Positions 1-64,000 of a stretch of DNA of 64,000 bases are shown here, piece by piece. Where the stretch lies: contig QCPL01000004.1 in NCBI GenBank assembly GCA_003212515.1, forward strand, positions 1 to 64,000. Reading direction: 5' to 3'. The position numbers and the translations under genes are program-made. This stretch comes from Prochlorococcus sp. AG-436-M02 (lineage in GTDB: Bacteria; Cyanobacteriota; Cyanobacteriia; PCC-6307; Cyanobiaceae). The stretch's first letter is position 1. Each line of letters opens with the position of its first letter. The notes below the pieces were generated by a model that worked only from the letters and a program-made list of their open reading frames with translations, was not told the DNA's origin and made no database searches.

Positions 1-1346
1 ATGGGAAAGCTTTTAGAGATGGTTTATTTGCATTAATAGGATTAGATTTTGAAGAAGACTTATCAAATTGGATTACTTCTAGATTCAGTATTTCTATTCT
101 GAACGGCAAAGAGGGTACTGAACAATCAGGGTGGATATTTGCTATAGAAGGTATTAATAATGATGAAAATCAAAATTTCCTGACTAGCTATTGGGAGAAG
201 CAAACTAATAATGGATCAGAAGTTCAAAAAGAAGAATTCGAAGGTCAGGATATAATACTAGAAAAACCAAAAGATCCAGAAAATAATAATAAGATTGCAA
301 TGTCAATATTAGAAAATAATGTGCTCCTAATTGCATCAAGTAAAAAAGTAATGGAAGAGACAATAGAGACTTCTAAGAATAGAGTAAAAACACAAATTGC
401 TGATGAAGAGATTAAAGATACAATTAGACATCTAGATGATGGATCTATATTAATAACCAGTTCGTCCGAAGCACTGCAGAACTTCTTTCAAATTCCACAA
501 TTAGTTGTTGAAAAAATAATCCCTAGTGGCTTTGCTGCCTCTATCAGATTGGATAATAAAAGATTTTTTCTAGATAGTTATATTAAATTCGATGAAAAGT
601 TTGAATCAATTAAACTAAATAATCCCAATCATCTAATTAAAGCAAAATATATATCATCCGATTTGAATGATATTGCAATTATTAACAATCCTAAGGAATT
701 GTTAGACAAAGATAGCACAGATATTTATTCCAAATTGATAGGTGCTATGTTAAGCCAATCATTGATAGATATAAAGTCGACAATAGTTAATAAAATTTTA
801 AAGCTGGAAGGGAATAATTTAATTCTAGGTAGCAAGGGGAAAAGTTGGTTAATAGGGTTAGAAAGTGATAATCAGCTCCAATCAATTAATACAGATCTAG
901 AGGAGCAGAACTTCAATAAATCTAATATAAAAATAGAAGATAAAAACATAACCATATGGTCTAAGATAATAACTAAAGAAGAAAGAGGCCATTACAAATT
1001 ATTGCCTAATATTGCATTAATTCAATATTGTGAACCAACTTTCGATCTTGTGACGAATGAGATTTCTTTACTTGACAAAATAATTAATCCGGAAGAATTG
1101 GGCAATGAAATGGATAAGGTGTCACAAATAGGTCTAAAGAAAGACATTGAAATCACTCAACATATTTCTCTAGGGGAAGGCTCTTCCAATAGAATATTAA
1201 ATAATTGGAAGCCTTGGCAAATTATTAAATCAGTGACAGGTAGGGGCTCCAAAATTAAGGCGAAAAACTTAAAGTTAGAACTTGGAGAAGACAATCAAAA
1301 TGAACAATCAGCTTTAAGTCTAAGAGCAATGCTCTCAATCAATTAG
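1..1346 (+). CDS. DUF3352 family protein, 5'-truncated by the window edge
   Basis: The reading frame is open from base 3 to the TAG at 1344-1346, so the gene begins outside the window. About 447 codons are visible. An internal ATG at 300 is not the true start, because the upstream codons read as protein continuous with the rest. The protein is rich in Asn, Lys, Ile and Glu and resembles the cyanobacterial DUF3352 family, whose function is unknown; members often have an N-terminal membrane anchor, which would lie outside this window. No catalytic motif is visible. Citrate synthase follows on the same strand after about 73 bases. The family call comes from overall sequence character and is moderately sure. 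Confidence 0.7.
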   Translation, partial: GKAFRDGLFALIGLDFEEDLSNWITSRFSISILNGKEGTEQSGWIFAIEGINNDENQNFLTSYWEKQTNNGSEVQKEEFEGQDIILEKPKDPENNNKIAMSILENNVLLIASSKKVMEETIETSKNRVKTQIADEEIKDTIRHLDDGSILITSSSEALQNFFQIPQLVVEKIIPSGFAASIRLDNKRFFLDSYIKFDEKFESIKLNNPNHLIKAKYISSDLNDIAIINNPKELLDKDSTDIYSKLIGAMLSQSLIDIKSTIVNKILKLEGNNLILGSKGKSWLIGLESDNQLQSINTDLEEQNFNKSNIKIEDKNITIWSKIITKEERGHYKLLPNIALIQYCEPTFDLVTNEISLLDKIINPEELGNEMDKVSQIGLKKDIEITQHISLGEGSSNRILNNWKPWQIIKSVTGRGSKIKAKNLKLELGEDNQNEQSALSLRAMLSIN

Positions 1347-1419
1347 AAATTCGGATTTAAGAACTCATTAATCACTTAGTTTTAGAATAAAAAAGAAGTA
1401 TCTTTATTCATGGAAAGCT

Positions 1420-2598
1420 TTGGAGGATAAAGCTATAGAAAATTCAAAAAATACAACAAGCCTCGTCTTAAGACCAGGTCTAGAAGGAGTCCCAGTTACT
1501 CAATCTGCGATCTGTGAGATCGATGGTAATAAAGGAGAGTTGAGCTACAGAGGCTATCCAATTGGAGAATTAGCTTCTAAAAGCAGTTTCTTAGAAACTA
1601 CATTTCTTCTTATTTGGGGACAACTCCCAACTGCCAACCAATTAAGAGAATTCGAAGAAGCAATTCAAATGCATCGTCGGTTAAGTTTCAGAGTAAGGGA
1701 TATGATGAAATGCTTTCCAGCAACTGGTCACCCTATGGATGCACTCCAATCTAGTGCTGCATCTTTAGGACTATTTTATTCACGAAGAGCAATCGACGAT
1801 CCAGAATATATATATGACGCAGTTGTCAGATTAATAGCAAAAATACCAACAATGGTTGCTGCTTTTCAACTCATTAGGAAAGGTCAGGATCCTATACAAC
1901 CTAGAGACGATTTACCGTATTCAGCCAATTTCCTTTATATGCTCACCGAACGGGAACCAGATCCTCTAGCAGCAAGAGTATTTGATAGATGTTTAATTCT
2001 ACATGCAGAGCACAGCTTAAATGCAAGTACTTTCAGTGCTCGAGTCACTGCAAGTACACTTACTGATCCATATGCTGTTATTGCTTCAGCCGTTGGGACT
2101 CTTGCAGGACCATTGCATGGTGGTGCCAACGAAGATGTCATTGCAATGCTTGAGGAAATTAATTCTCCAGACCAAGCCAAGGCATATTTAACAAATGCAA
2201 TTTCTGAGAAAAGCAAAATCATGGGCTTTGGTCATAGAGAATATAAAGTTAAAGATCCTAGAGCCACTCTTCTCCAAAATTTTGCCGAAGACTTATTTGC
2301 AAGATTTGGGAAAGATGCAATGTATGACGTTGCAAAAGCAGTCGAGAATGAAGCTTCTCCATTACTAGGGCCAAAAGGTATATATCCAAATGTTGACTTC
2401 TATTCTGGCCTTGTTTATAGAAAATTAGGTATTCCTAAAGATCTATTTACGCCTATTTTTGCTATTTCAAGAGTTGCAGGTTGGCTTGCACATTGGCGAG
2501 AGCAACTAAGTGCCAATAGGATTTTTCGACCTACTCAAATTTATACAGGTGAGAAAATTAGAACTTGGACTTCGTTGGACGAGCGGTCTAAGAACTAA
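1420..2598 (+). CDS. gltA: Citrate synthase
   Basis: Condenses acetyl-CoA and oxaloacetate to citrate, the entry to the incomplete cyanobacterial TCA pathway that supplies 2-oxoglutarate for nitrogen assimilation. At 392 residues it has the length of the short type-II enzyme. Family landmarks are visible: LHAEHSLNAS near residue 193, GPLHGGANEDV near 230 (active-site His), GFGHREYKVKDPRA near 269 (active-site His) and PNVDFYSG near 323 (catalytic Asp). No ATG or GTG lies in frame upstream of the conserved region. The TTG at 1420 gives the longest frame, but a strong GGAGG lies at 1422-1426, on top of that start, and would better serve an ATA at 1435. Function is very sure, start is not. Confidence 0.95.
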   Translation: MEDKAIENSKNTTSLVLRPGLEGVPVTQSAICEIDGNKGELSYRGYPIGELASKSSFLETTFLLIWGQLPTANQLREFEEAIQMHRRLSFRVRDMMKCFPATGHPMDALQSSAASLGLFYSRRAIDDPEYIYDAVVRLIAKIPTMVAAFQLIRKGQDPIQPRDDLPYSANFLYMLTEREPDPLAARVFDRCLILHAEHSLNASTFSARVTASTLTDPYAVIASAVGTLAGPLHGGANEDVIAMLEEINSPDQAKAYLTNAISEKSKIMGFGHREYKVKDPRATLLQNFAEDLFARFGKDAMYDVAKAVENEASPLLGPKGIYPNVDFYSGLVYRKLGIPKDLFTPIFAISRVAGWLAHWREQLSANRIFRPTQIYTGEKIRTWTSLDERSKN

Positions 2599-2631
2599 TA
2601 CGAGTAAATTACAAGGAAGTAATTATCTAGA

Positions 2632-3786
2632 ATGATCACTACTCTAAATATAGTTTTTGTTGCAGTAGTGAATACAGGCTTGGATCTGGAAATTAGTTTC
2701 AATCATTTTCTAGAAGGCATTGGATTGCCCTCAAGTATTGCTCACCTTCTATGGTTACCACTCCCCATGCTTCTGGTTCTATCAGCAGCTCTCATAGGAG
2801 TACTTGTAACCGTTTGGCTTGAGAGAAAAATTTCCGCTGCCGCTCAGCAAAGGATCGGGCCAGAATATGCAGGGGCCTTGGGTATTCTTCAGCCAATGGC
2901 AGATGGACTCAAGTTACTAGTAAAAGAAGATATCATTCCTCAAAAAGCAGATAGTCTACTTTTTACTCTTGGTCCAGTTTTAGTTTTAATTCCAGTAATT
3001 CTTTCTTGGTTAATTGTTCCCTTTGGCCAAAACTTGCTTATTAGCAATGTAGGAATTGGGATTTTCTTATGGATTGCTTTAAGTAGTATTCAACCGATTG
3101 GTCTATTGATGAGCGGATATGCTTCCAATAATAAATACTCTCTCTTAGGTGGACTACGAGCAGCTGCTCAATCAATCAGCTATGAAATTCCTCTTGCTTT
3201 AGCTGTATTAGCAGTAGTGATGATGAGCAACTCTCTTAGTACGATTGATATTGTTAATCAACAAAATACAGCTGGATTCTTAAGCTGGAACATCTTCAGA
3301 CAACCTATTGGCTTTTTAATTTTCTGGATATGTGCTCTTGCTGAATGTGAACGACTCCCATTTGACCTCCCAGAGGCAGAAGAAGAGCTTGTTGCTGGAT
3401 ATCAGACTGAATATGCAGGAATGAAATTTGCTCTGTTTTACTTAGGAAGCTATATAAATTTAGTTTTATCTTCATTATTAGTATCAGTTCTCTATTTAGG
3501 TGGATGGGGCTTCCCAATCCCAATCGAATTAATAGCAAATATTTTAGGTCAATCCGCTAATGATCCAATCATTCAAATCATTACAGGCTCTATAGGAATA
3601 ATGATGACAGTATTCAAAACTTACTTATTGGTTTTCTTAGCAATATTGCTTAGATGGACAACCCCAAGAGTAAGAATAGACCAACTACTTGATCTAGGAT
3701 GGAAATTCTTACTTCCTATTTCACTAGTCAATTTACTATTTACTGCTGCTTTAAAACTCGCTTTCCCCGTTGCCTTTGGTGGATAA
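2632..3786 (+). CDS. ndhA: NAD(P)H-quinone oxidoreductase subunit 1 (NdhA)
   Basis: Membrane subunit of thylakoid NDH-1, equivalent to complex I ND1/NuoH, at the junction with the peripheral arm near the plastoquinone site. The 384-residue protein is strongly hydrophobic with about eight membrane segments. It carries the ND1 loop motifs [18 protein letters not shown] (around residues 64-81) and [19 protein letters not shown] (around 239-257), whose acidic residues are typical of the family. The ATG lies 33 bases after gltA. It heads the ndhA-ndhI-ndhG-ndhE cluster, as in other cyanobacteria. The N-terminal 15 or so residues look extended, and a slightly later start is possible. Confidence 0.95.
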
Positions 3787-3805
3787 TATTAAACTTAAGG
3801 AATTA

Positions 3806-3831
3806 GCAATTGAAAACAATTTGCATTTTTT
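3806..3831 (+). terminator. Weak hairpin plus T-tract after ndhA
   Basis: Bases 3806-3812 can pair with 3817-3824 around an AAAA loop, with one bulged T, followed by a run of T residues to 3831. The stem is short and AT-rich, so it is at best a leaky terminator or attenuator inside the ndhA-ndhI interval. Confidence 0.22.
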
Positions 3832-3908
3832 AAAATAAAGGCACTTATTTCTATAGAAACCGCTTAAGATTGAATTATGAGATTCACCAAATAATTAAAT
3901 AAACTACA

Positions 3909-4520
3909 ATGGTTAACTTTTTTGAGAAAGCAACTGACTATACACGAAATGCAATAAGCGCAGGCAAGTACCTTTTGCAAGGTTTAGCAGTTACCTTTGA
4001 TCATATGCGCAGACGGCCTATTACCGTCCAATATCCATATGAAAAGTTAATCCCTTCAGAAAGATATAGAGGTAGAATTCACTATGAATTTGACAAATGT
4101 ATTGCCTGTGAAGTCTGTGTAAGAGTTTGCCCAATTAATTTACCTGTAGTCGACTGGGTAATGAATAAAGAAACAAAAAAGAAAGAGCTTAGAAATTATT
4201 CAATAGATTTTGGAGTCTGTATATTTTGTGGAAACTGTGTTGAATATTGCCCAACCAACTGTCTTTCTATGACTGAAGAGTATGAACTTGCAGCTTTTGA
4301 TCGACATAGCCTAAATTTCGACAACGTAGCTCTAGGTAGGCTGCCTACTAATGTAACTACAGATCCTTCTGTCATAGCTTTAAAAGAATTACCTTATCTT
4401 CCTGAAGGTGTCATGGACCCTCATGAATTAGAAGAAGGCAGTAAAAGAGCTGGGAAACTCCCTTCTGAAGTACTAACTAACAAAAAGGATAAAGCTCCTA
4501 TAGGAGAACAAAAGAAATGA
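3909..4520 (+). CDS. ndhI: NAD(P)H-quinone oxidoreductase subunit I, 2[4Fe-4S] ferredoxin type
   Basis: Peripheral-arm subunit of NDH-1 that relays electrons from ferredoxin towards plastoquinone through two [4Fe-4S] clusters (NuoI homologue). Both cluster motifs are intact: [12 protein letters not shown] near residues 64-75 and [12 protein letters not shown] near 104-115. The N-terminal segment [23 protein letters not shown] is the usual NdhI membrane-contacting part. Length of 203 residues is normal, with a charged Lys-rich tail. The ATG at 3909 follows a 122-base gap after ndhA, and the stop overlaps the ndhG start in an ATGA. Confidence 0.96.
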
Positions 4521-5119
4521 CTATCGCTACGAGTACAGAATTAATATGTTTTTTAATTCTTTCAAGCATAATCGTTGGAGGTGGGATTGGTGTTGTATTA
4601 ATTGAAAATATTGTTTATTCAGCTTTTCTACTTGGCGGTGTGTTCATGTCAGTAGCTGGATTATATCTACTTTTGAATGCGAGTTTTGTTGCCGCAGCCC
4701 AAGTTTTAGTTTATGTAGGAGCTATAAATGTTCTAATTCTTTTTGCAATAATGTTAGTAAATAAGCGAGAACCATTAAAACCAATAAAAGGTTTAAAAGT
4801 TAGAAAATTTTTCTCTGGTTGTGTTTGCGCCGGACTTCTTGCTCTTCTCTTTAGAGTAGATATAACAACAAAATGGTCCACACCAGGTCCTCAAGCTATT
4901 GGAGAAATAGCTACGGAAAGAATAGGAGAACATTTATTTACTGATTACCTTCTACCATTTGAATTAGCCTCAGTACTCTTATTAATGGCTATGATTGGTG
5001 CAATAGTATTAGCTAGAAGGGATACTAGATCAATTCAATTAGAAGAAATCGACCCCGTCAGAGAGAATGTTATTAAGAGTTCAAATAGTAATGTCTTAAT
5101 TGATCAATCTCCTGATTGA
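4517..5119 (+). CDS. ndhG: NAD(P)H-quinone oxidoreductase subunit 6 (NdhG)
   Basis: Membrane subunit of NDH-1 (NuoJ/ND6 homologue), 200 residues with about five hydrophobic segments. The motif [22 protein letters not shown] near residues 59-80 is typical of the family. The start overlaps the ndhI stop by four bases, implying translational coupling. The last dozen codons lie in the left arm of a perfect 31-bp inverted repeat, and the TGA at 5117-5119 lies in the right arm, so a ribosome finishing ndhG must melt that structure. Confidence 0.94.
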
Positions 5120-5144
5120 TCAATTAAGACATTACTATTTGAAC
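5079..5144 (+). repeat. Perfect 31-bp inverted repeat with 4-base loop at the ndhG/ndhE junction
   Basis: Bases 5079-5109 are the exact reverse complement of 5114-5144, leaving a loop of TCCT. Each arm contains a 10-base palindrome centred on TGATCA. The left arm encodes the C-terminus of NdhG, the right arm carries its stop codon, and the repeat ends 14 bases before the ndhE ATG. There is no T-tract after it, so it is not a standard intrinsic terminator. It would form a very stable mRNA hairpin. Confidence 0.97.
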
Positions 5145-5158
5145 ATAGACTTAGTAAA

Positions 5159-5485
5159 ATGTTTAATTCTCAAGAACTAATACCCCTAAATGCATACTTA
5201 TTAATTGCATCAATACTTTTTTGCATAGGTGTATGGGGCTTAATTAATAGTAGGAATGCAGTTCGTGTTTTAATGAGTATTGAACTAATGTTAAATGCAG
5301 TCAATATAAACTTAATGGCATTTTCATCTTATATTGATGGCAACATCATAAGAGGGCAAGTATTTACAGTATTTGTTATTACTGTTGCAGCTGCAGAAGC
5401 AGCTGTTGGATTAGCAATCTTACTTTCTTTATATAGGAATAGAACGACAGTGGATATGGAAAGTTTTAATCTACTAAAATGGTAG
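5159..5485 (+). CDS. ndhE: NAD(P)H-quinone oxidoreductase subunit 4L (NdhE)
   Basis: Small NDH-1 membrane subunit (NuoK/ND4L homologue) of 108 residues with three membrane helices. The family pattern is clear: [20 protein letters not shown] with [12 protein letters not shown] following, then [20 protein letters not shown] near the C-terminus. The buried Glu residues of helices 2 and 3 used in proton pumping are present. The ATG at 5159 lies just after the long inverted repeat. nadK follows after 10 bases. Confidence 0.95.
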
Positions 5486-5495
5486 GTATAAAGAA

Positions 5496-6428
5496 ATGAA
5501 ACTTGATTTAGTATGGATAATATATAAATCAAATAGTCAATCAGCAAAAGAAGAAGCCATTTTATGTTCGGAAAGTCTTAGCTCTTTAGGTGTAGAGGTT
5601 ATTTCATCAGAAAGTGGTTTAGAATTTAATCCATTCCCAAATCTTTTAAGCGAAACGAATCGACTCCCTAATCTTGCCATTATTCTTGGTGGAGACGGAA
5701 CAGTTCTTGGCGCAGCTAGGCATCTTTCAATACATACAATACCTATTTTAAGTTTCAACGTTGGTGGCAATCTTGGATTCCTTACCCATGATCAACAATT
5801 ATTGAGAAGCAAAGATCTATGGGTAAAACTAAAGAAAGATCAATTCTCTCTTCAAAATAGAATGATGCTTGAAGGGAAATTAGAAATAAATAAGACAAAG
5901 AACAATGAAATTAAAAGAAAAAATTTATTTTGGGCGCTAAATGATATCTATTTTCGTTCTTATAGAGATGAAATTTCCCCAACATGCTCACTTGAACTAG
6001 AGATCGATGGAGAGGCTGTAGATATATACAAAGGTGATGGCTTAATTTTGTCAACTCCAACTGGATCAACCGCTTATGCAATGGCTTCAGGGGGTCCAAT
6101 TCTTCACCCTAGTGTTGAAGCAATTGTTGTCAGTCCAATATGTCCCATGAGCTTATCAAGCAGATCCATTGTAGTTCCAGCAGGATCTAAACTCATAATT
6201 AAACCGGTTGGCAACAAAAATCCTAGAGTTAAAATTTGGCAAGATGGTGTTGGTCAATCGCTTCTTCAAGAAGGGGAAAGATGTCTAATTCAAAAAGCAA
6301 AACAGCATGCCTTGATGATCAAACTAGAAAAAAGCTCCTCCTACTACAGAACACTCACAAAAAAACTTCATTGGGCAGGAAGCTTAGTTAATGGTTCAAC
6401 TGAAAAAAAAATGCAAAATGCCCATTGA
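5496..6428 (+). CDS. nadK: NAD kinase
   Basis: Phosphorylates NAD to NADP, setting the NADP pool for photosynthetic electron flow. The 310 residues include the family signatures LGGDGTVLG (around residues 65-73), NVGGNLGFLTHD (around 88-99) and the nucleotide-binding TGSTAYAMASGGPILHP (around 190-206). Length is normal. The ATG at 5496 is 10 bases after ndhE, so it probably shares that transcript, a linkage common in picocyanobacteria. Its last 11 bases overlap the start of the CYTH gene. Confidence 0.95.
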   Translation: MKLDLVWIIYKSNSQSAKEEAILCSESLSSLGVEVISSESGLEFNPFPNLLSETNRLPNLAIILGGDGTVLGAARHLSIHTIPILSFNVGGNLGFLTHDQQLLRSKDLWVKLKKDQFSLQNRMMLEGKLEINKTKNNEIKRKNLFWALNDIYFRSYRDEISPTCSLELEIDGEAVDIYKGDGLILSTPTGSTAYAMASGGPILHPSVEAIVVSPICPMSLSSRSIVVPAGSKLIIKPVGNKNPRVKIWQDGVGQSLLQEGERCLIQKAKQHALMIKLEKSSSYYRTLTKKLHWAGSLVNGSTEKKMQNAH

Positions 6429-6918
6429 AATAGAACGGCGATTCATCGTCCAAGGGAATGGATGGAAGGCATTATCTATAGAAATGCAAGAATTACAACA
6501 AGCTTACTTATCAACAAATTTTGAGGATTGGGTGATAAGGACGAGAATCATAAATAACCAAAAATCTGAGCTCACTTTGAAGAAATCTGCAGGACTCATG
6601 ACTAACCATGAATTTGAGTACCCCATTCCATTACAAGATGGATTGTCTTTGTGGAATCTAAGTAAAAAAAAGCTAACTAAACATAGACACAAATTAGACT
6701 TTAAACCTGGACAATGGTTTTTAGACTGCTTTCAAGGAAGCAACCATCCATTAGTAATAGCTGAAGTTGAATTATCATCAAAAAATGAAATCGTAAAAAT
6801 ACCTGGCTGGTGCATTCATGAAATTACTGGAATCAAAAAATTGAGCAATGCTGCACTTGCTCAATTACCAATTTCTCATTGGCCTGAAAAAGAACTTCAA
6901 AGTTTCAATATCCAATAA
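6418..6918 (+). CDS. CYTH domain protein (triphosphate tunnel metalloenzyme family)
   Basis: The protein starts MPIEIERRF, the ExExR/K signature of CYTH/triphosphate tunnel enzymes, which act on tripolyphosphate, thiamine triphosphate or nucleoside triphosphates using a metal held by acidic residues. Strand-like segments with alternating charge follow (RTRIINNQKSELTLKKSAG, then EFEYPIP and IAEVELSS), as expected for the beta tunnel. About 166 residues, a normal single-domain length. I chose the ATG at 6418 because the signature must be N-terminal; an ATG at 6391 in frame adds nine Lys-rich residues. It overlaps nadK by 11 bases. The exact substrate cannot be read from sequence. Confidence 0.85.
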   Translation: MPIEIERRFIVQGNGWKALSIEMQELQQAYLSTNFEDWVIRTRIINNQKSELTLKKSAGLMTNHEFEYPIPLQDGLSLWNLSKKKLTKHRHKLDFKPGQWFLDCFQGSNHPLVIAEVELSSKNEIVKIPGWCIHEITGIKKLSNAALAQLPISHWPEKELQSFNIQ

Positions 6919-7201
6919 AAAACCTAGCGTAATCTTCTTTAGAATCTCTTTAGATTTTAAGCTAGGCTTAACAAGATCAACTCCGGCCAATCTTCAAGGA
7001 GCAATTGCTTTGTATGCTTTATACGATATTGATGGAATCCTCCGCTACACAGGTTCTGATCGAGAAGCTTGCTTAGCATATGCTGAGCTCTTGGACATTA
7101 ACTCGGATGAATATCTGCTAATGGATGTACCTGGGTCATGCAAATTAGATATTAATCATCCGTTGCAGAAGGCTCGTCATCAGGCAAAGAGCAACAATTA
7201 A
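6848..7201 (+). CDS. Conserved small protein of unknown function, start uncertain
   Basis: I do not recognise a named family. The recognisably conserved-looking part runs from about residue 42 (LTRSTPANLQGAIALYALYD, then GILRYTGSDREACLAYAELL) and ends with a short basic tail. The ATG at 6848 would overlap the CYTH gene by 71 bases, with no visible ribosome site. A TTG at 7010 lies 8 bases after AAGGAG (6996-7001) and would give a 63-residue protein, but would cut into the conserved stretch. No ATG or GTG lies between. The 3' end overlaps the convergent LuxR-type gene by 50 bases. Soluble and mildly acidic, without membrane segments. Confidence 0.5.
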   Translation: MLHLLNYQFLIGLKKNFKVSISNKKPSVIFFRISLDFKLGLTRSTPANLQGAIALYALYDIDGILRYTGSDREACLAYAELLDINSDEYLLMDVPGSCKLDINHPLQKARHQAKSNN

Positions 7202-7445
7202 AACCATCTCTACAAATTTTTCCATGATCCATGGCCCAATTTAATAGAGCAACTCGATTCTTAGAACCAGTTTTAGTAAACATATTGCTCACATGATTAT
7301 CTACAGTACGTTTACTGATAGTTAACTTTTGAGCTATCTCTTGATTAGTTAGCCCATCAGCTACAAGTTCAATAATCTCCATCTCTCTTGCAGAAAGGGA
7401 CATTTGAACAGAATTAGAGAAATCCCCCGAAAACATGCCCTCCAT
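7152..7445 (-). CDS. pedR: Small LuxR-type regulator, PedR-like
   Basis: A 97-residue stand-alone LuxR/GerE helix-turn-helix protein: SAREMEIIELVADGLTNQEI, followed by the recognition helix region ISKRTVDNHVSNMFTKTG. No receiver or ligand domain is present. Size and sequence match PedR of Synechocystis, a regulator that responds to photosynthetic electron transport through its redox state. The C-terminal tail holds three cysteines (GKICRDGFNCCSL), consistent with thiol sensing, which is inference here. The ATG at 7445 is 38 bases from the divergent metF start, so the two promoters share a very short region. Family is sure; the PedR name is probable. Confidence 0.8.
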   Translation of the reverse strand: MEGMFSGDFSNSVQMSLSAREMEIIELVADGLTNQEIAQKLTISKRTVDNHVSNMFTKTGSKNRVALLNWAMDHGKICRDGFNCCSLPDDEPSATDD

Positions 7446-7483
7446 CGCAACGTATTTAATTCATATTACGCAAGCTAGGGTCT

Positions 7484-8398
7484 TTGATAAGTAATAGTAA
7501 TTATCTAATAAGAAACTTGAATTCCATTCTTCAAAAATCTCTTGACTCAAATGAAGTCACAATCACAGCAGAAGTCATGCCTCCAAGAGGAGGTGATGCC
7601 TCAAAAACCCTTGCTGCAGCAAGGGTTTTAAAAGGTAAGGTTCACGCAATTAATGTTACTGATGGGAGCAGAGCAATAATGAGGATGAGTAGTCTTGCGG
7701 TTTGTAAATTACTTTTAGAAGAAGACCTAGAACCTATTCTCCAAATAACTTGTAGAGATAAAAACCGAATTGGATTACAAGCAGAAATTCTTGGTGCAAA
7801 TGCTTTAGGAATCAAAAATGTTTTGTGCCTTACTGGAGATCCAGTCCGTATAGGTGATCAACCAAATGCAAGGCCAGTTCATGATTACGAATCAGTTCAA
7901 CTGCTAAAGCAAGTCTCTGCTCTAAATCGAGGTGAAGACCCTGTTTCTGGGTTTCTTAAAAATGGCCCTACACACTTGTTCCCTGGAGCAGCAGCAGACC
8001 CTAATTCAAATAATTTCAATAGCCTCAGGAAAAGGTTAGAAAGAAAAAAAAATAGTGGGGCCAAATTCTTACAAACACAAATGGTGATGGATCCCACAAT
8101 CCTTGAAAAATTTTGTAAAGAGATTGCGGATCCTCTTGAACTTCCTACGCTCGCTGGTGTCTTTTTACTTAAATCTGCCAAAAATGCTCATTTCATTAAT
8201 AAAGCCGTTCCTGGCGCATTCATACCTGATGCAATCTTAAATAGACTCGAAAGGGCTAAAGACCCTTATCTAGAAGGAATCTCAATTGCTGCCGAACAAA
8301 TTAAAAGCTTTTCAGGTATAGCAAAAGGAGTTCATATTATGGCAATCAAAGCCGAAGATAAAATCCCGAAAATACTTGAGCAAGCAAATATTAATTAA
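7484..8398 (+). CDS. metF: Methylenetetrahydrofolate reductase
   Basis: Reduces 5,10-methylene-THF to 5-methyl-THF for methionine synthesis, using a TIM barrel with bound FAD. Visible family features are AEVMPPRGGD near residue 30, INVTDGSRA near 57 and VLCLTGDPVRIGDQPNA near 113-129. Length of 304 residues is normal for the bacterial enzyme. No ATG is available upstream of the conserved N-terminus, so the TTG at 7484 is taken, with an AGGG about 3 bases before it. The stop overlaps the convergent nucleotidyltransferase gene by 8 bases. Confidence 0.9.
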   Translation: MISNSNYLIRNLNSILQKSLDSNEVTITAEVMPPRGGDASKTLAAARVLKGKVHAINVTDGSRAIMRMSSLAVCKLLLEEDLEPILQITCRDKNRIGLQAEILGANALGIKNVLCLTGDPVRIGDQPNARPVHDYESVQLLKQVSALNRGEDPVSGFLKNGPTHLFPGAAADPNSNNFNSLRKRLERKKNSGAKFLQTQMVMDPTILEKFCKEIADPLELPTLAGVFLLKSAKNAHFINKAVPGAFIPDAILNRLERAKDPYLEGISIAAEQIKSFSGIAKGVHIMAIKAEDKIPKILEQANIN

Positions 8399-9569
8399 CA
8401 GTTCCAATAAGATCAGTGCCTAACAATTCAGCCATAGCTTTCTGTTGAGGGGATGGTTTACCTAAATCTTGTCTTCGTGAATCTGTAATCAACCAATCAA
8501 GAGCTGCATCTTGCAAATCTAAATGGTCACCATTTTTATCAACACAATATCTTCCGAAGACTAGCTTCTCTAAAAGTTGTACACCAGGCCCAATACGTGA
8601 ATAGTCAAAGATTATAGAATTATCAATAGTCGCTCCCTCGCAAATATAACAACTTGGTCCAATCATAGAAGGTCCAACAATGATTGCGCCATCCTCAATA
8701 CAAGTCATTCCACCTACATAAACAGGTCCCTTAACATTAATCTTATCCCAATTAGCTGAAACATTTAATCCAGTAAATATTCCTGGCCTAACTTCCTTAC
8801 CAGGTATTTCAATTTGTCTTACTTCACCAAGTAGAACATTTCTAATTGCACTCCAATAATCTGGAACCTTGCCTATATCTACCCATTCAAAATCCATGGA
8901 AAGAGCAAAGAAAGGTGCTCCAACCTCAACCAATTTTGGGAAAAGATCCGCACCAATATCAAAAGGTTGATTAGAAGGGATATATTTAAAAATCTCTGGT
9001 TCAAATAAATATATTCCAGTATTAATGTTATTGCTAAGAGCAGAGTCTATGGATGGTTTTTCCTGAAAAGCTTTAACTCGATCATCTTCATCAGTAACTA
9101 CAACTCCATAGCTACTGACATTCTCCTTTGGAACAGTTTTTGTAATTAAGGTTGCCAATGCCCCTTTTTCTTTATGCCGTTTCACTGCTTCTGAAAGATC
9201 TAAATCAATTAGTGCATCTCCACATAAAACAACAAAAGTATCATCAAAAAACTTTTGGAAATCTTGTATTTTTTTTAATCCTCCTGCCGAACCTAACGCA
9301 TCGCCAACAAGCTCTCCATCTTCTATTCGTCCTTCAAAGCTATAAGCAATCTCTACTCCAAACCTTTGTCCATCTCTAAAATAATTCTCAATTTCTTCTG
9401 CTAAATGTGAAACATTCACCATAATTTCCTTAAAACCATGTTCCTTCAACAACTCCAACAGAAACTCCATAACAGGTTTCTGGAGAATTGGAATCATAGG
9501 CTTTGGAATGACATGCGTGATTGGCTGAACTCTAGTCCCTTTGCCAGCCGCAAGGATCATCGCCTTCAT
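8391..9569 (-). CDS. NDP-sugar pyrophosphorylase (mannose-1-phosphate guanylyltransferase-like)
   Basis: An N-terminal nucleotidyltransferase domain opens with MILAAGKGTRVQPITHVIPK, containing the GxGxRxxPxT..PKPM signature, and has VVLCGDALIDLDL for metal and nucleotide binding. The C-terminal part (about residues 260-350) has hexapeptide-like repeats (VKGPVYVGG, IEDGAIIVGPSMIGPS) of a left-handed beta-helix. It makes an activated sugar, GDP-mannose or dTDP/UDP-glucose, for cell-envelope polysaccharide; the base and sugar are not determinable here. I chose the ATG at 9569 (MKAMILAAG); an ATG at 9587 adds six residues. The C-terminus overlaps metF convergently by 8 bases. Confidence 0.88.
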   Translation of the reverse strand: MKAMILAAGKGTRVQPITHVIPKPMIPILQKPVMEFLLELLKEHGFKEIMVNVSHLAEEIENYFRDGQRFGVEIAYSFEGRIEDGELVGDALGSAGGLKKIQDFQKFFDDTFVVLCGDALIDLDLSEAVKRHKEKGALATLITKTVPKENVSSYGVVVTDEDDRVKAFQEKPSIDSALSNNINTGIYLFEPEIFKYIPSNQPFDIGADLFPKLVEVGAPFFALSMDFEWVDIGKVPDYWSAIRNVLLGEVRQIEIPGKEVRPGIFTGLNVSANWDKINVKGPVYVGGMTCIEDGAIIVGPSMIGPSCYICEGATIDNSIIFDYSRIGPGVQLLEKLVFGRYCVDKNGDHLDLQDAALDWLITDSRRQDLGKPSPQQKAMAELLGTDLIGTVN

Positions 9570-9630
9570 AGCCTTTTTAGGCTCCATTGAGTTATTAGGC
9601 GAAATAAATCAACGGTATATATACCACTTC

Positions 9631-10515
9631 TTATGCTACCGCCGGGGAAGAAGCTGTCACTTCCAAAGTATTTAAAGGTAATTGAGTTACAGTTCCAGGC
9701 TCAAGTATTCTCTTTAATCTCAATGGGGCATATAAAAAACCTTCTTGTATTAACTCAACTTTTCCTTGAGAAGCTAAAAATAGCAATGCCCAGAAAACAC
9801 CAACCCTATCCGTATCCAAATCACCTGAGGCTACATTATTCCAATGTTTTACTAATGAATCAAAATCGACCCAATTCAATGCTTCCTCCCAATTACTTAA
9901 AAATACTCCTAAAGCTGCAGTGGTCTCAGGAAGTTTTTCTCTATGTGCAAGAGAAGTGACTTGTTCAATAATCTGCTTGTCACTAAATCTTTTTTCCCTT
10001 CTTCGCCTGCGACTCTGCAATTCATCAGCCTCTATTGTTTGTGCAATGGACTCAAGTTGCTCTATCAACTCACCTAAGGAAACTGCCCTTTTGAATGGTG
10101 GAGGGGCCACAGGGCGTCGACGAAGAAGCCTCTCGGGGTTTCTAGGAAAATTCAGCCTTGGATCAAGCCACCCCTGTTCAGAAAAAGATGGCTCTAAATC
10201 ATCTGCAAAATCATCTTCTATAGGAAAAGTATCTGATTCAAGAACTTCTGCTTTTAAACCAACTAATACCGAAGCGGCAAGAAAAGCCTCACTACTCTCA
10301 GCTAAATCCTGCTCGAAAGTTCCCCCTAAGCCTGAAATGTTTCTCTTAGGAAATTCAATCCTATGTCTGAGCTGATCTAAAAAGCCATCTATCACAGGGA
10401 TAACATCTATATCCCAAGGGTCAATCTCTCCGTTCTGGGCGGCATCTTGCAATAAACGAATAGCAAGCCTTGCCCCAGAGCTAGATGTGTTTCTAATACC
10501 TTCTAAAGGAGGCAA
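9631..10515 (-). CDS. scpA: Segregation and condensation protein A
   Basis: Kleisin subunit that bridges the SMC heads in chromosome condensation. The N-terminal SMC-binding region reads RLAIRLLQDAAQNGEIDPWD, where IDPWDIDVI is characteristic, followed by helical segments and a C-terminal winged-helix-like part (RVGVFWALLFLASQGKVELI). 294 residues, typical of cyanobacterial ScpA. The start is a TTG at 10515; a TAA sits two codons before it in frame and no ATG lies before the conserved region, so TTG is forced. The partner scpB is not in the window. Confidence 0.88.
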   Translation of the reverse strand: MPPLEGIRNTSSSGARLAIRLLQDAAQNGEIDPWDIDVIPVIDGFLDQLRHRIEFPKRNISGLGGTFEQDLAESSEAFLAASVLVGLKAEVLESDTFPIEDDFADDLEPSFSEQGWLDPRLNFPRNPERLLRRRPVAPPPFKRAVSLGELIEQLESIAQTIEADELQSRRRRREKRFSDKQIIEQVTSLAHREKLPETTAALGVFLSNWEEALNWVDFDSLVKHWNNVASGDLDTDRVGVFWALLFLASQGKVELIQEGFLYAPLRLKRILEPGTVTQLPLNTLEVTASSPAVA

Positions 10516-10724
10516 AGATTAAAAGCTTCTTTAAGAAAGTTACCGATACTATGAGATGAATGCCATAAAAAGAAAAAAAAATATTCAAAGAAATTTTGAG
10601 CCAGATTAATTCTAATAATTTTGATCTAAGTAATCGAAATTCATATAATTAAGTCTAAAAAATGAAAGCAATTCTTATAGACGGTAAAACAAAATTAAAT
10701 TTTAGTAATTCAGAATATATTGAA

Positions 10725-12401
10725 TTAATAGCCAGAGGAGCTATAAATATTTAACTTTGGGGCTGATGAAGTAGATGGTAGAAAAGTCTTATCATAGTTT
10801 TTACTCTCAGATGTATTAACTATTCTTTCGACAGCTAGTTTATCTCTAGCAACAAGTCCATCTATAGAAGCGGTATAAGTTTCCGTCATAATTCTTGGGT
10901 ACAAGCCTATTCCAATAATGGGTACAAGAAGGCTAGCAATTATATAAATTTCTCTTGGCTCAGCATCAACAAGTTCTCTCTTCGCAAGAAGTTCAGTATT
11001 TTCTTTGCCAAAGAAGATTTCTCTCAACATAGAAAGTAAATAAATAGGTGTAAGAATGACTCCAATGGCAGCAAGCCCTGCTATCACAATTCGAAACGGA
11101 AGGGTATAAACCTCATCAGTAACCAAACCTGCAAAAACCATCAACTCTGACACAAAGCCACTCATTCCAGGAAGAGCTAACGAAGCTAATGAGCACACAG
11201 TCCAGAGGGCAAACATAATTCTCATTTTCTGGCCAACTCCGCCCATCTCATTTAATTGAAGAGTATGAGTGCGATCATAGGTTGCTCCAACTAAGAAGAA
11301 TAAGCTCGCACCAATTAATCCATGGCTAATCATCTGAAGCATTGCTCCGCTTGTTCCTAAAGAACTAAAGCTACCTATTCCAATCAAAACAAAACCCATA
11401 TGACTTATAGAGCTATAGGCAATTTTTCTTTTCAAATTCCTTTGAGCAAAAGAAGTAAGAGCTGCATAAATGATATTTACAACTCCCAAAACGATTAATA
11501 AAGGAGCAAATTGGGCATGAGCAGCTGGTAGCAATTGAGCATTAAATCTTAAAAGTGCATATCCACCCATCTTCAATAAAATTCCTGCTAAAAGCATATG
11601 AACAGGGGCAGTAGCTTCCCCATGTGCATCTGGCAACCAAGTGTGTAAAGGAACTATTGGTAGCTTTACACCAAAAGCAATAAGCAAACCTCCATAGCAA
11701 AGCAATTGAAAACCTGTACCAAAATTTTGATTTGCTAAGTGAGTAAATTCAAAATTTGGAGCACCTCCTCCAAAAAAGCCCATCGCCAAACCTGCAAGAA
11801 GAATAAAAAGAGAACTTCCTGCCGTATAAATTATGAATTTAGTCGCTGCATATTGTCTTTTTTTGCCTCCCCAAATTGCTAGAAGCAAATAAACAGGTAA
11901 TAATTCTAATTCCCAAGCTAGAAAAAATAAAAGCATATCTTGAACAGCAAAGACAGCTATTTGGCCTCCATCCATAGCCAAAATTAAGAAGAAAAATAAC
12001 TTGGGCTTAAAGCTCACAGGCCATGCTGCAAGAACCGCCAAAGCAGTAATAAAGCTTGTCAAAAGAATTAACGGCATCGAAAGGCCATCAGCACCCACAG
12101 ACCATGTGAGGCCTAGGTCTGGCAACCATTCAATCCGCTCAGATAGCTGCAGCCCTTCTTGAGATGGATCGTACCCTTTTAAATATGCTCCAACAGTTAT
12201 TAAAAAAGTAATTAAAGCTATTCCTAATGCATACCATCTAACTTGTTTACCTTCTCCTTCATCAGGGAAAAAAGGCACTAGGAGAGATCCTCCTATTGGA
12301 AAGAGAATGGAAAGCGTTAACCAAGGGAAATCCAATGAAATAGGGTCTGGAACCTGGCCAGGGATAATTGCACCCAATGAAACTGGAACAAAATCAAACA
12401 C
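10725..12401 (-). CDS. ndhD: NAD(P)H-quinone oxidoreductase chain 4 (NdhD)
   Basis: Antiporter-like proton-pumping membrane subunit of NDH-1 (NuoM/ND4 homologue). The 558 residues form about 14 membrane helices, including the conserved [20 protein letters not shown] (Glu on helix 5) and [20 protein letters not shown]. The family pattern [20 protein letters not shown] is intact. Pairing with ndhF just upstream (100 bases) indicates the respiratory NDH-1L-type NdhD1/NdhF1 module. Starts at a GTG (12401). The C-terminal tail of about 40 residues after the last helix is Ser-rich and poorly conserved. Confidence 0.95.
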
Positions 12402-12501
12402 TGAATGATTTTCCCTACTCTTTTTGGAGTGTAGAAATACTTACAACAATCGCATCCAATCGATAGGGGATGACACACACAAACAAAAATATTCGCTCAG
12501 A

Positions 12502-14505
12502 TTAATTTCCTAGAACTCCGAACAGAGCAACCAAAGCAATTACACCTCCAAAAATAATTAATGCATAAAACTGAGCTCTACCAGTCTCAAAGTATTTCAA
12601 CCCTTCTCCACTTCCTAAAGTCAACAATCCAGTCAAATTAACAACACCATCAACTACCTTTGCATCGACCTCTAACACTTCGCGAGCTAATTTTCTACTT
12701 CCTCGAACAAATAATTTCTCATTAATCTCATCTAAATACCATTTCTTTGCGAAGAAGGTATTTATAGTAGGAAATTTTTTCACAACCATAGAATGTAAAT
12801 CTATTTTCTTTGAGTAATAAGCAAAATATGCTACCGAGATGCCTGCGCAAGAAATCAATACAGATGCAAAAGCTAATGGAAGAAAACCAGACCAAGTAAA
12901 TTCACTGGCCATTTTTGACGCTTCTTCCATGCTAAGCAATTTTGCAAAACTGCTATTCCAAGGAGCCCCTAGAAAGCCAATTAATATTGAAGGTACAGCT
13001 AGAACAATTAATGGAACAGTCATTGACCATGAAGACTCATGAATAGACCCTGAGCCATGAAAATCTTCCTCATCTTTTTCTTTTCCTGCTGAAGCTAATA
13101 AATTAATCTTAAGATCCTCATTGTGACCTCTAAATTCTCCTTCAAATGTCAGAAAGTAAAGCCTAAACATATAAAAAGCCGTCATCCCTGCAGTTAAAAA
13201 TCCAACAATCCAAAGAATTGGGAATGTATTGAAGGCTTGACCAAGTATTTCATCTTTACTCCAAAAGCCTGCAAGGGGTGGGATCCCACTAATAGCAACA
13301 CACCCAATCAAGAAGGTACTAGAAGTTATCGGCATTTTTTTCCTCAATCCACCCATTAATCTCATGTCTTGAGCTAATACAGGTTCATGGCCTACGACTT
13401 CTTCCATTGCATGAATTACAGAGCCTGAGCCCAAAAAGAGCATTGCTTTGAAAAAAGCATGGGTAACCAAATGGAACATGCCTGCTATAGGAGCTCCACA
13501 ACCCATGGCAAGCATCATGTAACCCAATTGAGAAACAGTGCTATAAGCCAAACCCTTTTTTAAATCCATTTGAGTAAGAGCGATAGAAGCTCCTAAAAAA
13601 CAAGTAATAGTCCCAAATATTGCGATCAAAAGATTAATTAAAGGAAACTGGCTATATAAAGGCTCGAGGCGAGCTACAAGGAACACACCCGCAGCAACCA
13701 TCGTTGCTGCATGAATAAGGGCAGATATAGGAGTCGGTCCCTCCATTGCGTCTGGCAACCAAACATGCAAAGGGAATTGAGCAGACTTTGCCATAGGGCC
13801 TAAAAAAACTAAAAAGCAAAGTCCTAAAGCTGCCCATTCAGGAACACTACCCAACGAAATGGCATCAGAAAGACCTATTGCAATTCCTCTAAAATCAAAA
13901 GTTCCTGTCGCCCAAAACAAACCAAGTATTCCAAGTAACAGTCCAAAGTCGCCAACTCTATTAACCACAAAAGCCTTTTGAGCCGCATGGGCAGCTCCAT
14001 CTCTGTCATACCAAAAACCAACAAGTAAATATGAACACATCCCAACTAATTCCCAGAAAACATATATTTCCAACAAGTTTGGGCTAATTATTAGCCCGAG
14101 CATAGAACTGCTAAACAAGGCTAAATAAGTAAAAAACCTTACATAACCTTTGTCATGAGACATATATCCATGGGAATAAACCATCACCAAAAGTGCAATG
14201 GTCGTAACCAAAGCAAGCATTACTGCACCTAAGGAATCGACTACATAACCCATTGGCAAAGTGAAATCTCCTGCACTTGCCCACACAAATAGATGTTCAA
14301 CAGTATGAGGATTAAAAATCTGTTCAAAAAGAACCGCAAAGCTTAAGACTGCAGATGCACCAACACAAGTGAGCAATACTATTGCCACCGGTTTCTTTAA
14401 ACGATTAATACGTTGGTTAAAACCAATTAAGCCCAAACCTGATGCAATTGCACCAAAAAGAGGAAGTAATGGTATTAACCAAGCAATTTCAGCTGGCGAT
14501 AACAT
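12502..14505 (-). CDS. ndhF: NAD(P)H-quinone oxidoreductase subunit 5 (NdhF)
   Basis: Largest antiporter-like subunit of NDH-1 (NuoL/ND5 homologue), 667 residues with about 16 membrane segments and the lateral helix region at the C-terminus. Landmarks are YVFWELVGMCSYLLVGFWYD, AQFPLHVWLPDAMEGPTPIS and KKGLAYSTVSQLGYMMLAMG. Starts at an ATG (14505), 34 bases after the end of the NnrU-like gene on the same strand. It probably forms one transcript with ndhD; together with ndhA, I, G, E, M and O it supplies much of the NDH-1 complex in this window. Confidence 0.96.
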   Translation of the reverse strand: MLSPAEIAWLIPLLPLFGAIASGLGLIGFNQRINRLKKPVAIVLLTCVGASAVLSFAVLFEQIFNPHTVEHLFVWASAGDFTLPMGYVVDSLGAVMLALVTTIALLVMVYSHGYMSHDKGYVRFFTYLALFSSSMLGLIISPNLLEIYVFWELVGMCSYLLVGFWYDRDGAAHAAQKAFVVNRVGDFGLLLGILGLFWATGTFDFRGIAIGLSDAISLGSVPEWAALGLCFLVFLGPMAKSAQFPLHVWLPDAMEGPTPISALIHAATMVAAGVFLVARLEPLYSQFPLINLLIAIFGTITCFLGASIALTQMDLKKGLAYSTVSQLGYMMLAMGCGAPIAGMFHLVTHAFFKAMLFLGSGSVIHAMEEVVGHEPVLAQDMRLMGGLRKKMPITSSTFLIGCVAISGIPPLAGFWSKDEILGQAFNTFPILWIVGFLTAGMTAFYMFRLYFLTFEGEFRGHNEDLKINLLASAGKEKDEEDFHGSGSIHESSWSMTVPLIVLAVPSILIGFLGAPWNSSFAKLLSMEEASKMASEFTWSGFLPLAFASVLISCAGISVAYFAYYSKKIDLHSMVVKKFPTINTFFAKKWYLDEINEKLFVRGSRKLAREVLEVDAKVVDGVVNLTGLLTLGSGEGLKYFETGRAQFYALIIFGGVIALVALFGVLGN

Positions 14506-14539
14506 TCTGTATTGTCATACCCTTGTGAGTGTAGGCATT

Positions 14540-15277
14540 TCACGCTAAGAGTTCAGTTAACTTGGAAGATAAAAACAATTCCGTTCCAGCTGAAATAAAG
14601 CGATGAGACCACCAAAACGCAGCTACTGCAATGCATATACCTAACTGAGAGGGACGAAAAAATTCTTTCCATTGCAATTTTTGTCGACCATCTAAAACAG
14701 CAACAAAAGGAATTACTGACGTATTTTTTTTAAGTTCATCAAATTGCTCACCAAATCTTGCCTTTAACCGTCTATCTCCATGCCATACAGCAAATAAATG
14801 ATGAGCTATTAATCCAGCTGAAGTTACCAAAATAAAACTACTTCCAATCCAGAGAGCATGAGAAAAACACCAAAGAATTTGTCCTATAGCTTGTGGATGT
14901 CTGCTGACACGAATTATTCCTTGAGCATATAATCTAACTTCAGGCCTAGCTAAAGCAGGAATTTCCAAAAGATTGTAGGTAGCGGGATATAAAAATAAAA
15001 AGCTAATTGCTGTCGTGATCCAAACAAATGTAATCATTCCAGGAGTACCCTGCAAATTCCACAGCCGAGCTCCATCGTAACGATGAGAAATGAAATATAA
15101 AATCAAAATAGATGCCATTGGGATACTGGCAAAAGCAAAGATTAATCTCCAAAGCCTTGCTCCAAGAAGGGATTCTGCTCGAATCCTTAATGCAGCGCCA
15201 CCACTATGGATTACTGCAAAAGCAAGTAAAAGTCCAAGCATTACAAAGCTGCTGTGATGAATATTTTCTTGAAACAT
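14540..15277 (-). CDS. NnrU family membrane protein, candidate 15-cis-zeta-carotene isomerase (Z-ISO)
   Basis: A 245-residue protein with about six membrane helices and the NnrU family pattern: FAVIHSGGAALR near residue 20, RVSRHPQAIGQILWCFSHAL near 124-143 and LIAHHLFAVWHGDRRLKARF near 157-176. Plant Z-ISO, a heme-b protein that isomerises the 15-cis bond of zeta-carotene between the Pds and Zds steps, belongs to this family, and the conserved His residues seen here are candidate heme ligands. The window also holds psy, pds and zds, which supports but does not prove the role. Sits upstream of ndhF on the same strand and divergent from rbcR. Confidence 0.75.
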   Translation of the reverse strand: MFQENIHHSSFVMLGLLLAFAVIHSGGAALRIRAESLLGARLWRLIFAFASIPMASILILYFISHRYDGARLWNLQGTPGMITFVWITTAISFLFLYPATYNLLEIPALARPEVRLYAQGIIRVSRHPQAIGQILWCFSHALWIGSSFILVTSAGLIAHHLFAVWHGDRRLKARFGEQFDELKKNTSVIPFVAVLDGRQKLQWKEFFRPSQLGICIAVAAFWWSHRFISAGTELFLSSKLTELLA

Positions 15278-15373
15278 TTGTGGCAGAAGTCTTATCTAAA
15301 GATTTTTCGATTCAGAGAGACTTAGAGTCCCCAAGTATAAGTCTGTATCTTTGCTGCAAATTTGGCAGCCGCT

Positions 15374-16354
15374 ATGGCCGAACTGCCCTTCACCCTAGAT
15401 CAATTACGCATCCTCAAGGCAATTGTCCAAGAGGGTAGTTTTAAGAAGGCTGCCCAAAGTCTTTATATAACCCAGCCCGCTGTAAGCCTTCAAATTCAAA
15501 ATCTTGAAAAACAATTAGAACTAACAATCTTTGATAGAGGAGGCAGAAAAGCTCAACTAACTGAGGGAGGGAAACTCTTACTTAAATACTGTGAAAGAAT
15601 ACTTAACCAATGTGATGAAGCCTGCGGCGCTATTGAAGATTTACATAATTTAAAAGGAGGTTCATTAGTTATTGGGGCAAGCCAAACAACAGGAACATAT
15701 CTCATGCCACGCATGATTGGTCTATTTCGCCAAAAATTCCCTGATGTATCGGTTCAATTACAAGTTCATAGCACTCGCAGAACTGGTTGGAGTGTTGCAA
15801 ATGGACAAATTGACCTAGCAATTATTGGGGGTGAATTACCACCCGAGCTAAATGAAATATTGCAAGTAATTCCTTATGCAACTGATGAATTAGCTCTAAT
15901 TCTTTCGCAGAAACATCCCTTAGCAAGGCTTAAGGAATTGAAAAAAGAAGATTTATACAGACTGAACTTTGTAAGTCTTGATGCTCAATCAACCACACGA
16001 AAAGTGGTTGATCAATTACTCAAAACTTCAGGGTTAGATATTCAAAGGCTTCGCATAGAAATGGAACTAAATTCTTTAGAGGCAATAAAAAATGCTGTCC
16101 AATCAGGCCTTGGCGCAGCTTTTTTACCAGTAGTTTCTATTGAAAGAGAACTTCTAGCTGGAACAGTTCATAAGCCAATAATTGCTGACCTAGAAGTCAA
16201 AAGAGAACTTAAGCTAATCAACAATCCTATTCGCTATACCTCCCGCGCAGCAGAAGCTTTTTCAAAGGAAATTCTACCAATCTTTGCTAGTGCAGATAGT
16301 CCTGTTAATCAACTAAAAAAAGACACAATCAATGCAAATTTTAAAACTGAATAG
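15374..16354 (+). CDS. rbcR: LysR-family regulator RbcR (Rubisco operon regulator, Ycf30)
   Basis: CO2-responsive activator or repressor of Rubisco and carbon-concentrating genes; the family also includes NdhR/CcmR. The N-terminal winged helix ([20 protein letters not shown], then [20 protein letters not shown]) is followed by a periplasmic-binding-like effector domain with [20 protein letters not shown] and [20 protein letters not shown]. Closest in character to RbcR/Ycf30 of cyanobacteria and red plastids. I chose the ATG at 15374; a TTG at 15362 in frame adds four residues. The 3' end overlaps the convergent DUF3172 gene by 14 bases. Divergent from the NnrU-like gene, as LysR regulators often sit. 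Confidence 0.88.
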
Positions 16355-16979
16355 CCTCCTGATTAACTCTTATTCCCTCTTCTTCAACGCCTTTAATAAT
16401 AAACTTATTGTCATTTACATCAGCTTGGTAAACACATCTTACAATTGGGTTATCTCTAATGGAGCCAATGTAAGCAAAGGTATTCATCCTTTGCTTACAT
16501 TCTCTAACATCTTCATTAGTAATTGCTCCTTGCTTCTGCAAAAGCGACCAATTCTCTCTTCTAATAACACATCCAGGCTGTAGAGCTGGTTGCGTGACAA
16601 AGCTAGTAGAAGGGTTGAGTGTTGTATACATTTCAATATCTATAACAAAAGCACTAGCTCCCCATTGTCTGCAAAATTCTGGATCTGGTACTGCCATATC
16701 TAATTGCTGTTGACTTGCAATATTGCCAGAGCCTCCTTGAGAAGTACTTGTAATAGCACTTCCAATTCCAACTCCCAATACAAGAACTCCTGCAAGCACA
16801 GCGATTGTGCCTGTATTCATATTCATCCCCTTACCATCTCGACCTGAGGTATTTCGAGATCCTGGTCCATATGAACTGCCTAAAGAACGATTTTGAAAAC
16901 GATCTCTAGTATTTCCAAATTGAGAATTTGTATCTCTAGATGACGGCCGTTGAGAAGACCTGTAAGGAGGACGATTCAC
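16341..16979 (-). CDS. DUF3172 family protein with one membrane anchor
   Basis: 212 residues. The first 50 are Arg, Ser, Asn and Gly-rich and look disordered; one transmembrane helix follows at about 56-78 ([20 protein letters not shown]). The rest is a soluble domain with four cysteines ([36 protein letters not shown]) that may form disulphides if extracytoplasmic. This matches cyanobacterial DUF3172, function unknown. The GTG start overlaps the ndhM stop in a GTGA, so it is translationally coupled to ndhM; a role linked to NDH-1 or thylakoids is only a guess from this position. Confidence 0.75.
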
Positions 16980-17323
16980 AACAACTCCGGTGTTCTAGGA
17001 AGTCCCATAGAGTAATTAAGTACTCTCGAATCTGGGTTATAACTGATTTCACCTGCTTGGAGCATTTGACGAATATCAGACTCAAGTGCAGAACCAATTT
17101 TTCTCAACGTGTAATCACTTAATTCTTTACCTGCTTGAGAATCAACTAACTCACGGAACCTATTCTGTATTTTCTTAATTGAGTCCGCTTCCCAAATAAA
17201 TTCATTATCAGGATCTAAATCAAGCGTTAAGTGATCTTCATCCTCAAATAAATTCGAATTTTCTTCTATTGCTGCAAAAATGCGTATATGCCGGGTTGTA
17301 GATTTTAAGAGGGCATTTGTCAT
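16976..17323 (-). CDS. ndhM: NAD(P)H-quinone oxidoreductase subunit M (NdhM)
   Basis: Oxygenic-photosynthesis-specific hydrophilic NDH-1 subunit of the peripheral arm, absent from bacterial complex I. The 115-residue protein shows the family core: [14 protein letters not shown] near the start, [18 protein letters not shown] in the middle, and [20 protein letters not shown] at the C-terminus. Starts at the ATG at 17323; some homologues start at the following Leu-Leu-Lys. Upstream of and overlapping the DUF3172 gene, and divergent from phytoene desaturase across about 100 bases. Confidence 0.93.
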
Positions 17324-17415
17324 AAAAAACCGCCAATAAAAAGAAATTGAAAATAAATAATTGAATATATAGAAATTTTAGGCCCCTTTTATCTCTACAG
17401 TTGCAATCAATCTAA

Positions 17416-18846
<1,431 letters not shown>

Positions 18847-18871
18847 ACTTGAATCCTGAGAAAAAATTATA

Positions 18872-19783
18872 ATGAATCCCTTAAATTTAGTAAATCTAGA
18901 TAATGCCTACGAAATTTGTAGAAAAGAAACTGCTCAGTGGGCAAAAACATTCTATTTAGGAACACTTCTTCTTCCACCGATTAAAAGAAAAGCAATTTGG
19001 GCAATATATGTATGGTGCAGAAGAACAGATGAACTAATGGATAGTGAAGAAGCTCAAAAACGTTCGAAATCAGAATTAGCGGACAGACTCAACGACTGGG
19101 AAATACGAACAGAAGAAATTTTCAAAGGGAATGTTCACGATGAATTAGATCATGTAATGGCAGATACAATAGAAAACTTTCCTCAATCAATTCAGCCATA
19201 TCTAGACATGATTGAAGGGCAACGAATGGATCTAGAAAAGACTAGATACAAAACATTTAAAGAGCTTGAACTTTATTGCTACAGGGTTGCAGGGACTGTA
19301 GGCCTTATGACCCAAAACGTTATGGGTATAGATCCTGCATATACAAGTGCTCCGTGGAGTGAATGTCCTGACCCCTCCAAAGCAGCCATTGCACTTGGGA
19401 TAGCCAACCAACTCACTAATATCCTTCGAGACGTAGGCGAAGATCGATCAAGAGGTCGAATTTATTTGCCTCAGGAAGATCTTCAAAAATTTGGATATTC
19501 CGAAGAAGATCTAATTGAAGGCAAAATTAATACTGAATGGAAAAGACTTATGGCATTTGAGTTAAAAAGAGCAAGAGAATGGTTTTCAGTTTCAGAAGAA
19601 GGGGTTAGATGGCTTTCTGCAGATGCTCGATGGCCAGTATGGACATCTCTAAGATTGTATAGAGGAATTCTTAACTCAATAGAAAGACTTGATTATGATG
19701 TTTTCAATAATAGAGCTTATGTAAGTAAATTTATGAAAATAATAGAACTTCCAATTAGCTATGTAATTGCTCAAACAAAATAG
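18872..19783 (+). CDS. crtB: Phytoene synthase
   Basis: Condenses two geranylgeranyl diphosphates head to head into 15-cis-phytoene. Both aspartate-rich motifs are present: RRTDELMDSEEA near residue 50 and NQLTNILRDVGEDRSRGRIY near 180-199, with the trans-isoprenyl synthase helix pattern throughout. 303 residues, typical. Directly downstream of pds and probably cotranscribed. Converges on the RRM gene with 24 bases between stops and no evident terminator hairpin. Confidence 0.96.
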   Translation: MNPLNLVNLDNAYEICRKETAQWAKTFYLGTLLLPPIKRKAIWAIYVWCRRTDELMDSEEAQKRSKSELADRLNDWEIRTEEIFKGNVHDELDHVMADTIENFPQSIQPYLDMIEGQRMDLEKTRYKTFKELELYCYRVAGTVGLMTQNVMGIDPAYTSAPWSECPDPSKAAIALGIANQLTNILRDVGEDRSRGRIYLPQEDLQKFGYSEEDLIEGKINTEWKRLMAFELKRAREWFSVSEEGVRWLSADARWPVWTSLRLYRGILNSIERLDYDVFNNRAYVSKFMKIIELPISYVIAQTK

Positions 19784-19807
19784 AGAAATAACAATTCAAA
19801 CAATTAT

Positions 19808-20242
19808 CTAAACAGCTGTTTTTTGATTTGCAAGAAGTTCCTTAAGCTTTGACAGCTCACCGGCCCACCTAGGGTCAGGAGCTTCCTTGGAAGGTGCATC
19901 ACTATGCACAACTTTTTTAACTTCTTTACGACTTACAGGTTTTCCCTTATTAGGTCCATGAGAATTGTTTCTTCTCGAAGAAGAGGAATTTGAATCTTTA
20001 CGTTCAGAACGCTCCACTCTCAGATTGCTACCATTAAAATCATAACCATTGAGCTTTTCTATCACTTCATCAGCAATCTTCTCATTATTAATATTCGCAA
20101 ATCCAAAGCCTCGGCATGCTTTTGTATCCCTATCTAAAACGGCTTTAAACCGAATACCTTTTCCAATTGAAGCAAAGAGTTCCTCTAACTCCTTAATTTT
20201 TAAGTTTTGCGGCAAATTACCGACGTAAAGACGAACGCTCAT
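19808..20242 (-). CDS. RNA-binding protein, single RRM
   Basis: Cyanobacterial glycine-poor RRM protein of 144 residues. RNP2 (LYVGNL) and RNP1 (CRGFGFANI) are both intact within residues 1-80. The tail from about residue 83 is Ser/Asn then Lys-rich (RKDSNSSSSRRNNSHGPNKG), followed by a short acidic-helical C-terminus (DPRWAGELSKLKELLANQ). Cyanobacterial Rbp proteins bind mRNA; some respond to cold and some place photosystem mRNAs near thylakoids. Which applies here is unknown. Monocistronic by position. ATG at 20242. Confidence 0.9.
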   Translation of the reverse strand: MSVRLYVGNLPQNLKIKELEELFASIGKGIRFKAVLDRDTKACRGFGFANINNEKIADEVIEKLNGYDFNGSNLRVERSERKDSNSSSSRRNNSHGPNKGKPVSRKEVKKVVHSDAPSKEAPDPRWAGELSKLKELLANQKTAV

Positions 20243-20304
20243 AAAAAGAAAGGGCTATAGGGAATGAACCGCATCAAGGAGAAAACTAAATTCCTTGTCA
20301 GTAG

Positions 20305-21546
20305 TTAATCATAAAAGGGTTGATTATGTTCCAACCAGTAACGAGCCAATTCAAAAGCATCTTCATTATTAACTATGCGATTAAAGGCTCTTTCCTGGCA
20401 AAGAAAAAACATTAACTCCCCAATCCAAGGGCCTTCAGGAATCTGAAATACTTCTTTTATAGTATTTCCATCCAGTGGTGAACAAGGATGAAAAAGAGGA
20501 TCTAAAGGGTCTCTCCAACGATCTAACCAATCCTTTTTATCTTGATTAGGAATACTTAGAACGATTGCTGGCAAAGAGTTTTCTAAGTCGATATGTAATT
20601 GCAAGAGATCAGATTCATTTAGTTTTCTAAAGCCAAATCCATCATTTCTTTTTTGCCAAATTCTAAGAAGATTGCAATCTTTAATTATCTTCCGACTAAA
20701 ACCTAAATTTACTAATCCTTGATCGCTAAACAAATGCGTCAAGCGATCTAAAGGCAGCGCAAGCTTTAACTCATTGGGCGTGAAAGAAGAAACATTTTTT
20801 AAAGATAACGGGACATATTCCTTAAATTCAGAGTTCTCTCTCCAAGGCTCTAGTAAATCTAGTTGTTTTAGCAAAGGAATTACATCATCCGCCCAATGAC
20901 CGACTATCAGCCTTTGAATTTCACTCTTAATCCTTTCAGAGGCTACTGTATATAGTAATTTTCGATGGGTTCTAATCCAATCCTCAGTCCGAGACTCCAA
21001 TTTAAAATTTGACTCCGACATTAGTCTCAATGCTCGCAGCATTCTTAAAGGATCCTGAATTAAATTACGTTCATTAATTGCAACCAATTGCATCTGATCA
21101 AGATCTTGAAGCCCTCCAGAAGGGTCGATAAGAAAAGGTATGGATAAAAAATTGAGAGCTATTGCATTTATCGAGAAATCCCTTCTGAGCAAATCTGCTT
21201 CCAAATTTTCACCAATCTGACTAGCTAAATCAATTTTCCAGTTTTTAACAACATATCTAGCAATATCTCTTTCCTCATCAAGCTCTATACATTTTCCACC
21301 ATATTTTTGCACGAGATTCTTACAGGTTTTTATTGCATCTTTAGGTAAAACAAAATCTAAATCAGGAACCTCAGCCTGCTTTTCTAGCAATCCATCTCTA
21401 ACAGCACCTCCTACTAACACACTCCCTTCAGGCAGATCCTTTAAATCCAAAGGCCATTTATCTGGTTTAAGACGTTGCAAAAGCATCTTTGCCATATAAG
21501 ATCCATTAGCGTCAAGAAATGCTTGATTCTCAGAACTGAACGTCAT
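20305..21546 (-). CDS. cca: CCA-adding tRNA nucleotidyltransferase / poly(A) polymerase family
   Basis: Adds or repairs the CCA end of tRNAs; the one tRNA gene in this window lacks an encoded CCA. The nucleotidyltransferase core shows LVGGAVRDGLL, then DLDFVLP with paired Asp, and LRRDFSINAIALNF; RNLIQDPLRMLRALRLMSES is the typical neck region. The start is ambiguous. The ATG at 21546 overlaps the divergent ycf34 ATG (21545) by two bases; an in-frame ATG at 21495 (MAKMLLQRLKPDKWP) would leave a 49-base gap and still include the whole core. Longer in-frame options upstream run through ycf34 and are unlikely. Function very sure. Confidence 0.9.
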   Translation of the reverse strand: MTFSSENQAFLDANGSYMAKMLLQRLKPDKWPLDLKDLPEGSVLVGGAVRDGLLEKQAEVPDLDFVLPKDAIKTCKNLVQKYGGKCIELDEERDIARYVVKNWKIDLASQIGENLEADLLRRDFSINAIALNFLSIPFLIDPSGGLQDLDQMQLVAINERNLIQDPLRMLRALRLMSESNFKLESRTEDWIRTHRKLLYTVASERIKSEIQRLIVGHWADDVIPLLKQLDLLEPWRENSEFKEYVPLSLKNVSSFTPNELKLALPLDRLTHLFSDQGLVNLGFSRKIIKDCNLLRIWQKRNDGFGFRKLNESDLLQLHIDLENSLPAIVLSIPNQDKKDWLDRWRDPLDPLFHPCSPLDGNTIKEVFQIPEGPWIGELMFFLCQERAFNRIVNNEDAFELARYWLEHNQPFYD

Positions 21547-21796
21547 GTGCATCTGCGTTAACTGCCGATGGGTCGATCGATGCAAGGCCTATCACACAGT
21601 AGAAAAACAACATGGGGTAAAACACTTAACATTAAAACCTGATTTTGAACCTAAAGAACCAAAAATCCATATAAGTCTGATAGATAACAATCAAAGAGAA
21701 ACAGAGGTTGAATGGGATGTCCAAGCATGCAAAAGTTTTTCTTTAGATAATGGTCGATGGATCCGTTTGCGACCTAATGAAAAAGTACCTTCTTGA
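21545..21796 (+). CDS. ycf34: Ycf34 iron-sulphur protein
   Basis: Small (83 residues) protein conserved in cyanobacteria and red-lineage plastids. The N-terminus MCICVNCRWVDRCKAYHTVE holds four cysteines in the Ycf34 arrangement, which in Synechocystis bind an iron-sulphur cluster; loss there affects photosynthetic electron transport. The C-terminal EWDVQACKSFSLDNGRWIRL is also typical and holds a fifth cysteine. The ATG at 21545 is fixed by the conserved N-terminus. Divergent from cca with overlapping or nearly overlapping starts; its TGA overlaps a possible TTG of tsaB. Confidence 0.9.
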   Translation: MCICVNCRWVDRCKAYHTVEKQHGVKHLTLKPDFEPKEPKIHISLIDNNQRETEVEWDVQACKSFSLDNGRWIRLRPNEKVPS

Positions 21797-21801
21797 AAAT
21801 A

Positions 21802-22464
21802 ATGAAAAACAAGAATTTAACTTCAAATAATCAAAAATTCCTCTTAGCTTTGCATAGTTCCACTGAAAGCCTTGGAATAGGATTAACAGAACTAAATAAT
21901 CATAATCAACCATCTCAAAGCTCAACTATAAAAATAGGAAGAAATTTATCCAACTATCTCTTTAGGTCGATTGAGGAGATTTTCCCATCTGTTTCATGGC
22001 AACAAATCGCACGATTAGCTGTCGCTACAGGTCCTGGTGGTTTTACAGGCACAAGGATGACATTAATCTTCGCTAGAACAATTGCTCAGCAACTGAAGTG
22101 TCCAATAGACGGGGTTAGCAGTTTCGAGCTTATGGCTTATCGACTTATCAAGATGCTAAATAAAAAAGAAATTGAGGAACCTTTTTGGATTAAGCAGAAC
22201 CTTAAACATAGAGGAGTAGTCGCTGGAAAATATCAATTAATTAAACACACAGAGAAGCCAGATATGAGTATCATCAAGGAATTGAAAGAGCCACATTTAA
22301 TAAAGCCAAGTGAGGAAATCTATCCCACCTTAGATGCCTCAGAGGATGTAGCTCAGGATATTAAAAGACTTCTAAAGATATGCTTAGATTCGTATATGAA
22401 TAATAAAGAAGGAAGTTGGACGACAATTTTACCAATATACCCAACTTCGCCAATAAGAAATTAA
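21802..22464 (+). CDS. tsaB: tRNA threonylcarbamoyladenosine biosynthesis protein TsaB
   Basis: TsaB (YeaZ) partners TsaD in making the t6A modification at position 37 of ANN-decoding tRNAs. The actin-like/HSP70-type fold starts with FLLALHSSTESLGIGLTE, and VATGPGGFTGTRMTLIFART (about residues 72-91) is the family signature. 220 residues, slightly divergent in the C-terminal half as usual for TsaB. I took the ATG at 21802; a TTG at 21793 overlaps the ycf34 stop as TTGA and adds three residues. The DUF218 gene follows after 3 bases. Confidence 0.88.
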   Translation: MKNKNLTSNNQKFLLALHSSTESLGIGLTELNNHNQPSQSSTIKIGRNLSNYLFRSIEEIFPSVSWQQIARLAVATGPGGFTGTRMTLIFARTIAQQLKCPIDGVSSFELMAYRLIKMLNKKEIEEPFWIKQNLKHRGVVAGKYQLIKHTEKPDMSIIKELKEPHLIKPSEEIYPTLDASEDVAQDIKRLLKICLDSYMNNKEGSWTTILPIYPTSPIRN

Positions 22465-22467
22465 TTT

Positions 22468-23064
22468 ATGCTATTCAAATCTAAGATTTATAGCGCCTTA
22501 TTGATTTTCTTCTCAAGTCTTATATTCATTAAGCACGTATTTCCTTTCATTAGATCAAATTTTAACACTCAAGAGCCTCAATTAATTCTGGTATTAGGTG
22601 GAGATATTGATAGAGAAATTTCAGGAATAAAAATTGCAAAAGAATTAAATATTCCATTGATAATTAGTGGCGGAAGTAATGCACAGTTTTCAGATTGGTT
22701 AATTAAAGAAGGTGGTATTTCTAAAGACATGGTTAGAAGAGACTATAGAGCTAAAGATACTTTAAGCAACTTTACTTCCATAATCGATGATCTAAAGAGT
22801 GAATCAATAAATCATATAATATTAATTACTAGTAAATATCATATAGACAGAGCAAAGATTGTTGGAGAGATCATTTCATCAAGCAGAGGCATCCGGGTAA
22901 CAAGTTTATCTATCCCATGTAATGCCTCGTGTGAAATAAAAGCAAAAAAGGAAAGTATTAAAAAAAAACATATTGATCTCATACGTTCAGTCATTTGGGT
23001 AATTACAGGTCAAGATATAAAATCTTTCATTCCTAATTTCATAAAGTATCACTTTGAAGAGTAA
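22468..23064 (+). CDS. DUF218 family (YdcF/SanA/ElyC-like) membrane-anchored protein
   Basis: 198 residues. An N-terminal helix (ALLIFFSSLIFIKHVFPFI) anchors a DUF218 domain with LILVLGGDIDRE, LIISGGSN, the DTLSNFTSI segment and HIILITSKYHIDRA. In E. coli, relatives SanA and ElyC affect envelope integrity, but the reaction is unknown. Three bases separate it from tsaB, so probably cotranscribed. Converges on plsC with 16 bases between stops. Confidence 0.82.
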   Translation: MLFKSKIYSALLIFFSSLIFIKHVFPFIRSNFNTQEPQLILVLGGDIDREISGIKIAKELNIPLIISGGSNAQFSDWLIKEGGISKDMVRRDYRAKDTLSNFTSIIDDLKSESINHIILITSKYHIDRAKIVGEIISSSRGIRVTSLSIPCNASCEIKAKKESIKKKHIDLIRSVIWVITGQDIKSFIPNFIKYHFEE

Positions 23065-23080
23065 AAAAAGGATTGAAGGG

Positions 23081-23731
23081 TCAACGTATCAAACCCTCAT
23101 CAATCATAGAATTAATAGATAGCTTCAATTGTTTTGTTGTCTCTTCTAAATCAACTTTTTTGCGGCTATTTGGAGGCAAAATTGTTTCACCTATTCTTAA
23201 ATGAATAGGCAGAAATCTTGGTAAAGCAAAACCCCTTTTCAGAGCTTTATGACTATTAATTATGGCGACTGGAAGTATTTTCGCGCCAGTCCTTGCAGAA
23301 AGCAGAGCAGCCCCAGCCATAGGATTATTCACTCGGCCATTCTCCTGACGAGTTCCATCCAGAAAAACTCCAGTTGCCCATCCTTTTTCTAATCGCGAAG
23401 TGGCAACTCGAATTGCTTCTCGATCACTCGCACCTCGGCTAACTGGATATGCTCCACATGCCTTAATAACTAAAGAGAGCAAAGGAATCTTAAATAATTC
23501 AGCCTTTGCCATAAAAGCAACTGGTCTACCTAAAGCATGACCTAAAAAAGGTGGGTCCAAATGCGAGCCATGATTAGCAACAACAACCAAAGGGCAATTT
23601 AATGGAACATAATGATTTCCAGTTGTGCGACCTCTAAATAAAATTCGAAAAACTGGAAAAACAAACAGATAACTAACAAGTCTATATATAAGACTTGGTT
23701 TTGGAGTAATAGTTTCCCTAGATTCCTTCAA
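23081..23731 (-). CDS. plsC: 1-acyl-sn-glycerol-3-phosphate acyltransferase
   Basis: Acylates lysophosphatidate to phosphatidate at the membrane. The catalytic HX4D box is VVANHGSHLDPPFLG (around residues 51-65). The second acyltransferase motif reads FLDGTRQENGR instead of the usual FPEGTR, which keeps the Gly-Thr-Arg that binds phosphate. 216 residues. The start is a TTG at 23731 that overlaps the fabD stop as TTGA. Last gene of the likely rpaB-plsX-fabH-fabD-plsC operon, a sensible ending for acyl-chain initiation and phospholipid synthesis. Confidence 0.9.
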   Translation of the reverse strand: MKESRETITPKPSLIYRLVSYLFVFPVFRILFRGRTTGNHYVPLNCPLVVVANHGSHLDPPFLGHALGRPVAFMAKAELFKIPLLSLVIKACGAYPVSRGASDREAIRVATSRLEKGWATGVFLDGTRQENGRVNNPMAGAALLSARTGAKILPVAIINSHKALKRGFALPRFLPIHLRIGETILPPNSRKKVDLEETTKQLKLSINSMIDEGLIR

Positions 23732-24630
23732 CTCGAATGCCCCAAATCATTTGAAGAAGAAATCTGATTCAAGTTAACCCCTTTCATTGATCTCTTTGCA
23801 AGACCAGTTAAGACTTTACCTGGACCAATTTCTAATAATGTTTCTACCGCAAGATTCTCCAAATTATTCATTGTTTCTCTCCATCGAACACCAGAAATCA
23901 TTTGGCACTTCAATCTCTCTTTTAATAAGTTTCCATCAATAGAAGGTGTTGGGTCCGCATTACTTAAAACAGGATATTTTGCTTCATTAAAACTCACATT
24001 ATCCAAGCGCAAAGAAAACTCATCCGCAGCCTTGGACATAAAGGGAGAGTGAAAAGCCCCAGAAACTTTCAATGGGATGATCCTTTTACAATTGAGTTTG
24101 CCAGAAACGGAATCAACGGCATCTGGTTTACCAGAAATAACAACTTGATCCGCACTATTATCATTGGCGATAACAACATCCTTTGTATTAGAAATCAAAT
24201 CTTCAAGTTCTTTTCTATCAAAGCCTAAAACTGCAGTCATTGCTCCACCTCCAGCAGAAGCCATTAACTCAGAACGATTCTTTAACAAAATCAATGCTGT
24301 TTTTAAATCAATTACCTCGGCTGCATAAAGAGCAACAAACTCTCCCAAGCTATGTCCTGCAACAAAACTGGCTTTTCTTCCTTGTCTTTTTAAATCATCA
24401 ATTAATAATGACTCCACAACAAATAATGCTGGCTGAGTATTACGGGTATCATTCAAATCACTTAATTGATCACTGGAATCCATAGTTCCTTTGCAAATAC
24501 CCAATAAATCTCTTCCTAAGATTTCCGAAGCTAATTCAAACCTTTCTTTTGATCCAAGAAGTGGAAGAACTGCATCAGCCATCTCGGGTTTTTGTGATCC
24601 CTGACCAGGGAAAGTCCAAGCAATGGTCAT
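23728..24630 (-). CDS. fabD: Malonyl-CoA:ACP transacylase
   Basis: Loads malonyl units onto acyl carrier protein. N-terminal IAWTFPGQGSQKPEMADA is the family opening; the catalytic Ser is in VAGHSLGEFVALYAAEV (about residues 88-104), and the active-site His in GAFHSPFM near 193. 300 residues from the ATG at 24630, chosen because homologues start just before the FPGQGSQ motif; a TTG at 24648 would add six residues. 26 bases after fabH, and coupled to plsC by overlap. Confidence 0.95.
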   Translation of the reverse strand: MTIAWTFPGQGSQKPEMADAVLPLLGSKERFELASEILGRDLLGICKGTMDSSDQLSDLNDTRNTQPALFVVESLLIDDLKRQGRKASFVAGHSLGEFVALYAAEVIDLKTALILLKNRSELMASAGGGAMTAVLGFDRKELEDLISNTKDVVIANDNSADQVVISGKPDAVDSVSGKLNCKRIIPLKVSGAFHSPFMSKAADEFSLRLDNVSFNEAKYPVLSNADPTPSIDGNLLKERLKCQMISGVRWRETMNNLENLAVETLLEIGPGKVLTGLAKRSMKGVNLNQISSSNDLGHSS

Positions 24631-24656
24631 AAAATATTTTCCAATCAATGATAAGA

Positions 24657-25676
24657 CTACGTCTTACCATGCCATCTAAACAAAGCAACCCCCCAACTCA
24701 AGCCTGCACCAAAACCACTAGAAGCAATTAAATCTCCAGGCTGTATTCTTCCATCTCTCACAGCCTCATCTAACATAATTGGAATGGTGCCAGCAGAAGT
24801 ATTGCCATAATTTTTAAGATTACTCAAAACCTTGCTTTCTGGAATAGAAAATCGATCTGCTACTGCATTTAAAATTCTTTGATTTGCCTGATGCAAAAGT
24901 AACCAATCCAATGACTCAGCAGTTATTCCATGCTTTCCTAATACATCTTTTAAAAGTAAAGGGACTTCTCTAACTGCAAATTTATAAACTTCCTGCCCGT
25001 TCATTTGAATATTAGAAAAACGTCCAATTTGGTTTTTAAAAGAACCAACTAAATTTACAAACTCTTTTTTCTGAGGAACACTTAAACATTCTCCTCTACT
25101 GCCATCAGATTTCATTTTAAAACCAATTAACGCATTTTGATCATTAGAAGTAAGTTCTATAGCAACTGCTCCAGCACCATCTCCAAAAAGAACACAACTA
25201 CTTCTATCATCCCAATCCATCCAACTACTTAATTGATCTGCCCCAATAACTATTGCTCTTCTAAAGGTTCCATTTTGAAGATACTGAGCACCAGTAACTA
25301 AAGCAAACAAAAAGCCACTACAAGCAGCTGTAAGATCAAAAGCAACTGCATTTCTAGCGCCAAGTTGAGATTGGATCTTTGGTGCAATTCCAAATAAATC
25401 ATCTGGAGTAGAAGTAGCAACCACAATCATATCTACTGTATCTATTCCCCATCCAGCCATTTCCATAGCTGCCTTGGCAGCTTCAACACAAAGCTTAGAA
25501 AGAGAATCGCCTTCTCCAATGATTCTCCTTTCTTTAATTCCAGTTCTAGTTTTAACCCATTCATCATTAGTATCTACGCGCGCTGCAAGCTGATCATTAG
25601 TAATTCTTTGTGCTGGAGTTGCACTACCACTTCCTACTAAAGAGACTCCAAAAAGAGTTTTAGAATTGCCAGTCAA
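24657..25676 (-). CDS. fabH: 3-oxoacyl-ACP synthase III
   Basis: Starts fatty-acid synthesis by condensing acetyl-CoA with malonyl-ACP. The Cys-His-Asn triad is visible: Cys in FDLTAACSGFLFALVTGAQY (around residues 104-123), His in WLLLHQANQRI and Asn in NLKNYGNTSAGTIPI. N-terminal VSLVGSGSATPAQRITND and DEWVKTRTGIKERRI are typical. 339 residues. Start is a TTG at 25676; no ATG exists before the conserved N-terminus. Downstream of plsX after about 60 bases. Confidence 0.95.
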   Translation of the reverse strand: MTGNSKTLFGVSLVGSGSATPAQRITNDQLAARVDTNDEWVKTRTGIKERRIIGEGDSLSKLCVEAAKAAMEMAGWGIDTVDMIVVATSTPDDLFGIAPKIQSQLGARNAVAFDLTAACSGFLFALVTGAQYLQNGTFRRAIVIGADQLSSWMDWDDRSSCVLFGDGAGAVAIELTSNDQNALIGFKMKSDGSRGECLSVPQKKEFVNLVGSFKNQIGRFSNIQMNGQEVYKFAVREVPLLLKDVLGKHGITAESLDWLLLHQANQRILNAVADRFSIPESKVLSNLKNYGNTSAGTIPIMLDEAVRDGRIQPGDLIASSGFGAGLSWGVALFRWHGKT

Positions 25677-25735
25677 AGAGAAAAAATTTACCTGAATTCA
25701 ATCTTAAACAACCACACTAAAGCAATTCTATTCAT

Positions 25736-27025
25736 CTAACTCACTGCTTTAGGACTTTGAAGCTGAGCCAAATCATCCATAACTCCATGACTAGCAGCGG
25801 AATGCGCGATCCTGAGAGCACTAACAACTGACAAAGCCTTGCTACTTCCATGTCCAATTACACAAATTCCATTCACACCCAGTAATAACGCTCCACCATG
25901 CTCAGCATGATCTAAACGTTTTTTAATTCTTTTAAGGTTATTTCTCAAAAATGCAGACCCTACCTTGCCTCTCCTCCCTCTTGGCAACTCTGCTCTTAAA
26001 ACATCTAACAAGACGCTCCCTACTGATTCAAGAAATTTCAATAAGACATTTCCTGTAAACCCATCACAAACAACCACATCAAACTCTCCAGAGAGAACAT
26101 CTCTTCCCTCACAATTACCAACAAATTGGAAACGTTCTTCATTATTCATCAACTCATAAGCTTGCAGAGATAGATCATTACCTTTACATTCTTCTTCCCC
26201 AATATTCAGAAGCCCTACTCTAGGTTTTCGAACTTGCAAAACATCTCTTGAATAAATATTTCCCAAGAGAGCAAATTGATGCAGATAAGCAGGTTTGCAA
26301 TCCATATTTGCTCCTACATCAAGAACTAGCACTGGTTGTCCTGGATCTTTTGTAGGGAATAATGCACCTATTGCAGGTCTATCAATCCCAGCTAAACGAC
26401 CAAGTCTGAAAATTGCAGAAGCCATTAATGCGCCAGAATTACCAGCTGAATAGACAGCCAAGGCTTCTTTTTTTTTGACTAAATCCATTGCAATATTGAT
26501 ACTTGCATCACGTTTCCTTCTAACCACAGTGGCCTCCTCATCCATTCCAACTGATGTTCCACTTGCAACTAACTCGATATATCCCTCATCAATTGTCTGA
26601 TTAAGCAAATCCAATATTCCCATTTCTTTTGCAGACTCAAGTACTTTTTCCTTTTCTCCAACAAACTTTATACAAAGCGGAAGACGATCTATCGCTTTTA
26701 AGCAACCATCTAAGATTGGTCCTGGGGCAAAATCTCCTCCCATGCCATCCACTGCCACCCAAAGTCTTGGAGCAGTCGAGTCTTTATTAATAGACTCCTC
26801 TGAATCATTCTGACCTCCTTGAAGCCTCCTTAAAGGATCAAAAACCAATGGCTCAAGTGTACTTCTTGCCATTGAGCCAGCATTAGAAACAACATTTCCA
26901 GCAGCTGAAGCAGAATTAGTAGCTGTATCAACTAAAGTTGTAACCGCAGAATTTCTGCGGTACCAAATAACTAATCTTCTGATAGCTCTGGAGCGACTAC
27001 TTTTTGACCGAGATTCATTTTCCAC
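25736..27025 (-). CDS. plsX: Phosphate acyltransferase PlsX with an N-terminal extension
   Basis: Makes acyl-phosphate from acyl-ACP for glycerol-3-phosphate acylation. The PlsX core begins at about residue 88 (LWVAVDGMGGDFAPGPILDG) and continues through SVGMDEEATVVRRKRDASI and LLLGVNGICVIGHGSS. 429 residues is about 85 longer than standard PlsX. The extension is basic (RAIRRLVIWYRR) and then Ala/Ser/Thr/Val-rich without a clear transmembrane helix, so an amphipathic membrane-tethering helix is possible (inference). Start is a GTG at 27025, 12 bases after rpaB; the whole extension is in an open frame, so a shorter start within it cannot be excluded. Confidence 0.93.
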   Translation of the reverse strand: MENESRSKSSRSRAIRRLVIWYRRNSAVTTLVDTATNSASAAGNVVSNAGSMARSTLEPLVFDPLRRLQGGQNDSEESINKDSTAPRLWVAVDGMGGDFAPGPILDGCLKAIDRLPLCIKFVGEKEKVLESAKEMGILDLLNQTIDEGYIELVASGTSVGMDEEATVVRRKRDASINIAMDLVKKKEALAVYSAGNSGALMASAIFRLGRLAGIDRPAIGALFPTKDPGQPVLVLDVGANMDCKPAYLHQFALLGNIYSRDVLQVRKPRVGLLNIGEEECKGNDLSLQAYELMNNEERFQFVGNCEGRDVLSGEFDVVVCDGFTGNVLLKFLESVGSVLLDVLRAELPRGRRGKVGSAFLRNNLKRIKKRLDHAEHGGALLLGVNGICVIGHGSSKALSVVSALRIAHSAASHGVMDDLAQLQSPKAVS

Positions 27026-27036
27026 TTACTTGATCT

Positions 27037-27780
27037 CTAATGTTCTGTTGAAAGAGGGTCAACAATACGTTGAAAAAGATAGCCTGTACCTCTTGCAGTT
27101 AAAATCAACTCTGGATTAGCAGGGTCATCTTCTAGTTTGGAACGAAGTCGAGAAATGTGAACATCAACAACTCTTGTATCAACGTGTCTTTCAGGTGTAT
27201 ATCCCCAAACCTCTTTCAAAATTTCTCCTCGGCTAAATGGTTCTCCAGATCTACTTACAAGAAGTTCTAACAAGCTGAATTCCATCCCAGTAAGTCTTAT
27301 ACGTTCATCACCTCTATAAACTTTGCGCCTATTGGTATCAATGCGAAAAGCTGCAACCTGTATTACACCTGAGTTGGGTAAGCCTGCAATTTGCTCCTTT
27401 TCAACGCGACGCAATACGCAACGAATACGTGCTTCTAGTTCCTTAGGACTAAAAGGTTTGACAACATAATCATCTGCACCCAACTCAAGCCCAGTGATGC
27501 GATCTGCTACATCTCCTAAGGCTGTAAGCATAACTATGGGGACGTCTGAGTCCTTTCTCAATTCTTGAATTACTCCATATCCATCGAGTTTAGGCATCAT
27601 GACATCCAGCACAACCAAGTCTGGCTCACAATTTTGAAACTGCTGAAGAGCTTCATTGCCATTACAAGCCGTGACAACTTGATAGCCGATCATAGATAAG
27701 CGAGTTTCCAGGATTCTCCTGATGCTCGCTTCATCATCAGCTACGAGGATGATTTCTTTAGATTGACTGGCGGCCGTCAT
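27037..27780 (-). CDS. rpaB: OmpR-type response regulator RpaB (Ycf27)
   Basis: Essential cyanobacterial regulator of high-light genes and photosystem I genes, normally phosphorylated by histidine kinase Hik33/NblS. The receiver domain has DDEAS near residue 15, LVVLDVMMPKLDGYG with the phosphoacceptor Asp near 60, and VMLTALG and VVKPFSPKELEARI. The C-terminal winged helix includes TGMEFSLLELLVSRSGEPFS and HVDTRVVDVHISRLRSKLED. 247 residues, ATG at 27780. First gene of a run with plsX and fatty-acid genes; divergent from radA with 107 bases between starts. Confidence 0.93.
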   Translation of the reverse strand: MTAASQSKEIILVADDEASIRRILETRLSMIGYQVVTACNGNEALQQFQNCEPDLVVLDVMMPKLDGYGVIQELRKDSDVPIVMLTALGDVADRITGLELGADDYVVKPFSPKELEARIRCVLRRVEKEQIAGLPNSGVIQVAAFRIDTNRRKVYRGDERIRLTGMEFSLLELLVSRSGEPFSRGEILKEVWGYTPERHVDTRVVDVHISRLRSKLEDDPANPELILTARGTGYLFQRIVDPLSTEH

Positions 27781-27887
27781 TTTTTCTGTAGCTGAGTCCG
27801 CTTAAAGAAGTTTATCTTAGACAAACCTTTAAAATCATCTAAAAAACTACTTTATTCAACTACAAAGAACTTTCTTTAGACAACCGA

Positions 27888-29270
27888 GTGACACGAACTA
27901 GCACTATCTATATCTACCAAACATGTGGCGCAGAGACACGGCAATTTTTTGGTCGATGCACAAGTTGTGGCGATTGGAATTCAATCGTTGAAGAAGTAAT
28001 TTCCACTTCAAATCTACGCTCCAGAAATAAAAGGGATTCATCCTCAAAAGCACTGTCTGGAAAGCGTTCTCAACCAATTTCATCTTTCAATAATGAGCCC
28101 GTTAAACGCATTTTTAGTGGGTATAAAGAATTGGATCGCGTTCTAGGTGGAGGCTTAGTTGCAGGCTCTCTTGTTCTCATTGGAGGAGATCCAGGAATAG
28201 GTAAAAGTACTCTGCTTTTGCAAAGCGCAACTGAAATGGCTCGTTACAAATCAGTTCTTTATATAACAGCCGAAGAATCTAGCAGCCAAGTACAACTTCG
28301 CTGGAATCGTCTGCAAAAAGACGAATCTTCTCTTCATCTTTTTGCAGAAACAAATCTCGAACTAATCTTGGATGAGATAGAAAAATTTAACCCAACTGTT
28401 GCAATAATCGATAGCATTCAAGCCTTACAAGATCCTAATTTAGGAGGGACCCCAGGCTCTGTTACTCAAGTCAGAGAATGTGCAGCTGCATTGCAGCGAC
28501 TAGCGAAATCAAAAAATATAACCGTAATCCTTGTTGGTCATGTCACCAAAGAAGGTATGCTTGCAGGACCCAAAGTGCTTGAGCATCTTGTAGATACAGT
28601 TTTAACCTTTGAAGGAGATCGTTTCGCTAGTCATCGCATTCTTAGGACAATAAAAAATCGTTTTGGTGCTACCAATGAACTCAGTGTATTTGAGATGCAA
28701 GGAAAGGGATTAATAGAAGTCCTAAACCCTAGTGAACTATTTCTAAGCTCGCAAAATGCTCCAGGAGTTGCAAAAATCGTAGCCTGCGAAGGCACGAGAC
28801 CAATTGCTATAGAACTTCAAGCTCTAATTAACCAAACCAGCTATCCATCTCCAAGAAGAACTGCCACTGGCATTGAAAGCAATAGACTCCATCAAATTCT
28901 GGCAGTAATCGAAAAGCATTTAAATCTTCCATTATCACGTTTCGATTGTTATTTAGCAGTTGCAGGAGGTTTAGAAGTGGAAGAACCTGCCGCAGATTTA
29001 GGAATTGCAGCAGCAATAATTTCTAGTTACAAAAAAACAGAATTGCCAAAAGAGATAGTTCTGATTGGAGAAATTGGTCTTGGAGGACAACTCCGTGCTG
29101 TTGCACAAATGCAATTAAGAATTCGTGAAGCAGAGAGGCTAGGATTTAGTTGTGCTATTATTCCAAAATTTTCAAATAGTGAATTGTCATCAGAAAAATA
29201 TCAAACTATCGATGTAAAAGAAGTTACAAATATTAGAGAAGCATTTGAAATCGTTCTTAAGTTAATCTGA
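27888..29270 (+). CDS. radA: DNA repair protein RadA, zinc finger missing its first Cys
   Basis: RecA-like branch-migration helicase of recombinational repair. N-terminal zinc finger, Walker A in GGDPGIGKSTLLLQSATEMA near residue 104, RadA-specific KNRFGATNE near 257, then a Lon-protease-like C-terminal domain (LAVAGGLEVEEPAADLGIAA). 460 residues, normal. The finger normally has four cysteines (C-x2-C ... C-x2-C); here it reads IYIYQTCGAETRQFFGRCTS followed by C27, so position 10 is Tyr (TAC) and only C13, C24 and C27 remain. Start is a GTG at 27888 with no nearer ATG. Confidence 0.94.
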   Translation: MTRTSTIYIYQTCGAETRQFFGRCTSCGDWNSIVEEVISTSNLRSRNKRDSSSKALSGKRSQPISSFNNEPVKRIFSGYKELDRVLGGGLVAGSLVLIGGDPGIGKSTLLLQSATEMARYKSVLYITAEESSSQVQLRWNRLQKDESSLHLFAETNLELILDEIEKFNPTVAIIDSIQALQDPNLGGTPGSVTQVRECAAALQRLAKSKNITVILVGHVTKEGMLAGPKVLEHLVDTVLTFEGDRFASHRILRTIKNRFGATNELSVFEMQGKGLIEVLNPSELFLSSQNAPGVAKIVACEGTRPIAIELQALINQTSYPSPRRTATGIESNRLHQILAVIEKHLNLPLSRFDCYLAVAGGLEVEEPAADLGIAAAIISSYKKTELPKEIVLIGEIGLGGQLRAVAQMQLRIREAERLGFSCAIIPKFSNSELSSEKYQTIDVKEVTNIREAFEIVLKLI

Positions 29271-29297
29271 CATTCGAAAAATTAAAATTCTTGAGAA

Positions 29298-29819
29298 TTA
29301 TAAATAAACATCAATTTTACTTCTTCCAGTGGTTTTCAACCAATTTTCAATATCTAAATATCCACCTGGGTAGAGTCTCACTGCCTTAGTCCAAACGTCA
29401 GCTGCCTTATCAAACCAAATATCACTTTCATCTTGTTTACCTTCTTGTAGCAATGATCTACCACGTTTTTCATATATTAATCCCATATTTTTTAGACAAG
29501 AAGGCTGCTTAGGGTTTTCATCTAATGCCTTCATATATGTATTCAAGGCTCTTTCCTCATCACCATTACTCATGTAAATAATGGCCATATTTTTGAGAGT
29601 CTCTCCTCTATCAATTGCATTCTCTTCAAGCTTGAGACTCTCTTCATAATTCTCCAAGGCCTCAGAGTAATCACCATTATTTTGAGCTGCAAAACCCTCT
29701 CTATAATAGATATAGGCTTGTTTTTCCTTTGCAGCGATAGGCATCATCTTCACTATGCCTTCAGCAATTACAGTGAATGCCTTATCTAGAAAATTGTCTT
29801 TGTTATTACTGCTAGGCAC
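29298..29819 (-). CDS. ycf3: Photosystem I assembly protein Ycf3
   Basis: Thylakoid-associated TPR chaperone for PSI assembly. 173 residues with three TPR units: [20 protein letters not shown], then [20 protein letters not shown], then [20 protein letters not shown]. The C-terminal [20 protein letters not shown] is the Ycf3 hallmark. Start is a GTG at 29819, chosen by homology to the usual N-terminus. Divergent from the copper ATPase (143 bases), convergent with radA (27 bases). Confidence 0.95.
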
Positions 29820-29962
29820 GGTAAATAAAATAAAAACGTTCTTAAGCCCATCCTGACGCGATTCTTGATTTCTTGCTTAAAGGACTTAATTTTTTTTAAA
29901 AGCAAAAATACTTCGATACAAATACTCACTAGATTATGAGTATGCAAAATCTAAATTAATCC

Positions 29963-32278
29963 TTGAGCAGTCCAATCATCAAACCTAAATATGAGTCCGT
30001 TTTATTAGACGTAGAAGGAATGAAATGTGGAGGATGCTTACGCGCTGTAGAAAAAACGCTGCTAGATCAAGAAAATGTTGAAAGTGCAAGTGTCAACTTG
30101 GTTCAAAGAACAGCCTTAATAGAAATTAAAAATAAGAACGAAAATATTGAAAATATCGTCACTGCATTAACAGACCGTGGTTTTCCTGCCAAACAAAGAG
30201 AAAGTAATCAGCCAATTAGCACAGAAGAATCAAGCAGCACTAAAAAATTCTGGAAGCAATTAATGATTGCATTGATTTTGCTTTTACTTTCAGTCATTGG
30301 TCATTTAGCTGAAGGAGGCAAAATTAATGTTCCATTGTTAGGAACATTACCTTTCCATGCAAGTCTTGCGACGTTTGCACTTTTTGGGCCAGGCTTTTCA
30401 ATCATCAAAAGTGGATTCAAATCAGCCATTCACTTAACTCCAACGATGGACACACTGGTTGGGATTGGAGTAACAAGTGCTTATTTTGCAAGCCTTAGTT
30501 CCATACTTTGGCCGAATGTTGGCTGGCCATGCTTTTTCAATGAACCAGTAATGCTTCTAGGGTTTGTTTTACTTGGAAGATTCCTAGAAGAACGAGCAAG
30601 ATTTCGTACCGGTAAAGCACTGAAAGAACTAGCTAAATTGCAACCTAACAAAGCAAGGCTTTTAATTAATAAAGATCAAATCAAAGAAATAAGAGTAGGC
30701 GCACTTAAAGTTGGGGAGCAAATTCAAGTTTTGGCTGGAGATCGTATTCCCATTGATGGAACGGTAATTGAAGGAAATTCAGCAATAGATATCTCAAGTC
30801 TTACAGGCGAACCCCTACCTCAAACGGCTTCAGCAGGAACAGCAATATCCGCAGGAACATTAAATTTAGATGGAACTCTTGTAGTCCAAGTTGATCGAAT
30901 TGGTGCTGAAACGGCATTAGCAAGAATTATTGGCTTAGTAGAACAAGCACAAGCAAGAAAGGCTCCTATACAAAGTCTCGCTGATCGAGTAGCGGGGAAT
31001 TTTTGTTATGGGGTTGTAACTCTATCAATATGCACATTTTTTTTCTGGTGGCAATTAGGAGGAAAGTTATGGCCTGAGGTTCTTCAAAGTTCAGGCCAAG
31101 GTCTAATTAATGGCCATTCACATATTTTGCATTCCTCTCTTGGTGCTGAAGCCCAAACCCCATTAGGACTAGCTATCCAACTGTCCATTGCAGTATTAGT
31201 TATTGCATGTCCTTGCGCACTAGGACTAGCTACACCAACGGTGATAACCGTGGCCTCTGGGAAAGCAGCACAAAAAGGTTGGCTTTTCAAAGGAGGTGAT
31301 GTAATTGAAAAAGCTGCATCAATTAACCAAATTATTTTTGACAAAACTGGAACTCTTACCGTTGGTCGACCTTCTGTTGTTGATTACTTAGCCACAGAAA
31401 ATCAATCTAAACTTATTCAAATAGCAGCAAGTCTAGAGATCAACAGCAGGCATCCAATTGCATATGCAGTTTTACAAGAATCACAAATAATGGACTTACC
31501 TCTACTCCCATCCTGCAATATAAAAAGTATTCCAGGTAAAGGTATTTCTGGGGATCTTGAAACTATCGAAGGCAAAGTCAAAATAGGAACTATTGAATGG
31601 AGCAAAAGTGAAGGAGTTATATGGGATAAAACTATCGATAATCAATTAGATAAAGAAAAATATACTGGTCAATCTATTGTTGCAGTTTCAATAGGAAAAA
31701 AGCTAATTGGTTTAATTATGATTGATGATCAAATTCGTGATGATGCAAATATTGCATTAAAGAAATTAAGAGATCAGGGCCACATATTAAGAATTATGAG
31801 TGGTGATCGTAGAGAAGCAGTTCAAAAAATAGGAAAACAGCTTGGCTTTTCAGAAAAACTTCTAGATTGGCAATTATTGCCCGAAGATAAACTAAATAAT
31901 TTAGAAAATTTAAAAGGTTATGGAAAGATAGCAATGGTAGGAGATGGAATTAATGATGCTCCTGCACTTGCAAGTTCTAATCTGGGGATTGCAATTGGTA
32001 CAGGGACTCAAATAGCGCAAGATTCAGCAGATCTTGTTTTATTAGGAGAAAATCTTGAAAGTTTACCAAAAGCATTTCTACTTGCTCGAAAGGCTATAAA
32101 AAAAATAAAGCAAAATCTTTTCTGGGCATTTGGCTATAACATAATTGCTTTACCAATTGCTGCTGGAATACTATTACCTAAATTTGGCTTGTTACTTTCT
32201 CCACCTATTGCAGCATTATTAATGGCAATAAGTTCAATAACTGTGGTGATTAATTCATTATCACTAAAAATTTCATGA
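29963..32278 (+). CDS. Copper-translocating P-type ATPase (P1B)
   Basis: Membrane pump moving Cu(I), either exporting it or delivering it to thylakoid plastocyanin (cyanobacterial CtaA/PacS type). One N-terminal HMA domain with GMKCGGC near residue 19, about eight membrane helices, the CPC metal site in IACPCALGLATPTVITVASG near 414, phosphorylation motif DKTGTLT near 460 and hinge GDGINDAPAL near 660. 771 residues. Start is a TTG at 29963, as the upstream ATGs are out of frame. The stop overlaps tmk as ATGA. Whether it is CtaA-like or PacS-like cannot be told from sequence alone. Confidence 0.93.
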   Translation: MSSPIIKPKYESVLLDVEGMKCGGCLRAVEKTLLDQENVESASVNLVQRTALIEIKNKNENIENIVTALTDRGFPAKQRESNQPISTEESSSTKKFWKQLMIALILLLLSVIGHLAEGGKINVPLLGTLPFHASLATFALFGPGFSIIKSGFKSAIHLTPTMDTLVGIGVTSAYFASLSSILWPNVGWPCFFNEPVMLLGFVLLGRFLEERARFRTGKALKELAKLQPNKARLLINKDQIKEIRVGALKVGEQIQVLAGDRIPIDGTVIEGNSAIDISSLTGEPLPQTASAGTAISAGTLNLDGTLVVQVDRIGAETALARIIGLVEQAQARKAPIQSLADRVAGNFCYGVVTLSICTFFFWWQLGGKLWPEVLQSSGQGLINGHSHILHSSLGAEAQTPLGLAIQLSIAVLVIACPCALGLATPTVITVASGKAAQKGWLFKGGDVIEKAASINQIIFDKTGTLTVGRPSVVDYLATENQSKLIQIAASLEINSRHPIAYAVLQESQIMDLPLLPSCNIKSIPGKGISGDLETIEGKVKIGTIEWSKSEGVIWDKTIDNQLDKEKYTGQSIVAVSIGKKLIGLIMIDDQIRDDANIALKKLRDQGHILRIMSGDRREAVQKIGKQLGFSEKLLDWQLLPEDKLNNLENLKGYGKIAMVGDGINDAPALASSNLGIAIGTGTQIAQDSADLVLLGENLESLPKAFLLARKAIKKIKQNLFWAFGYNIIALPIAAGILLPKFGLLLSPPIAALLMAISSITVVINSLSLKIS

Positions 32279-32919
32279 AAGGAATCTTTATAGTTATTGA
32301 AGGGATAGATGGTTGTGGTAAAAGCACACAATTAAAACATTTATCAAAATGGTTGCCTATAAGTGGCTTAATGCCAGATGGTGCAAAACTAATAACAACT
32401 CGCGAGCCTGGAGGCACCAAACTAGGTAATTGTATTAGAGAATTACTCCTAGAAGACTTTAAAGCCGATTCCCCAGAACCATTAGCCGAGCTTCTATTAT
32501 ATGCAGCTGATCGGGCTCAACACGTGAGTCAAGTAATACTTCCGGCTATTAATAATGGAGATTGGGTAATTAGTGATCGCTTTAGCAGCTCAACTATGGC
32601 ATATCAAGGCTTTGGTAGGAACTTAAATAAAAATATAATTACTAAATTAGAAGAAATTGCAACTAAAGGAATTGAACCAAATATCACTCTTCTACTAGAT
32701 ATTTCTATAACTGAGAGTATAAAAAGAAGAAGGAATAAATCTCAAGATAGGATCGAATCAGAAGGTGCAAGTTTTCTAGAACGTGTTTCTTATGGTTTTT
32801 CTTTACTTGCAAAAGGCAAAAAATGGATTAAAATTTCCAGCAATCAAAAAGAAGAGTTAGTTAGTAAAGCAATTGAAAAAGAATTAATCAATTTGTTTAA
32901 CAAAAAACCTTGTAATTGA
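32275..32919 (+). CDS. tmk: Thymidylate kinase
   Basis: Phosphorylates dTMP to dTDP. P-loop IVIEGIDGCGKSTQLKHL at residues 5-22, the DR-x motif in VISDRFSSSTMAYQGFGRNL near 99-118 and a lid region around RRRNKSQDRIESEG. 214 residues. Overlaps the copper ATPase by four bases and abuts holB with no gap (TGA then ATG), so the three are translated from one message. Confidence 0.95.
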   Translation: MKGIFIVIEGIDGCGKSTQLKHLSKWLPISGLMPDGAKLITTREPGGTKLGNCIRELLLEDFKADSPEPLAELLLYAADRAQHVSQVILPAINNGDWVISDRFSSSTMAYQGFGRNLNKNIITKLEEIATKGIEPNITLLLDISITESIKRRRNKSQDRIESEGASFLERVSYGFSLLAKGKKWIKISSNQKEELVSKAIEKELINLFNKKPCN

Positions 32920-33885
32920 ATGAATTTAAGCCACAAACTTTTCGAGGAGTTTTGTTTTCAAGATCTGGCAATTCAAATGCTATCTTCTTCTATTAAAAAA
33001 AATCATATAGCTCCAGCATATTTATTTACAGGCCCTCAAGGAGTTGGACAAAAAGAAATAGCTTTACGTTTCTTAGAAGGTATTGTAATAATGGGATCAA
33101 AAAATTTAAATAGAGAAAAAATACGCAAGCGCATTGAATCTGGTAATCATCCTGATTTATATAAAATAGAGCCAACTTACTCAATTAAAGGTAAATTAAT
33201 TAATCAATCAATATATGAGAGTGAAAATTTCAATAGCCACGCAATCGCTCAAATTCGTCTAGAACAAATAAAAAATTTAAAATATTTTCTAAATCAAAAG
33301 CCAATTGAGTCTAAATTGAGCATGGTTTTGTTAGAAAATGTAGAGGAACTCAATGAATCAGCAGCAAATGCTCTTCTAAAGACATTAGAAGAACCAATTA
33401 ACGGTTTATTAATTTTAATTTCCTCTAGACCTGAACAATTACTAGTCACAATTAAATCTCGCTGTCAGATAATTCCTTTTAAGCCATTAAGTAATACTCT
33501 TCTACAAAAGAATCTTAATCAAGATACATTAAGCCAAACTTTTGCAGCATATAAAAAAGAGTTACTTGTACTTTCTAATGGATCTCCTGACCTTCTAGAA
33601 AAAATACTTAGCAGCTTAGAAGAAATACCTGATAACATTTGGTCTCATCTGGAAAATCTTCCAACAGAGCCATTAGCTGCCTTAGAATTAGCAAAGAAAA
33701 TTACAGATAATATTAGTCCTGATAAACAATTATTTTTAATTGATTGGATGCAACAATATTATTGGGAAAAAGAAATGGAAGTAAAAAAAGTAAAAAGATT
33801 AGAGAAATTAAAAATGCAACTCAAATCTTATATAAATCAAAGAATTGCCTGGGAAATTGCTTTGATAGATATTTCTATGCAGTGA
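32920..33885 (+). CDS. holB: DNA polymerase III delta' subunit (HolB-type clamp-loader ATPase fold)
   Basis: Clamp-loader subunit of the replicative polymerase. AAA+ features are APAYLFTGPQGVGQKEIALR near residue 32 (P-loop modified: Gln before Lys, no following Ser/Thr), NESAANALLKTLEEPINGLL (the ALLKTLEEP motif) and TIKSRCQ (SRC motif). The cysteine cluster that binds zinc in E. coli delta' and tau is absent. 321 residues, normal. Directly after tmk, a linkage common to many bacteria. Converges on rpaA with 16 bases between. Confidence 0.88.
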   Translation: MNLSHKLFEEFCFQDLAIQMLSSSIKKNHIAPAYLFTGPQGVGQKEIALRFLEGIVIMGSKNLNREKIRKRIESGNHPDLYKIEPTYSIKGKLINQSIYESENFNSHAIAQIRLEQIKNLKYFLNQKPIESKLSMVLLENVEELNESAANALLKTLEEPINGLLILISSRPEQLLVTIKSRCQIIPFKPLSNTLLQKNLNQDTLSQTFAAYKKELLVLSNGSPDLLEKILSSLEEIPDNIWSHLENLPTEPLAALELAKKITDNISPDKQLFLIDWMQQYYWEKEMEVKKVKRLEKLKMQLKSYINQRIAWEIALIDISMQ

Positions 33886-33901
33886 TTCTTTAACTGTTTA
33901 C

Positions 33902-34681
33902 CTAATCAGTGATAGAAGTTGAAACTTCCTGATATTTCTTGAGAATTAATTCTTTAACATGATCTATCTGCTCGCCTTTAGGCAACTCCAAGCAATATCC
34001 AGCTCCGTACACAGTTTTAATGAATATCGGCTTACGAGGTTCTGGTTCCAATTTTGTTCGCAAATGACGAACATGCACACGAATCGTTTCAATATCATCA
34101 TCTGGTTCATATCCCCAAACTTCTTTCAAAATTAAGGATGGAGCAACAGTTTGGCCATGTCTTTGAAGAAGGCAATGTAATAACTCAAATTCTAAATGAG
34201 TTAATCGAACAGGTTTTTCAAACCAGATTGCTTCAAATCTTTCAGGAACAAGTGTCAATGGTCCAAAATTCAGAATTTCTGGGTGTCCAGTGCTGGCTAA
34301 AGGTGCCCGATTAGTTCTCCGAAGCAATGCTTTGATTCGTACATGTAATTCTTCAAGATCAAAAGGTTTAGTTAAATAGTCATCAGCACCTGAATTAAAC
34401 CCTGTCACCTTGTCCTTTGTTGCACCCAAAGCTGTGATCATCAGAATGGGTATAGATGAAGTCCTGTCATCTCTTCTAAGACGTTGACAAAGAGTTAGAC
34501 CATCGACACTAGGAAGCATCAGATCTAGAAGAATTAGGTCAGGCTTATATTGCAAAGCTAAAGCTTGTCCTTTGATTCCATCTTCTGCGCACTGAACATC
34601 AAAGCCAGTATGTTCAAGATGACCTGCAACCAATTCACGCATGTCCTTGTCATCTTCAATTAATAGAATGCAAGGCTTCAT
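33902..34681 (-). CDS. rpaA: OmpR-type response regulator RpaA
   Basis: Output regulator of the cyanobacterial circadian clock through the SasA/CikA kinases; it also affects energy transfer to photosystems. Receiver domain with EDDKDM near residue 9, [20 protein letters not shown] (phosphoacceptor Asp near 53) and [20 protein letters not shown]. The DNA-binding domain has [20 protein letters not shown] and [20 protein letters not shown], the RpaA hallmark. 259 residues, ATG at 34681. Monocistronic by position; 243 bases separate it from tRNA-Asn. Confidence 0.87.
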
Positions 34682-34924
34682 TAGATCAAGCTCAGATTAG
34701 AAAAACAGACAACAATTTACTGCATGGTCTGAATGTGTACGATTCTCTCAAGATTTCAAAATTACTGCAGAATTGATAAGTTCCCAAAAAAAATCAGTAA
34801 ACCGCTGAGATCGGGCTTCCTAACTAAGATTCTTAATCAGAAAAGCGATGGGAAGCATTTTCAGCTTTTAGAATTTCTTCAGATTTCGGCAGAAACTTTG
34901 CTAAATCAACAGTTGATAACAAAA

Positions 34925-34996
34925 CTCCCCGGGCGGGATTCGAACCTGCGACCAATCGGTTAACAGCCGATCGCTCTACCGCTGAGCTACCGAGGA
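34925..34996 (-). tRNA. tRNA-Asn (GTT anticodon)
   Basis: Read on the minus strand, 72 bases fold as a tRNA. Acceptor TCCTCGG pairs with CCGGGGA plus discriminator G, the D arm is AGCTCAGCGGTAGAGC, the anticodon stem TCGGC...ACCGA encloses GTT, and the T arm has GGTTCGAATCC. The CCA end is not encoded, consistent with a need for the CCA-adding enzyme at 20.3-21.5 kb. The gene lies between the ABC ATPase (upstream) and rpaA on the same strand. Confidence 0.96.
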
Positions 34997-35005
34997 AAGT
35001 ATGAA

Positions 35006-35038
35006 TAGAACCTAGCCTTGATACCCCTCTTACCGCAA
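35006..35038 (-). promoter_or_regulatory. Possible sigma-70 promoter for tRNA-Asn
   Basis: On the minus strand a TTGCGG box is followed after 18 bases by TAGGTT, whose end lies 12 bases before the tRNA 5' end. Both boxes are only partial matches to the -35/-10 consensus; the position is right but the call is weak. Confidence 0.25.
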
Positions 35039-35039
35039 G

Positions 35040-35738
35040 TCAAATGAATTTCCGAATCACTTGCTCCCCAGAAAACCATTGTCCCAGACGTCCTTGTTCC
35101 ATAATTGCAGCAGAATCACAAAATGTGAGCTCTTCGAGACGATGTGTAATCCAGAGAGCAGTAATTGGCGCTGGATAGGACTTTCTGGTGATTTTGCGAA
35201 CGATTTCCAACATAGATCTCTGGCTAGAAGGATCTAGAAGAGCTGTAGGTTCATCCAATAAAAGCAAATTAGCCTGACTAACCAAAGCCCCCGCAAGAGC
35301 AAGGCGTTGCTTTTGCCCCCCACTAAGAGTATGAATTGGTCTATCAACCATATTGTCCAAGCCAACTTGACTAAGCGCTGAATTTAGTCGTTCCAATCTT
35401 TGATTCGGATCCAAATCATGGGGAAGACTTAAGAGTAGATCACTTGAACAACTTGGCAAAAGCAACTGATGGTCTGGGTTTTGAAACATTAATGCAGGCT
35501 TAAAAGAACAAGAGAATTTTCCTTCTTGTGGACCAATCAAGCCACTAATTAAACGAAACAAAGTACTTTTTCCACTTCCATTACTTCCAACAATCATCCA
35601 TAAGCCTGGACTAGAAATAGATAAAGTGCATTTGTTTAAAACCTTTTCACCTACTTTCCAGCCATAAGAAACATTTTCCAATTCTAGAGAATCAATATGG
35701 CTTTCTTCAACACAAACTTCTTTTGTATTTTGCTGCAT
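35040..35738 (-). CDS. ABC transporter ATP-binding protein (CbiO/EcfA-like)
   Basis: A complete ABC ATPase of 232 residues: Walker A VGSNGSGKSTLFRLISGL, Q-loop LMFQNPDHQLLLP, signature LSGGQKQRLALAGAL, Walker B NLLLLDEPTALLDP and the switch His in ALWITHRLEE. The FQNPDHQ form of the Q-loop is typical of CbiO/EcfA ATPases of energy-coupling (cobalt, vitamin) importers. No membrane partner is adjacent, so the substrate is unknown. I chose the ATG at 35738, 4 bases after the UPF0367 stop; longer in-frame options run into that gene. Confidence 0.87.
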   Translation of the reverse strand: MQQNTKEVCVEESHIDSLELENVSYGWKVGEKVLNKCTLSISSPGLWMIVGSNGSGKSTLFRLISGLIGPQEGKFSCSFKPALMFQNPDHQLLLPSCSSDLLLSLPHDLDPNQRLERLNSALSQVGLDNMVDRPIHTLSGGQKQRLALAGALVSQANLLLLDEPTALLDPSSQRSMLEIVRKITRKSYPAPITALWITHRLEELTFCDSAAIMEQGRLGQWFSGEQVIRKFI

Positions 35739-35742
35739 CAAT

Positions 35743-36006
35743 CTATTCGTCAAAAGAAAAACCAGGCCTTCTACTGCCACCAGCACCAGTTGTCTTTTCA
35801 TACATCTGAACTGCTAAAACTTCGCTTGCCAAAACTGCTATCTTCTTATTCTCAGCATGTTCGCAATGTATTTCTATAACCTTTGGATTACCAGTATGAA
35901 GCGTTTCTTTTAAGGACTTGTACAAAGCTTTAGCTTCCTCTACTTCTTTTCGTTGAACCGACAATGGCAGAGGGCTCAATTTAAGAGCAAGCTCGATTAA
36001 ATACAC
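35743..36006 (-). CDS. UPF0367 family protein
   Basis: 87-residue conserved cyanobacterial protein of unknown function. Typical features are YLIELALKLSPLPLSVQRKE at the N-terminus and LASEVLAVQMYEKTTGAGGS with RRPGFSF at the C-terminus. Soluble, mixed alpha/beta. Start is a GTG at 36006. Four bases upstream of the ABC ATPase and likely cotranscribed; divergent from cysK with about 109 bases between starts. Confidence 0.82.
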   Translation of the reverse strand: MYLIELALKLSPLPLSVQRKEVEEAKALYKSLKETLHTGNPKVIEIHCEHAENKKIAVLASEVLAVQMYEKTTGAGGSRRPGFSFDE

Positions 36007-36115
36007 GGTAAATTCTCAAATACTTTGATTTTATTGATTTTGGCTTCGAAGTGAAAATAATATATAAATGAATTCAGCTTCAACATTTCCATAAGTCAAA
36101 CCATCTAAGAATTTA

Positions 36116-37084
36116 ATGCCAATAGCATCCGACATAACCAATTTAGTAGGTCGCACACCACTAGTAAGACTCAACCGTCTCCCAAAGGCTTTTGGATGTA
36201 AAGCAGAATTACTAGCAAAACTCGAAAGTTTCAATCCCACATCATCTGTCAAAGATCGTATTGCTGGTGCAATGGTTATTGCTGCAGAAAAAGAAGGAAC
36301 TATTACTCCTTCCAAAACAGTTCTTATAGAACCTACAAGTGGTAATACTGGAATAGCTCTTGCAATGGTAGCTGCAGCAAAGGGTTATCGGTTAATCCTC
36401 ACAATGCCCGACTCAATGAGTACAGAAAGAAGAGCAATGCTCCGAGCATATGGTGCAGAAATCCAATTAACCCCTGGTAAAGATGGAATGCATGGTGCCA
36501 TAAATCTGGCTAAAGAATTAGTCATTTCAATTCCCAATTCCTATCTCTTGCAGCAATTTGATAATCCTGCGAACCCGCAAGTTCATGAAGCTACAACAGC
36601 AGAAGAAATTTGGGCTGATTGCGAGGGCCATCTCGATGCTTTAGTCGCAGGAGTTGGGACTGGAGGAACAATTACAGGCTGTGCAACAGTCCTAAAAAAA
36701 AGAAATCCAAACCTGAAGGTCTTTGCTATAGAACCATCCTCTAGTGCTGTTCTTTCAGGGAAAAAGCCTGGTCCTCATAGTATCCAAGGAATTGGAGCAG
36801 GCTTTATCCCAAAAGTACTGGATACTTCTTTGATCGATGAAGTCATAGAGGTTGATGAAAACAAAGCAATGGAAACGGGTAGGCAACTTGCAAGACAAGA
36901 AGGATTGTTAAGTGGAATTAGTAGTGGAGCAGCGGTATCTGCAGCACTTGAATTAGGGAAAAGATCAAATATGGAGGCTAAGCGAATAGTTATTGTCTTA
37001 CCAAGTTTTGGGGAAAGATATTTATCTACTTCTATGTTCACTAATCTTTCATCCTTTCAACCAAGACAAGATGGGTATATTTAA
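36116..37084 (+). CDS. cysK: Cysteine synthase (O-acetylserine sulfhydrylase)
   Basis: PLP enzyme making L-cysteine from O-acetylserine and sulfide. The PLP lysine is K46 in [17 protein letters not shown]; the substrate loop is [19 protein letters not shown] near residue 73, and [20 protein letters not shown] near 179 binds the PLP phosphate. 322 residues, a normal CysK length. ATG at 36116. The J-domain gene follows after 21 bases. Confidence 0.94.
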
Positions 37085-37105
37085 AAATTCGTAGAATCTT
37101 TCAAT

Positions 37106-37753
37106 ATGAACAATGATCCATACACACTCCTAGGCGTTTCTAAAGACACTCCTTTTAAAGAAATAAAAGCTTCTTATAGAGCATTAGCAAAGAAATTTCA
37201 CCCAGATACCGGAGGGGATTCTAAGAAAATCCTTGCGATAAATGCAGCTTGGGAAAAAATACGAAATAATGAAAATCAAATCAAAAATACTCCTAAGCAA
37301 AAAAACAACCCAAAATCGCCTTCAAATTATCAAACTCCAGTCACCCAAGGGTCTGGGAAAGATAAAGCAATATCCCTTTGGATAAAAGTAGTTTATGATC
37401 CTATAGATAGATTAATGGGGGAAGTAATTAACTCATTTCCTAAAAAGTTAAAAGATCTCTCAGCAGATCCTTATGACGATGATCTAATGGAAGCGTTCTG
37501 TGAATATATTGAAAAAAGCAAAAAAAAACTAATAAAGGTCAAAGATATATATCAATCCCTAACAACACCATTAGAAGCAAAACAATTTAGCCTCAGTCTT
37601 TATCAATGTTTTTCAGAATTGCAAGATGGAATAAATGAATGGGAAAGATATACAGCAGGGTATGTAGAGAATTATTTACATGATGGCAATGAAATGCTTC
37701 TCAAAGCAAAACAAAAAAGATTAATTCTTAAAAAAGAAAAAATCAACTTCTAG
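37106..37753 (+). CDS. J-domain (DnaJ-like) protein
   Basis: The N-terminal J-domain (about residues 1-55: DPYTLLGVSKDTPFKEIKAS, then the HPD of KKFHPDTGGDSKKI) would stimulate an Hsp70. The remaining 150 residues are Lys-rich and helical, without the Gly/Phe or zinc-finger regions of canonical DnaJ, so this is a type III J-protein of unknown client. A linker near residues 65-80 is Lys/Asn/Pro-rich. Follows cysK; converges on ndhO. Confidence 0.85.
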   Translation: MNNDPYTLLGVSKDTPFKEIKASYRALAKKFHPDTGGDSKKILAINAAWEKIRNNENQIKNTPKQKNNPKSPSNYQTPVTQGSGKDKAISLWIKVVYDPIDRLMGEVINSFPKKLKDLSADPYDDDLMEAFCEYIEKSKKKLIKVKDIYQSLTTPLEAKQFSLSLYQCFSELQDGINEWERYTAGYVENYLHDGNEMLLKAKQKRLILKKEKINF

Positions 37754-37771
37754 GTTTAAAAACCAACTTAA

Positions 37772-38017
37772 TCAATTCCAAAATTCTAATTGATCAAGCT
37801 TAAACCAGACATCAGGCACAGGTCTCCTCCAACGAACTTGTCCATAATCCCCTTTAACGATCAATAACTCTCCTGGTCCTTCAAAAATATAATCAGGTAA
37901 AGAAACATCACTTGCTAAAGATTCTAGGCTATTTTGATAAACCTGCCGATTTACCCGAACCAAAGAACCCTTTCGAAAAGGCTTGATCTCATTAATAGAA
38001 TTAGGTTGTTCAGTCAT
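37772..38017 (-). CDS. ndhO: NAD(P)H-quinone oxidoreductase subunit O (NdhO)
   Basis: Small oxygenic-photosynthesis-specific NDH-1 subunit. The 81 residues contain FRKGSLVRVNRQVYQNSLES, ASDVSLPDYIFEGPGELLIV and KGDYGQVRWRRPVPDVWFKL with a terminal DQLEFW, matching the SH3-like NdhO fold. In other cyanobacteria NdhO restrains cyclic electron flow through NDH-1; that regulation is family knowledge. ATG at 38017, divergent from the epimerase gene with 78 bases between. Confidence 0.9.
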   Translation of the reverse strand: MTEQPNSINEIKPFRKGSLVRVNRQVYQNSLESLASDVSLPDYIFEGPGELLIVKGDYGQVRWRRPVPDVWFKLDQLEFWN

Positions 38018-38095
38018 AAGAAAATAATCCCTCTAAGATAACTAAGTATCCAATCTCTAGCACAAACTTTAAATCTATCTATGAAATGAGGTTTT

Positions 38096-39031
38096 ATGCG
38101 CTTATTACTACTTGGTTGCACTGGATTTATTGGTTCTGAATTAGTGCCAAGACTTCTTAGGTCAGGACATCAAATAACCATAATTAGTCGCAAGAAGCAA
38201 AGGAAATCAAAGCATTATGATTCTAATTCAATTAATTTCGTAAAAGCTAATCCAGCAAATCCCTCCTGTTGGGAAAATAGTGATCTTCTTAAATCACTAG
38301 AAAAAGCTGAAGGAGTAATTAATCTTGTAGGGGAGCCTATTGCAGAAAAGCGTTGGACGAAAAAACATTGCAATGAAATCCGAGACAGCCGACTCAATTC
38401 GACTAACAATTTAATCAATGCAATTTCTAACCTAAAAAGGCCTCCTTCAATTCTCATCAATGGATCAGCAATAGGTTTTTATGGAACAAGTTTAGAAAAT
38501 ATTTTCGACGAGAAGAATTCCTCAGGATCAGATTTTCTAGCAGAGTTGTGCAATCAATGGGAAAGTATTGCATTAAATAAACCAAAGCAAACACGTTTGG
38601 TGATTATCAGAACAGGGATAGTCCTTGGCAAGCATGGAGGTGCTTTAGCTAAAATGCTTCCCATTTTTCGAGCAGGTCTTGGAGGGCCCATAGGTAACGG
38701 CAAGCAATGGATGAGCTGGATTCATATAAGTGATCTGTGCCAAATAATTGAACAGGCAATTGATAAGAAATCCTGGTCTGGTGTCTTTAATGGTGTAAGT
38801 CCAAATCAAGTTACGATGTCAGAATTTTGCACTCTTCTAGGTAAATCACTAAATCGTCCCTCTCTTTTAACGGTGCCTGGCGCAATATTAAAAATTTTAC
38901 TAGGAGATGGAGCTCAAGTGGTACTAAAAGGACAAAAAGTTGTACCTAAAAGGCTTAATAATAATAGTTTCAAATTTAAGTACCCTTTTATAGAGCAAGC
39001 CTTTCAATCAATTATCGATTCATCATTTTAA
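38096..39031 (+). CDS. NAD-dependent epimerase-like protein (TIGR01777/SDR39U1, YfcH-like)
   Basis: Atypical short-chain dehydrogenase with an N-terminal GxxGxxG Rossmann motif (LLLGCTGFIGSELVPRLL), INLVGEPIAEKRWTKKHCNE and RDSRLNSTNNLINAI, all typical of TIGR01777. GAIGFYG-type SAIGFYG and the C-terminal DUF1731-like part (VVPKRLNNNSFKFKYP) are present. 311 residues. Substrate unknown; plant and cyanobacterial relatives have been linked to cell division, but I cannot transfer that. ATG at 38096. Converges tightly on the LpxB-related gene (3 bases). Confidence 0.85.
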   Translation: MRLLLLGCTGFIGSELVPRLLRSGHQITIISRKKQRKSKHYDSNSINFVKANPANPSCWENSDLLKSLEKAEGVINLVGEPIAEKRWTKKHCNEIRDSRLNSTNNLINAISNLKRPPSILINGSAIGFYGTSLENIFDEKNSSGSDFLAELCNQWESIALNKPKQTRLVIIRTGIVLGKHGGALAKMLPIFRAGLGGPIGNGKQWMSWIHISDLCQIIEQAIDKKSWSGVFNGVSPNQVTMSEFCTLLGKSLNRPSLLTVPGAILKILLGDGAQVVLKGQKVVPKRLNNNSFKFKYPFIEQAFQSIIDSSF

Positions 39032-39034
39032 TTC

Positions 39035-40255
39035 TTAGTTTTTCACTACATATTTGAAAATCAAATTATTTATCGAAGCAGCTATTCTTTTGGTTCCACC
39101 TTTTTCACCTAGTCTAGATAATCCCTTCTTGAGACAAGCCTCTTTAAATTGAGAATCTTGAATTAAATTCGAAGAGATTTCTACAATTAAATTAGCCGTA
39201 TCTAAACATAAATTTCTTTTATTTGAATATTTCTTTTCTGCGCAAAAAACAGTTTTTCCAAGTAATCTTCTCTGAGCTTCGGCAAAAGAAGAAGTGAATT
39301 GAGGTCCTTTCCCTGGAAGCTGAATAACTGGTTTACCCAAGCCAACTGCTTGTTCAGCAGCAGTTCCAGCCATACATAATAAGAGATCACTACTCTGTAG
39401 AAGCTCTGCAAAAGAATTTCTGTGAACTTTCAAGTAAGAAGTTCCATTAATCAATTCTAGATAAATTGTGTTATAAGACTGTTTAAAAGTACTCCAATCA
39501 TAATGAGATACTAAAGCTATAAATTCTTCATCACGAATTGAATTAACCAATGCAAGGTCAAAACTAAAATTTGAATCAGATACAAACGAATTGGGCAAGC
39601 ACTTCAAAACCCGCAAAATCATTAACAAGTTTTGATCCAACTCTGGACGGCGACTACCAGGCAAAATTCCTAATCGAAAAACCTTCTTAGGGAATTGATT
39701 CTTTGGAGTCAAAACAGGGTCCATGAATGGGTTCCCTAAAAAAGCTACTGGTCTATTTAGTTGAATTGTTAGGTCTTTAGCAGTTAAATCATCACGGCTA
39801 TAAATCTCTAAAACACGATTACTTTTCAAACAAATTGAAGCTGGCCATGGTAAACGTAATTTACCCTCATAATGGCTAGAATATGCAACTAAATAAACGG
39901 CTATTTTTCTTTTACTAAGCCAAGCTGCAAAAAGTGGAACTACATCGCCAACAACAATTAAAAGATCATAACTACTCGCAATATTTAATAATAACAATAA
40001 ACTTCTAAAAAGATAAAAAATCTGACCTTGAATTAATTCCGTAAATCTACCAATTAAGCTTGTATATCCAATCCCACCAGTACTAAATTCCTGCCTAAAG
40101 CCATGTATCTGAATTCCTACATTTTGGTAAGCATTTCCTTTCCCAACAAAAGGAAATGCTTCAACCTCATGACCTATTCTTTTCAATTCAATTCCTAATA
40201 ATGCACCAGAAACATCTTCTCCATGTCCATTACTTATAAGAAGAAGCCTAGCCAA
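39035..40255 (-). CDS. Lipid-A-disaccharide-synthase-related protein (TIGR03492-like)
   Basis: GT-B fold protein of 406 residues conserved in cyanobacteria. N-terminal LLLISNGHGEDVSGALLGIE, YDLLIVVGDVVPLFAAWL, then LGILPGSRRPELDQNLLMIL and CMAGTAAEQAVGLGKPVIQL. The last two parallel the donor-binding region of LpxB and MurG. Picocyanobacterial lipid A is unusual, so the acceptor is uncertain. Start is a TTG at 40255, one base after the TPR gene's stop, so coupled to it. Confidence 0.8.
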   Translation of the reverse strand: MARLLLISNGHGEDVSGALLGIELKRIGHEVEAFPFVGKGNAYQNVGIQIHGFRQEFSTGGIGYTSLIGRFTELIQGQIFYLFRSLLLLLNIASSYDLLIVVGDVVPLFAAWLSKRKIAVYLVAYSSHYEGKLRLPWPASICLKSNRVLEIYSRDDLTAKDLTIQLNRPVAFLGNPFMDPVLTPKNQFPKKVFRLGILPGSRRPELDQNLLMILRVLKCLPNSFVSDSNFSFDLALVNSIRDEEFIALVSHYDWSTFKQSYNTIYLELINGTSYLKVHRNSFAELLQSSDLLLCMAGTAAEQAVGLGKPVIQLPGKGPQFTSSFAEAQRRLLGKTVFCAEKKYSNKRNLCLDTANLIVEISSNLIQDSQFKEACLKKGLSRLGEKGGTKRIAASINNLIFKYVVKN

Positions 40256-40256
40256 A

Positions 40257-40691
40257 TTAGAATCCTAACCATGCCTGAATCTTTTTCAAAGCATTCCATT
40301 CGGGCTTTCGATTTAATCCATCTTGAATAGAATTTTTTAGTTCCTTTTGAAGCTCGGGCAAAATCAATAGAGCTCTTTTAACAAAATCAATATGTTCTCT
40401 AACTCCTTTAGAGTTTGTCTCAAGAAGAGCAAGAGTTAAATTAATTCTAGATTGAGGATCCTGAGGATTTAATTTAACTGCAATTCGAGCAGATCGCAAA
40501 GCATTTTGATTCTGATTGCAAAGTAATTGAAGCCAGGCTAGGCAAGTCCAACCTGCTGATTGGTTGGGAGAGATATTAGTAATTTCCTGAAAATCATTAA
40601 TTAATGTGCTTGCCTCTTCTCCAGATTCATATCTAGCCATGGCATTCTCAAATAAACTTTCTTTATTTGTTTCCATTGAATTAATACTCAT
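40257..40691 (-). CDS. TPR-like protein of unknown function
   Basis: 144 residues, wholly helical, with TPR-type repeats: SLFENAMARYESGEEASTLI, then AGWTCLAWLQLLCNQNQNAL with RSARIAVKLNPQDPQSRINL. The partner is unknown. ATG at 40691; a second ATG five codons on (METNKES) is also possible. Lies between the A-type Fe-S carrier (upstream, 29 bases) and the LpxB-related gene, all on the minus strand. Confidence 0.75.
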   Translation of the reverse strand: MSINSMETNKESLFENAMARYESGEEASTLINDFQEITNISPNQSAGWTCLAWLQLLCNQNQNALRSARIAVKLNPQDPQSRINLTLALLETNSKGVREHIDFVKRALLILPELQKELKNSIQDGLNRKPEWNALKKIQAWLGF

Positions 40692-40720
40692 AAGATAAAG
40701 AAAATACTTTTAAGCAATAT

Positions 40721-41116
40721 TTAAACAGCAAATGAACTTCCGCATCCACAAGTTTGAGTAGCATTAGGATTGGTAAAATTAAATCCTCCTCCTATCAATT
40801 CATTACTAAAATCTAACTGCATTCCATAAATATATAAAAGACTTTTTGGATCGCAAACAACTCTGAATGAAATTCCTTGAAGTGTTTCATATTCATAAAC
40901 TTTATCACCTTCTTGTATATCAACAGAAGCAACAAAATCCATTGTATAACTCATACCACTGCATCCACCTGAGCGGACTCCAACTCTAAGTAATTGATTT
41001 TCCCCTTTTTCCTTACAAAGTATTGCCAATTGCTGCATTGCAGATTGAGTAATCAAAATCCCTTTCCCATCTTCAGAAGTATGAGGTTCCAGGTGGGAGG
41101 ATACAGAACTATTCAT
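40721..41116 (-). CDS. A-type iron-sulphur cluster carrier (SufA/IscA family)
   Basis: The three conserved cysteines are present: SGGCSGMSYTM (about residues 50-60) and TQTCGCGSSFAV at the C-terminus (C-x-C). 131 residues; the first 22 or so precede the core and are poorly conserved. It carries Fe-S clusters to apoproteins such as the photosystem and NDH Fe-S subunits, or regulates assembly as in cyanobacterial SufA/IscA. ATG at 41116. Divergent from zds with 108 bases between starts. Confidence 0.9.
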   Translation of the reverse strand: MNSSVSSHLEPHTSEDGKGILITQSAMQQLAILCKEKGENQLLRVGVRSGGCSGMSYTMDFVASVDIQEGDKVYEYETLQGISFRVVCDPKSLLYIYGMQLDFSNELIGGGFNFTNPNATQTCGCGSSFAV

Positions 41117-41224
41117 TGTTTTTAGCTTTAGTCTAATATCACTTTATTAATAAACCTAGGGTTTTGTCTTATTCGAGCTTTCCACTATTGTGAATGGTAT
41201 TAGTAAGTTTATTCAAATAAAGCG

Positions 41225-42685
41225 ATGAAGGTTGCGATAATTGGCGCTGGCCTCGCGGGACTTTCAGCAGCGGTAGATCTTGTCGATGCAGGACATTCAG
41301 TAGAGCTTTATGAAGCCAGACCCTTCTTAGGAGGCAAAGTTGGTAGCTGGGAAGACCAAAATGGTAATCATATAGAAATGGGATTACATGTCTTTTTCTT
41401 TAATTATGCAAATTTATTTGCTCTTATGAAGAAAGTAGGTGCAATAGACAATTTATTGCCGAAAGAGCACACACATTTATTCGTTAATAAAGGGGGAGAT
41501 GTTAAATCTTTGGATTTTCGTTTTGCCCTTGGAGCACCTTTCAACGGTCTCAAAGCCTTCTTCACTACACCTCAACTAAATTGGATTGATAAATTAAGAA
41601 ACGCTCTTGCGCTTGGAACTAGCCCCATTGTTCAGGGTCTTATTGATTACGAAGGTGCTATGAAAACAATTCGAGCACTAGATGCAATTAGCTTTCAAGA
41701 ATGGTTCTTAAATCATGGTGGTAGCTTAAATAGTATCCAACGAATGTGGAACCCTATTGCTTATGCTCTTGGTTTCATTGATTGTGAAACAATTTCTGCG
41801 AGGTGCATGCTTACAATATTTATGATGTTTGCTTCAAAAACAGAAGCTTCAAAATTAAACCTGCTTAAAGGTTCACCGCATAAATGGCTAACCAAACCAA
41901 TTCTTGACTATATAGAAAAGAAAGGTGCTCAACTTCATCTAAGACATAAAGTAAAAGAAATCTGTTTTGAAAGTATTGAGAAGCCAGAAGTAACTCAACT
42001 TATATTGAATACACCTGAAGGAGAGATAATAGTTAAAGCTGATAAATATCTTGCAGCATGTGATGTTCCAGGAATTCAAAAGCTTATCCCTGAAGATTGG
42101 AAATCATTCTCAGAATTTGCATCTATAGACAAATTAGAGGCTGTTCCAGTTGCAACAGTTCAGCTTAGATACGATGGATGGGTTACAGAGTTAAACAAGC
42201 AATCTGAGATAAGTAACCTTAATACTCCATTAGGACTAAATAACCTTTTATATACTGCTGACGCTGATTTCAGTTGCTTTGCTGATCTAGCATTAACGAG
42301 TCCAGAAGATTATCGAAAAGAAGGTCTTGGATCCTTATTGCAATGCGTCCTTACCCCAGGCGATCCATGGATTCCCAAATCCTCAAGCAAAATTGTCGAT
42401 CATACTGATAAACAAATTAGAGCACTATTTCCATCATCAAAAAATTTAAAATTAGTGTGGAGTAATGTTGTTAAATTGACCCAATCTCTTTATAAGGAAT
42501 CTCCTGGAATGGATCCATTTAGGCCAAATCAATTAACCCCAATAAGTAATTTTTTCTTAGCAGGGAGTTATACAAAGCAGGACTATATAGACTCCATGGA
42601 AGGTGCAACCATGAGTGGGCACTTGGCAGCTTCAGCAATACTTCAGAAGCCATCAAAATTAGAAAAGAATTCTTCAGTATATTGA
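41225..42685 (+). CDS. zds: Zeta-carotene desaturase (plant type, CrtQ)
   Basis: Converts 9,9'-di-cis-zeta-carotene to pro-lycopene through neurosporene, with FAD and quinone. N-terminal [20 protein letters not shown], then [20 protein letters not shown] with [10 protein letters not shown]; the CrtQ type is shown by the FF/FN variant against the IFFGAYPN of pds. C-terminal [20 protein letters not shown] binds FAD. 486 residues, ATG at 41225. The SRPBCC gene follows after one base. Confidence 0.95.
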
Positions 42686-42686
42686 T

Positions 42687-43145
42687 ATGGGACAATGGCT
42701 TGAACATACTGTTATAAGCAGAATAGATGCTCCCATTGAACAGGTGTGGCATGTGTGGAGTGATCTAGAAGCAATGCCTTTATGGATGACTTGGATAGAA
42801 TCAGTCAAAACCATTGATAATGAAACAACTACTCTTCCTGATCTGACAGAATGGACCTTGGCAGCTAATGGATTTCGTTTTAAATGGAAAGCTCAAATAA
42901 ATGAAAGAATAGACCAGGAAAAACTTAAATGGTCTTCAGTAGGAGGCCTACCAACTAAAGGTTCAGTAAAATTTGATGAACAAGGAGAAAATTCTACAAT
43001 TGTAAAATTAATAATTTCCTATGAGCTACCTAAAGCAATAGCAAGATTTATGAAAGAAGATATTCTCGGTAAACTAGTTACAAATGAATTACAAAATAAC
43101 TTAGATAATTTCAAGGCTCTTGTTGAAAGTGGTCGAGGTAAATAA
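42687..43145 (+). CDS. SRPBCC (START/polyketide cyclase-like) protein
   Basis: 152-residue single-domain protein with the SRPBCC opening (HTVISRIDAPIEQVWHVWSD) followed by MPLWMTWIESV and the central strands, and a long C-terminal helix (FMKEDILGKLVTNELQNNLD). Such folds bind hydrophobic ligands. It abuts zds, and this pairing is frequent in cyanobacteria, so a role near carotenoid or quinone chemistry is a reasonable guess, without residue-level proof. Converges on hemD. Confidence 0.82.
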   Translation: MGQWLEHTVISRIDAPIEQVWHVWSDLEAMPLWMTWIESVKTIDNETTTLPDLTEWTLAANGFRFKWKAQINERIDQEKLKWSSVGGLPTKGSVKFDEQGENSTIVKLIISYELPKAIARFMKEDILGKLVTNELQNNLDNFKALVESGRGK

Positions 43146-43169
43146 ATTCAATTAATTATATAATCCAAG

Positions 43170-43973
43170 TTAACTTTGAATGGATTGAATACAAACTTCT
43201 AATAAACCTTCAAGATCATGTTGATTTGCTTCTTGATCTACACGATTAAAATATTTTCTACAACTCAGACTTGTCTGAGGCCCTATTGAAATAATCTTTA
43301 CCCCAAGCAATATTCTTTGCCAATCAATGCCCAAAGCTTCTTTAAGCAAATGAGCAGTATGAGCTGCTGTTTTAGCACTGGTAAATAAAACTGCATCGAC
43401 TTTTGTGTTAGTCAATTCAAGAAAAGTATTTCTAGGGATCTCATTAGGACATTTAGATTCATATGCAGGCACTTCCACTACATGGGCCCCAGCAGTAACA
43501 AGCTCTTTAGCCAAAAGATTTCTACCTCCAGTTTGAACTCGAGGAATTAAAAATCTTAATCCCAAAACTGATACAGGGAAGTTATTAATCAAACTATCAG
43601 CTACAAATTCAGGTGGCACAAAGTCTGGAATGGCATCAAGAGATTCAAGCAATCGTGCCGTTTTTCTACCAACTGCAGCAATTTTTAGACTTTTAGAAAG
43701 CAATGCAAGAGAGGTTCCTATTAATTGCAATCTTTTCTCTACAGCCATTACACCATTACTGCTGGAAAAAATAATCCAATGAAAACGATTTATCTCCTGC
43801 AAAGAATCATCTAAAAACCGCCATTCATCTGGTGGAACAATTACTAAAGCAGGAAGATCTAACACCCTTGCTCCTTTACCTTCAAAAAGAGAACGAGCTT
43901 CTGCTTGTTGATCTTGAGATCGCGTTATAACGACTGTCTTCCCTTTTAAAGGCAAGCTTGTCTCCAAATTCAT
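43170..43973 (-). CDS. hemD: Uroporphyrinogen-III synthase
   Basis: Cyclises hydroxymethylbilane to uroporphyrinogen III, the branch to chlorophyll, haem and sirohaem. HemD is poorly conserved, but the two-lobe pattern is visible: VVITRSQDQQAEARSLFEGK at the start, FHWIIFSSSNGVMAVEKRL near residue 66, and VDAVLFTSAKTAAHTAHLLK with ISIGPQTSLSCRKYFNRV in the C-terminal half. 267 residues, ATG at 43973. Downstream of the GH3 gene on the same strand. Confidence 0.87.
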   Translation of the reverse strand: MNLETSLPLKGKTVVITRSQDQQAEARSLFEGKGARVLDLPALVIVPPDEWRFLDDSLQEINRFHWIIFSSSNGVMAVEKRLQLIGTSLALLSKSLKIAAVGRKTARLLESLDAIPDFVPPEFVADSLINNFPVSVLGLRFLIPRVQTGGRNLLAKELVTAGAHVVEVPAYESKCPNEIPRNTFLELTNTKVDAVLFTSAKTAAHTAHLLKEALGIDWQRILLGVKIISIGPQTSLSCRKYFNRVDQEANQHDLEGLLEVCIQSIQS

Positions 43974-44004
43974 GGGTTACAAAAACAAAGCAAAACGGTC
44001 GAGT

Positions 44005-45651
44005 TTAATTAGTGAACTCTAAAGAATTATTCCTTGAAAGACATTTACCTCTGCTCTTTGCAAATAAAGTTGTAAGGATTTTTTGTTGAGCTTCTGGCAT
44101 CTGTCCAGAACTATAAGCAGCTGAAACAGCAGGGTCTAACACTGTAAGAAGATTTTCCCAAAAATAACTGCTGCCATAAACTACCACCCCAGAAAGGAGT
44201 TTTCTTGTTTGCAACTGTTCAACAACTGCAAGCCAAGGTTCTTTTAAATCTTGATCACCCTTAAAAGGATTACCTCTAACAAATAGTTGAAGAAAAAAAG
44301 GCCCCCTGCCAAGACGATCCAAAGCTAATGGTTCATCTTGACTATCTTTCCAAGGCTGGACTCCTAAAGGGTGAACAATAATATTTTTATACCCATATTG
44401 CTGAGGAATGCACAAAGCTGGAGAAGTACTAGATACTTGCGAGCATGGTAAAACTCCATCGACCTTAATTAAATTTACTAGATCCCCAGATCTATCAATT
44501 GCACAAGGGTTCTTAATCTGTATTGAAATATCAACCAACTTATGAAGTAAATCAATATCTTTTGTTTTAACAAACTCTTTTTTTTGAGATAAATTTTGTT
44601 TTTCGAATTGCTTTGACCGAGAATTGCTTAACTGTGAGATTGCCTCTCTTCGTCTTTCAAGTGATTGATTAAGCCTGGACAAAGGAATTCTTTCTTTTAA
44701 AAATGCTTCAACTAGTGCATTAATTGCTTTATAAGGATCTTTAGGCATCAGAAGTAAATCTGCTCCTGCTTCAAAAGCTAGGACAACTGCTTCCCCTGAG
44801 TCGTAGCGATGACTAATTGCATTCATAAGCAAAGCATCCGTAACCACTAATCCTTCAAAACGCATTTTTTTTCGAAGCAAATCAATAAGAATTTTTTTTG
44901 AGAAAGTTGCTGGATAAGTACGGTCTATTTTATTGAAAAGAACATGTGCCGTCATAACACTATTGACGCCTGCATTAATTAATGACTGAAAAGGAATAAG
45001 CTCTCTTTTCTCTAATTGCTCAAGATCATTGTCAAGTATTGGTAATTCCAAATGTGAATCAACCCCTGTATCACCATGACCTGGAAAATGTTTTGCACAA
45101 CTCATAACACCCTGCGAAATTATTCCTTTGTGAAAAGCACATGCAAGAGCAGAGGCAATCTCAGGCTCTGTTCCCCAAGCTCTCATGTTTATAACTGGAT
45201 TTAAAGGATTACTATTAACATCGCAGACAGGAGCTAACACCCAATTCAATCCACAACAGCGAGCTTGATCGCCAACACAATTTCCATATTCTTCAGCCAG
45301 CCGAAGTGCTGATTCTGGATCTTCTAAATATCTAAGGCCCAATGCCAAGGGAGGTGGCAAAAATGAACCTCCAGCAAATCTTTGGCCGACCCCTTCTTCC
45401 ACATCAGCGCAGAGAAAAATTGGTTTATCAGAAAAACCAATTAACTCAGAGGTCCTTTCCTGGATCTCATTCACATTCCCACCATACAAAATAACACCAC
45501 CCACTCCTTCTCGAAGCAAGTTTTTTAATTCTTGATTAGATAACTCCCATGCAGGGTATTGCCGAAGTGAATCCAAAGCATGTCCACTAGCTCTCACAAC
45601 AAAAAGCTCAGCAACTTTTCTTTTTAGCTCAAGATATTCTTGTGATTTCAA
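44005..45651 (-). CDS. GH3 family glycosidase, NagZ-like beta-N-acetylhexosaminidase with a long C-terminus
   Basis: The N-terminal 340 residues are NagZ-like: [16 protein letters not shown], then [14 protein letters not shown], the signature [19 protein letters not shown] near 186-204, and [12 protein letters not shown] with the nucleophile Asp near 269. NagZ trims GlcNAc from anhydromuropeptides in wall recycling. The 548 residues exceed single-domain NagZ by about 200; the extra part shows no motif I know. The TTG start at 45651 overlaps the rbfA stop as TTGA. Confidence 0.87.
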
Positions 45652-46046
45652 AATGAAGCTGGCTTATCAGTCAAAGTAGAATTTTTTGTTTTTCTTTCAT
45701 CTTCCAATTGACCTAGAAGATCAAGGACAGAAGTGCCTTTTTCCATTCCTCTATCTAATTTGAAAACAACTTCTGGAGCTCTGCGCATCTGCAATCTTCT
45801 GCCTAATTCTCCTTTAAGAAAAATTTGAGAAGCTTCTAATTCAGAAAAAACCTCATTTTTTTGATTTGAATTTCCAAAAATACTTACAAAAATCTTGCAA
45901 TGTTGTAGGTCACCAGAGACCTCAACCCCTGTAATAGTAATCATTGTCGAACTAATGCGATGATCTCTAAGCCCATTTAACAAAAGGAGACTCATCTCCT
46001 TTCGAATCAGTGCAGCAACTTTTTCAACACGTCTACTTTGAGCCAT
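45648..46046 (-). CDS. rbfA: Ribosome-binding factor A
   Basis: 30S maturation factor with a KH-like fold. [20 protein letters not shown] at the start, [20 protein letters not shown] in the middle and [20 protein letters not shown] near the C-terminus are typical. 132 residues. ATG at 46046, two bases after ycf33; overlaps the GH3 gene by four bases, giving a ycf33-rbfA-GH3 transcript. Confidence 0.94.
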
Positions 46047-46048
46047 AA

Positions 46049-46255
46049 CTAAAGCAAAGATGATGGGAACACCATCCCTCGAAGAATAAAAACCAAAGTC
46101 AAAAGACCACTAATCAAAGCACCAATCAACGAAATGGCAGTAATGGGATTTTTACTTCGCTTGATCAATGGTTCAAGGAAAGCAGCAAAAACCCCAAGGA
46201 TGATTGTTATTAGATATTTAGGATATCTAGAAACATTAGAAAAAAACTCGCCCAT
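46049..46255 (-). CDS. ycf33: Ycf33 / DUF751 family membrane protein
   Basis: 68-residue protein with two membrane helices. The opening [20 protein letters not shown] and the middle [20 protein letters not shown] are the DUF751/Ycf33 pattern of cyanobacteria and plastids; relatives have been linked with cyclic electron flow around PSI. ATG at 46255, divergent from the GST gene. Confidence 0.85.
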
Positions 46256-46314
46256 TGTTCACGCTATTTCATATCCTTAATAGCTATTCTGATCTATTTT
46301 GAGTTAAAAGCTTT

Positions 46315-47040
46315 ATGTTGGAGCTCTACCAATTTAAGCATTCAACTTTTTGCCTAAAAGTCCGCATGGTTCTACAGGCAAAAAAAATGAGTTACAGAAC
46401 GGTTGAAATTGTTCCTGGTATAGGACAAGTCAATGTTTTCAGGCTTTCAGGTCAACGCAAAGTACCTGTATTAAAGGATGGCGAAAATGTAATCGCAGAT
46501 TCCAGTGCAATAATTGAATATCTAGAAAATATTACAAAAGAGCCTCGATTATTACCTGATCAATCGCAGGAATCTACAAATGTCCACATTATCGAAGATT
46601 GGGCAGATACAACTTTGGCCAAATATGTTCGCATGGAATTAATTAAAGCTGCTGCAATTGACCAATCTTTAAGAGAAGCTTTATTGCCCGAAGATTTTCC
46701 GGTTTCCCTGAAGGGGTTGATCAATAATCTCCCATGCGAGCTCATAAATGGTCTAACGCAGGCACTGAATAATGAAAAAAGCAACATCTTGCTTCACAGC
46801 CTTGAAAAAATATCTAACTTAGTGAGAAATAATCAGTGGCTAGTCGGAAATTCTTTAAGTATTGCTGATATAGCTGTTGCATCTCAATTATCACTCCTTT
46901 GTTTTCCTGCTTCAGCAGGAACCAATCTGGTTGGGAAAGGGTGTTCTGGATATAAAGACAATCCTCTATTAGATCCACTTTTTAAGTGGAGAGATAATCT
47001 CGAGCAATTGCTCTTAGATAAAGATCCGGCAAGCATATAA
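46315..47040 (+). CDS. Glutathione S-transferase family protein
   Basis: The N-terminal thioredoxin-like domain is LYQFKHSTFCLKVRMVLQAK with a Cys at the active-site position, and QRKVPVLKDGENVIADSSAI is the cis-Pro and glutathione-binding segment (VPV, then DSSAI). The C-terminal helical domain has the GST motif NSLSIADIAVASQLSLL. 241 residues. The Cys suggests an omega/lambda-like thiol transferase rather than a classical conjugating GST. ATG at 46315; the CRR7-like gene follows after 12 bases. Confidence 0.88.
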   Translation: MLELYQFKHSTFCLKVRMVLQAKKMSYRTVEIVPGIGQVNVFRLSGQRKVPVLKDGENVIADSSAIIEYLENITKEPRLLPDQSQESTNVHIIEDWADTTLAKYVRMELIKAAAIDQSLREALLPEDFPVSLKGLINNLPCELINGLTQALNNEKSNILLHSLEKISNLVRNNQWLVGNSLSIADIAVASQLSLLCFPASAGTNLVGKGCSGYKDNPLLDPLFKWRDNLEQLLLDKDPASI

Positions 47041-47052
47041 ATCAACTAATCA

Positions 47053-47307
47053 ATGTCAAATCCAATAATTAGAGATTGCGAAAACTATGTGGTACTTGAA
47101 CCATGCAAAAACGAAAAATTTCTTTCATCCGAAGAGACTATTGTCTGGTTAGAAACATGGCTCAAAGCAATGGATAAACTGCCTGAAGACTTACAAAATC
47201 AAGGCTCTATAAGATCAGTTGCAAAAAGATTACTTGACACTGCCTGTGATCTACAAATAAGACCAGGCTTTAAAGTGGAATGGTTTGCAATTCGTCTTAA
47301 TCCTTAG
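47053..47307 (+). CDS. CRR7-like protein (DUF3571), NDH-associated
   Basis: 84 residues resembling cyanobacterial homologues of CHLORORESPIRATORY REDUCTION 7, a factor needed for the chloroplast NDH complex. The pattern is YVVLEPCKNEKFLSSEET near the N-terminus, LPEDLQNQGSIRSVAKRLLD in the middle and DTACDLQIRPGFKVEWFAIR with a short tail. No membrane segment. Homology is by recognition of the LLDTACxL..GP.....W.A.RL pattern, so moderately sure. It would add another NDH-linked gene to this window. Converges on aroK with 11 bases of overlap. Confidence 0.7.
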   Translation: MSNPIIRDCENYVVLEPCKNEKFLSSEETIVWLETWLKAMDKLPEDLQNQGSIRSVAKRLLDTACDLQIRPGFKVEWFAIRLNP

Positions 47308-47854
47308 AATCATTCAGTTTCAAGCGCAATTCGTGAACAATTAATTGAGCTACTTCTTGAGGGGTTTCATTATCCACAATTATATTTAAATCAGATTCAG
47401 AGTAAAAACGATAACGGTCATTCATTAATTGCTCTAATGATGTACTCAGATCCCTCTTTTCTAATAGAGGGCGCTTATTTTCATCACTTTTTAATCTTTG
47501 AATTATACGATCTCTAATCGGGTTAATCCAAATCACAATTCCTTGGTGCAAAATACCCCAATTTTCAAAGCAAGTCACCACACCTCCTCCTGTAGCCACT
47601 ACGAGTGAATGTCTGGTTCCAATTTCTTTAAGAACCTGAGTTTCAATATGCCTGAAACTACTTTCTCCTTCTTCTTGAAAAATCTCTGCAATAGATAATT
47701 TTGTCACTTTCTCAATCAAATTATCCTGATCAACAAAACTATATCCCAATGATTTAGCAAGATATGGACCTGTCTGCGACTTCCCAGATCCCATTATGCC
47801 AACAAGATAAATAATTCGACCACGTAGAATTTTGCTTAGCTCATTAGAGTTCAT
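47297..47854 (-). CDS. aroK: Shikimate kinase
   Basis: Phosphorylates shikimate on the route to chorismate and aromatic amino acids. P-loop IYLVGIMGSGKSQTGPYLAK about 15 residues in, shikimate-binding FVDQDNLIEKV and VVATGGGVVTCFENW, and lid Arg residues in ENKRPLLEKRD. From the ATG at 47854 the protein has 185 residues; an AGGA lies 4 bases before it. In-frame ATGs at 47866 and 47929 are possible, but the latter would overlap the divergent PTPS gene by 10 bases. Confidence 0.93.
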   Translation of the reverse strand: MNSNELSKILRGRIIYLVGIMGSGKSQTGPYLAKSLGYSFVDQDNLIEKVTKLSIAEIFQEEGESSFRHIETQVLKEIGTRHSLVVATGGGVVTCFENWGILHQGIVIWINPIRDRIIQRLKSDENKRPLLEKRDLSTSLEQLMNDRYRFYSESDLNIIVDNETPQEVAQLIVHELRLKLNDSKD

Positions 47855-47919
47855 AGAATCCTGCATAAAACAGATGGGCGAAGAACTAATTACAATGATT
47901 TTTTTGATGTGAAAATGGA

Positions 47920-48828
47920 ATGAATACAATCACATCTGACAGCAAACATGGAAAAGGTCGACGTTGTGTAATTACCCGTCGAGCTTTATTCAGTGCCAGC
48001 CATAGATATTGGCTGCCGGAATTATCAGCTGATGATAATTCAAAATGGTTTGGCCCATGTGCAATCGCTCCAGGACATGGACATAACTACGAATTAATTG
48101 TCTCGATGGATGGGAAACTAGATGAAGATGGTATGGTCCTAAATCTTTCTGAAGTAAAACATGCCATCAAAGCAGAAGTAACCAATCAACTTGACTTTCG
48201 CTTCCTAAATGAAACATGGCCTGAATTTGACCTTAAAAAATCAGAAGGTTGCTTACCTACAACTGAAGCTTTAACGCGAGTAATATGGACAAGATTAGAA
48301 TCTCATCTACCACTAAAGTCTCTTAGGCTATATGAACAAAGCAACCTATGGGCCGACTACCTTGGAGAAGATATGGAAGCTTTTCTAACAATTAGAAGCC
48401 ACTTTGCAGCAGCTCACCGTTTAGCTAGAGAAGAGCTATCTCAAGAAGAGAATGAATTAATCTATGGAAAATGTGCAAGAACTCATGGTCATGGCCATAA
48501 CTATCTTCTTGACATTACTGTGAGAGGAAACATTCATTCCCGGAGTGGAATGATTTGCGATCTTAGTGCTCTACAGAAATTAGTTGATGAAATCATAATT
48601 GAACCATTTGATCATACTTTTCTAAATAAAGACATCAAACATTTTTCTAGTTGTGTACCTACAGCAGAGAATATTGCTCTTCATATAGCAGATAAATTAG
48701 ATGAACCAATCAAAAAAATAGGTGCAAGCCTGCACAAAATTCGGCTTCAAGAAAGTCCAAATAATGCTGCAGAAATTTATGCTGATACTCACGACGTCAA
48801 AGATTTGGAAATAAATAAATCTATATAA
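47920..48828 (+). CDS. Tandem two-domain 6-pyruvoyl-tetrahydropterin synthase family protein
   Basis: Two PTPS/QueD-type domains in one chain of 302 residues. Domain 1 (about 15-145) has zinc ligands H28 (FSASHRYW) and H53/H55 (PGHGHNYEL), catalytic Cys C47 and a Glu in LRLYEQ (E139). Domain 2 (about 155-290) has H166, C185, H191/H193 and D231-H232 in EPFDHTFLN. In domain 1 the matching Asp-His pair reads D92-F93 (LDFRFLN), so the catalytic His is lost. PTPS makes 6-pyruvoyl-tetrahydropterin from dihydroneopterin triphosphate; QueD makes 6-carboxy-tetrahydropterin. Which applies cannot be decided here. ATG at 47920; the reductase gene follows after 3 bases. Confidence 0.9.
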   Translation: MNTITSDSKHGKGRRCVITRRALFSASHRYWLPELSADDNSKWFGPCAIAPGHGHNYELIVSMDGKLDEDGMVLNLSEVKHAIKAEVTNQLDFRFLNETWPEFDLKKSEGCLPTTEALTRVIWTRLESHLPLKSLRLYEQSNLWADYLGEDMEAFLTIRSHFAAAHRLAREELSQEENELIYGKCARTHGHGHNYLLDITVRGNIHSRSGMICDLSALQKLVDEIIIEPFDHTFLNKDIKHFSSCVPTAENIALHIADKLDEPIKKIGASLHKIRLQESPNNAAEIYADTHDVKDLEINKSI

Positions 48829-48831
48829 AAA

Positions 48832-49503
48832 TTGATAAATCTACCATTGGTTCGTTTAGTAATAGCTGTCAGCTTAGATGGGCGTATTGCTTTTTCATCC
48901 GACGTGAAAGCTAATCTAGGTGGCTCGGCTGATCGCAAAGTATTAGAAGAATCATTAGCATGGGCTGATGCAACATTAATGGGAAGAAGAACATTAAGTA
49001 TTCACCAAAATACATGCTTAATTCATAGCAAAAAGTTAATTAATCAACGAAGAAAAGACGGCAAACAAGATCAACCCATTTCTATAATAGTTAGCAGAAA
49101 AAGTTCATTTAAAAGTAATTGGGAATTTTTCAAACAACCTATTCAAAAATGGCTTTTAAGTCCAAAAGAAAGCTCAACAAAAACATTAGATTATTTTAAT
49201 CATCAGTTAAGAATGAGAGAAACATGGGAAGAAAACCTTAATATTTTGAACAAAAAAGGTTTTTCTAAAATCGCTCTTCTTGGAGGAGCTAAGCTAGTCA
49301 CATCACTTTTATTAGAAGATAAGATTGATGAGCTTTACTTAACTTTCGTACCTAGAATCCTAACAGGAGAATATACTTGGACAGCGTTAAAGGTGGGCCA
49401 TTTACCAATTGAATTAACTAAATCTAATGCTTGGAAATTAGAAGCTATGCAAAGTATTGGAGGAAATGAAGTGTTACTTAAATACTTAAGAAATAGATTT
49501 TGA
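48832..49503 (+). CDS. RibD C-terminal-domain-like reductase (DHFR-type fold)
   Basis: 223 residues matching the RibD_C/dihydrofolate-reductase-like fold: LPLVRLVIAVSLDGRIAFSS at the start, ADATLMGRRTLSIHQNTCLI for the NADPH-binding turn, ISIIVSRKSSF, and GFSKIALLGGAKLVTSLLLE near residue 142. In RibD this domain reduces a pyrimidine-ribosyl intermediate of flavin synthesis; here it stands alone without a deaminase domain, so the substrate may be another pterin or pyrimidine. Start is a TTG at 48832, three bases after the PTPS stop, suggesting one operon and possibly one pathway. The stop overlaps the next gene as TTGA. Confidence 0.82.
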   Translation: MINLPLVRLVIAVSLDGRIAFSSDVKANLGGSADRKVLEESLAWADATLMGRRTLSIHQNTCLIHSKKLINQRRKDGKQDQPISIIVSRKSSFKSNWEFFKQPIQKWLLSPKESSTKTLDYFNHQLRMRETWEENLNILNKKGFSKIALLGGAKLVTSLLLEDKIDELYLTFVPRILTGEYTWTALKVGHLPIELTKSNAWKLEAMQSIGGNEVLLKYLRNRF

Positions 49504-50660
49504 AAGATCAAATTAATGCTTTCTGGCATCAATCAATTAGCGAAATATCAGAAAAGAAATGGAATAATCTTGTAAATAACAATTCTAGTCCTTTTTATAA
49601 ATGGAGTTGGTTATTTGCTCTCGAAAAATCGGAAAGTATTTCCAGAAAATATGGCTGGCAAGCTTTACATTTAACACTATGGGAAAATGATAGATTGATC
49701 GCTATAGCGCCTCTATATTTAAAAAATCATAGCTATGGAGAATTTATATTTGATCAACAATTTTTAAGACTATCAATACAATTAGGGCTCCAATATTACC
49801 CAAAGCTCATTGGCATGAGTCCACTAAGTCCAGTAGAAGGTTATCGATTTTTTATAGAAAAAGATAAAAATGAGGAAGAAATAACAGCTTTGATTCTTAA
49901 TATTATTGAAGACTTCGCAATTAAAAATGGGATTCTAAGCTGTAATTTCCTATATGTTGATCCAATCTGGAAAAAGTATTGTAGCTCTCAAGATTACTTG
50001 GAGTGGACCAATAGGCTAAGCCTATGGACTTCAACAGGAGAGAATAATTTTGAAGAGTACCTTAAAAGATTTAACTCTAATCAACGAAGAAATATCAAAA
50101 GAGAAAGGAAGTCTATTCAAAAAGCTAATCTAATAATTTCGATCTTCCATAATGATGATATTGATCTAGAGCTACTTCAAATAATGCACAGGTTTTATGA
50201 AAACCATTGCTCAAGATGGGGAGAATGGGGAAGCAAATATTTAACAAGCAAATTCTTTGAACAATTAAATAATGAAGATATTAAAAAAAACCTTGTCTTG
50301 TTCAATGCCCATAGAGGCAACCCTAAAGAACCAGTAGCAATGTCTCTTTGTCTTACAAATGGCAGAAAATTGTGGGGTAGATACTGGGGTAGCCAAGAAG
50401 AGATAGCAAACCTTCATTTTGAACTTTGCTATTATTCACCACTTGCCTGGGCAATTGAAAAAGGTATAAAGCAGTTTGATCCAGGTGCAGGTGGTAAACA
50501 TAAACTTAGAAGAGGTTTTAAAGCAGTTCCTTGCCACAGCTTACATCGCTGGTACAACACGAATATGAACAGTATAATTAAACCATATCTACCAAATATA
50601 AATAGATTAACTATTGAAGAAATCAATACTTCAAACAATGAAGCTCCTTTTAAAGTTTAG
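49500..50660 (+). CDS. FemAB/GNAT-like protein (DUF482, peptidogalycan family)
   Basis: 386 residues of the FemAB-like DUF482 family: LRFNSNQ-type sequence FEEYLKRFNSNQRRNIKRER near residue 185, then LWGRYWGSQEEIANLHFELC near 289, and IKQFDPGAGGKHKLRRGFKA near 322. The last is a family hallmark (FDPGAQGEHK in others). These acyltransferase-fold proteins are proposed to modify peptidoglycan or amino-acid derivatives; no reaction is established. Start is a TTG at 49500 overlapping the reductase stop. Confidence 0.83.
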   Translation: MKDQINAFWHQSISEISEKKWNNLVNNNSSPFYKWSWLFALEKSESISRKYGWQALHLTLWENDRLIAIAPLYLKNHSYGEFIFDQQFLRLSIQLGLQYYPKLIGMSPLSPVEGYRFFIEKDKNEEEITALILNIIEDFAIKNGILSCNFLYVDPIWKKYCSSQDYLEWTNRLSLWTSTGENNFEEYLKRFNSNQRRNIKRERKSIQKANLIISIFHNDDIDLELLQIMHRFYENHCSRWGEWGSKYLTSKFFEQLNNEDIKKNLVLFNAHRGNPKEPVAMSLCLTNGRKLWGRYWGSQEEIANLHFELCYYSPLAWAIEKGIKQFDPGAGGKHKLRRGFKAVPCHSLHRWYNTNMNSIIKPYLPNINRLTIEEINTSNNEAPFKV

Positions 50661-50693
50661 TTAATATCTATATAATAAATTTAAATTTTAGAA

Positions 50694-50918
50694 ATGGAAG
50701 AGCAAGGTATTAAGAAAATACAGAAGAAGCAAAAGCCTAATGATTCATTAAAAAAAAATATCTTAGCTTATGATGATGAAAAGCAAACTTTATTTAGATT
50801 TTTTGGCATTGAACTTACTGCCCCAAAGGGATTAAAAAATCCAAGGATTGTATATATCTCATTCATTTTGATAAACTGTATTCTTCTAATAATTTTAAAG
50901 AATTTAATTTTTAATTAA
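50694..50918 (+). CDS. Small membrane protein of unknown function
   Basis: 74 residues: a basic N-terminus (about 1-22, Lys/Gln-rich), an amphipathic middle (KQTLFRFFGIELTAPKGLKN) and one C-terminal membrane helix (RIVYISFILINCILLIILKN). The middle part looks like a conserved cyanobacterial motif, but I cannot name a family. ATG at 50694, 33 bases after the FemAB-like gene. Composition is like its neighbours. Confidence 0.6.
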   Translation: MEEQGIKKIQKKQKPNDSLKKNILAYDDEKQTLFRFFGIELTAPKGLKNPRIVYISFILINCILLIILKNLIFN

Positions 50919-50961
50919 TGCAAATTTAAAACTTTTAGATTCATCAGAAAAATCAAGATAT

Positions 50962-50996
50962 TTATTAGGAACAACTAATTAAAATCTTCCTAATAA
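50962..50996. repeat. 10-bp perfect inverted repeat, possible hairpin
   Basis: TTATTAGGAA at 50962-50971 pairs exactly with TTCCTAATAA at 50987-50996 around a 15-base AT-rich loop. It lies 44 bases after the small membrane protein gene. No T-tract follows, so it is not a clear terminator; a role in mRNA 3'-end stability is possible. Confidence 0.5.
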
Positions 50997-51087
50997 TCCA
51001 ACTTTTGAAATGATTTTGCCAAGCAGGATTATTTCTTTTCAAAAACCACCACTTGTCTAAAGATACTCGCATTTGTAACTTAAAAAC

Positions 51088-51489
51088 ATGACTAGAGACA
51101 TTTCAAAAGAAGAAAAGGAAATACTTTCCAAGCATATTGACGAGAGTTACTCTTCAAGGAATATTGATTTGGACCCTAAAGGGTATTTTTTAATTAGAAT
51201 CAACCAAGAGAAAAATGAGTTAATCGTTGAGCATTTTAGTAACCATATAGATGAGGAGGGAATAGCGAGAGACCCCAAAACTGGACAGATCCTCAAATGT
51301 AAAAATCAAAAGCAGAGAGTTCCTGTTAATGTCTTTAAAGGAAAAACAGCAAAAGAAATGGGAATAAAATTAACTGAAGGAAATGGACCATACCTAATTA
51401 GCAAGCTTGACCATGCTCTGTACCTTGGGAGAGAGCTTCAAAAAGCTGAATACTGTTTAATCAATGGAAAGCAATACATTCAAGACTAA
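51088..51489 (+). CDS. DUF4346 family protein
   Basis: 133-residue soluble protein with the DUF4346 pattern of cyanobacteria: IDLDPKGYFLIRINQEKNEL, then EHFSNHIDEEGIARDPKTGQ, NVFKGKTAKEMGIKL, and the C-terminal SKLDHALYLGRELQKAEYCL. In some phyla this domain follows a dihydropteroate-synthase-like domain; here it stands alone. Function unknown. ATG at 51088; a 169-base gap precedes it and petL follows after 73 bases. Confidence 0.78.
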   Translation: MTRDISKEEKEILSKHIDESYSSRNIDLDPKGYFLIRINQEKNELIVEHFSNHIDEEGIARDPKTGQILKCKNQKQRVPVNVFKGKTAKEMGIKLTEGNGPYLISKLDHALYLGRELQKAEYCLINGKQYIQD

Positions 51490-51562
51490 ATTAAAAAAAC
51501 AAACAGGATTACCACAAAAGGCACCTAAATCTGTTGTAATAAGCTGATACTGCGCTTAGAAA

Positions 51563-51655
51563 ATGGGAATTTTGTTTTACTTTGGACTTGTTGGGTTAGG
51601 ACTAGGTGCTGCATTTGCAATAAGCAAAGTTTTAAAAGCTATTAAATTGATTTAG
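51563..51655 (+). CDS. petL: Cytochrome b6-f complex subunit 6 (PetL)
   Basis: A 30-residue single-helix membrane protein, MGILFYFGLVGLGLGAAFAI then SKVLKAIKLI. The YFG start of the helix and the KAIKLI ending match plastid and cyanobacterial PetL, which stabilises the b6-f dimer. It is too short for most gene callers. It sits between the DUF4346 gene and the convergent rimO. The identification rests on length, a single helix and end motifs. Confidence 0.7.
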   Translation: MGILFYFGLVGLGLGAAFAISKVLKAIKLI

Positions 51656-51724
51656 CAACTTGTCTTAAAAGGAAAGATTCATTGTGATGAGTAAGGAATC
51701 ATCAAAAGCAAGATGAAAGGATTT

Positions 51725-53176
51725 TTATAAGACGTTTCTTCTTAGAGATTGAACCATTTCATTTAGACAAATAGGTTCTCCAGTCAAATCATATAAATCT
51801 GAACCAGTAAGTAAAACAGGTATCATCATTCCTGGCCTTAATTGATCTTCATCTAATCCTAATGAAATCCTTACTGTTCCATCAACTTCAGGAGCAAACC
51901 GGGAACATCTACCTATCATCTCTGAAGTTTCAGGATCCCTCCTTTCAAGTAATACATCTACAGTACGTCCAACCCAACTTTGATTTTTCATAGCAGCAAT
52001 TGGCTGCTGAATAGAAATTATTTTATCTTTTCTTGCCTGAGCAACATTGAAAGGAATTTGATCATCTAATTTTGCCGCCTTAGTTCCATCTTCAGAAGAA
52101 AAAGTAAAAACTCCAACATGATCAAATTGCTGCTCTTGAACAAAAGAAACTAGATGATTAAAGTGTGATTCTGTTTCACCAGGGAATCCAACTATCAAAG
52201 ATGTTCTAAAGATTGCATCTGGTATTTGCTCTCTAATGCTATTCAACAAATTTTTATTCAAATTAGACTGCCAAGGTCGATTCATTGCCCGAAGTACATC
52301 AGGATGACTGTGTTGTAAAGGTAAATCAAAATAGGGAAGTATATTTGAAATATCCTTAAAAACATTAATTAGATCTGGAGTCAAACCAGTAGGGTAAGCA
52401 TAATGTACTCTTATCCAAGGAATCTCGACATCACCTAAAGCTTTTAGAAGTTCTCCAAGAGACGGACGACCATAAAGATCTAAACCATAGTTAGTAGTTA
52501 TTTGGCTAATCAAAATTAATTCTTTAACGCCTTGTTTTGCTAACTGATTAGCTTCTAAAACAATGGATTCAATCGTTCTACTGCGTTGCTTTCCCCTTAA
52601 TTTAGGAATAATACAAAAGGCACAATTGTAATCACACCCTTCTGCAACCTTTAAATATGCAACAGAGTCACCAGTTGTTCTAAAGCGAGGGAGTTTCTCA
52701 TCACCAACAAATTCAGGCACTTTAGAAACTTGATTAACTATTTCTCCTTGTTCTATTCGCTTCAAAACTTTCAAAATATGTTGATAATCTCCAGTACCAA
52801 CAATTGCTTTAGCCTCTGGAATTGACTGCAATAACTCATCTTGAAAATGTTGTGCAAGGCAGCCAGCAATAATAAGTTCTTTTCCTTCTTCTGCTAAACC
52901 AATTAATGCCCTTACGGACTCTTCTCGTGCTTGCTGAATAAAGCTGCAGGTATTAACAACTACAAGGGATGCATCAGAAGGATTAGAACTTACAAGATAT
53001 CCTCCTTCATCCAATAAACCCATCATATGTTCAGTATCCACAAGATTCTTTTCACATCCCAAATGGACAAAAGCAACAATTGGTTTTTCTTCTGAATAAC
53101 AAGCTGAATTGTCTATGATTCTTGATTGAATTAATATCCAATCATTATTGAAAACCAATTTAAAATCAATAATCAA
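51725..53176 (-). CDS. rimO: Ribosomal protein S12 methylthiotransferase RimO
   Basis: Radical SAM enzyme that adds a methylthio group to Asp89 of S12. The N-terminal UPF0004 domain starts [20 protein letters not shown] with further cysteines in [10 protein letters not shown] and IIAGCLAQ; the radical SAM cluster is [20 protein letters not shown] near residue 177; a TRAM domain ends the protein. CEKNLVD and the [11 protein letters not shown] form indicate RimO rather than MiaB. From the TTG at 53176 the protein has 483 residues with about 33 before the usual start; another TTG at 53158 is possible and no ATG is available. Confidence 0.92.
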
Positions 53177-53259
53177 AAAGAAATTATGACTGTATTAACT
53201 CAAAACAAAAGACGATTTTGTTAAAAGCTGTAAGAATCAAGAAATCAGTGAACTAACAA

Positions 53260-54201
53260 ATGGGGAAAACTCGCCTGAAAAGTCGAAGAAGACAAGAGCA
53301 AGGATCAAAATTAGCAAGGATTTTTATAGGGATCCTTGGAACTATAGGCGTTATAGATACTGGATCAATAACCATTCAAAGATGGGGATGGATTAGCTCC
53401 ATTTCTTGCCCAGGAGGAAACGAGGGTTGTGACAAAGTTCTAAATAGTCCATGGGGCACAGTCTTTGAATTCAATGGCCATGCAATTCCACTATCATTAA
53501 TTGGATTTTTAAGCTATTTCTTAATTGTTTTTCTATCAATAATACCTTTTCTACCTTGGTTAAATAGAAGTTCAATAGAATTGTCCAGAAGAGCTTGGTG
53601 GGGATTATTTATAATCTCAAATTGCATGACTATATTTAGCTTTGTTCTTATGGGAATAATGATTTTTAAAATCGAAGAAATATGTTTTTTCTGCATTATT
53701 TCCGCATTATTGTCAACATCTATATTAACTTTAACAATAATTGGTGGAGGATGGGAAGAAAGGCGAGATTTGATTTTCAGAGGTCTTATAATTAGTTCTA
53801 TTATTTTATTAAGTAGTTTAATCTGGTCTTCCTATGTTGACAAAGATAAGAGTAACTTAACATCAAATCTTAAAGGAACAGCACCAATTGTTTCTTCAAA
53901 AAGTAGTAATTCAGCAACTGAACTAGCAGAGCATCTAAGCCAGATTGGTGCAGTACAATATTCTGCTTATTGGTGCCCGCATTGTCATGATCAAAAAGAA
54001 CTTTTTGGAAAAGAAGCTTCCTTAAAATTAACTATTGTAGAATGTGCAGAAGATGGAAAGAATAGCAAGTCAGAGCTCTGCGAGTCAAAAGGTATTACGG
54101 GGTTCCCATCATGGGAAATAAATGGAGAAATTAAATCAGGGGTAAAAAGTCTTAACGAGTTAGCTGAGTGGAGTAATTACAAAGGGTCTAGAAATTTCTA
54201 A
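53260..54201 (+). CDS. VKOR-thioredoxin fusion, disulphide-bond-forming protein
   Basis: Bacterial homologue of vitamin K epoxide reductase fused to a Trx domain. Loop cysteines C50 and C57 (SCPGGNEGCDKV), conserved Ser/Gly loop, a CFFC quinone-side motif in EEICFFCIISALLST near residue 143, then a thioredoxin-like domain with YWCPHCHDQKELFG near 239. Four or five membrane helices. It oxidises protein thiols in the lumen/periplasm and passes electrons to quinone, in place of DsbA/DsbB. 313 residues, ATG at 53260. Confidence 0.92.
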   Translation: MGKTRLKSRRRQEQGSKLARIFIGILGTIGVIDTGSITIQRWGWISSISCPGGNEGCDKVLNSPWGTVFEFNGHAIPLSLIGFLSYFLIVFLSIIPFLPWLNRSSIELSRRAWWGLFIISNCMTIFSFVLMGIMIFKIEEICFFCIISALLSTSILTLTIIGGGWEERRDLIFRGLIISSIILLSSLIWSSYVDKDKSNLTSNLKGTAPIVSSKSSNSATELAEHLSQIGAVQYSAYWCPHCHDQKELFGKEASLKLTIVECAEDGKNSKSELCESKGITGFPSWEINGEIKSGVKSLNELAEWSNYKGSRNF

Positions 54202-54209
54202 TTTTTTAT

Positions 54210-55877
54210 TCATCTAACCGCTCTTGTCTTAATACTGTTTCCTTTACTCTGAATAGAATGACATTGCCAATATGGAACTGAAGATGGTGCATCTAATCTA
54301 AAATGTCCACCTCTACTTTCCTTTCTAAATAAACAAGCATTTATAGTTAATGAGCTAGTTAATAGACGATGGCTTAAATCAAGCATTAGATTTAAATTTT
54401 TTCTTGTACTTTCATTGAAGTAATTGCACTTATCAATGTCTTGATGATGCACTAAATATAACAAAGGGTGCTTGGATAAAGATTCAAAATTAGTTCTTAT
54501 ACATTTCAAGGCAGATTCCATTCCTTTAGCGGTGCGTTTTACCCCTAACTCTCTCCAAAACAACTTCCTTAATTCCTCAATAGATGTCCTCAAGTCTTGT
54601 TCATCTACCAAGTCATATAAAGGATTGGAACAATCAACTGGAAAGCATTTATTGGTAAATTCAGGCTTAGAAGAAAAGTCTAGAAGCTCAATTTCTGACA
54701 TTTGTCCTGCAAAGACAAGGCATTCCAATAGGGAATTACTTGCCAACCTATTTGCACCATGAACCCCAGTGCAAGCAACTTCGCCTACTGCATATAATCC
54801 AGGTACATTAGTTGCAGCTTGCAAATTGGTTGCGACTCCTCCCATCCAATAATGTGCAGCTGGTGCTACAGGGATCAAACTGTTCAAAGGATCAATCCCC
54901 AGGTCTCGACATTGTTGAATAATCCAAGGAAAGCGTGCTTCAAGTATTTGAGAAGGAATTCTCATTAAATCAAGTCCGACATGTTTGACACCTTGAACTT
55001 GCATTGAATGAACAAGTGCTCTACTCACTTGATCTCTAACTGCAAGATCTCTTTTGGATAAATGCGCTACAGGACTATTGCCATAACAATCAACTAAGAC
55101 TGCTCCTTCTCCTCGGACAGCTTCAGAGATTAAAAAAGAAGGGGCCCCTTTAAGTTTGAGAGCAGTTGGATGAAATTGAAAAAATTCAATATCTTCTATT
55201 GAAGCCCCAGCTTTCCAAGCTAATGCCAGGCCTTCTCCAGAAGCCTGAGCAGGATTGGTAGTGTTAACAAATAAATGACCTCCTCCTCCGGAAGCTAAAA
55301 CTACTGCTCTTGAAGGAATCCAGTAGAGAAATCGTCCATCTAATACTTGAACTCCGCAGCAGCAATTATTCTTTACCCACAGTTGGGTCACCCTGACACC
55401 TCTCCTATGCAAAACATTCTGCCTTTTCTCTACTTGATCTCTCAGTATGTCAACCAAGGCCCTTCCAGTTCGATCTTGAACATGCAAAACACGTCTAAAA
55501 CTATGCGCAGCCTCTAAAGTTGTAGAAAGCCCATTTAAATCTCGATCAAACTCCATTCCTAGCTTTTGGAGTCTTTCAACACATTTGGGAGCTTTTCTCA
55601 CCAACATTTGCACTGCATCTGCATCACATAAACCTGCTCCTGCGCGCAGAGTGTCTTGCTCATGGCTTTGCAAACTATCTTCTTTGCGAGTCACTGCAGC
55701 AATACCACCCTGAGCCCATCGACTTGCAGAACGTTTGCTTTTATTGCGATTAACAAGTAATACCTTTAATTGAGAAGGTAGCTCCAAGCAGGTCATTAAT
55801 CCCGCTGCCCCTGCACCTATAACTACTACATCCCAAGATTCAACAGAAATAGGATTTAAATCAATTGCAGGATCCAT
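54210..55877 (-). CDS. nadB: L-aspartate oxidase
   Basis: First enzyme of de novo NAD synthesis, oxidising Asp to iminoaspartate with FAD. FAD motif VVVIGAGAAGLMTCLELPSQ near residue 18, SRWAQGGIAAVTRKEDS near 50, EFFQFHPTALKLKGAPSFLI near 237 and GVHGANRLASNSLLECLVFA near 371. The last two resemble the succinate dehydrogenase flavoprotein family, but the Glu and lack of an anchor gene fit NadB. 555 residues, ATG at 55877, 18 bases after the DUF3120 gene. nadA and nadC are not visible here. Confidence 0.93.
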   Translation of the reverse strand: MDPAIDLNPISVESWDVVVIGAGAAGLMTCLELPSQLKVLLVNRNKSKRSASRWAQGGIAAVTRKEDSLQSHEQDTLRAGAGLCDADAVQMLVRKAPKCVERLQKLGMEFDRDLNGLSTTLEAAHSFRRVLHVQDRTGRALVDILRDQVEKRQNVLHRRGVRVTQLWVKNNCCCGVQVLDGRFLYWIPSRAVVLASGGGGHLFVNTTNPAQASGEGLALAWKAGASIEDIEFFQFHPTALKLKGAPSFLISEAVRGEGAVLVDCYGNSPVAHLSKRDLAVRDQVSRALVHSMQVQGVKHVGLDLMRIPSQILEARFPWIIQQCRDLGIDPLNSLIPVAPAAHYWMGGVATNLQAATNVPGLYAVGEVACTGVHGANRLASNSLLECLVFAGQMSEIELLDFSSKPEFTNKCFPVDCSNPLYDLVDEQDLRTSIEELRKLFWRELGVKRTAKGMESALKCIRTNFESLSKHPLLYLVHHQDIDKCNYFNESTRKNLNLMLDLSHRLLTSSLTINACLFRKESRGGHFRLDAPSSVPYWQCHSIQSKGNSIKTRAVR

Positions 55878-55895
55878 ACAAATTATTAATTCCTC

Positions 55896-56555
55896 CTAAA
55901 TCAATCCACTTAATTTAGGTTGTAAAAGTGTAGTAACTAAAAATAATCCATCAACCCAAAGTGTTGTTGTTAAAGCAGCTCCAGCGACAAGCCAAGCGCC
56001 TCCAGCAGGGGAATTTAATGTACCTCTCTTATTCATTTCATTAGATAAGAAAAGTATTAACACAGCTGCCAAAAGAATTAACACCATAGTTAATGGATTC
56101 AACAGATTCAAAGAAGTCTCATTTAATTTATTTGCTGCTTCCTCTATAGGTGCGGCAACAACATCGGGCCAAGAGCTCATTACCCCAGTCAAGACCATCA
56201 TCAAATCAGTAAAAGCAGTCCCTAACAAACAAGACAAATAAAAGCCAGCACCCATTCTCCATTTAGTAGTCAATCCTACACAGGCTAAAGGAAGCGCGAC
56301 TGCTTCAACGGGTAAATGCAAAACAGGATGCATCCTTAACCAACCCCAAAACAAACATCCACCCAGCCAACTCCCACTAACACCTAACACTAAGGAGCCG
56401 ATTTTAAACCATTTTCCAGAAACAAATTGCCCTAGTACTATCCCAAAACCAGTAAGTACAAAAGTAAAAAGCAACGCCGAAAGTGGATAAAAATGCACCC
56501 AGGGAGCCTGAAGAAATACTGGAAGAACCACTAGAGCACCGGCCCAGAATCGCAA
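55896..56555 (-). CDS. DUF3120 family membrane protein
   Basis: 219 residues, about six membrane helices (for example LFTFVLTGFGIVLGQFV and MVLILLAAVLILFLSNEMNK), with FLQAPWVHFYPLSALLF at the N-terminus and GAGFYLSCLLGTAFTDLMMV in the middle, matching cyanobacterial DUF3120. Unknown function. Start is a TTG at 56555, forced by lack of an ATG before the first helix. Precedes nadB by 18 bases. Confidence 0.8.
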   Translation of the reverse strand: MRFWAGALVVLPVFLQAPWVHFYPLSALLFTFVLTGFGIVLGQFVSGKWFKIGSLVLGVSGSWLGGCLFWGWLRMHPVLHLPVEAVALPLACVGLTTKWRMGAGFYLSCLLGTAFTDLMMVLTGVMSSWPDVVAAPIEEAANKLNETSLNLLNPLTMVLILLAAVLILFLSNEMNKRGTLNSPAGGAWLVAGAALTTTLWVDGLFLVTTLLQPKLSGLI

Positions 56556-56878
56556 AGTTCTAGGCTTCGATAAATATCCCTCTGTGAACTCTGAGGTATT
56601 TTGAGTAGTGAAAAAGTTGCTCAGGGCTAAATAAATTTAAATTGTTTAAAGAAGAGGAAGACCATAATGAGATTAAAAAATCAGTAAGCACAAAAAAGTC
56701 AACTCAAGAAAACCAAATAAATTATAGATCTCACAACTTTACTTTTTGCATGCATCAACTTACTAGAACAATCAAAAAACTATAAGGTTCTATATTTGTT
56801 GAAGTCTTAAAACTTGTCTATTGATCGTGGCAAAATAATTAAATGACAAAGCAAACTAAAGCAAAGATTATCTAATCT
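56556..56878. other. 323-base intergenic region between divergent genes, no gene seen
   Basis: AT-rich region between DUF3120 and the TIGR03279 gene, which are transcribed apart; both promoters must lie here. I see no tRNA, no convincing ncRNA hairpin and no ORF longer than about 12 codons. One 10-codon frame (ATG 56843 to TAA 56873) lies in the same phase as the downstream gene and ends two codons before its GTG start. Confidence 0.6.
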
Positions 56879-58264
56879 GTGTGGAATGAAACGCCTCAAG
56901 AGAAAGCATTTTCTTCCCTTAGAGAGAAGTCTCTAAGGGAAGCTCCTCTCAACCCAGCTTTAGTAGAAGCTGTACAGGAAAACTCAATAGGAGAAGATTT
57001 GGGTTTCCAGCCAGGGGACAAATTATTGTCTATCAATGGAAATCAACCTCGAGATCTCATTGACTATAAATATTTAATCGCGGACGAACTCTTGAAACTT
57101 GAAATTTTAGATGAAAACGAGAAGATCCATACTATTGAAATTGAGAAGAATGTTGATGATGACTTAGGGCTAATCTTTACTGAAGTCTTATTTGATGGTC
57201 TGAAGCAATGCAATAATCATTGTTCTTTTTGTTTTATTGATCAACAACCTGATGGTCATAGAAGCACCCTTTATTTAAAAGATGACGATTATCGAATGAG
57301 TTTTCTATATGGTTCATATTTAACACTAACGAATCTACAGCAAAAAGATTGGGAACGAATTGAGCAACAACGCTTGTCTCCTTTATTTGTCTCAGTTCAT
57401 TCAACAAACTCAAATCTAAGAGCACAATTACTGAAGAATAAAAGAGCAGGAGTAATTATGAAGCAAATAGAATGGTTTTCAGAAAGAAAACTTCAATTAC
57501 ATGCTCAGATTGTTGTTTGCCCTGGCTTAAATGATTCAGACAATCTTGAAAAAACACTAAATGATCTATTCATTTATGCCCAAGGAGACTGGCCCACAGT
57601 ATTATCTGCTGCTGTAGTTCCAGTTGGCTTAACAAGATTTCGTCCATCAAATGATGGTCTTAAACCTGTAGATAAAATGTGTGCCCGCAAAGTAATTGAA
57701 ATAGTAGAAAAACTACAAAACTCTTACCAATCATCGATTGGGAAACGATTTGCATGGCTTTCAGATGAATGGTATTTGCTATCACACCAAGCACTACCTT
57801 CCAAACAAGAATATGAGGATTTTCCTCAAGAAGAGAATGGAGTGGGGAGCATTCGTTCATTTCTAGAAAGTATGGAACAAGCAACAAGCAAACTCCCAAA
57901 GAGAATTAGCAGAAAGAAAAACTCTAGTTGGGTAGTAGGTAAACTAGTAGAAAAAGCTCTCAGTCCAATAGCAGAAAGAATGAATCAAATTGAAGGATTA
58001 ACTCTGAACCTATTTGGACTAAAAAGCCCATACTGGGGTAAAGAGAATGTGGTTACTGGACTTCTGACAGGAGAAGATATAATTACTGGTCTAATAAACA
58101 AAGAAATTGGAGAGGAACTACTATTACCTTCAGTCATGCTAAAACATGGGGAACCAACTTTTCTCGACGACATGACTGTTGAAACGGTAGAAAAGGCACT
58201 TCACACTAAAATTAGAATTATTTACTCTCCCAATGATTTTGTTAAGGCTTTGATCAATAATTAA
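56879..58264 (+). CDS. TIGR03279 family radical SAM protein (DUF512), cyanobacterial
   Basis: 461 residues. A PDZ-like N-terminus (about 25-75, ENSIGEDLGFQPGDKLLSIN, then GNQPRDLIDYKYL), a CxxxCxxC cluster motif in CNNHCSFCFIDQQPDG near 111, and a C-terminal DUF512 part with LLTGEDIITGL. This is a putative Fe-S oxidoreductase conserved in cyanobacteria with unknown reaction. Start is a GTG at 56879, the only candidate before the PDZ-like region. A perfect 13-bp hairpin lies within the first 22 codons. Confidence 0.85.
   Translation: MWNETPQEKAFSSLREKSLREAPLNPALVEAVQENSIGEDLGFQPGDKLLSINGNQPRDLIDYKYLIADELLKLEILDENEKIHTIEIEKNVDDDLGLIFTEVLFDGLKQCNNHCSFCFIDQQPDGHRSTLYLKDDDYRMSFLYGSYLTLTNLQQKDWERIEQQRLSPLFVSVHSTNSNLRAQLLKNKRAGVIMKQIEWFSERKLQLHAQIVVCPGLNDSDNLEKTLNDLFIYAQGDWPTVLSAAVVPVGLTRFRPSNDGLKPVDKMCARKVIEIVEKLQNSYQSSIGKRFAWLSDEWYLLSHQALPSKQEYEDFPQEENGVGSIRSFLESMEQATSKLPKRISRKKNSSWVVGKLVEKALSPIAERMNQIEGLTLNLFGLKSPYWGKENVVTGLLTGEDIITGLINKEIGEELLLPSVMLKHGEPTFLDDMTVETVEKALHTKIRIIYSPNDFVKALINN
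56913..56942 (+). repeat. 13-bp perfect hairpin within the first codons of the TIGR03279 gene
   Basis: CTTCCCTTAGAGA (56913-56925) pairs exactly with TCTCTAAGGGAAG (56930-56942) around a GAAG loop, 34 bases after the GTG start. It encodes part of the poorly conserved N-terminus. As mRNA it would be stable enough to slow initiation. Confidence 0.85.
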
Positions 58265-58267
58265 GTC

Positions 58268-59920
58268 ATGAAAAATAATCTTATTAACATCTCAAAAAGT
58301 TTATTGTTATTCGGAATTATTGCCAATTCTACAATGAACTTAGTGAAAGCTGAAGAAAGCAAATCAAAAGAACATAATAGTTCTAAAAATCTAATTTGGA
58401 CGCGAGTTAATAATAAAACTTATAAAACATTAGATTCTAAAATAAAAGAGAGATTCAAAGATCAAAAAAATAAAGATATAGAACTAGAAATATCTCCGAA
58501 AACCAGAGCTAAAAAATCATCTAAGCCGTCAAATTATAATAAGGCATTAAGTAATAAAGATAAAATTACATTAGAGCGGATTGACTTTTTAATAAAAAAT
58601 AATAGTCATGAATTAAAGATGCTGGAAAAAAGAATACAGGAAGCAAAATATTTAATCAGAAGCGAAGTTTCGGCATGGTACCCTAATCTTAATCTTTCTA
58701 GTACAGGTCTACCTCAATATACGATCGGTAATACTTACAACGAATTATCAACAGATACGTCAAACAGACAAGCAAAAGCAAGTTTAAAAGCAACCTTAAA
58801 ATGGGATCTAATTAATCCTTCCAGAATTCCAGAAATTGAACTAGCTAGAGATCAATTTGAAAAAGCAGAATTAGCATATTCAATCAAATTAAGGGAATTA
58901 TTATTAGATGCTTATATACAATTCTTTAATTTGCAGAAATCTATTCAGGATATTCGAATTGCAAATGATTCTATAAAATTTTCAGAGACTTCATTAAAAG
59001 AAGCAATTATTAGAAAAAATGCTGGTTTAGGAGCAAAATTTGATGTTCTTGAAGCAAGAACTCAGCTTTCTAAAGATAAGCAATTCTTAGTAGAGAAAAT
59101 TGGATCAAAAAAAATTAATGAGCGCAAATTAGCTCAATTAATCAACCTACAATCAAATATAAATCCAACTATTAATGCAATGCCAAATATAATTGGCTTA
59201 TGGGATAATTCACTTAATGAAAGCATTGATAAAGGACTCAGATATAGAAAAGAAATAGATGATATTCAGTTAGGAATTTCAATAAATAAAAACAAAGCAA
59301 ATATATCTATCGCAACTAATAAACCAACAGTATCAATATTTAACTCTGTTGATGGATCTATAGCAAGAGGTGAAATAGGTGTTACCTCTCCCAGAACTGA
59401 AAATAATATAAACAGCACTAATACGACTATAGGAATTCAGTTAAATTGGCCTATATACGATGGTGGTTATGGAAAAGCAAAGTATTCTGCAAGCAAAGAA
59501 AAGGTTAAAGAAATTGAGGCTCAACTAGCTTTAAAGAAAAGCCAAATTAAAAAAGAGATAGAAGAAAGCTTCTTTAAATTGGATATAGCAAAAGAAAATA
59601 TCAAGAATTCATATGATGCTATCAAGTCAGCAAAAGAGGCCTTAAGACTTTCAGTTCTTAGATTAGAGGCAGGAATAACAACTCAACGAGAAGTTGTTAA
59701 CAATCAAAGAGATCTCACTCAAGCAGAAGTAAATTATGTTCAGGCTTTAACAGACTATAATATCCATATTATTAGTTTAAAAAGTAAAACAGGTGTCAAA
59801 GACTTAAAACATTGTACGAAGAAAATATACAGAAATAATTCAAATATTAATAAACCACAGGAAAATTTGCCTTCTAATCACTTATTATTAATTAGAGATT
59901 CTTGCATTGAGCTTTTATAG
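58268..59920 (+). CDS. TolC family outer membrane efflux protein
   Basis: 550 residues. Signal peptide (SKSLLLFGIIANSTMNLVKA, cleavage near 29), a Lys/Ser-rich linker to about 100, then two TolC repeats: TLERIDFLIKNNSHELKMLE with the long helical coiled coil, and WPIYDGGYGKAKYSASKEKV near residue 396, which marks the second beta-strand set. It forms a trimeric channel through the outer membrane for efflux or type I secretion; the inner-membrane partners are not adjacent. The C-terminal 40 residues hold two Cys. ATG at 58268; four bases after the TIGR03279 stop. Confidence 0.88.
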   Translation: MKNNLINISKSLLLFGIIANSTMNLVKAEESKSKEHNSSKNLIWTRVNNKTYKTLDSKIKERFKDQKNKDIELEISPKTRAKKSSKPSNYNKALSNKDKITLERIDFLIKNNSHELKMLEKRIQEAKYLIRSEVSAWYPNLNLSSTGLPQYTIGNTYNELSTDTSNRQAKASLKATLKWDLINPSRIPEIELARDQFEKAELAYSIKLRELLLDAYIQFFNLQKSIQDIRIANDSIKFSETSLKEAIIRKNAGLGAKFDVLEARTQLSKDKQFLVEKIGSKKINERKLAQLINLQSNINPTINAMPNIIGLWDNSLNESIDKGLRYRKEIDDIQLGISINKNKANISIATNKPTVSIFNSVDGSIARGEIGVTSPRTENNINSTNTTIGIQLNWPIYDGGYGKAKYSASKEKVKEIEAQLALKKSQIKKEIEESFFKLDIAKENIKNSYDAIKSAKEALRLSVLRLEAGITTQREVVNNQRDLTQAEVNYVQALTDYNIHIISLKSKTGVKDLKHCTKKIYRNNSNINKPQENLPSNHLLLIRDSCIELL

Positions 59921-59928
59921 TTTAGATT

Positions 59929-60738
59929 ATGAGTACAACTCCAGACATTGAACTCAATCAAGATCAATTTGATTCATTGCACGACCTAGTAAATGAAGTG
60001 GCTGAGCGTCAATTAAAAGATTTCGGGCAAGTTAATTCTGAGTTAAAACCTGATGGGACCTTAATTACAAGCTGTGATCGATGGAGCGATGAACATATTG
60101 TGCAAGGGATTTCAAAAATTACTAATAATAAGGAAGGGGTTTTAAGTGAAGAAGGTTCTAAGAAAATCCCTTCTACAAATGCCTACTGGGTTGTTGATCC
60201 TTTAGATGGAACTACAAATTTTTCAGCCGGTATACCTTTTTGGGCAATCTCCATAGCTCGTTTTGTAAAAGGTCAACCAGAAACCGCAATCCTTGATATA
60301 CCTCCACTTCAGAAAAGAATCGTTGCTATAAAAAATAAAGGTGTATGGATTAATAATAAAAAAAGAAACGAGAAAGAAATTAATTCTCAAAGTGATTGTG
60401 TTTCTGTTTGCAGTCGGTCAATCAGTGTTTTACAAAAGCAACCTGATCAGAGGTTCCCTGGAAAGATAAGACTGCTTGGAGTATCAAGTTTAAATATGAC
60501 AAGTGTTGCTACTGGTCAAACTTTTGGAGCTCTAGAATCTACTCCTAAAATTTGGGATATTGCAGCTGCATGGCTGATCTTATTAGAAAGAGGTTGTTAT
60601 ATAAATTGGTTAGATATTGACCCAAATAGTCTTAAAGGAGGAGAGGATTTAAGTTCAGTTAATTTTCCATTAATAGCAGCTAGTTCGAAGTATAATTTAG
60701 AAAGACTTGTACCATGGGGTGAAATATTAATGAGTTGA
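59929..60738 (+). CDS. Inositol-monophosphatase family protein
   Basis: 269 residues with the IMPase metal-binding motifs: LSEEGSKKIP near residue 73, WVVDPLDGTTNFSAGIPFWA near 88-107, and C-terminal PKIWDIAAAWLILLERGCYI near 204. These bind Mg or Li and cleave a sugar or nucleotide phosphate: inositol-P, histidinol-P or PAP. The substrate cannot be assigned. ATG at 59929, eight bases after the TolC gene. Confidence 0.88.
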   Translation: MSTTPDIELNQDQFDSLHDLVNEVAERQLKDFGQVNSELKPDGTLITSCDRWSDEHIVQGISKITNNKEGVLSEEGSKKIPSTNAYWVVDPLDGTTNFSAGIPFWAISIARFVKGQPETAILDIPPLQKRIVAIKNKGVWINNKKRNEKEINSQSDCVSVCSRSISVLQKQPDQRFPGKIRLLGVSSLNMTSVATGQTFGALESTPKIWDIAAAWLILLERGCYINWLDIDPNSLKGGEDLSSVNFPLIAASSKYNLERLVPWGEILMS

Positions 60739-60889
60739 GTTTGCTGAATCGAACAAATAGATTAGAGATACTTTAAAGCTAATTACTTTGATAATAATTT
60801 TACTATTTCGTACAATATAAAACAAGATATTAATATTAATCATTTTTCCGTATTTAGACTAAAATTAAGGAATCTGATAAAAATCAAGA

Positions 60890-61819
60890 GTGGTCATTAA
60901 CTGGAGACTGCAACTGAAATGGTTTCTTAAAAGTTTGTGGAAAGCATCTCAAAGGTGGAATCGTTGCGACTGCGTTGACCTTAGTGCTGCATTTGCCTAC
61001 TACACATTACAATCTTTCTTCCCAATTTTAATTATTTCACTATCTTCAGCCTCATGGTTTTTAGGAAAACAACAGGGCCTAGATCAACAAATAATTGGTC
61101 TAGCTGCACAAGTTTTACCACCATCAGTAGTTGGACTAGTTGAAACAACATTAACTAAATTAGTTAATCAAGGCTTTGGAGCTGGAGTACTTGGAGCACT
61201 GTTCTTAGTTATAACTGCTGGCAATGCGTATTTAACTCTACAGAGAGGGTCAGATAGACTTTGGGAAGATGCATTACCCTTAAAAACAAGTCCAATTCCA
61301 TTAAGAATGCAAGCTTTTAGATTAATTAGAAACAGAATTGAAGCTTTTCTAGTTATCTTATTGGTTGGAGTATTAATGGTTATTGATGAGATTAGTTCCT
61401 ATTTGCGTATGATTCCAAGTGGAGTATGGATGGATCTAAAAGATAGTAGTCCAAAATTAACTGATACACTATCTAAAATACCATTAATTGAAGCTGGGCA
61501 GATAATTTTGCCATTCCTTGGTTTTAGCATCATGGCACTATTACTTCAAGCATTAGTACCAAGAAGAAGAGTCCCTATTAGACCTCTTATACCTGGAGCC
61601 ATAATGATTGGTGCTTTATTAACATTATTAAACTCAGCTGTTACTAGAACGATTCTTTCTCTAGGTTCTCGCTTTCAAGCATATGGAATTATTAGTGGAG
61701 TTTTAGTTTTAACTCTTTGGGTTTGGTTAATTGGTTTGATTATTTATTTTGGACAATGCTGGAGTATAGGTTTAGTAAGTGAAGTTATTAACCGACATAA
61801 TAAACCAAAAATAATATAA
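60890..61819 (+). CDS. YihY/BrkB family inner membrane protein
   Basis: 309 residues with six or so membrane helices. N-terminal RCDCVDLSAAFAYYTLQSFF is the BrkB pattern (AA.Y.LLSLFP in relatives), then GVLGALFLVITAGNAYLTLQ and LLLQALVPRRRVPIRPLIPG. Function is unsettled; the family was once called ribonuclease BN in error. Start is a GTG at 60890; 150 bases of AT-rich sequence separate it from the IMPase gene. Confidence 0.87.
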   Translation: MVINWRLQLKWFLKSLWKASQRWNRCDCVDLSAAFAYYTLQSFFPILIISLSSASWFLGKQQGLDQQIIGLAAQVLPPSVVGLVETTLTKLVNQGFGAGVLGALFLVITAGNAYLTLQRGSDRLWEDALPLKTSPIPLRMQAFRLIRNRIEAFLVILLVGVLMVIDEISSYLRMIPSGVWMDLKDSSPKLTDTLSKIPLIEAGQIILPFLGFSIMALLLQALVPRRRVPIRPLIPGAIMIGALLTLLNSAVTRTILSLGSRFQAYGIISGVLVLTLWVWLIGLIIYFGQCWSIGLVSEVINRHNKPKII

Positions 61820-61834
61820 ATCTATATAGACACA

Positions 61835-62158
61835 ATGAACAAAACCTCAACATTTATTTGGGTAAGTATTATCTTAATTTTCTTATTGCCTTCCACTGCT
61901 GGAAGATTCTTTTTAGATATGGCAGGTGGAATAATACTCATAATATTTTTTGGTACTTTATTAATTAGTGGAATTGGTTGGTTAAGCTGGAGACAGCTCA
62001 AAGCTAATATAAAAAATTGTGATAACTGTGGGGCAAATTATTTTTCAGAATCAGAATTGTGCCCAGTTTGTGGGTCTCATCAGAATCTAAATAATTCAGA
62101 AGTCAATATTCCTGCTAGTTCAGCAACAATTGATATTAATGCTGAAGAAACTGACTAA
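61835..62158 (+). CDS. Small two-helix membrane protein with a zinc ribbon
   Basis: 107 residues. Two membrane helices (STFIWVSIILIFLLPST and LDMAGGIILIIFFGTLLISG), then NIKNCDNCGANYFSESELCP with a final CGSH, a C-x2-C ... C-x2-C zinc ribbon, and an Asp/Ser-rich tail. The topology suggests the ribbon faces one side of the membrane near the tail. No named family recognised. ATG at 61835, 15 bases after BrkB. The stop overlaps the convergent xseB by four bases. Confidence 0.75.
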   Translation: MNKTSTFIWVSIILIFLLPSTAGRFFLDMAGGIILIIFFGTLLISGIGWLSWRQLKANIKNCDNCGANYFSESELCPVCGSHQNLNNSEVNIPASSATIDINAEETD

Positions 62159-62460
62159 TTATCTTTTAGAAGTAGGTCATCAGTTTCTATTTCGACAACT
62201 TCTTGCTCAATAGTTTTTAGCAATTTCTCACAATGGTCTAGGTATAAAATTGCCTCAATATAACTTCTTTTCATCTCTTCCACAGGAAGAGTTTCATTTT
62301 GAAGCTTACTTAGAATTAAATCTAAATTATCTAATGCTTCCTCATAAGATAATTTAGATACCTTAAGAGACAATTCATGAGTAATAGGGTTTTCATTTAT
62401 CAAAAGATCTTCTACTTCCTGATGATGAACTTGATTATTTGTTTTTTTAGATCTAGGCAT
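62155..62460 (-). CDS. xseB: Exodeoxyribonuclease VII small subunit
   Basis: 101 residues with the small-subunit helix pair LSYEEALDNLDLILSKLQNE, then LPVEEMKRSYIEAILYLDHC. The 24-residue N-terminal leader is poorly conserved, and the C-terminus is acidic. Partners XseA in degrading single-stranded DNA. ATG at 62460, 18 bases after xseA, so the two are cotranscribed in the order xseA-xseB. Confidence 0.9.
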   Translation of the reverse strand: MPRSKKTNNQVHHQEVEDLLINENPITHELSLKVSKLSYEEALDNLDLILSKLQNETLPVEEMKRSYIEAILYLDHCEKLLKTIEQEVVEIETDDLLLKDN

Positions 62461-62478
62461 TATTCTAGTTTCAAGAGA

Positions 62479-63615
62479 TTATAAGGATTGAACTTCTACT
62501 TCAGCATTTCCATCACTAAATTGTATCATCAATTTATCAGAAATTTTGATTTCTTGGATAGTGCTAATAGGATTATTATTAGAATCATGAACTATAGAAA
62601 ATCCTCTATTTAATAAATTTAAAGGAGACAACGCTTCAAGCAGTGATCTACGCTGAGACAAGAGATTCTTTTTTCTTCTAATAATCTTTAACGGTGAGCA
62701 AATCTTCAACTCTCTTCTTTTTTGAATAATGATTTTAAGCTTATTCTGAATACTCCAAGAGAAGTAATCCTTGCATCTTCGCCTTAATTGTAAACAATTA
62801 TCCATAGCAATAATTTTACTAGGCATCAAATCAACCATAGATGCAGTAGGTGTGGCAGACCTATGATCTGAGACAAGATCTGCCACAGTTAAATCGTCTT
62901 CGTGGCCCAATCCAGTGACTACTGGAACTGGGAAATCTGCTAGTTGCCTACATAGAGCCTCATCATCAAAAACCATCAAATCCTCGCGACTTCCACCTCC
63001 TCGCGCAATAACAATTGCTTGCACTCCCAATTGGATACATCTCTTGGACAAATAACTTAAAACATTTTGAATTTTTTGTGAAACATCACCTTGAACTGGA
63101 ATAGGAAAAATCAAAAGCTTTGCAAGAGGCCAGCGCTCTTTTGCAGTACGCAACATATCTGCATATGCTGAGCTTGGTACACTCGTCAAAATCGCAATAG
63201 TAGTTGGAAACTTAGGTAAAGACCTCCTTCTTTTTTCATCTATCAAACCTTCTAAAAGCAACAAATTTCGAACAATTTCAAACTGTCTTAAAACAGTTGA
63301 AAGAGTTGGTCTAATTTCAATAACCTGAACAACTAAATTTGCTCTATTTTCCCAAAAATTTAATTTACCTATAATCTCAACACCATCTTCTTGTGTAGGA
63401 CGAAAATTAAGTTTTTGCAAGCATGAAGACCAAATAACTCCTGAAATACTTGCTGTTCCATCAGTCAATGTCAGCCAAAGATGACCATTTTTCAATTGAG
63501 ACTTAGATACAGTTGCATGCAAGATAAATCTTGGTGCAAACCCTCTGGAGAGAAGAGTACCTATTGAATGGTTAAGCTCACCAACAGTAAAATTTGGGAG
63601 TGGGTCAATGTTCAA
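62479..63615 (-). CDS. xseA: Exodeoxyribonuclease VII large subunit
   Basis: 378 residues: an OB-fold domain at about 1-100 (FTVGELNHSIGTLLSRGFAP, then GHLWLTLTDGTASISGVIWS), a central catalytic domain with IAILTSVPSSAYADMLRTAK, AIVIARGGGSREDLMVFDDE and PVVTGLGHEDDLTVADLVSD, then a helical region. The GHE.D motif and RGGGS are family hallmarks. Start is a TTG at 63615, the only option before the OB fold. The hli gene lies 34 bases upstream on the same strand. Confidence 0.92.
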   Translation of the reverse strand: MNIDPLPNFTVGELNHSIGTLLSRGFAPRFILHATVSKSQLKNGHLWLTLTDGTASISGVIWSSCLQKLNFRPTQEDGVEIIGKLNFWENRANLVVQVIEIRPTLSTVLRQFEIVRNLLLLEGLIDEKRRRSLPKFPTTIAILTSVPSSAYADMLRTAKERWPLAKLLIFPIPVQGDVSQKIQNVLSYLSKRCIQLGVQAIVIARGGGSREDLMVFDDEALCRQLADFPVPVVTGLGHEDDLTVADLVSDHRSATPTASMVDLMPSKIIAMDNCLQLRRRCKDYFSWSIQNKLKIIIQKRRELKICSPLKIIRRKKNLLSQRRSLLEALSPLNLLNRGFSIVHDSNNNPISTIQEIKISDKLMIQFSDGNAEVEVQSL

Positions 63616-63649
63616 AATCTAACTTTCAAAAAATGGAGAAAAAATCTGC

Positions 63650-63799
63650 TTAACCAAATCCAATTTGTCCAAGAATCCCTTGCCCAGTTAACAATTCGGT
63701 ACTCAAACCAATGACAATTCCAAGCATGGCCAAACGACCATTCCAAATTTCTGCATAATTTACAAAACCATAACGAGGCTCAATATCTTCAGGTGCCAT
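63650..63799 (-). CDS. High-light-inducible protein (single-helix LHC-like)
   Basis: A 49-residue protein (MAPEDIEPRYGFVNYAEIWN, then GRLAMLGIVIGLSTELLTGQ and a Gly-rich end). EIWNGRLAMLG is the ExxNxR chlorophyll-binding motif of one LHC helix. Hli proteins bind chlorophyll and carotenoid and protect photosystems under light stress; the genes are numerous in Prochlorococcus. ATG at 63799, stop at 63650-63652. It lies 34 bases upstream of xseA, so read-through is plausible. Too short for a standard gene caller, but the motif makes it sure. Confidence 0.92.
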   Translation of the reverse strand: MAPEDIEPRYGFVNYAEIWNGRLAMLGIVIGLSTELLTGQGILGQIGFG

Positions 63800-63884
63800 G
63801 GTGAGAGATTTTTCTAAATTAAATAAATTCTATCTAGTAACAAGTAAAAAAGTGGATCATTTGCAAATATAAAGGATTAGAGCC

Positions 63885-64000
63885 CTATCTCACATGTTTT
63901 GTCCCATCAACTGGATGATAATCTTCACCTGTTAGCTCTTCAAAAATAATCGCAGGCAGACCAGTTTCAAACATTGTCTGTAAAGCCTCTTTTAAAAAAG
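63885..64000 (-). CDS. 3' end of an unknown gene, cut by the right edge
   Basis: On the minus strand one frame is open from the window edge to TAG at 63885-63887; the last 37 codons read FLKEALQTMFETGLPAIIFE then ELTGEDYHPVDGTKHVR. No start is visible and I do not recognise the family. The other two frames in this stretch have stops. The coding call rests only on this open frame and its amino-acid character, 85 bases upstream of hli. Confidence 0.5.
   Translation of the reverse strand, partial: FLKEALQTMFETGLPAIIFEELTGEDYHPVDGTKHVR

Follow-up and report, generated by a model that had tools for sequence, protein, structure and literature searches.

A conserved hairpin at the ndhG-ndhE junction of a Prochlorococcus genus, a candidate non-terminating mRNA barrier

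Introduction

In Escherichia coli, protected segments of operons are marked by stable hairpins that lack a uridine tract. In the part of the source cited here, such operon-internal hairpins are held to block 3′-to-5′ exonucleases, and they often lie in coding sequence and are often conserved (PMC5927463). Together with the malE-malF hairpin and that of Rhodobacter pufBALMX, this set is the nearest known kind to the structure described below. Long stems may also have a different origin, since RNA hairpins are reportedly created and maintained by template switching, or quasipalindrome correction, in the cited part of PMC8794818.

The window analyzed here is a 64-kb stretch of Prochlorococcus sp. 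AG-436-M02 DNA with a hairpin at the junction of ndhG and ndhE. The hairpin shares with the protective hairpins, as far as the cited report describes them, its stability, its location between operon genes, the lack of a uridine tract, its partly coding arms and its conservation in related species. In the E. coli set, 17 of 26 hairpins lie inside the downstream gene according to the same part of that report (PMC5927463), whereas the ndhG hairpin lies at the end of the upstream gene. It also differs in having the stop codon of the upstream gene in the stem and in being AT-rich (G+C of 9–30% across genomes). With template-switch hairpins, as characterized in the cited part of PMC8794818, it has in common long Watson-Crick arms, changes that improve pairing and few mismatched intermediates. 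It is unlike them in being near-perfect in several genomes, whereas five control hairpins were each perfect in one genome only. REP/BIME sequences are palindromic elements at intercistronic sites, with many copies per genome. The ndhG hairpin is likewise palindromic and intercistronic, but it is present at one locus only in AG-436-M02 (an 82.8%-complete genome), and a multi-copy repeat of this type was ruled out.

Materials and Methods

Fourteen genomes of the same genus were compared. The ndhE gene was matched in nine of them; the other five, with no ndhE match, were 67–77% complete. The scan of the window took in perfect stems of 10 bp or more whose loop measured 3–12 nt. The gap-free covariation alignment had 24 + 4 + 24 columns for all nine genus sequences, the inner 24 nt of the left arm (5086–5109) being the part aligned across the genus. 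The tree was built from the first 170 residues of NdhG together with NdhE, with 49 of the 110 loci for which the junction was read. The survey for control hairpins covered 400 kb of the 1,501 kb of AG-436-M02, 400 kb of the 1,789 kb of G004 and the 64-kb window. The five control hairpins were not obvious terminators, and homologous pairs were counted with G-U as paired.

Results

One strand of the window carries, in this order, ndhA, ndhI, ndhG, ndhE and a NAD kinase gene (Table 1). The ndh letters are those that we take to correspond to the NuoH, NuoJ and NuoK families. From the gene order, ndhA-ndhI-ndhG-ndhE are presumed to share one transcript. The original prediction had placed a perfect 31-bp inverted repeat with a 4-nt loop over the ndhG stop codon, 14 nt before ndhE. 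This proved exact: at 5079–5144 two 31-nt arms are 100% complementary and 4 nt apart, and 31 of 31 pairs are Watson-Crick.

Table 1. Features of the ndhG-ndhE region in the AG-436-M02 window
Feature	Position	Strand	Remarks
ndhA	2632–3786		Same strand as ndhG
ndhI	3909–4520		Same strand as ndhG
ndhG (NuoJ family)	4517–5119	+	NCBIfam NF005163; final codons make the left arm
Left arm, 31 nt	5079–5109	+	Codes for NdhG C-terminal residues
Outer left arm (pairs 25–31)	5079–5085	+	Partner 5138–5144; per-position pairing, nine genomes
Loop TCCT, 4 nt	5110–5113	+	Sequence differs among relatives
Right arm, 31 nt	5114–5144	+	Contains the ndhG stop and spans most of the gap to ndhE; changes in concert with the left arm
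ndhG stop codon TGA	5117–5119	+	Within the right arm
Outer right arm	5138–5144	+	Pairs with 5079–5085; per-position pairing, nine genomes
Spacer, helix to ndhE start, 14 nt	5145–5158	+
ndhE (NuoK family), next cistron	5159–5485	+	NCBIfam NF004322
NAD kinase gene	5496–6428		Same strand as ndhG

Six perfect stems were found in the window, and the ndhG-ndhE stem was the only one longer than 14 bp. The longest perfect stem across 12 simulated windows was 13 bp. The predicted RNA fold of 5060–5180 had an energy of −52.6 kcal/mol vs. a shuffle mean of −17.75 (z −11.58), and none of 200 shuffles equaled it. Pairing far beyond chance had been claimed in the earlier note. The 8 bases 3′ of the stem are ATAGACTT, in agreement with the reported absence of a T-tract. 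A genome search for further copies of the arm had been proposed; in AG-436-M02 (82.8% complete, E ≤ 0.001) no second copy was detected, and the other match was the repeat's own reverse complement.

The hairpin was present on the same axis in all nine genus genomes in which ndhE was found, with stems of 13–31 bp, and in all of them the pairing is centered on the four bases preceding the last sense codon of ndhG. Counted from the loop outward, the helix extends over 31 pairs in AG-436-M02, 24 in G013, 23 in each of G003, G009 and G004, and 14 in G012. With mismatches it reaches 26 in G010 (one), 13 in G002 (one, plus a G-U) and 21 in G005 (three near the loop, which break the loop-proximal pairs). 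The G002 value of 13 was obtained by allowing G-U and one mismatch, whereas a strict scan gave 8 pairs. The junctions of G009, G003 and G005 are identical to those of L033 (AG-402-G10), L034 (AG-412-P08) and L057 (AG-436-C13), respectively. The earlier note had raised the case of relatives without a hairpin; none was found among the nine genus genomes with the locus, and a strain-specific duplication was ruled out.

In the tree, in which several forks were weakly supported, the 10 hairpin rows (nine genomes and one duplicate) formed a single clade with support of 94/89. The hairpin score, taken in a 66-nt frame that shortens the AG-436-M02 stem, was 10–23 inside the clade vs. 9 or less in all 39 rows outside it. 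No hairpin was detected in those 39 rows, which include the sister lineage L035 (AG-402-G22). On the simplest reading of these sequences, the hairpin probably has one origin, at the root of the genus. The tail of NdhG in the genus (window 5060–5119) lacks LIEK/LIEQ, a motif present upstream of the last residues in the outgroup tails L012, L035, L040 and L049.

The original prediction had proposed a check for compensatory arm changes in relatives, and these were found. Over the 24-pair helix and nine sequences 87.0% of cells are paired, and 12 of 24 pairs, in 23 cells, are changed on both sides, vs. 1–6 pairs and 1–8 cells when the arms are slid. The covariation score was 0.340 vs. 0.038–0.107 for the slid structures. 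On four of five measures none of 500 shuffles reached the observed value, and 4 of 500 did so on the fifth. RNAalifold, run on eight of the nine sequences with flanks (G002 left out), arrived at the same helix; both partners were changed in 9 of its 23 pairs. Summed over the nine genomes, helix positions comprise 185 Watson-Crick, 8 G-U and 5 mismatched pairs; one pair is A-U in five genomes and C-G in four, with no intermediate. On a topology hand-written from the 49-row tree, the left arm takes 31 parsimony steps and the right arm 37, so that both arms change. For template switching to explain changes in both arms, more than one event would be needed. A further basal helix toward the ndhE start, predicted for AG-436-M02, G013 and G010, was absent from the consensus fold and was discarded.

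The earlier note had left a choice between a recent duplication and a maintained mRNA structure. The hairpin in nine of nine genomes and the covarying arms favor the structure, but part of the former alternative may hold for the outermost 5–7 bp. These form a continuous helix in AG-436-M02 only (G010, the next longest, extends to pair 26), and they may be a recent copied extension. A protein-binding palindrome was rejected, because the outer arms vary in sequence yet stay paired; the inner core TTGATCAA alone hardly varies, which may be a consequence of coding (LIDQS).

Perfect arms alone are not proof of selection, because template switching can create and repair them, and covariation by itself could likewise arise from template switching without function. 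Since template switching is able to make perfect stems, other long perfect hairpins were compared as a control. In the surveyed part of AG-436-M02 there were six other perfect stems of at least 16 bp (loops 3–16), three of them (L136 and two in L150) being set against relatives. In G004 there were 14 stems of at least 14 bp, of which L131:16870 and L113:11191 were compared. Of the remaining G004 stems, ten lie outside reading frames, several with A/T tracts, L131:11860 (15 bp) lies in frame, and the last is the ndhG hairpin itself.

The L136 control (10909–10957, contig C2 of AG-436-M02), an inverted repeat of 18 bp without mismatch, falls within a long reading frame. Of the two L150 controls (contig C15 of AG-436-M02), each with a perfect 16-bp stem, 7238–7276 is at the end of a gene and 19689–19723 lies within a reading frame. 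In the single-contig G004, the controls are L113:11191–11237 (18 bp) and L131:16870–16911 (19 bp), both perfect and situated within a reading frame or where one begins. No perfect copy of any of the five was detected in relatives whose alignment spans the hairpin, and 19–82% of pairs were retained over the five hairpins from two genomes. For L136, 8–14 of 18 pairs were retained (5 of 9 in one relative; nine of nine relatives spanned); for L150:7238, 7–10 of 14–16 (nine of nine spanned); for L150:19689, 3 of 16, with just one of 11 relatives spanned; for L131:16870, 9–12 of 19 (four of 11 spanned); and for L113:11191, 11–14 of 17 (11 of 11 spanned). A free search for any repeat near the control sites in relatives gave up to 13 pairs. 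AG-436-M02 has a 10-pair repeat at roughly the same position as the L131 hairpin, and one of 12 pairs lies in G012 close to the position extrapolated for L150:19689.

At the ndhG site, 63–100% of pairs were retained in relatives, and at least 90% in five of eight. Over the inner 24 pairs, the five best relatives retained 20/21, 23/24, 21/21, 21/21 and 19/21, and G012, G002 and G005 retained 15/24, 15/24 and 15/20. The inner 14 pairs were retained at 11–14 of 14 in all eight relatives. In nine outgroups, 5/24 to 12/24 pairs were present at this site, with 3/10 and 3/14 where gaps intervene. The hairpin is thus near-perfect in six genomes (AG-436-M02, G013, G010, G003, G009 and G004) and partly paired in three. 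Two controls reached 14/18 and 14/17 in their best relatives, equal to or above G012, G002 and G005 at ndhG, and the partial pairing of L113 weakens a clean contrast. L113 has the look of an ancient imperfect palindrome, made perfect in G004.

In L136, the left arm of AG-436-M02 is unlike that of all nine relatives compared and is complementary to the right arm; it is the putative footprint of an arm copied by template switching. The L135 stem of AG-436-M02 has shorter repeats in relatives (score 10–13 in six of 11, 6–8 in the others), and it looks like a terminator that lengthened. For the L138 and L149 stems, no relative aligned across the hairpin.

These data suggest that (i) template switching seems to make perfect hairpins in this genus and is the likely source of the matched arms at ndhG; and (ii) the ndhG hairpin was probably retained as a structure, rather than being an isolated accident. 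That it was kept near-perfect while the controls were not, a contrast of degree, is our main ground for selection keeping it.

Discussion

The ndhG hairpin most likely shapes the protection or the cutting of a multi-gene message. We favor, with a probability of ∼0.42, a conserved intercistronic hairpin, gained once and kept, that would act as a non-terminating mRNA barrier of the malE-malF/puf kind and whose arms would be matched in part by template switching. The pair-retention control lowered this estimate from 0.45. We infer that the ndhA-ndhI-ndhG-ndhE message would be cut in or downstream of ndhE, and that 3′-to-5′ exonucleases would stall at the hairpin. Much as at malE-malF and puf, the ndhA-I-G segment would then outlive the rest. 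A processed ndhE message might also have its 5′ end shielded. Template switching at the DNA level would copy one arm onto the other, keeping the arms partly matched, and selection would retain the products.

The hairpin lies at a cistron boundary (in genes whose co-transcription is predicted), is conserved in nine of nine genomes and has no uridine tract in eight of nine, with 0–3 T among the 8 nt 3′ of the helix in these and 6 in G002. The spacer from the helix to the ndhE ATG is 14–26 nt in all nine genomes, so that the ribosome-landing zone of ndhE would be left open. A role in stability was favored over an RNase III site or a lowering of ndhE translation because the hairpin stands 14–26 nt clear of ndhE and stems are short in some relatives. 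The same short stems (14 bp in G012, 13 bp in G002) and the three loop-proximal mismatches of G005 also speak against a barrier, as does the translated left arm, which each passage of a ribosome melts. NDH subunits are expected in equal amounts, so there is no obvious use for unequal mRNA stability, and this is a weak point of the barrier reading.

A rather unlikely alternative, which the pair-retention control made somewhat more probable, is a functionless, self-renewing palindrome: template switching during replication would keep recopying the arms, which would stay matched and covary with no gain to the cell. The perfect Watson-Crick pairing of AG-436-M02, the scarcity of G-U and mismatched pairs over the nine genomes and the A-U/C-G pair without an intermediate are as this explanation predicts, and the arms do show the pattern reported for template switching (PMC8794818, in the part cited), namely arms paired by Watson-Crick rules, in which changes preserve the pairing or make it better. 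AG-436-M02 and G004 also have other perfect hairpins at or in reading frames that are imperfect in relatives, and L113 resembles a quasipalindrome perfected in one genome. However, the five controls were never perfect in spanned relatives, and the process alone was not seen to keep a helix near-perfect across genomes; the similar amount of change in the two arms and the fixed axis also argue against it. A doubtful yet conceivable intermediate position is that of a self-mending palindrome, in which template switching during replication would amount to gene conversion between the arms. It would take precedence over the NdhG-tail coding sequence and preserve a matched helix over the history of the genus, and covariation would record a DNA mutation process coupled to an mRNA function.

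Stems of 21–31 bp, a suitable length for RNase III, are present in seven of nine genomes, and cleavage of the operon mRNA by this enzyme between ndhG and ndhE was considered. The 13- and 14-bp stems in two of nine genomes and the three mismatches in a 21-bp stem reduce the chance of a strict requirement for RNase III, and no inner bulge is common to the genomes; we regard such a site as improbable. Equally poor odds are given to a translational insulator, by which the hairpin would block ribosomes leaving ndhG from restarting on ndhE, and independent initiation would replace coupling by overlap. In the sister lineage L035 stop and start overlap (gap −4) and the hairpin is absent, and the nine genus members have gaps of 32–40 nt within which the greater part of the right arm lies. 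However, hairpin-free gaps (L013–L019, 22–45 nt) occur in other genera of the family, and the ndhE start is outside the helix. Termination or attenuation between ndhG and ndhE, called unlikely in the original prediction, is very improbable: the hairpin is strong and lies at a gene end, as intrinsic terminators do, and ATTTTTTC follows its G002 version, but the other eight genomes lack a T-tract, the G+C content is very low, ndhE begins directly after, and the terminator scan did not place the ndhG-ndhE hairpin among its predictions. An intrinsic terminator, with its G+C-rich stem and T run, was rejected accordingly. Inverted chimeras are typical of whole-genome amplification, and AG-436-M02 is a draft of 53 contigs, 82.8% complete and probably from a single cell. 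An assembly or amplification artefact is nevertheless barely credible: the hairpin is found in nine separate genomes with differing arm sequences, two of them (G002 and G004) single-contig, and both flanks run on into the expected genes; just the outermost 5–7 bp depend on the AG-436-M02 draft alone. A read-through across the ndhG stop that would join NdhG to NdhE was also discarded: the 39-nt gap of AG-436-M02 would keep the frame, but gap length is divisible by three in just four of the nine genomes.

At gathering score, Rfam matched only a tRNA in the window and no described RNA family at the hairpin. In titles and abstract openings, with subscription papers outside the scope, no cyanobacterial ndh-operon hairpin of such kind was described. 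As far as can be told, the ndhG-ndhE hairpin is newly described, and mRNA-protecting hairpins are a kind already known. NDH-1 drives cyclic electron flow. If the hairpin controls decay, NDH-1 would be subject to a post-transcriptional control peculiar to this genus, in an organism that, according to the cited part of PMC2518516, has few regulatory proteins. Perfect hairpins of single genomes beside a genus-wide one form a natural series in which selection can be separated from template switching in RNA stems. If the self-mending palindrome is real, the locus would be a natural case of how far "compensatory" stem changes are single mutational events.

Other repeats were observed in the survey. 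L138:17171–17252 (AG-436-M02, contig C3) is a stretch of ∼60–80 bp found at 83–91% identity in 13 of 14 genus genomes including AG-436-M02, with several copies in some, and it had no Rfam match. L149:1–53 (AG-436-M02, contig C14) is a contig-end sequence present at seven other genus sites, three of them at contig starts, and it behaves as an assembly-breaking repeat would. In G004, three perfect stems of 25–27 bp with A runs in the arms lie outside reading frames (L114:15211–15273, L114:16730–16782 and L113:18744–18799), and they may be long two-way terminators. Within the window, perfect 13–14 bp stems at 16467–16501, 40129–40161 and 56913–56942 lie in reading frames; they equal or exceed the simulated-window maximum and are possible small template-switch events.
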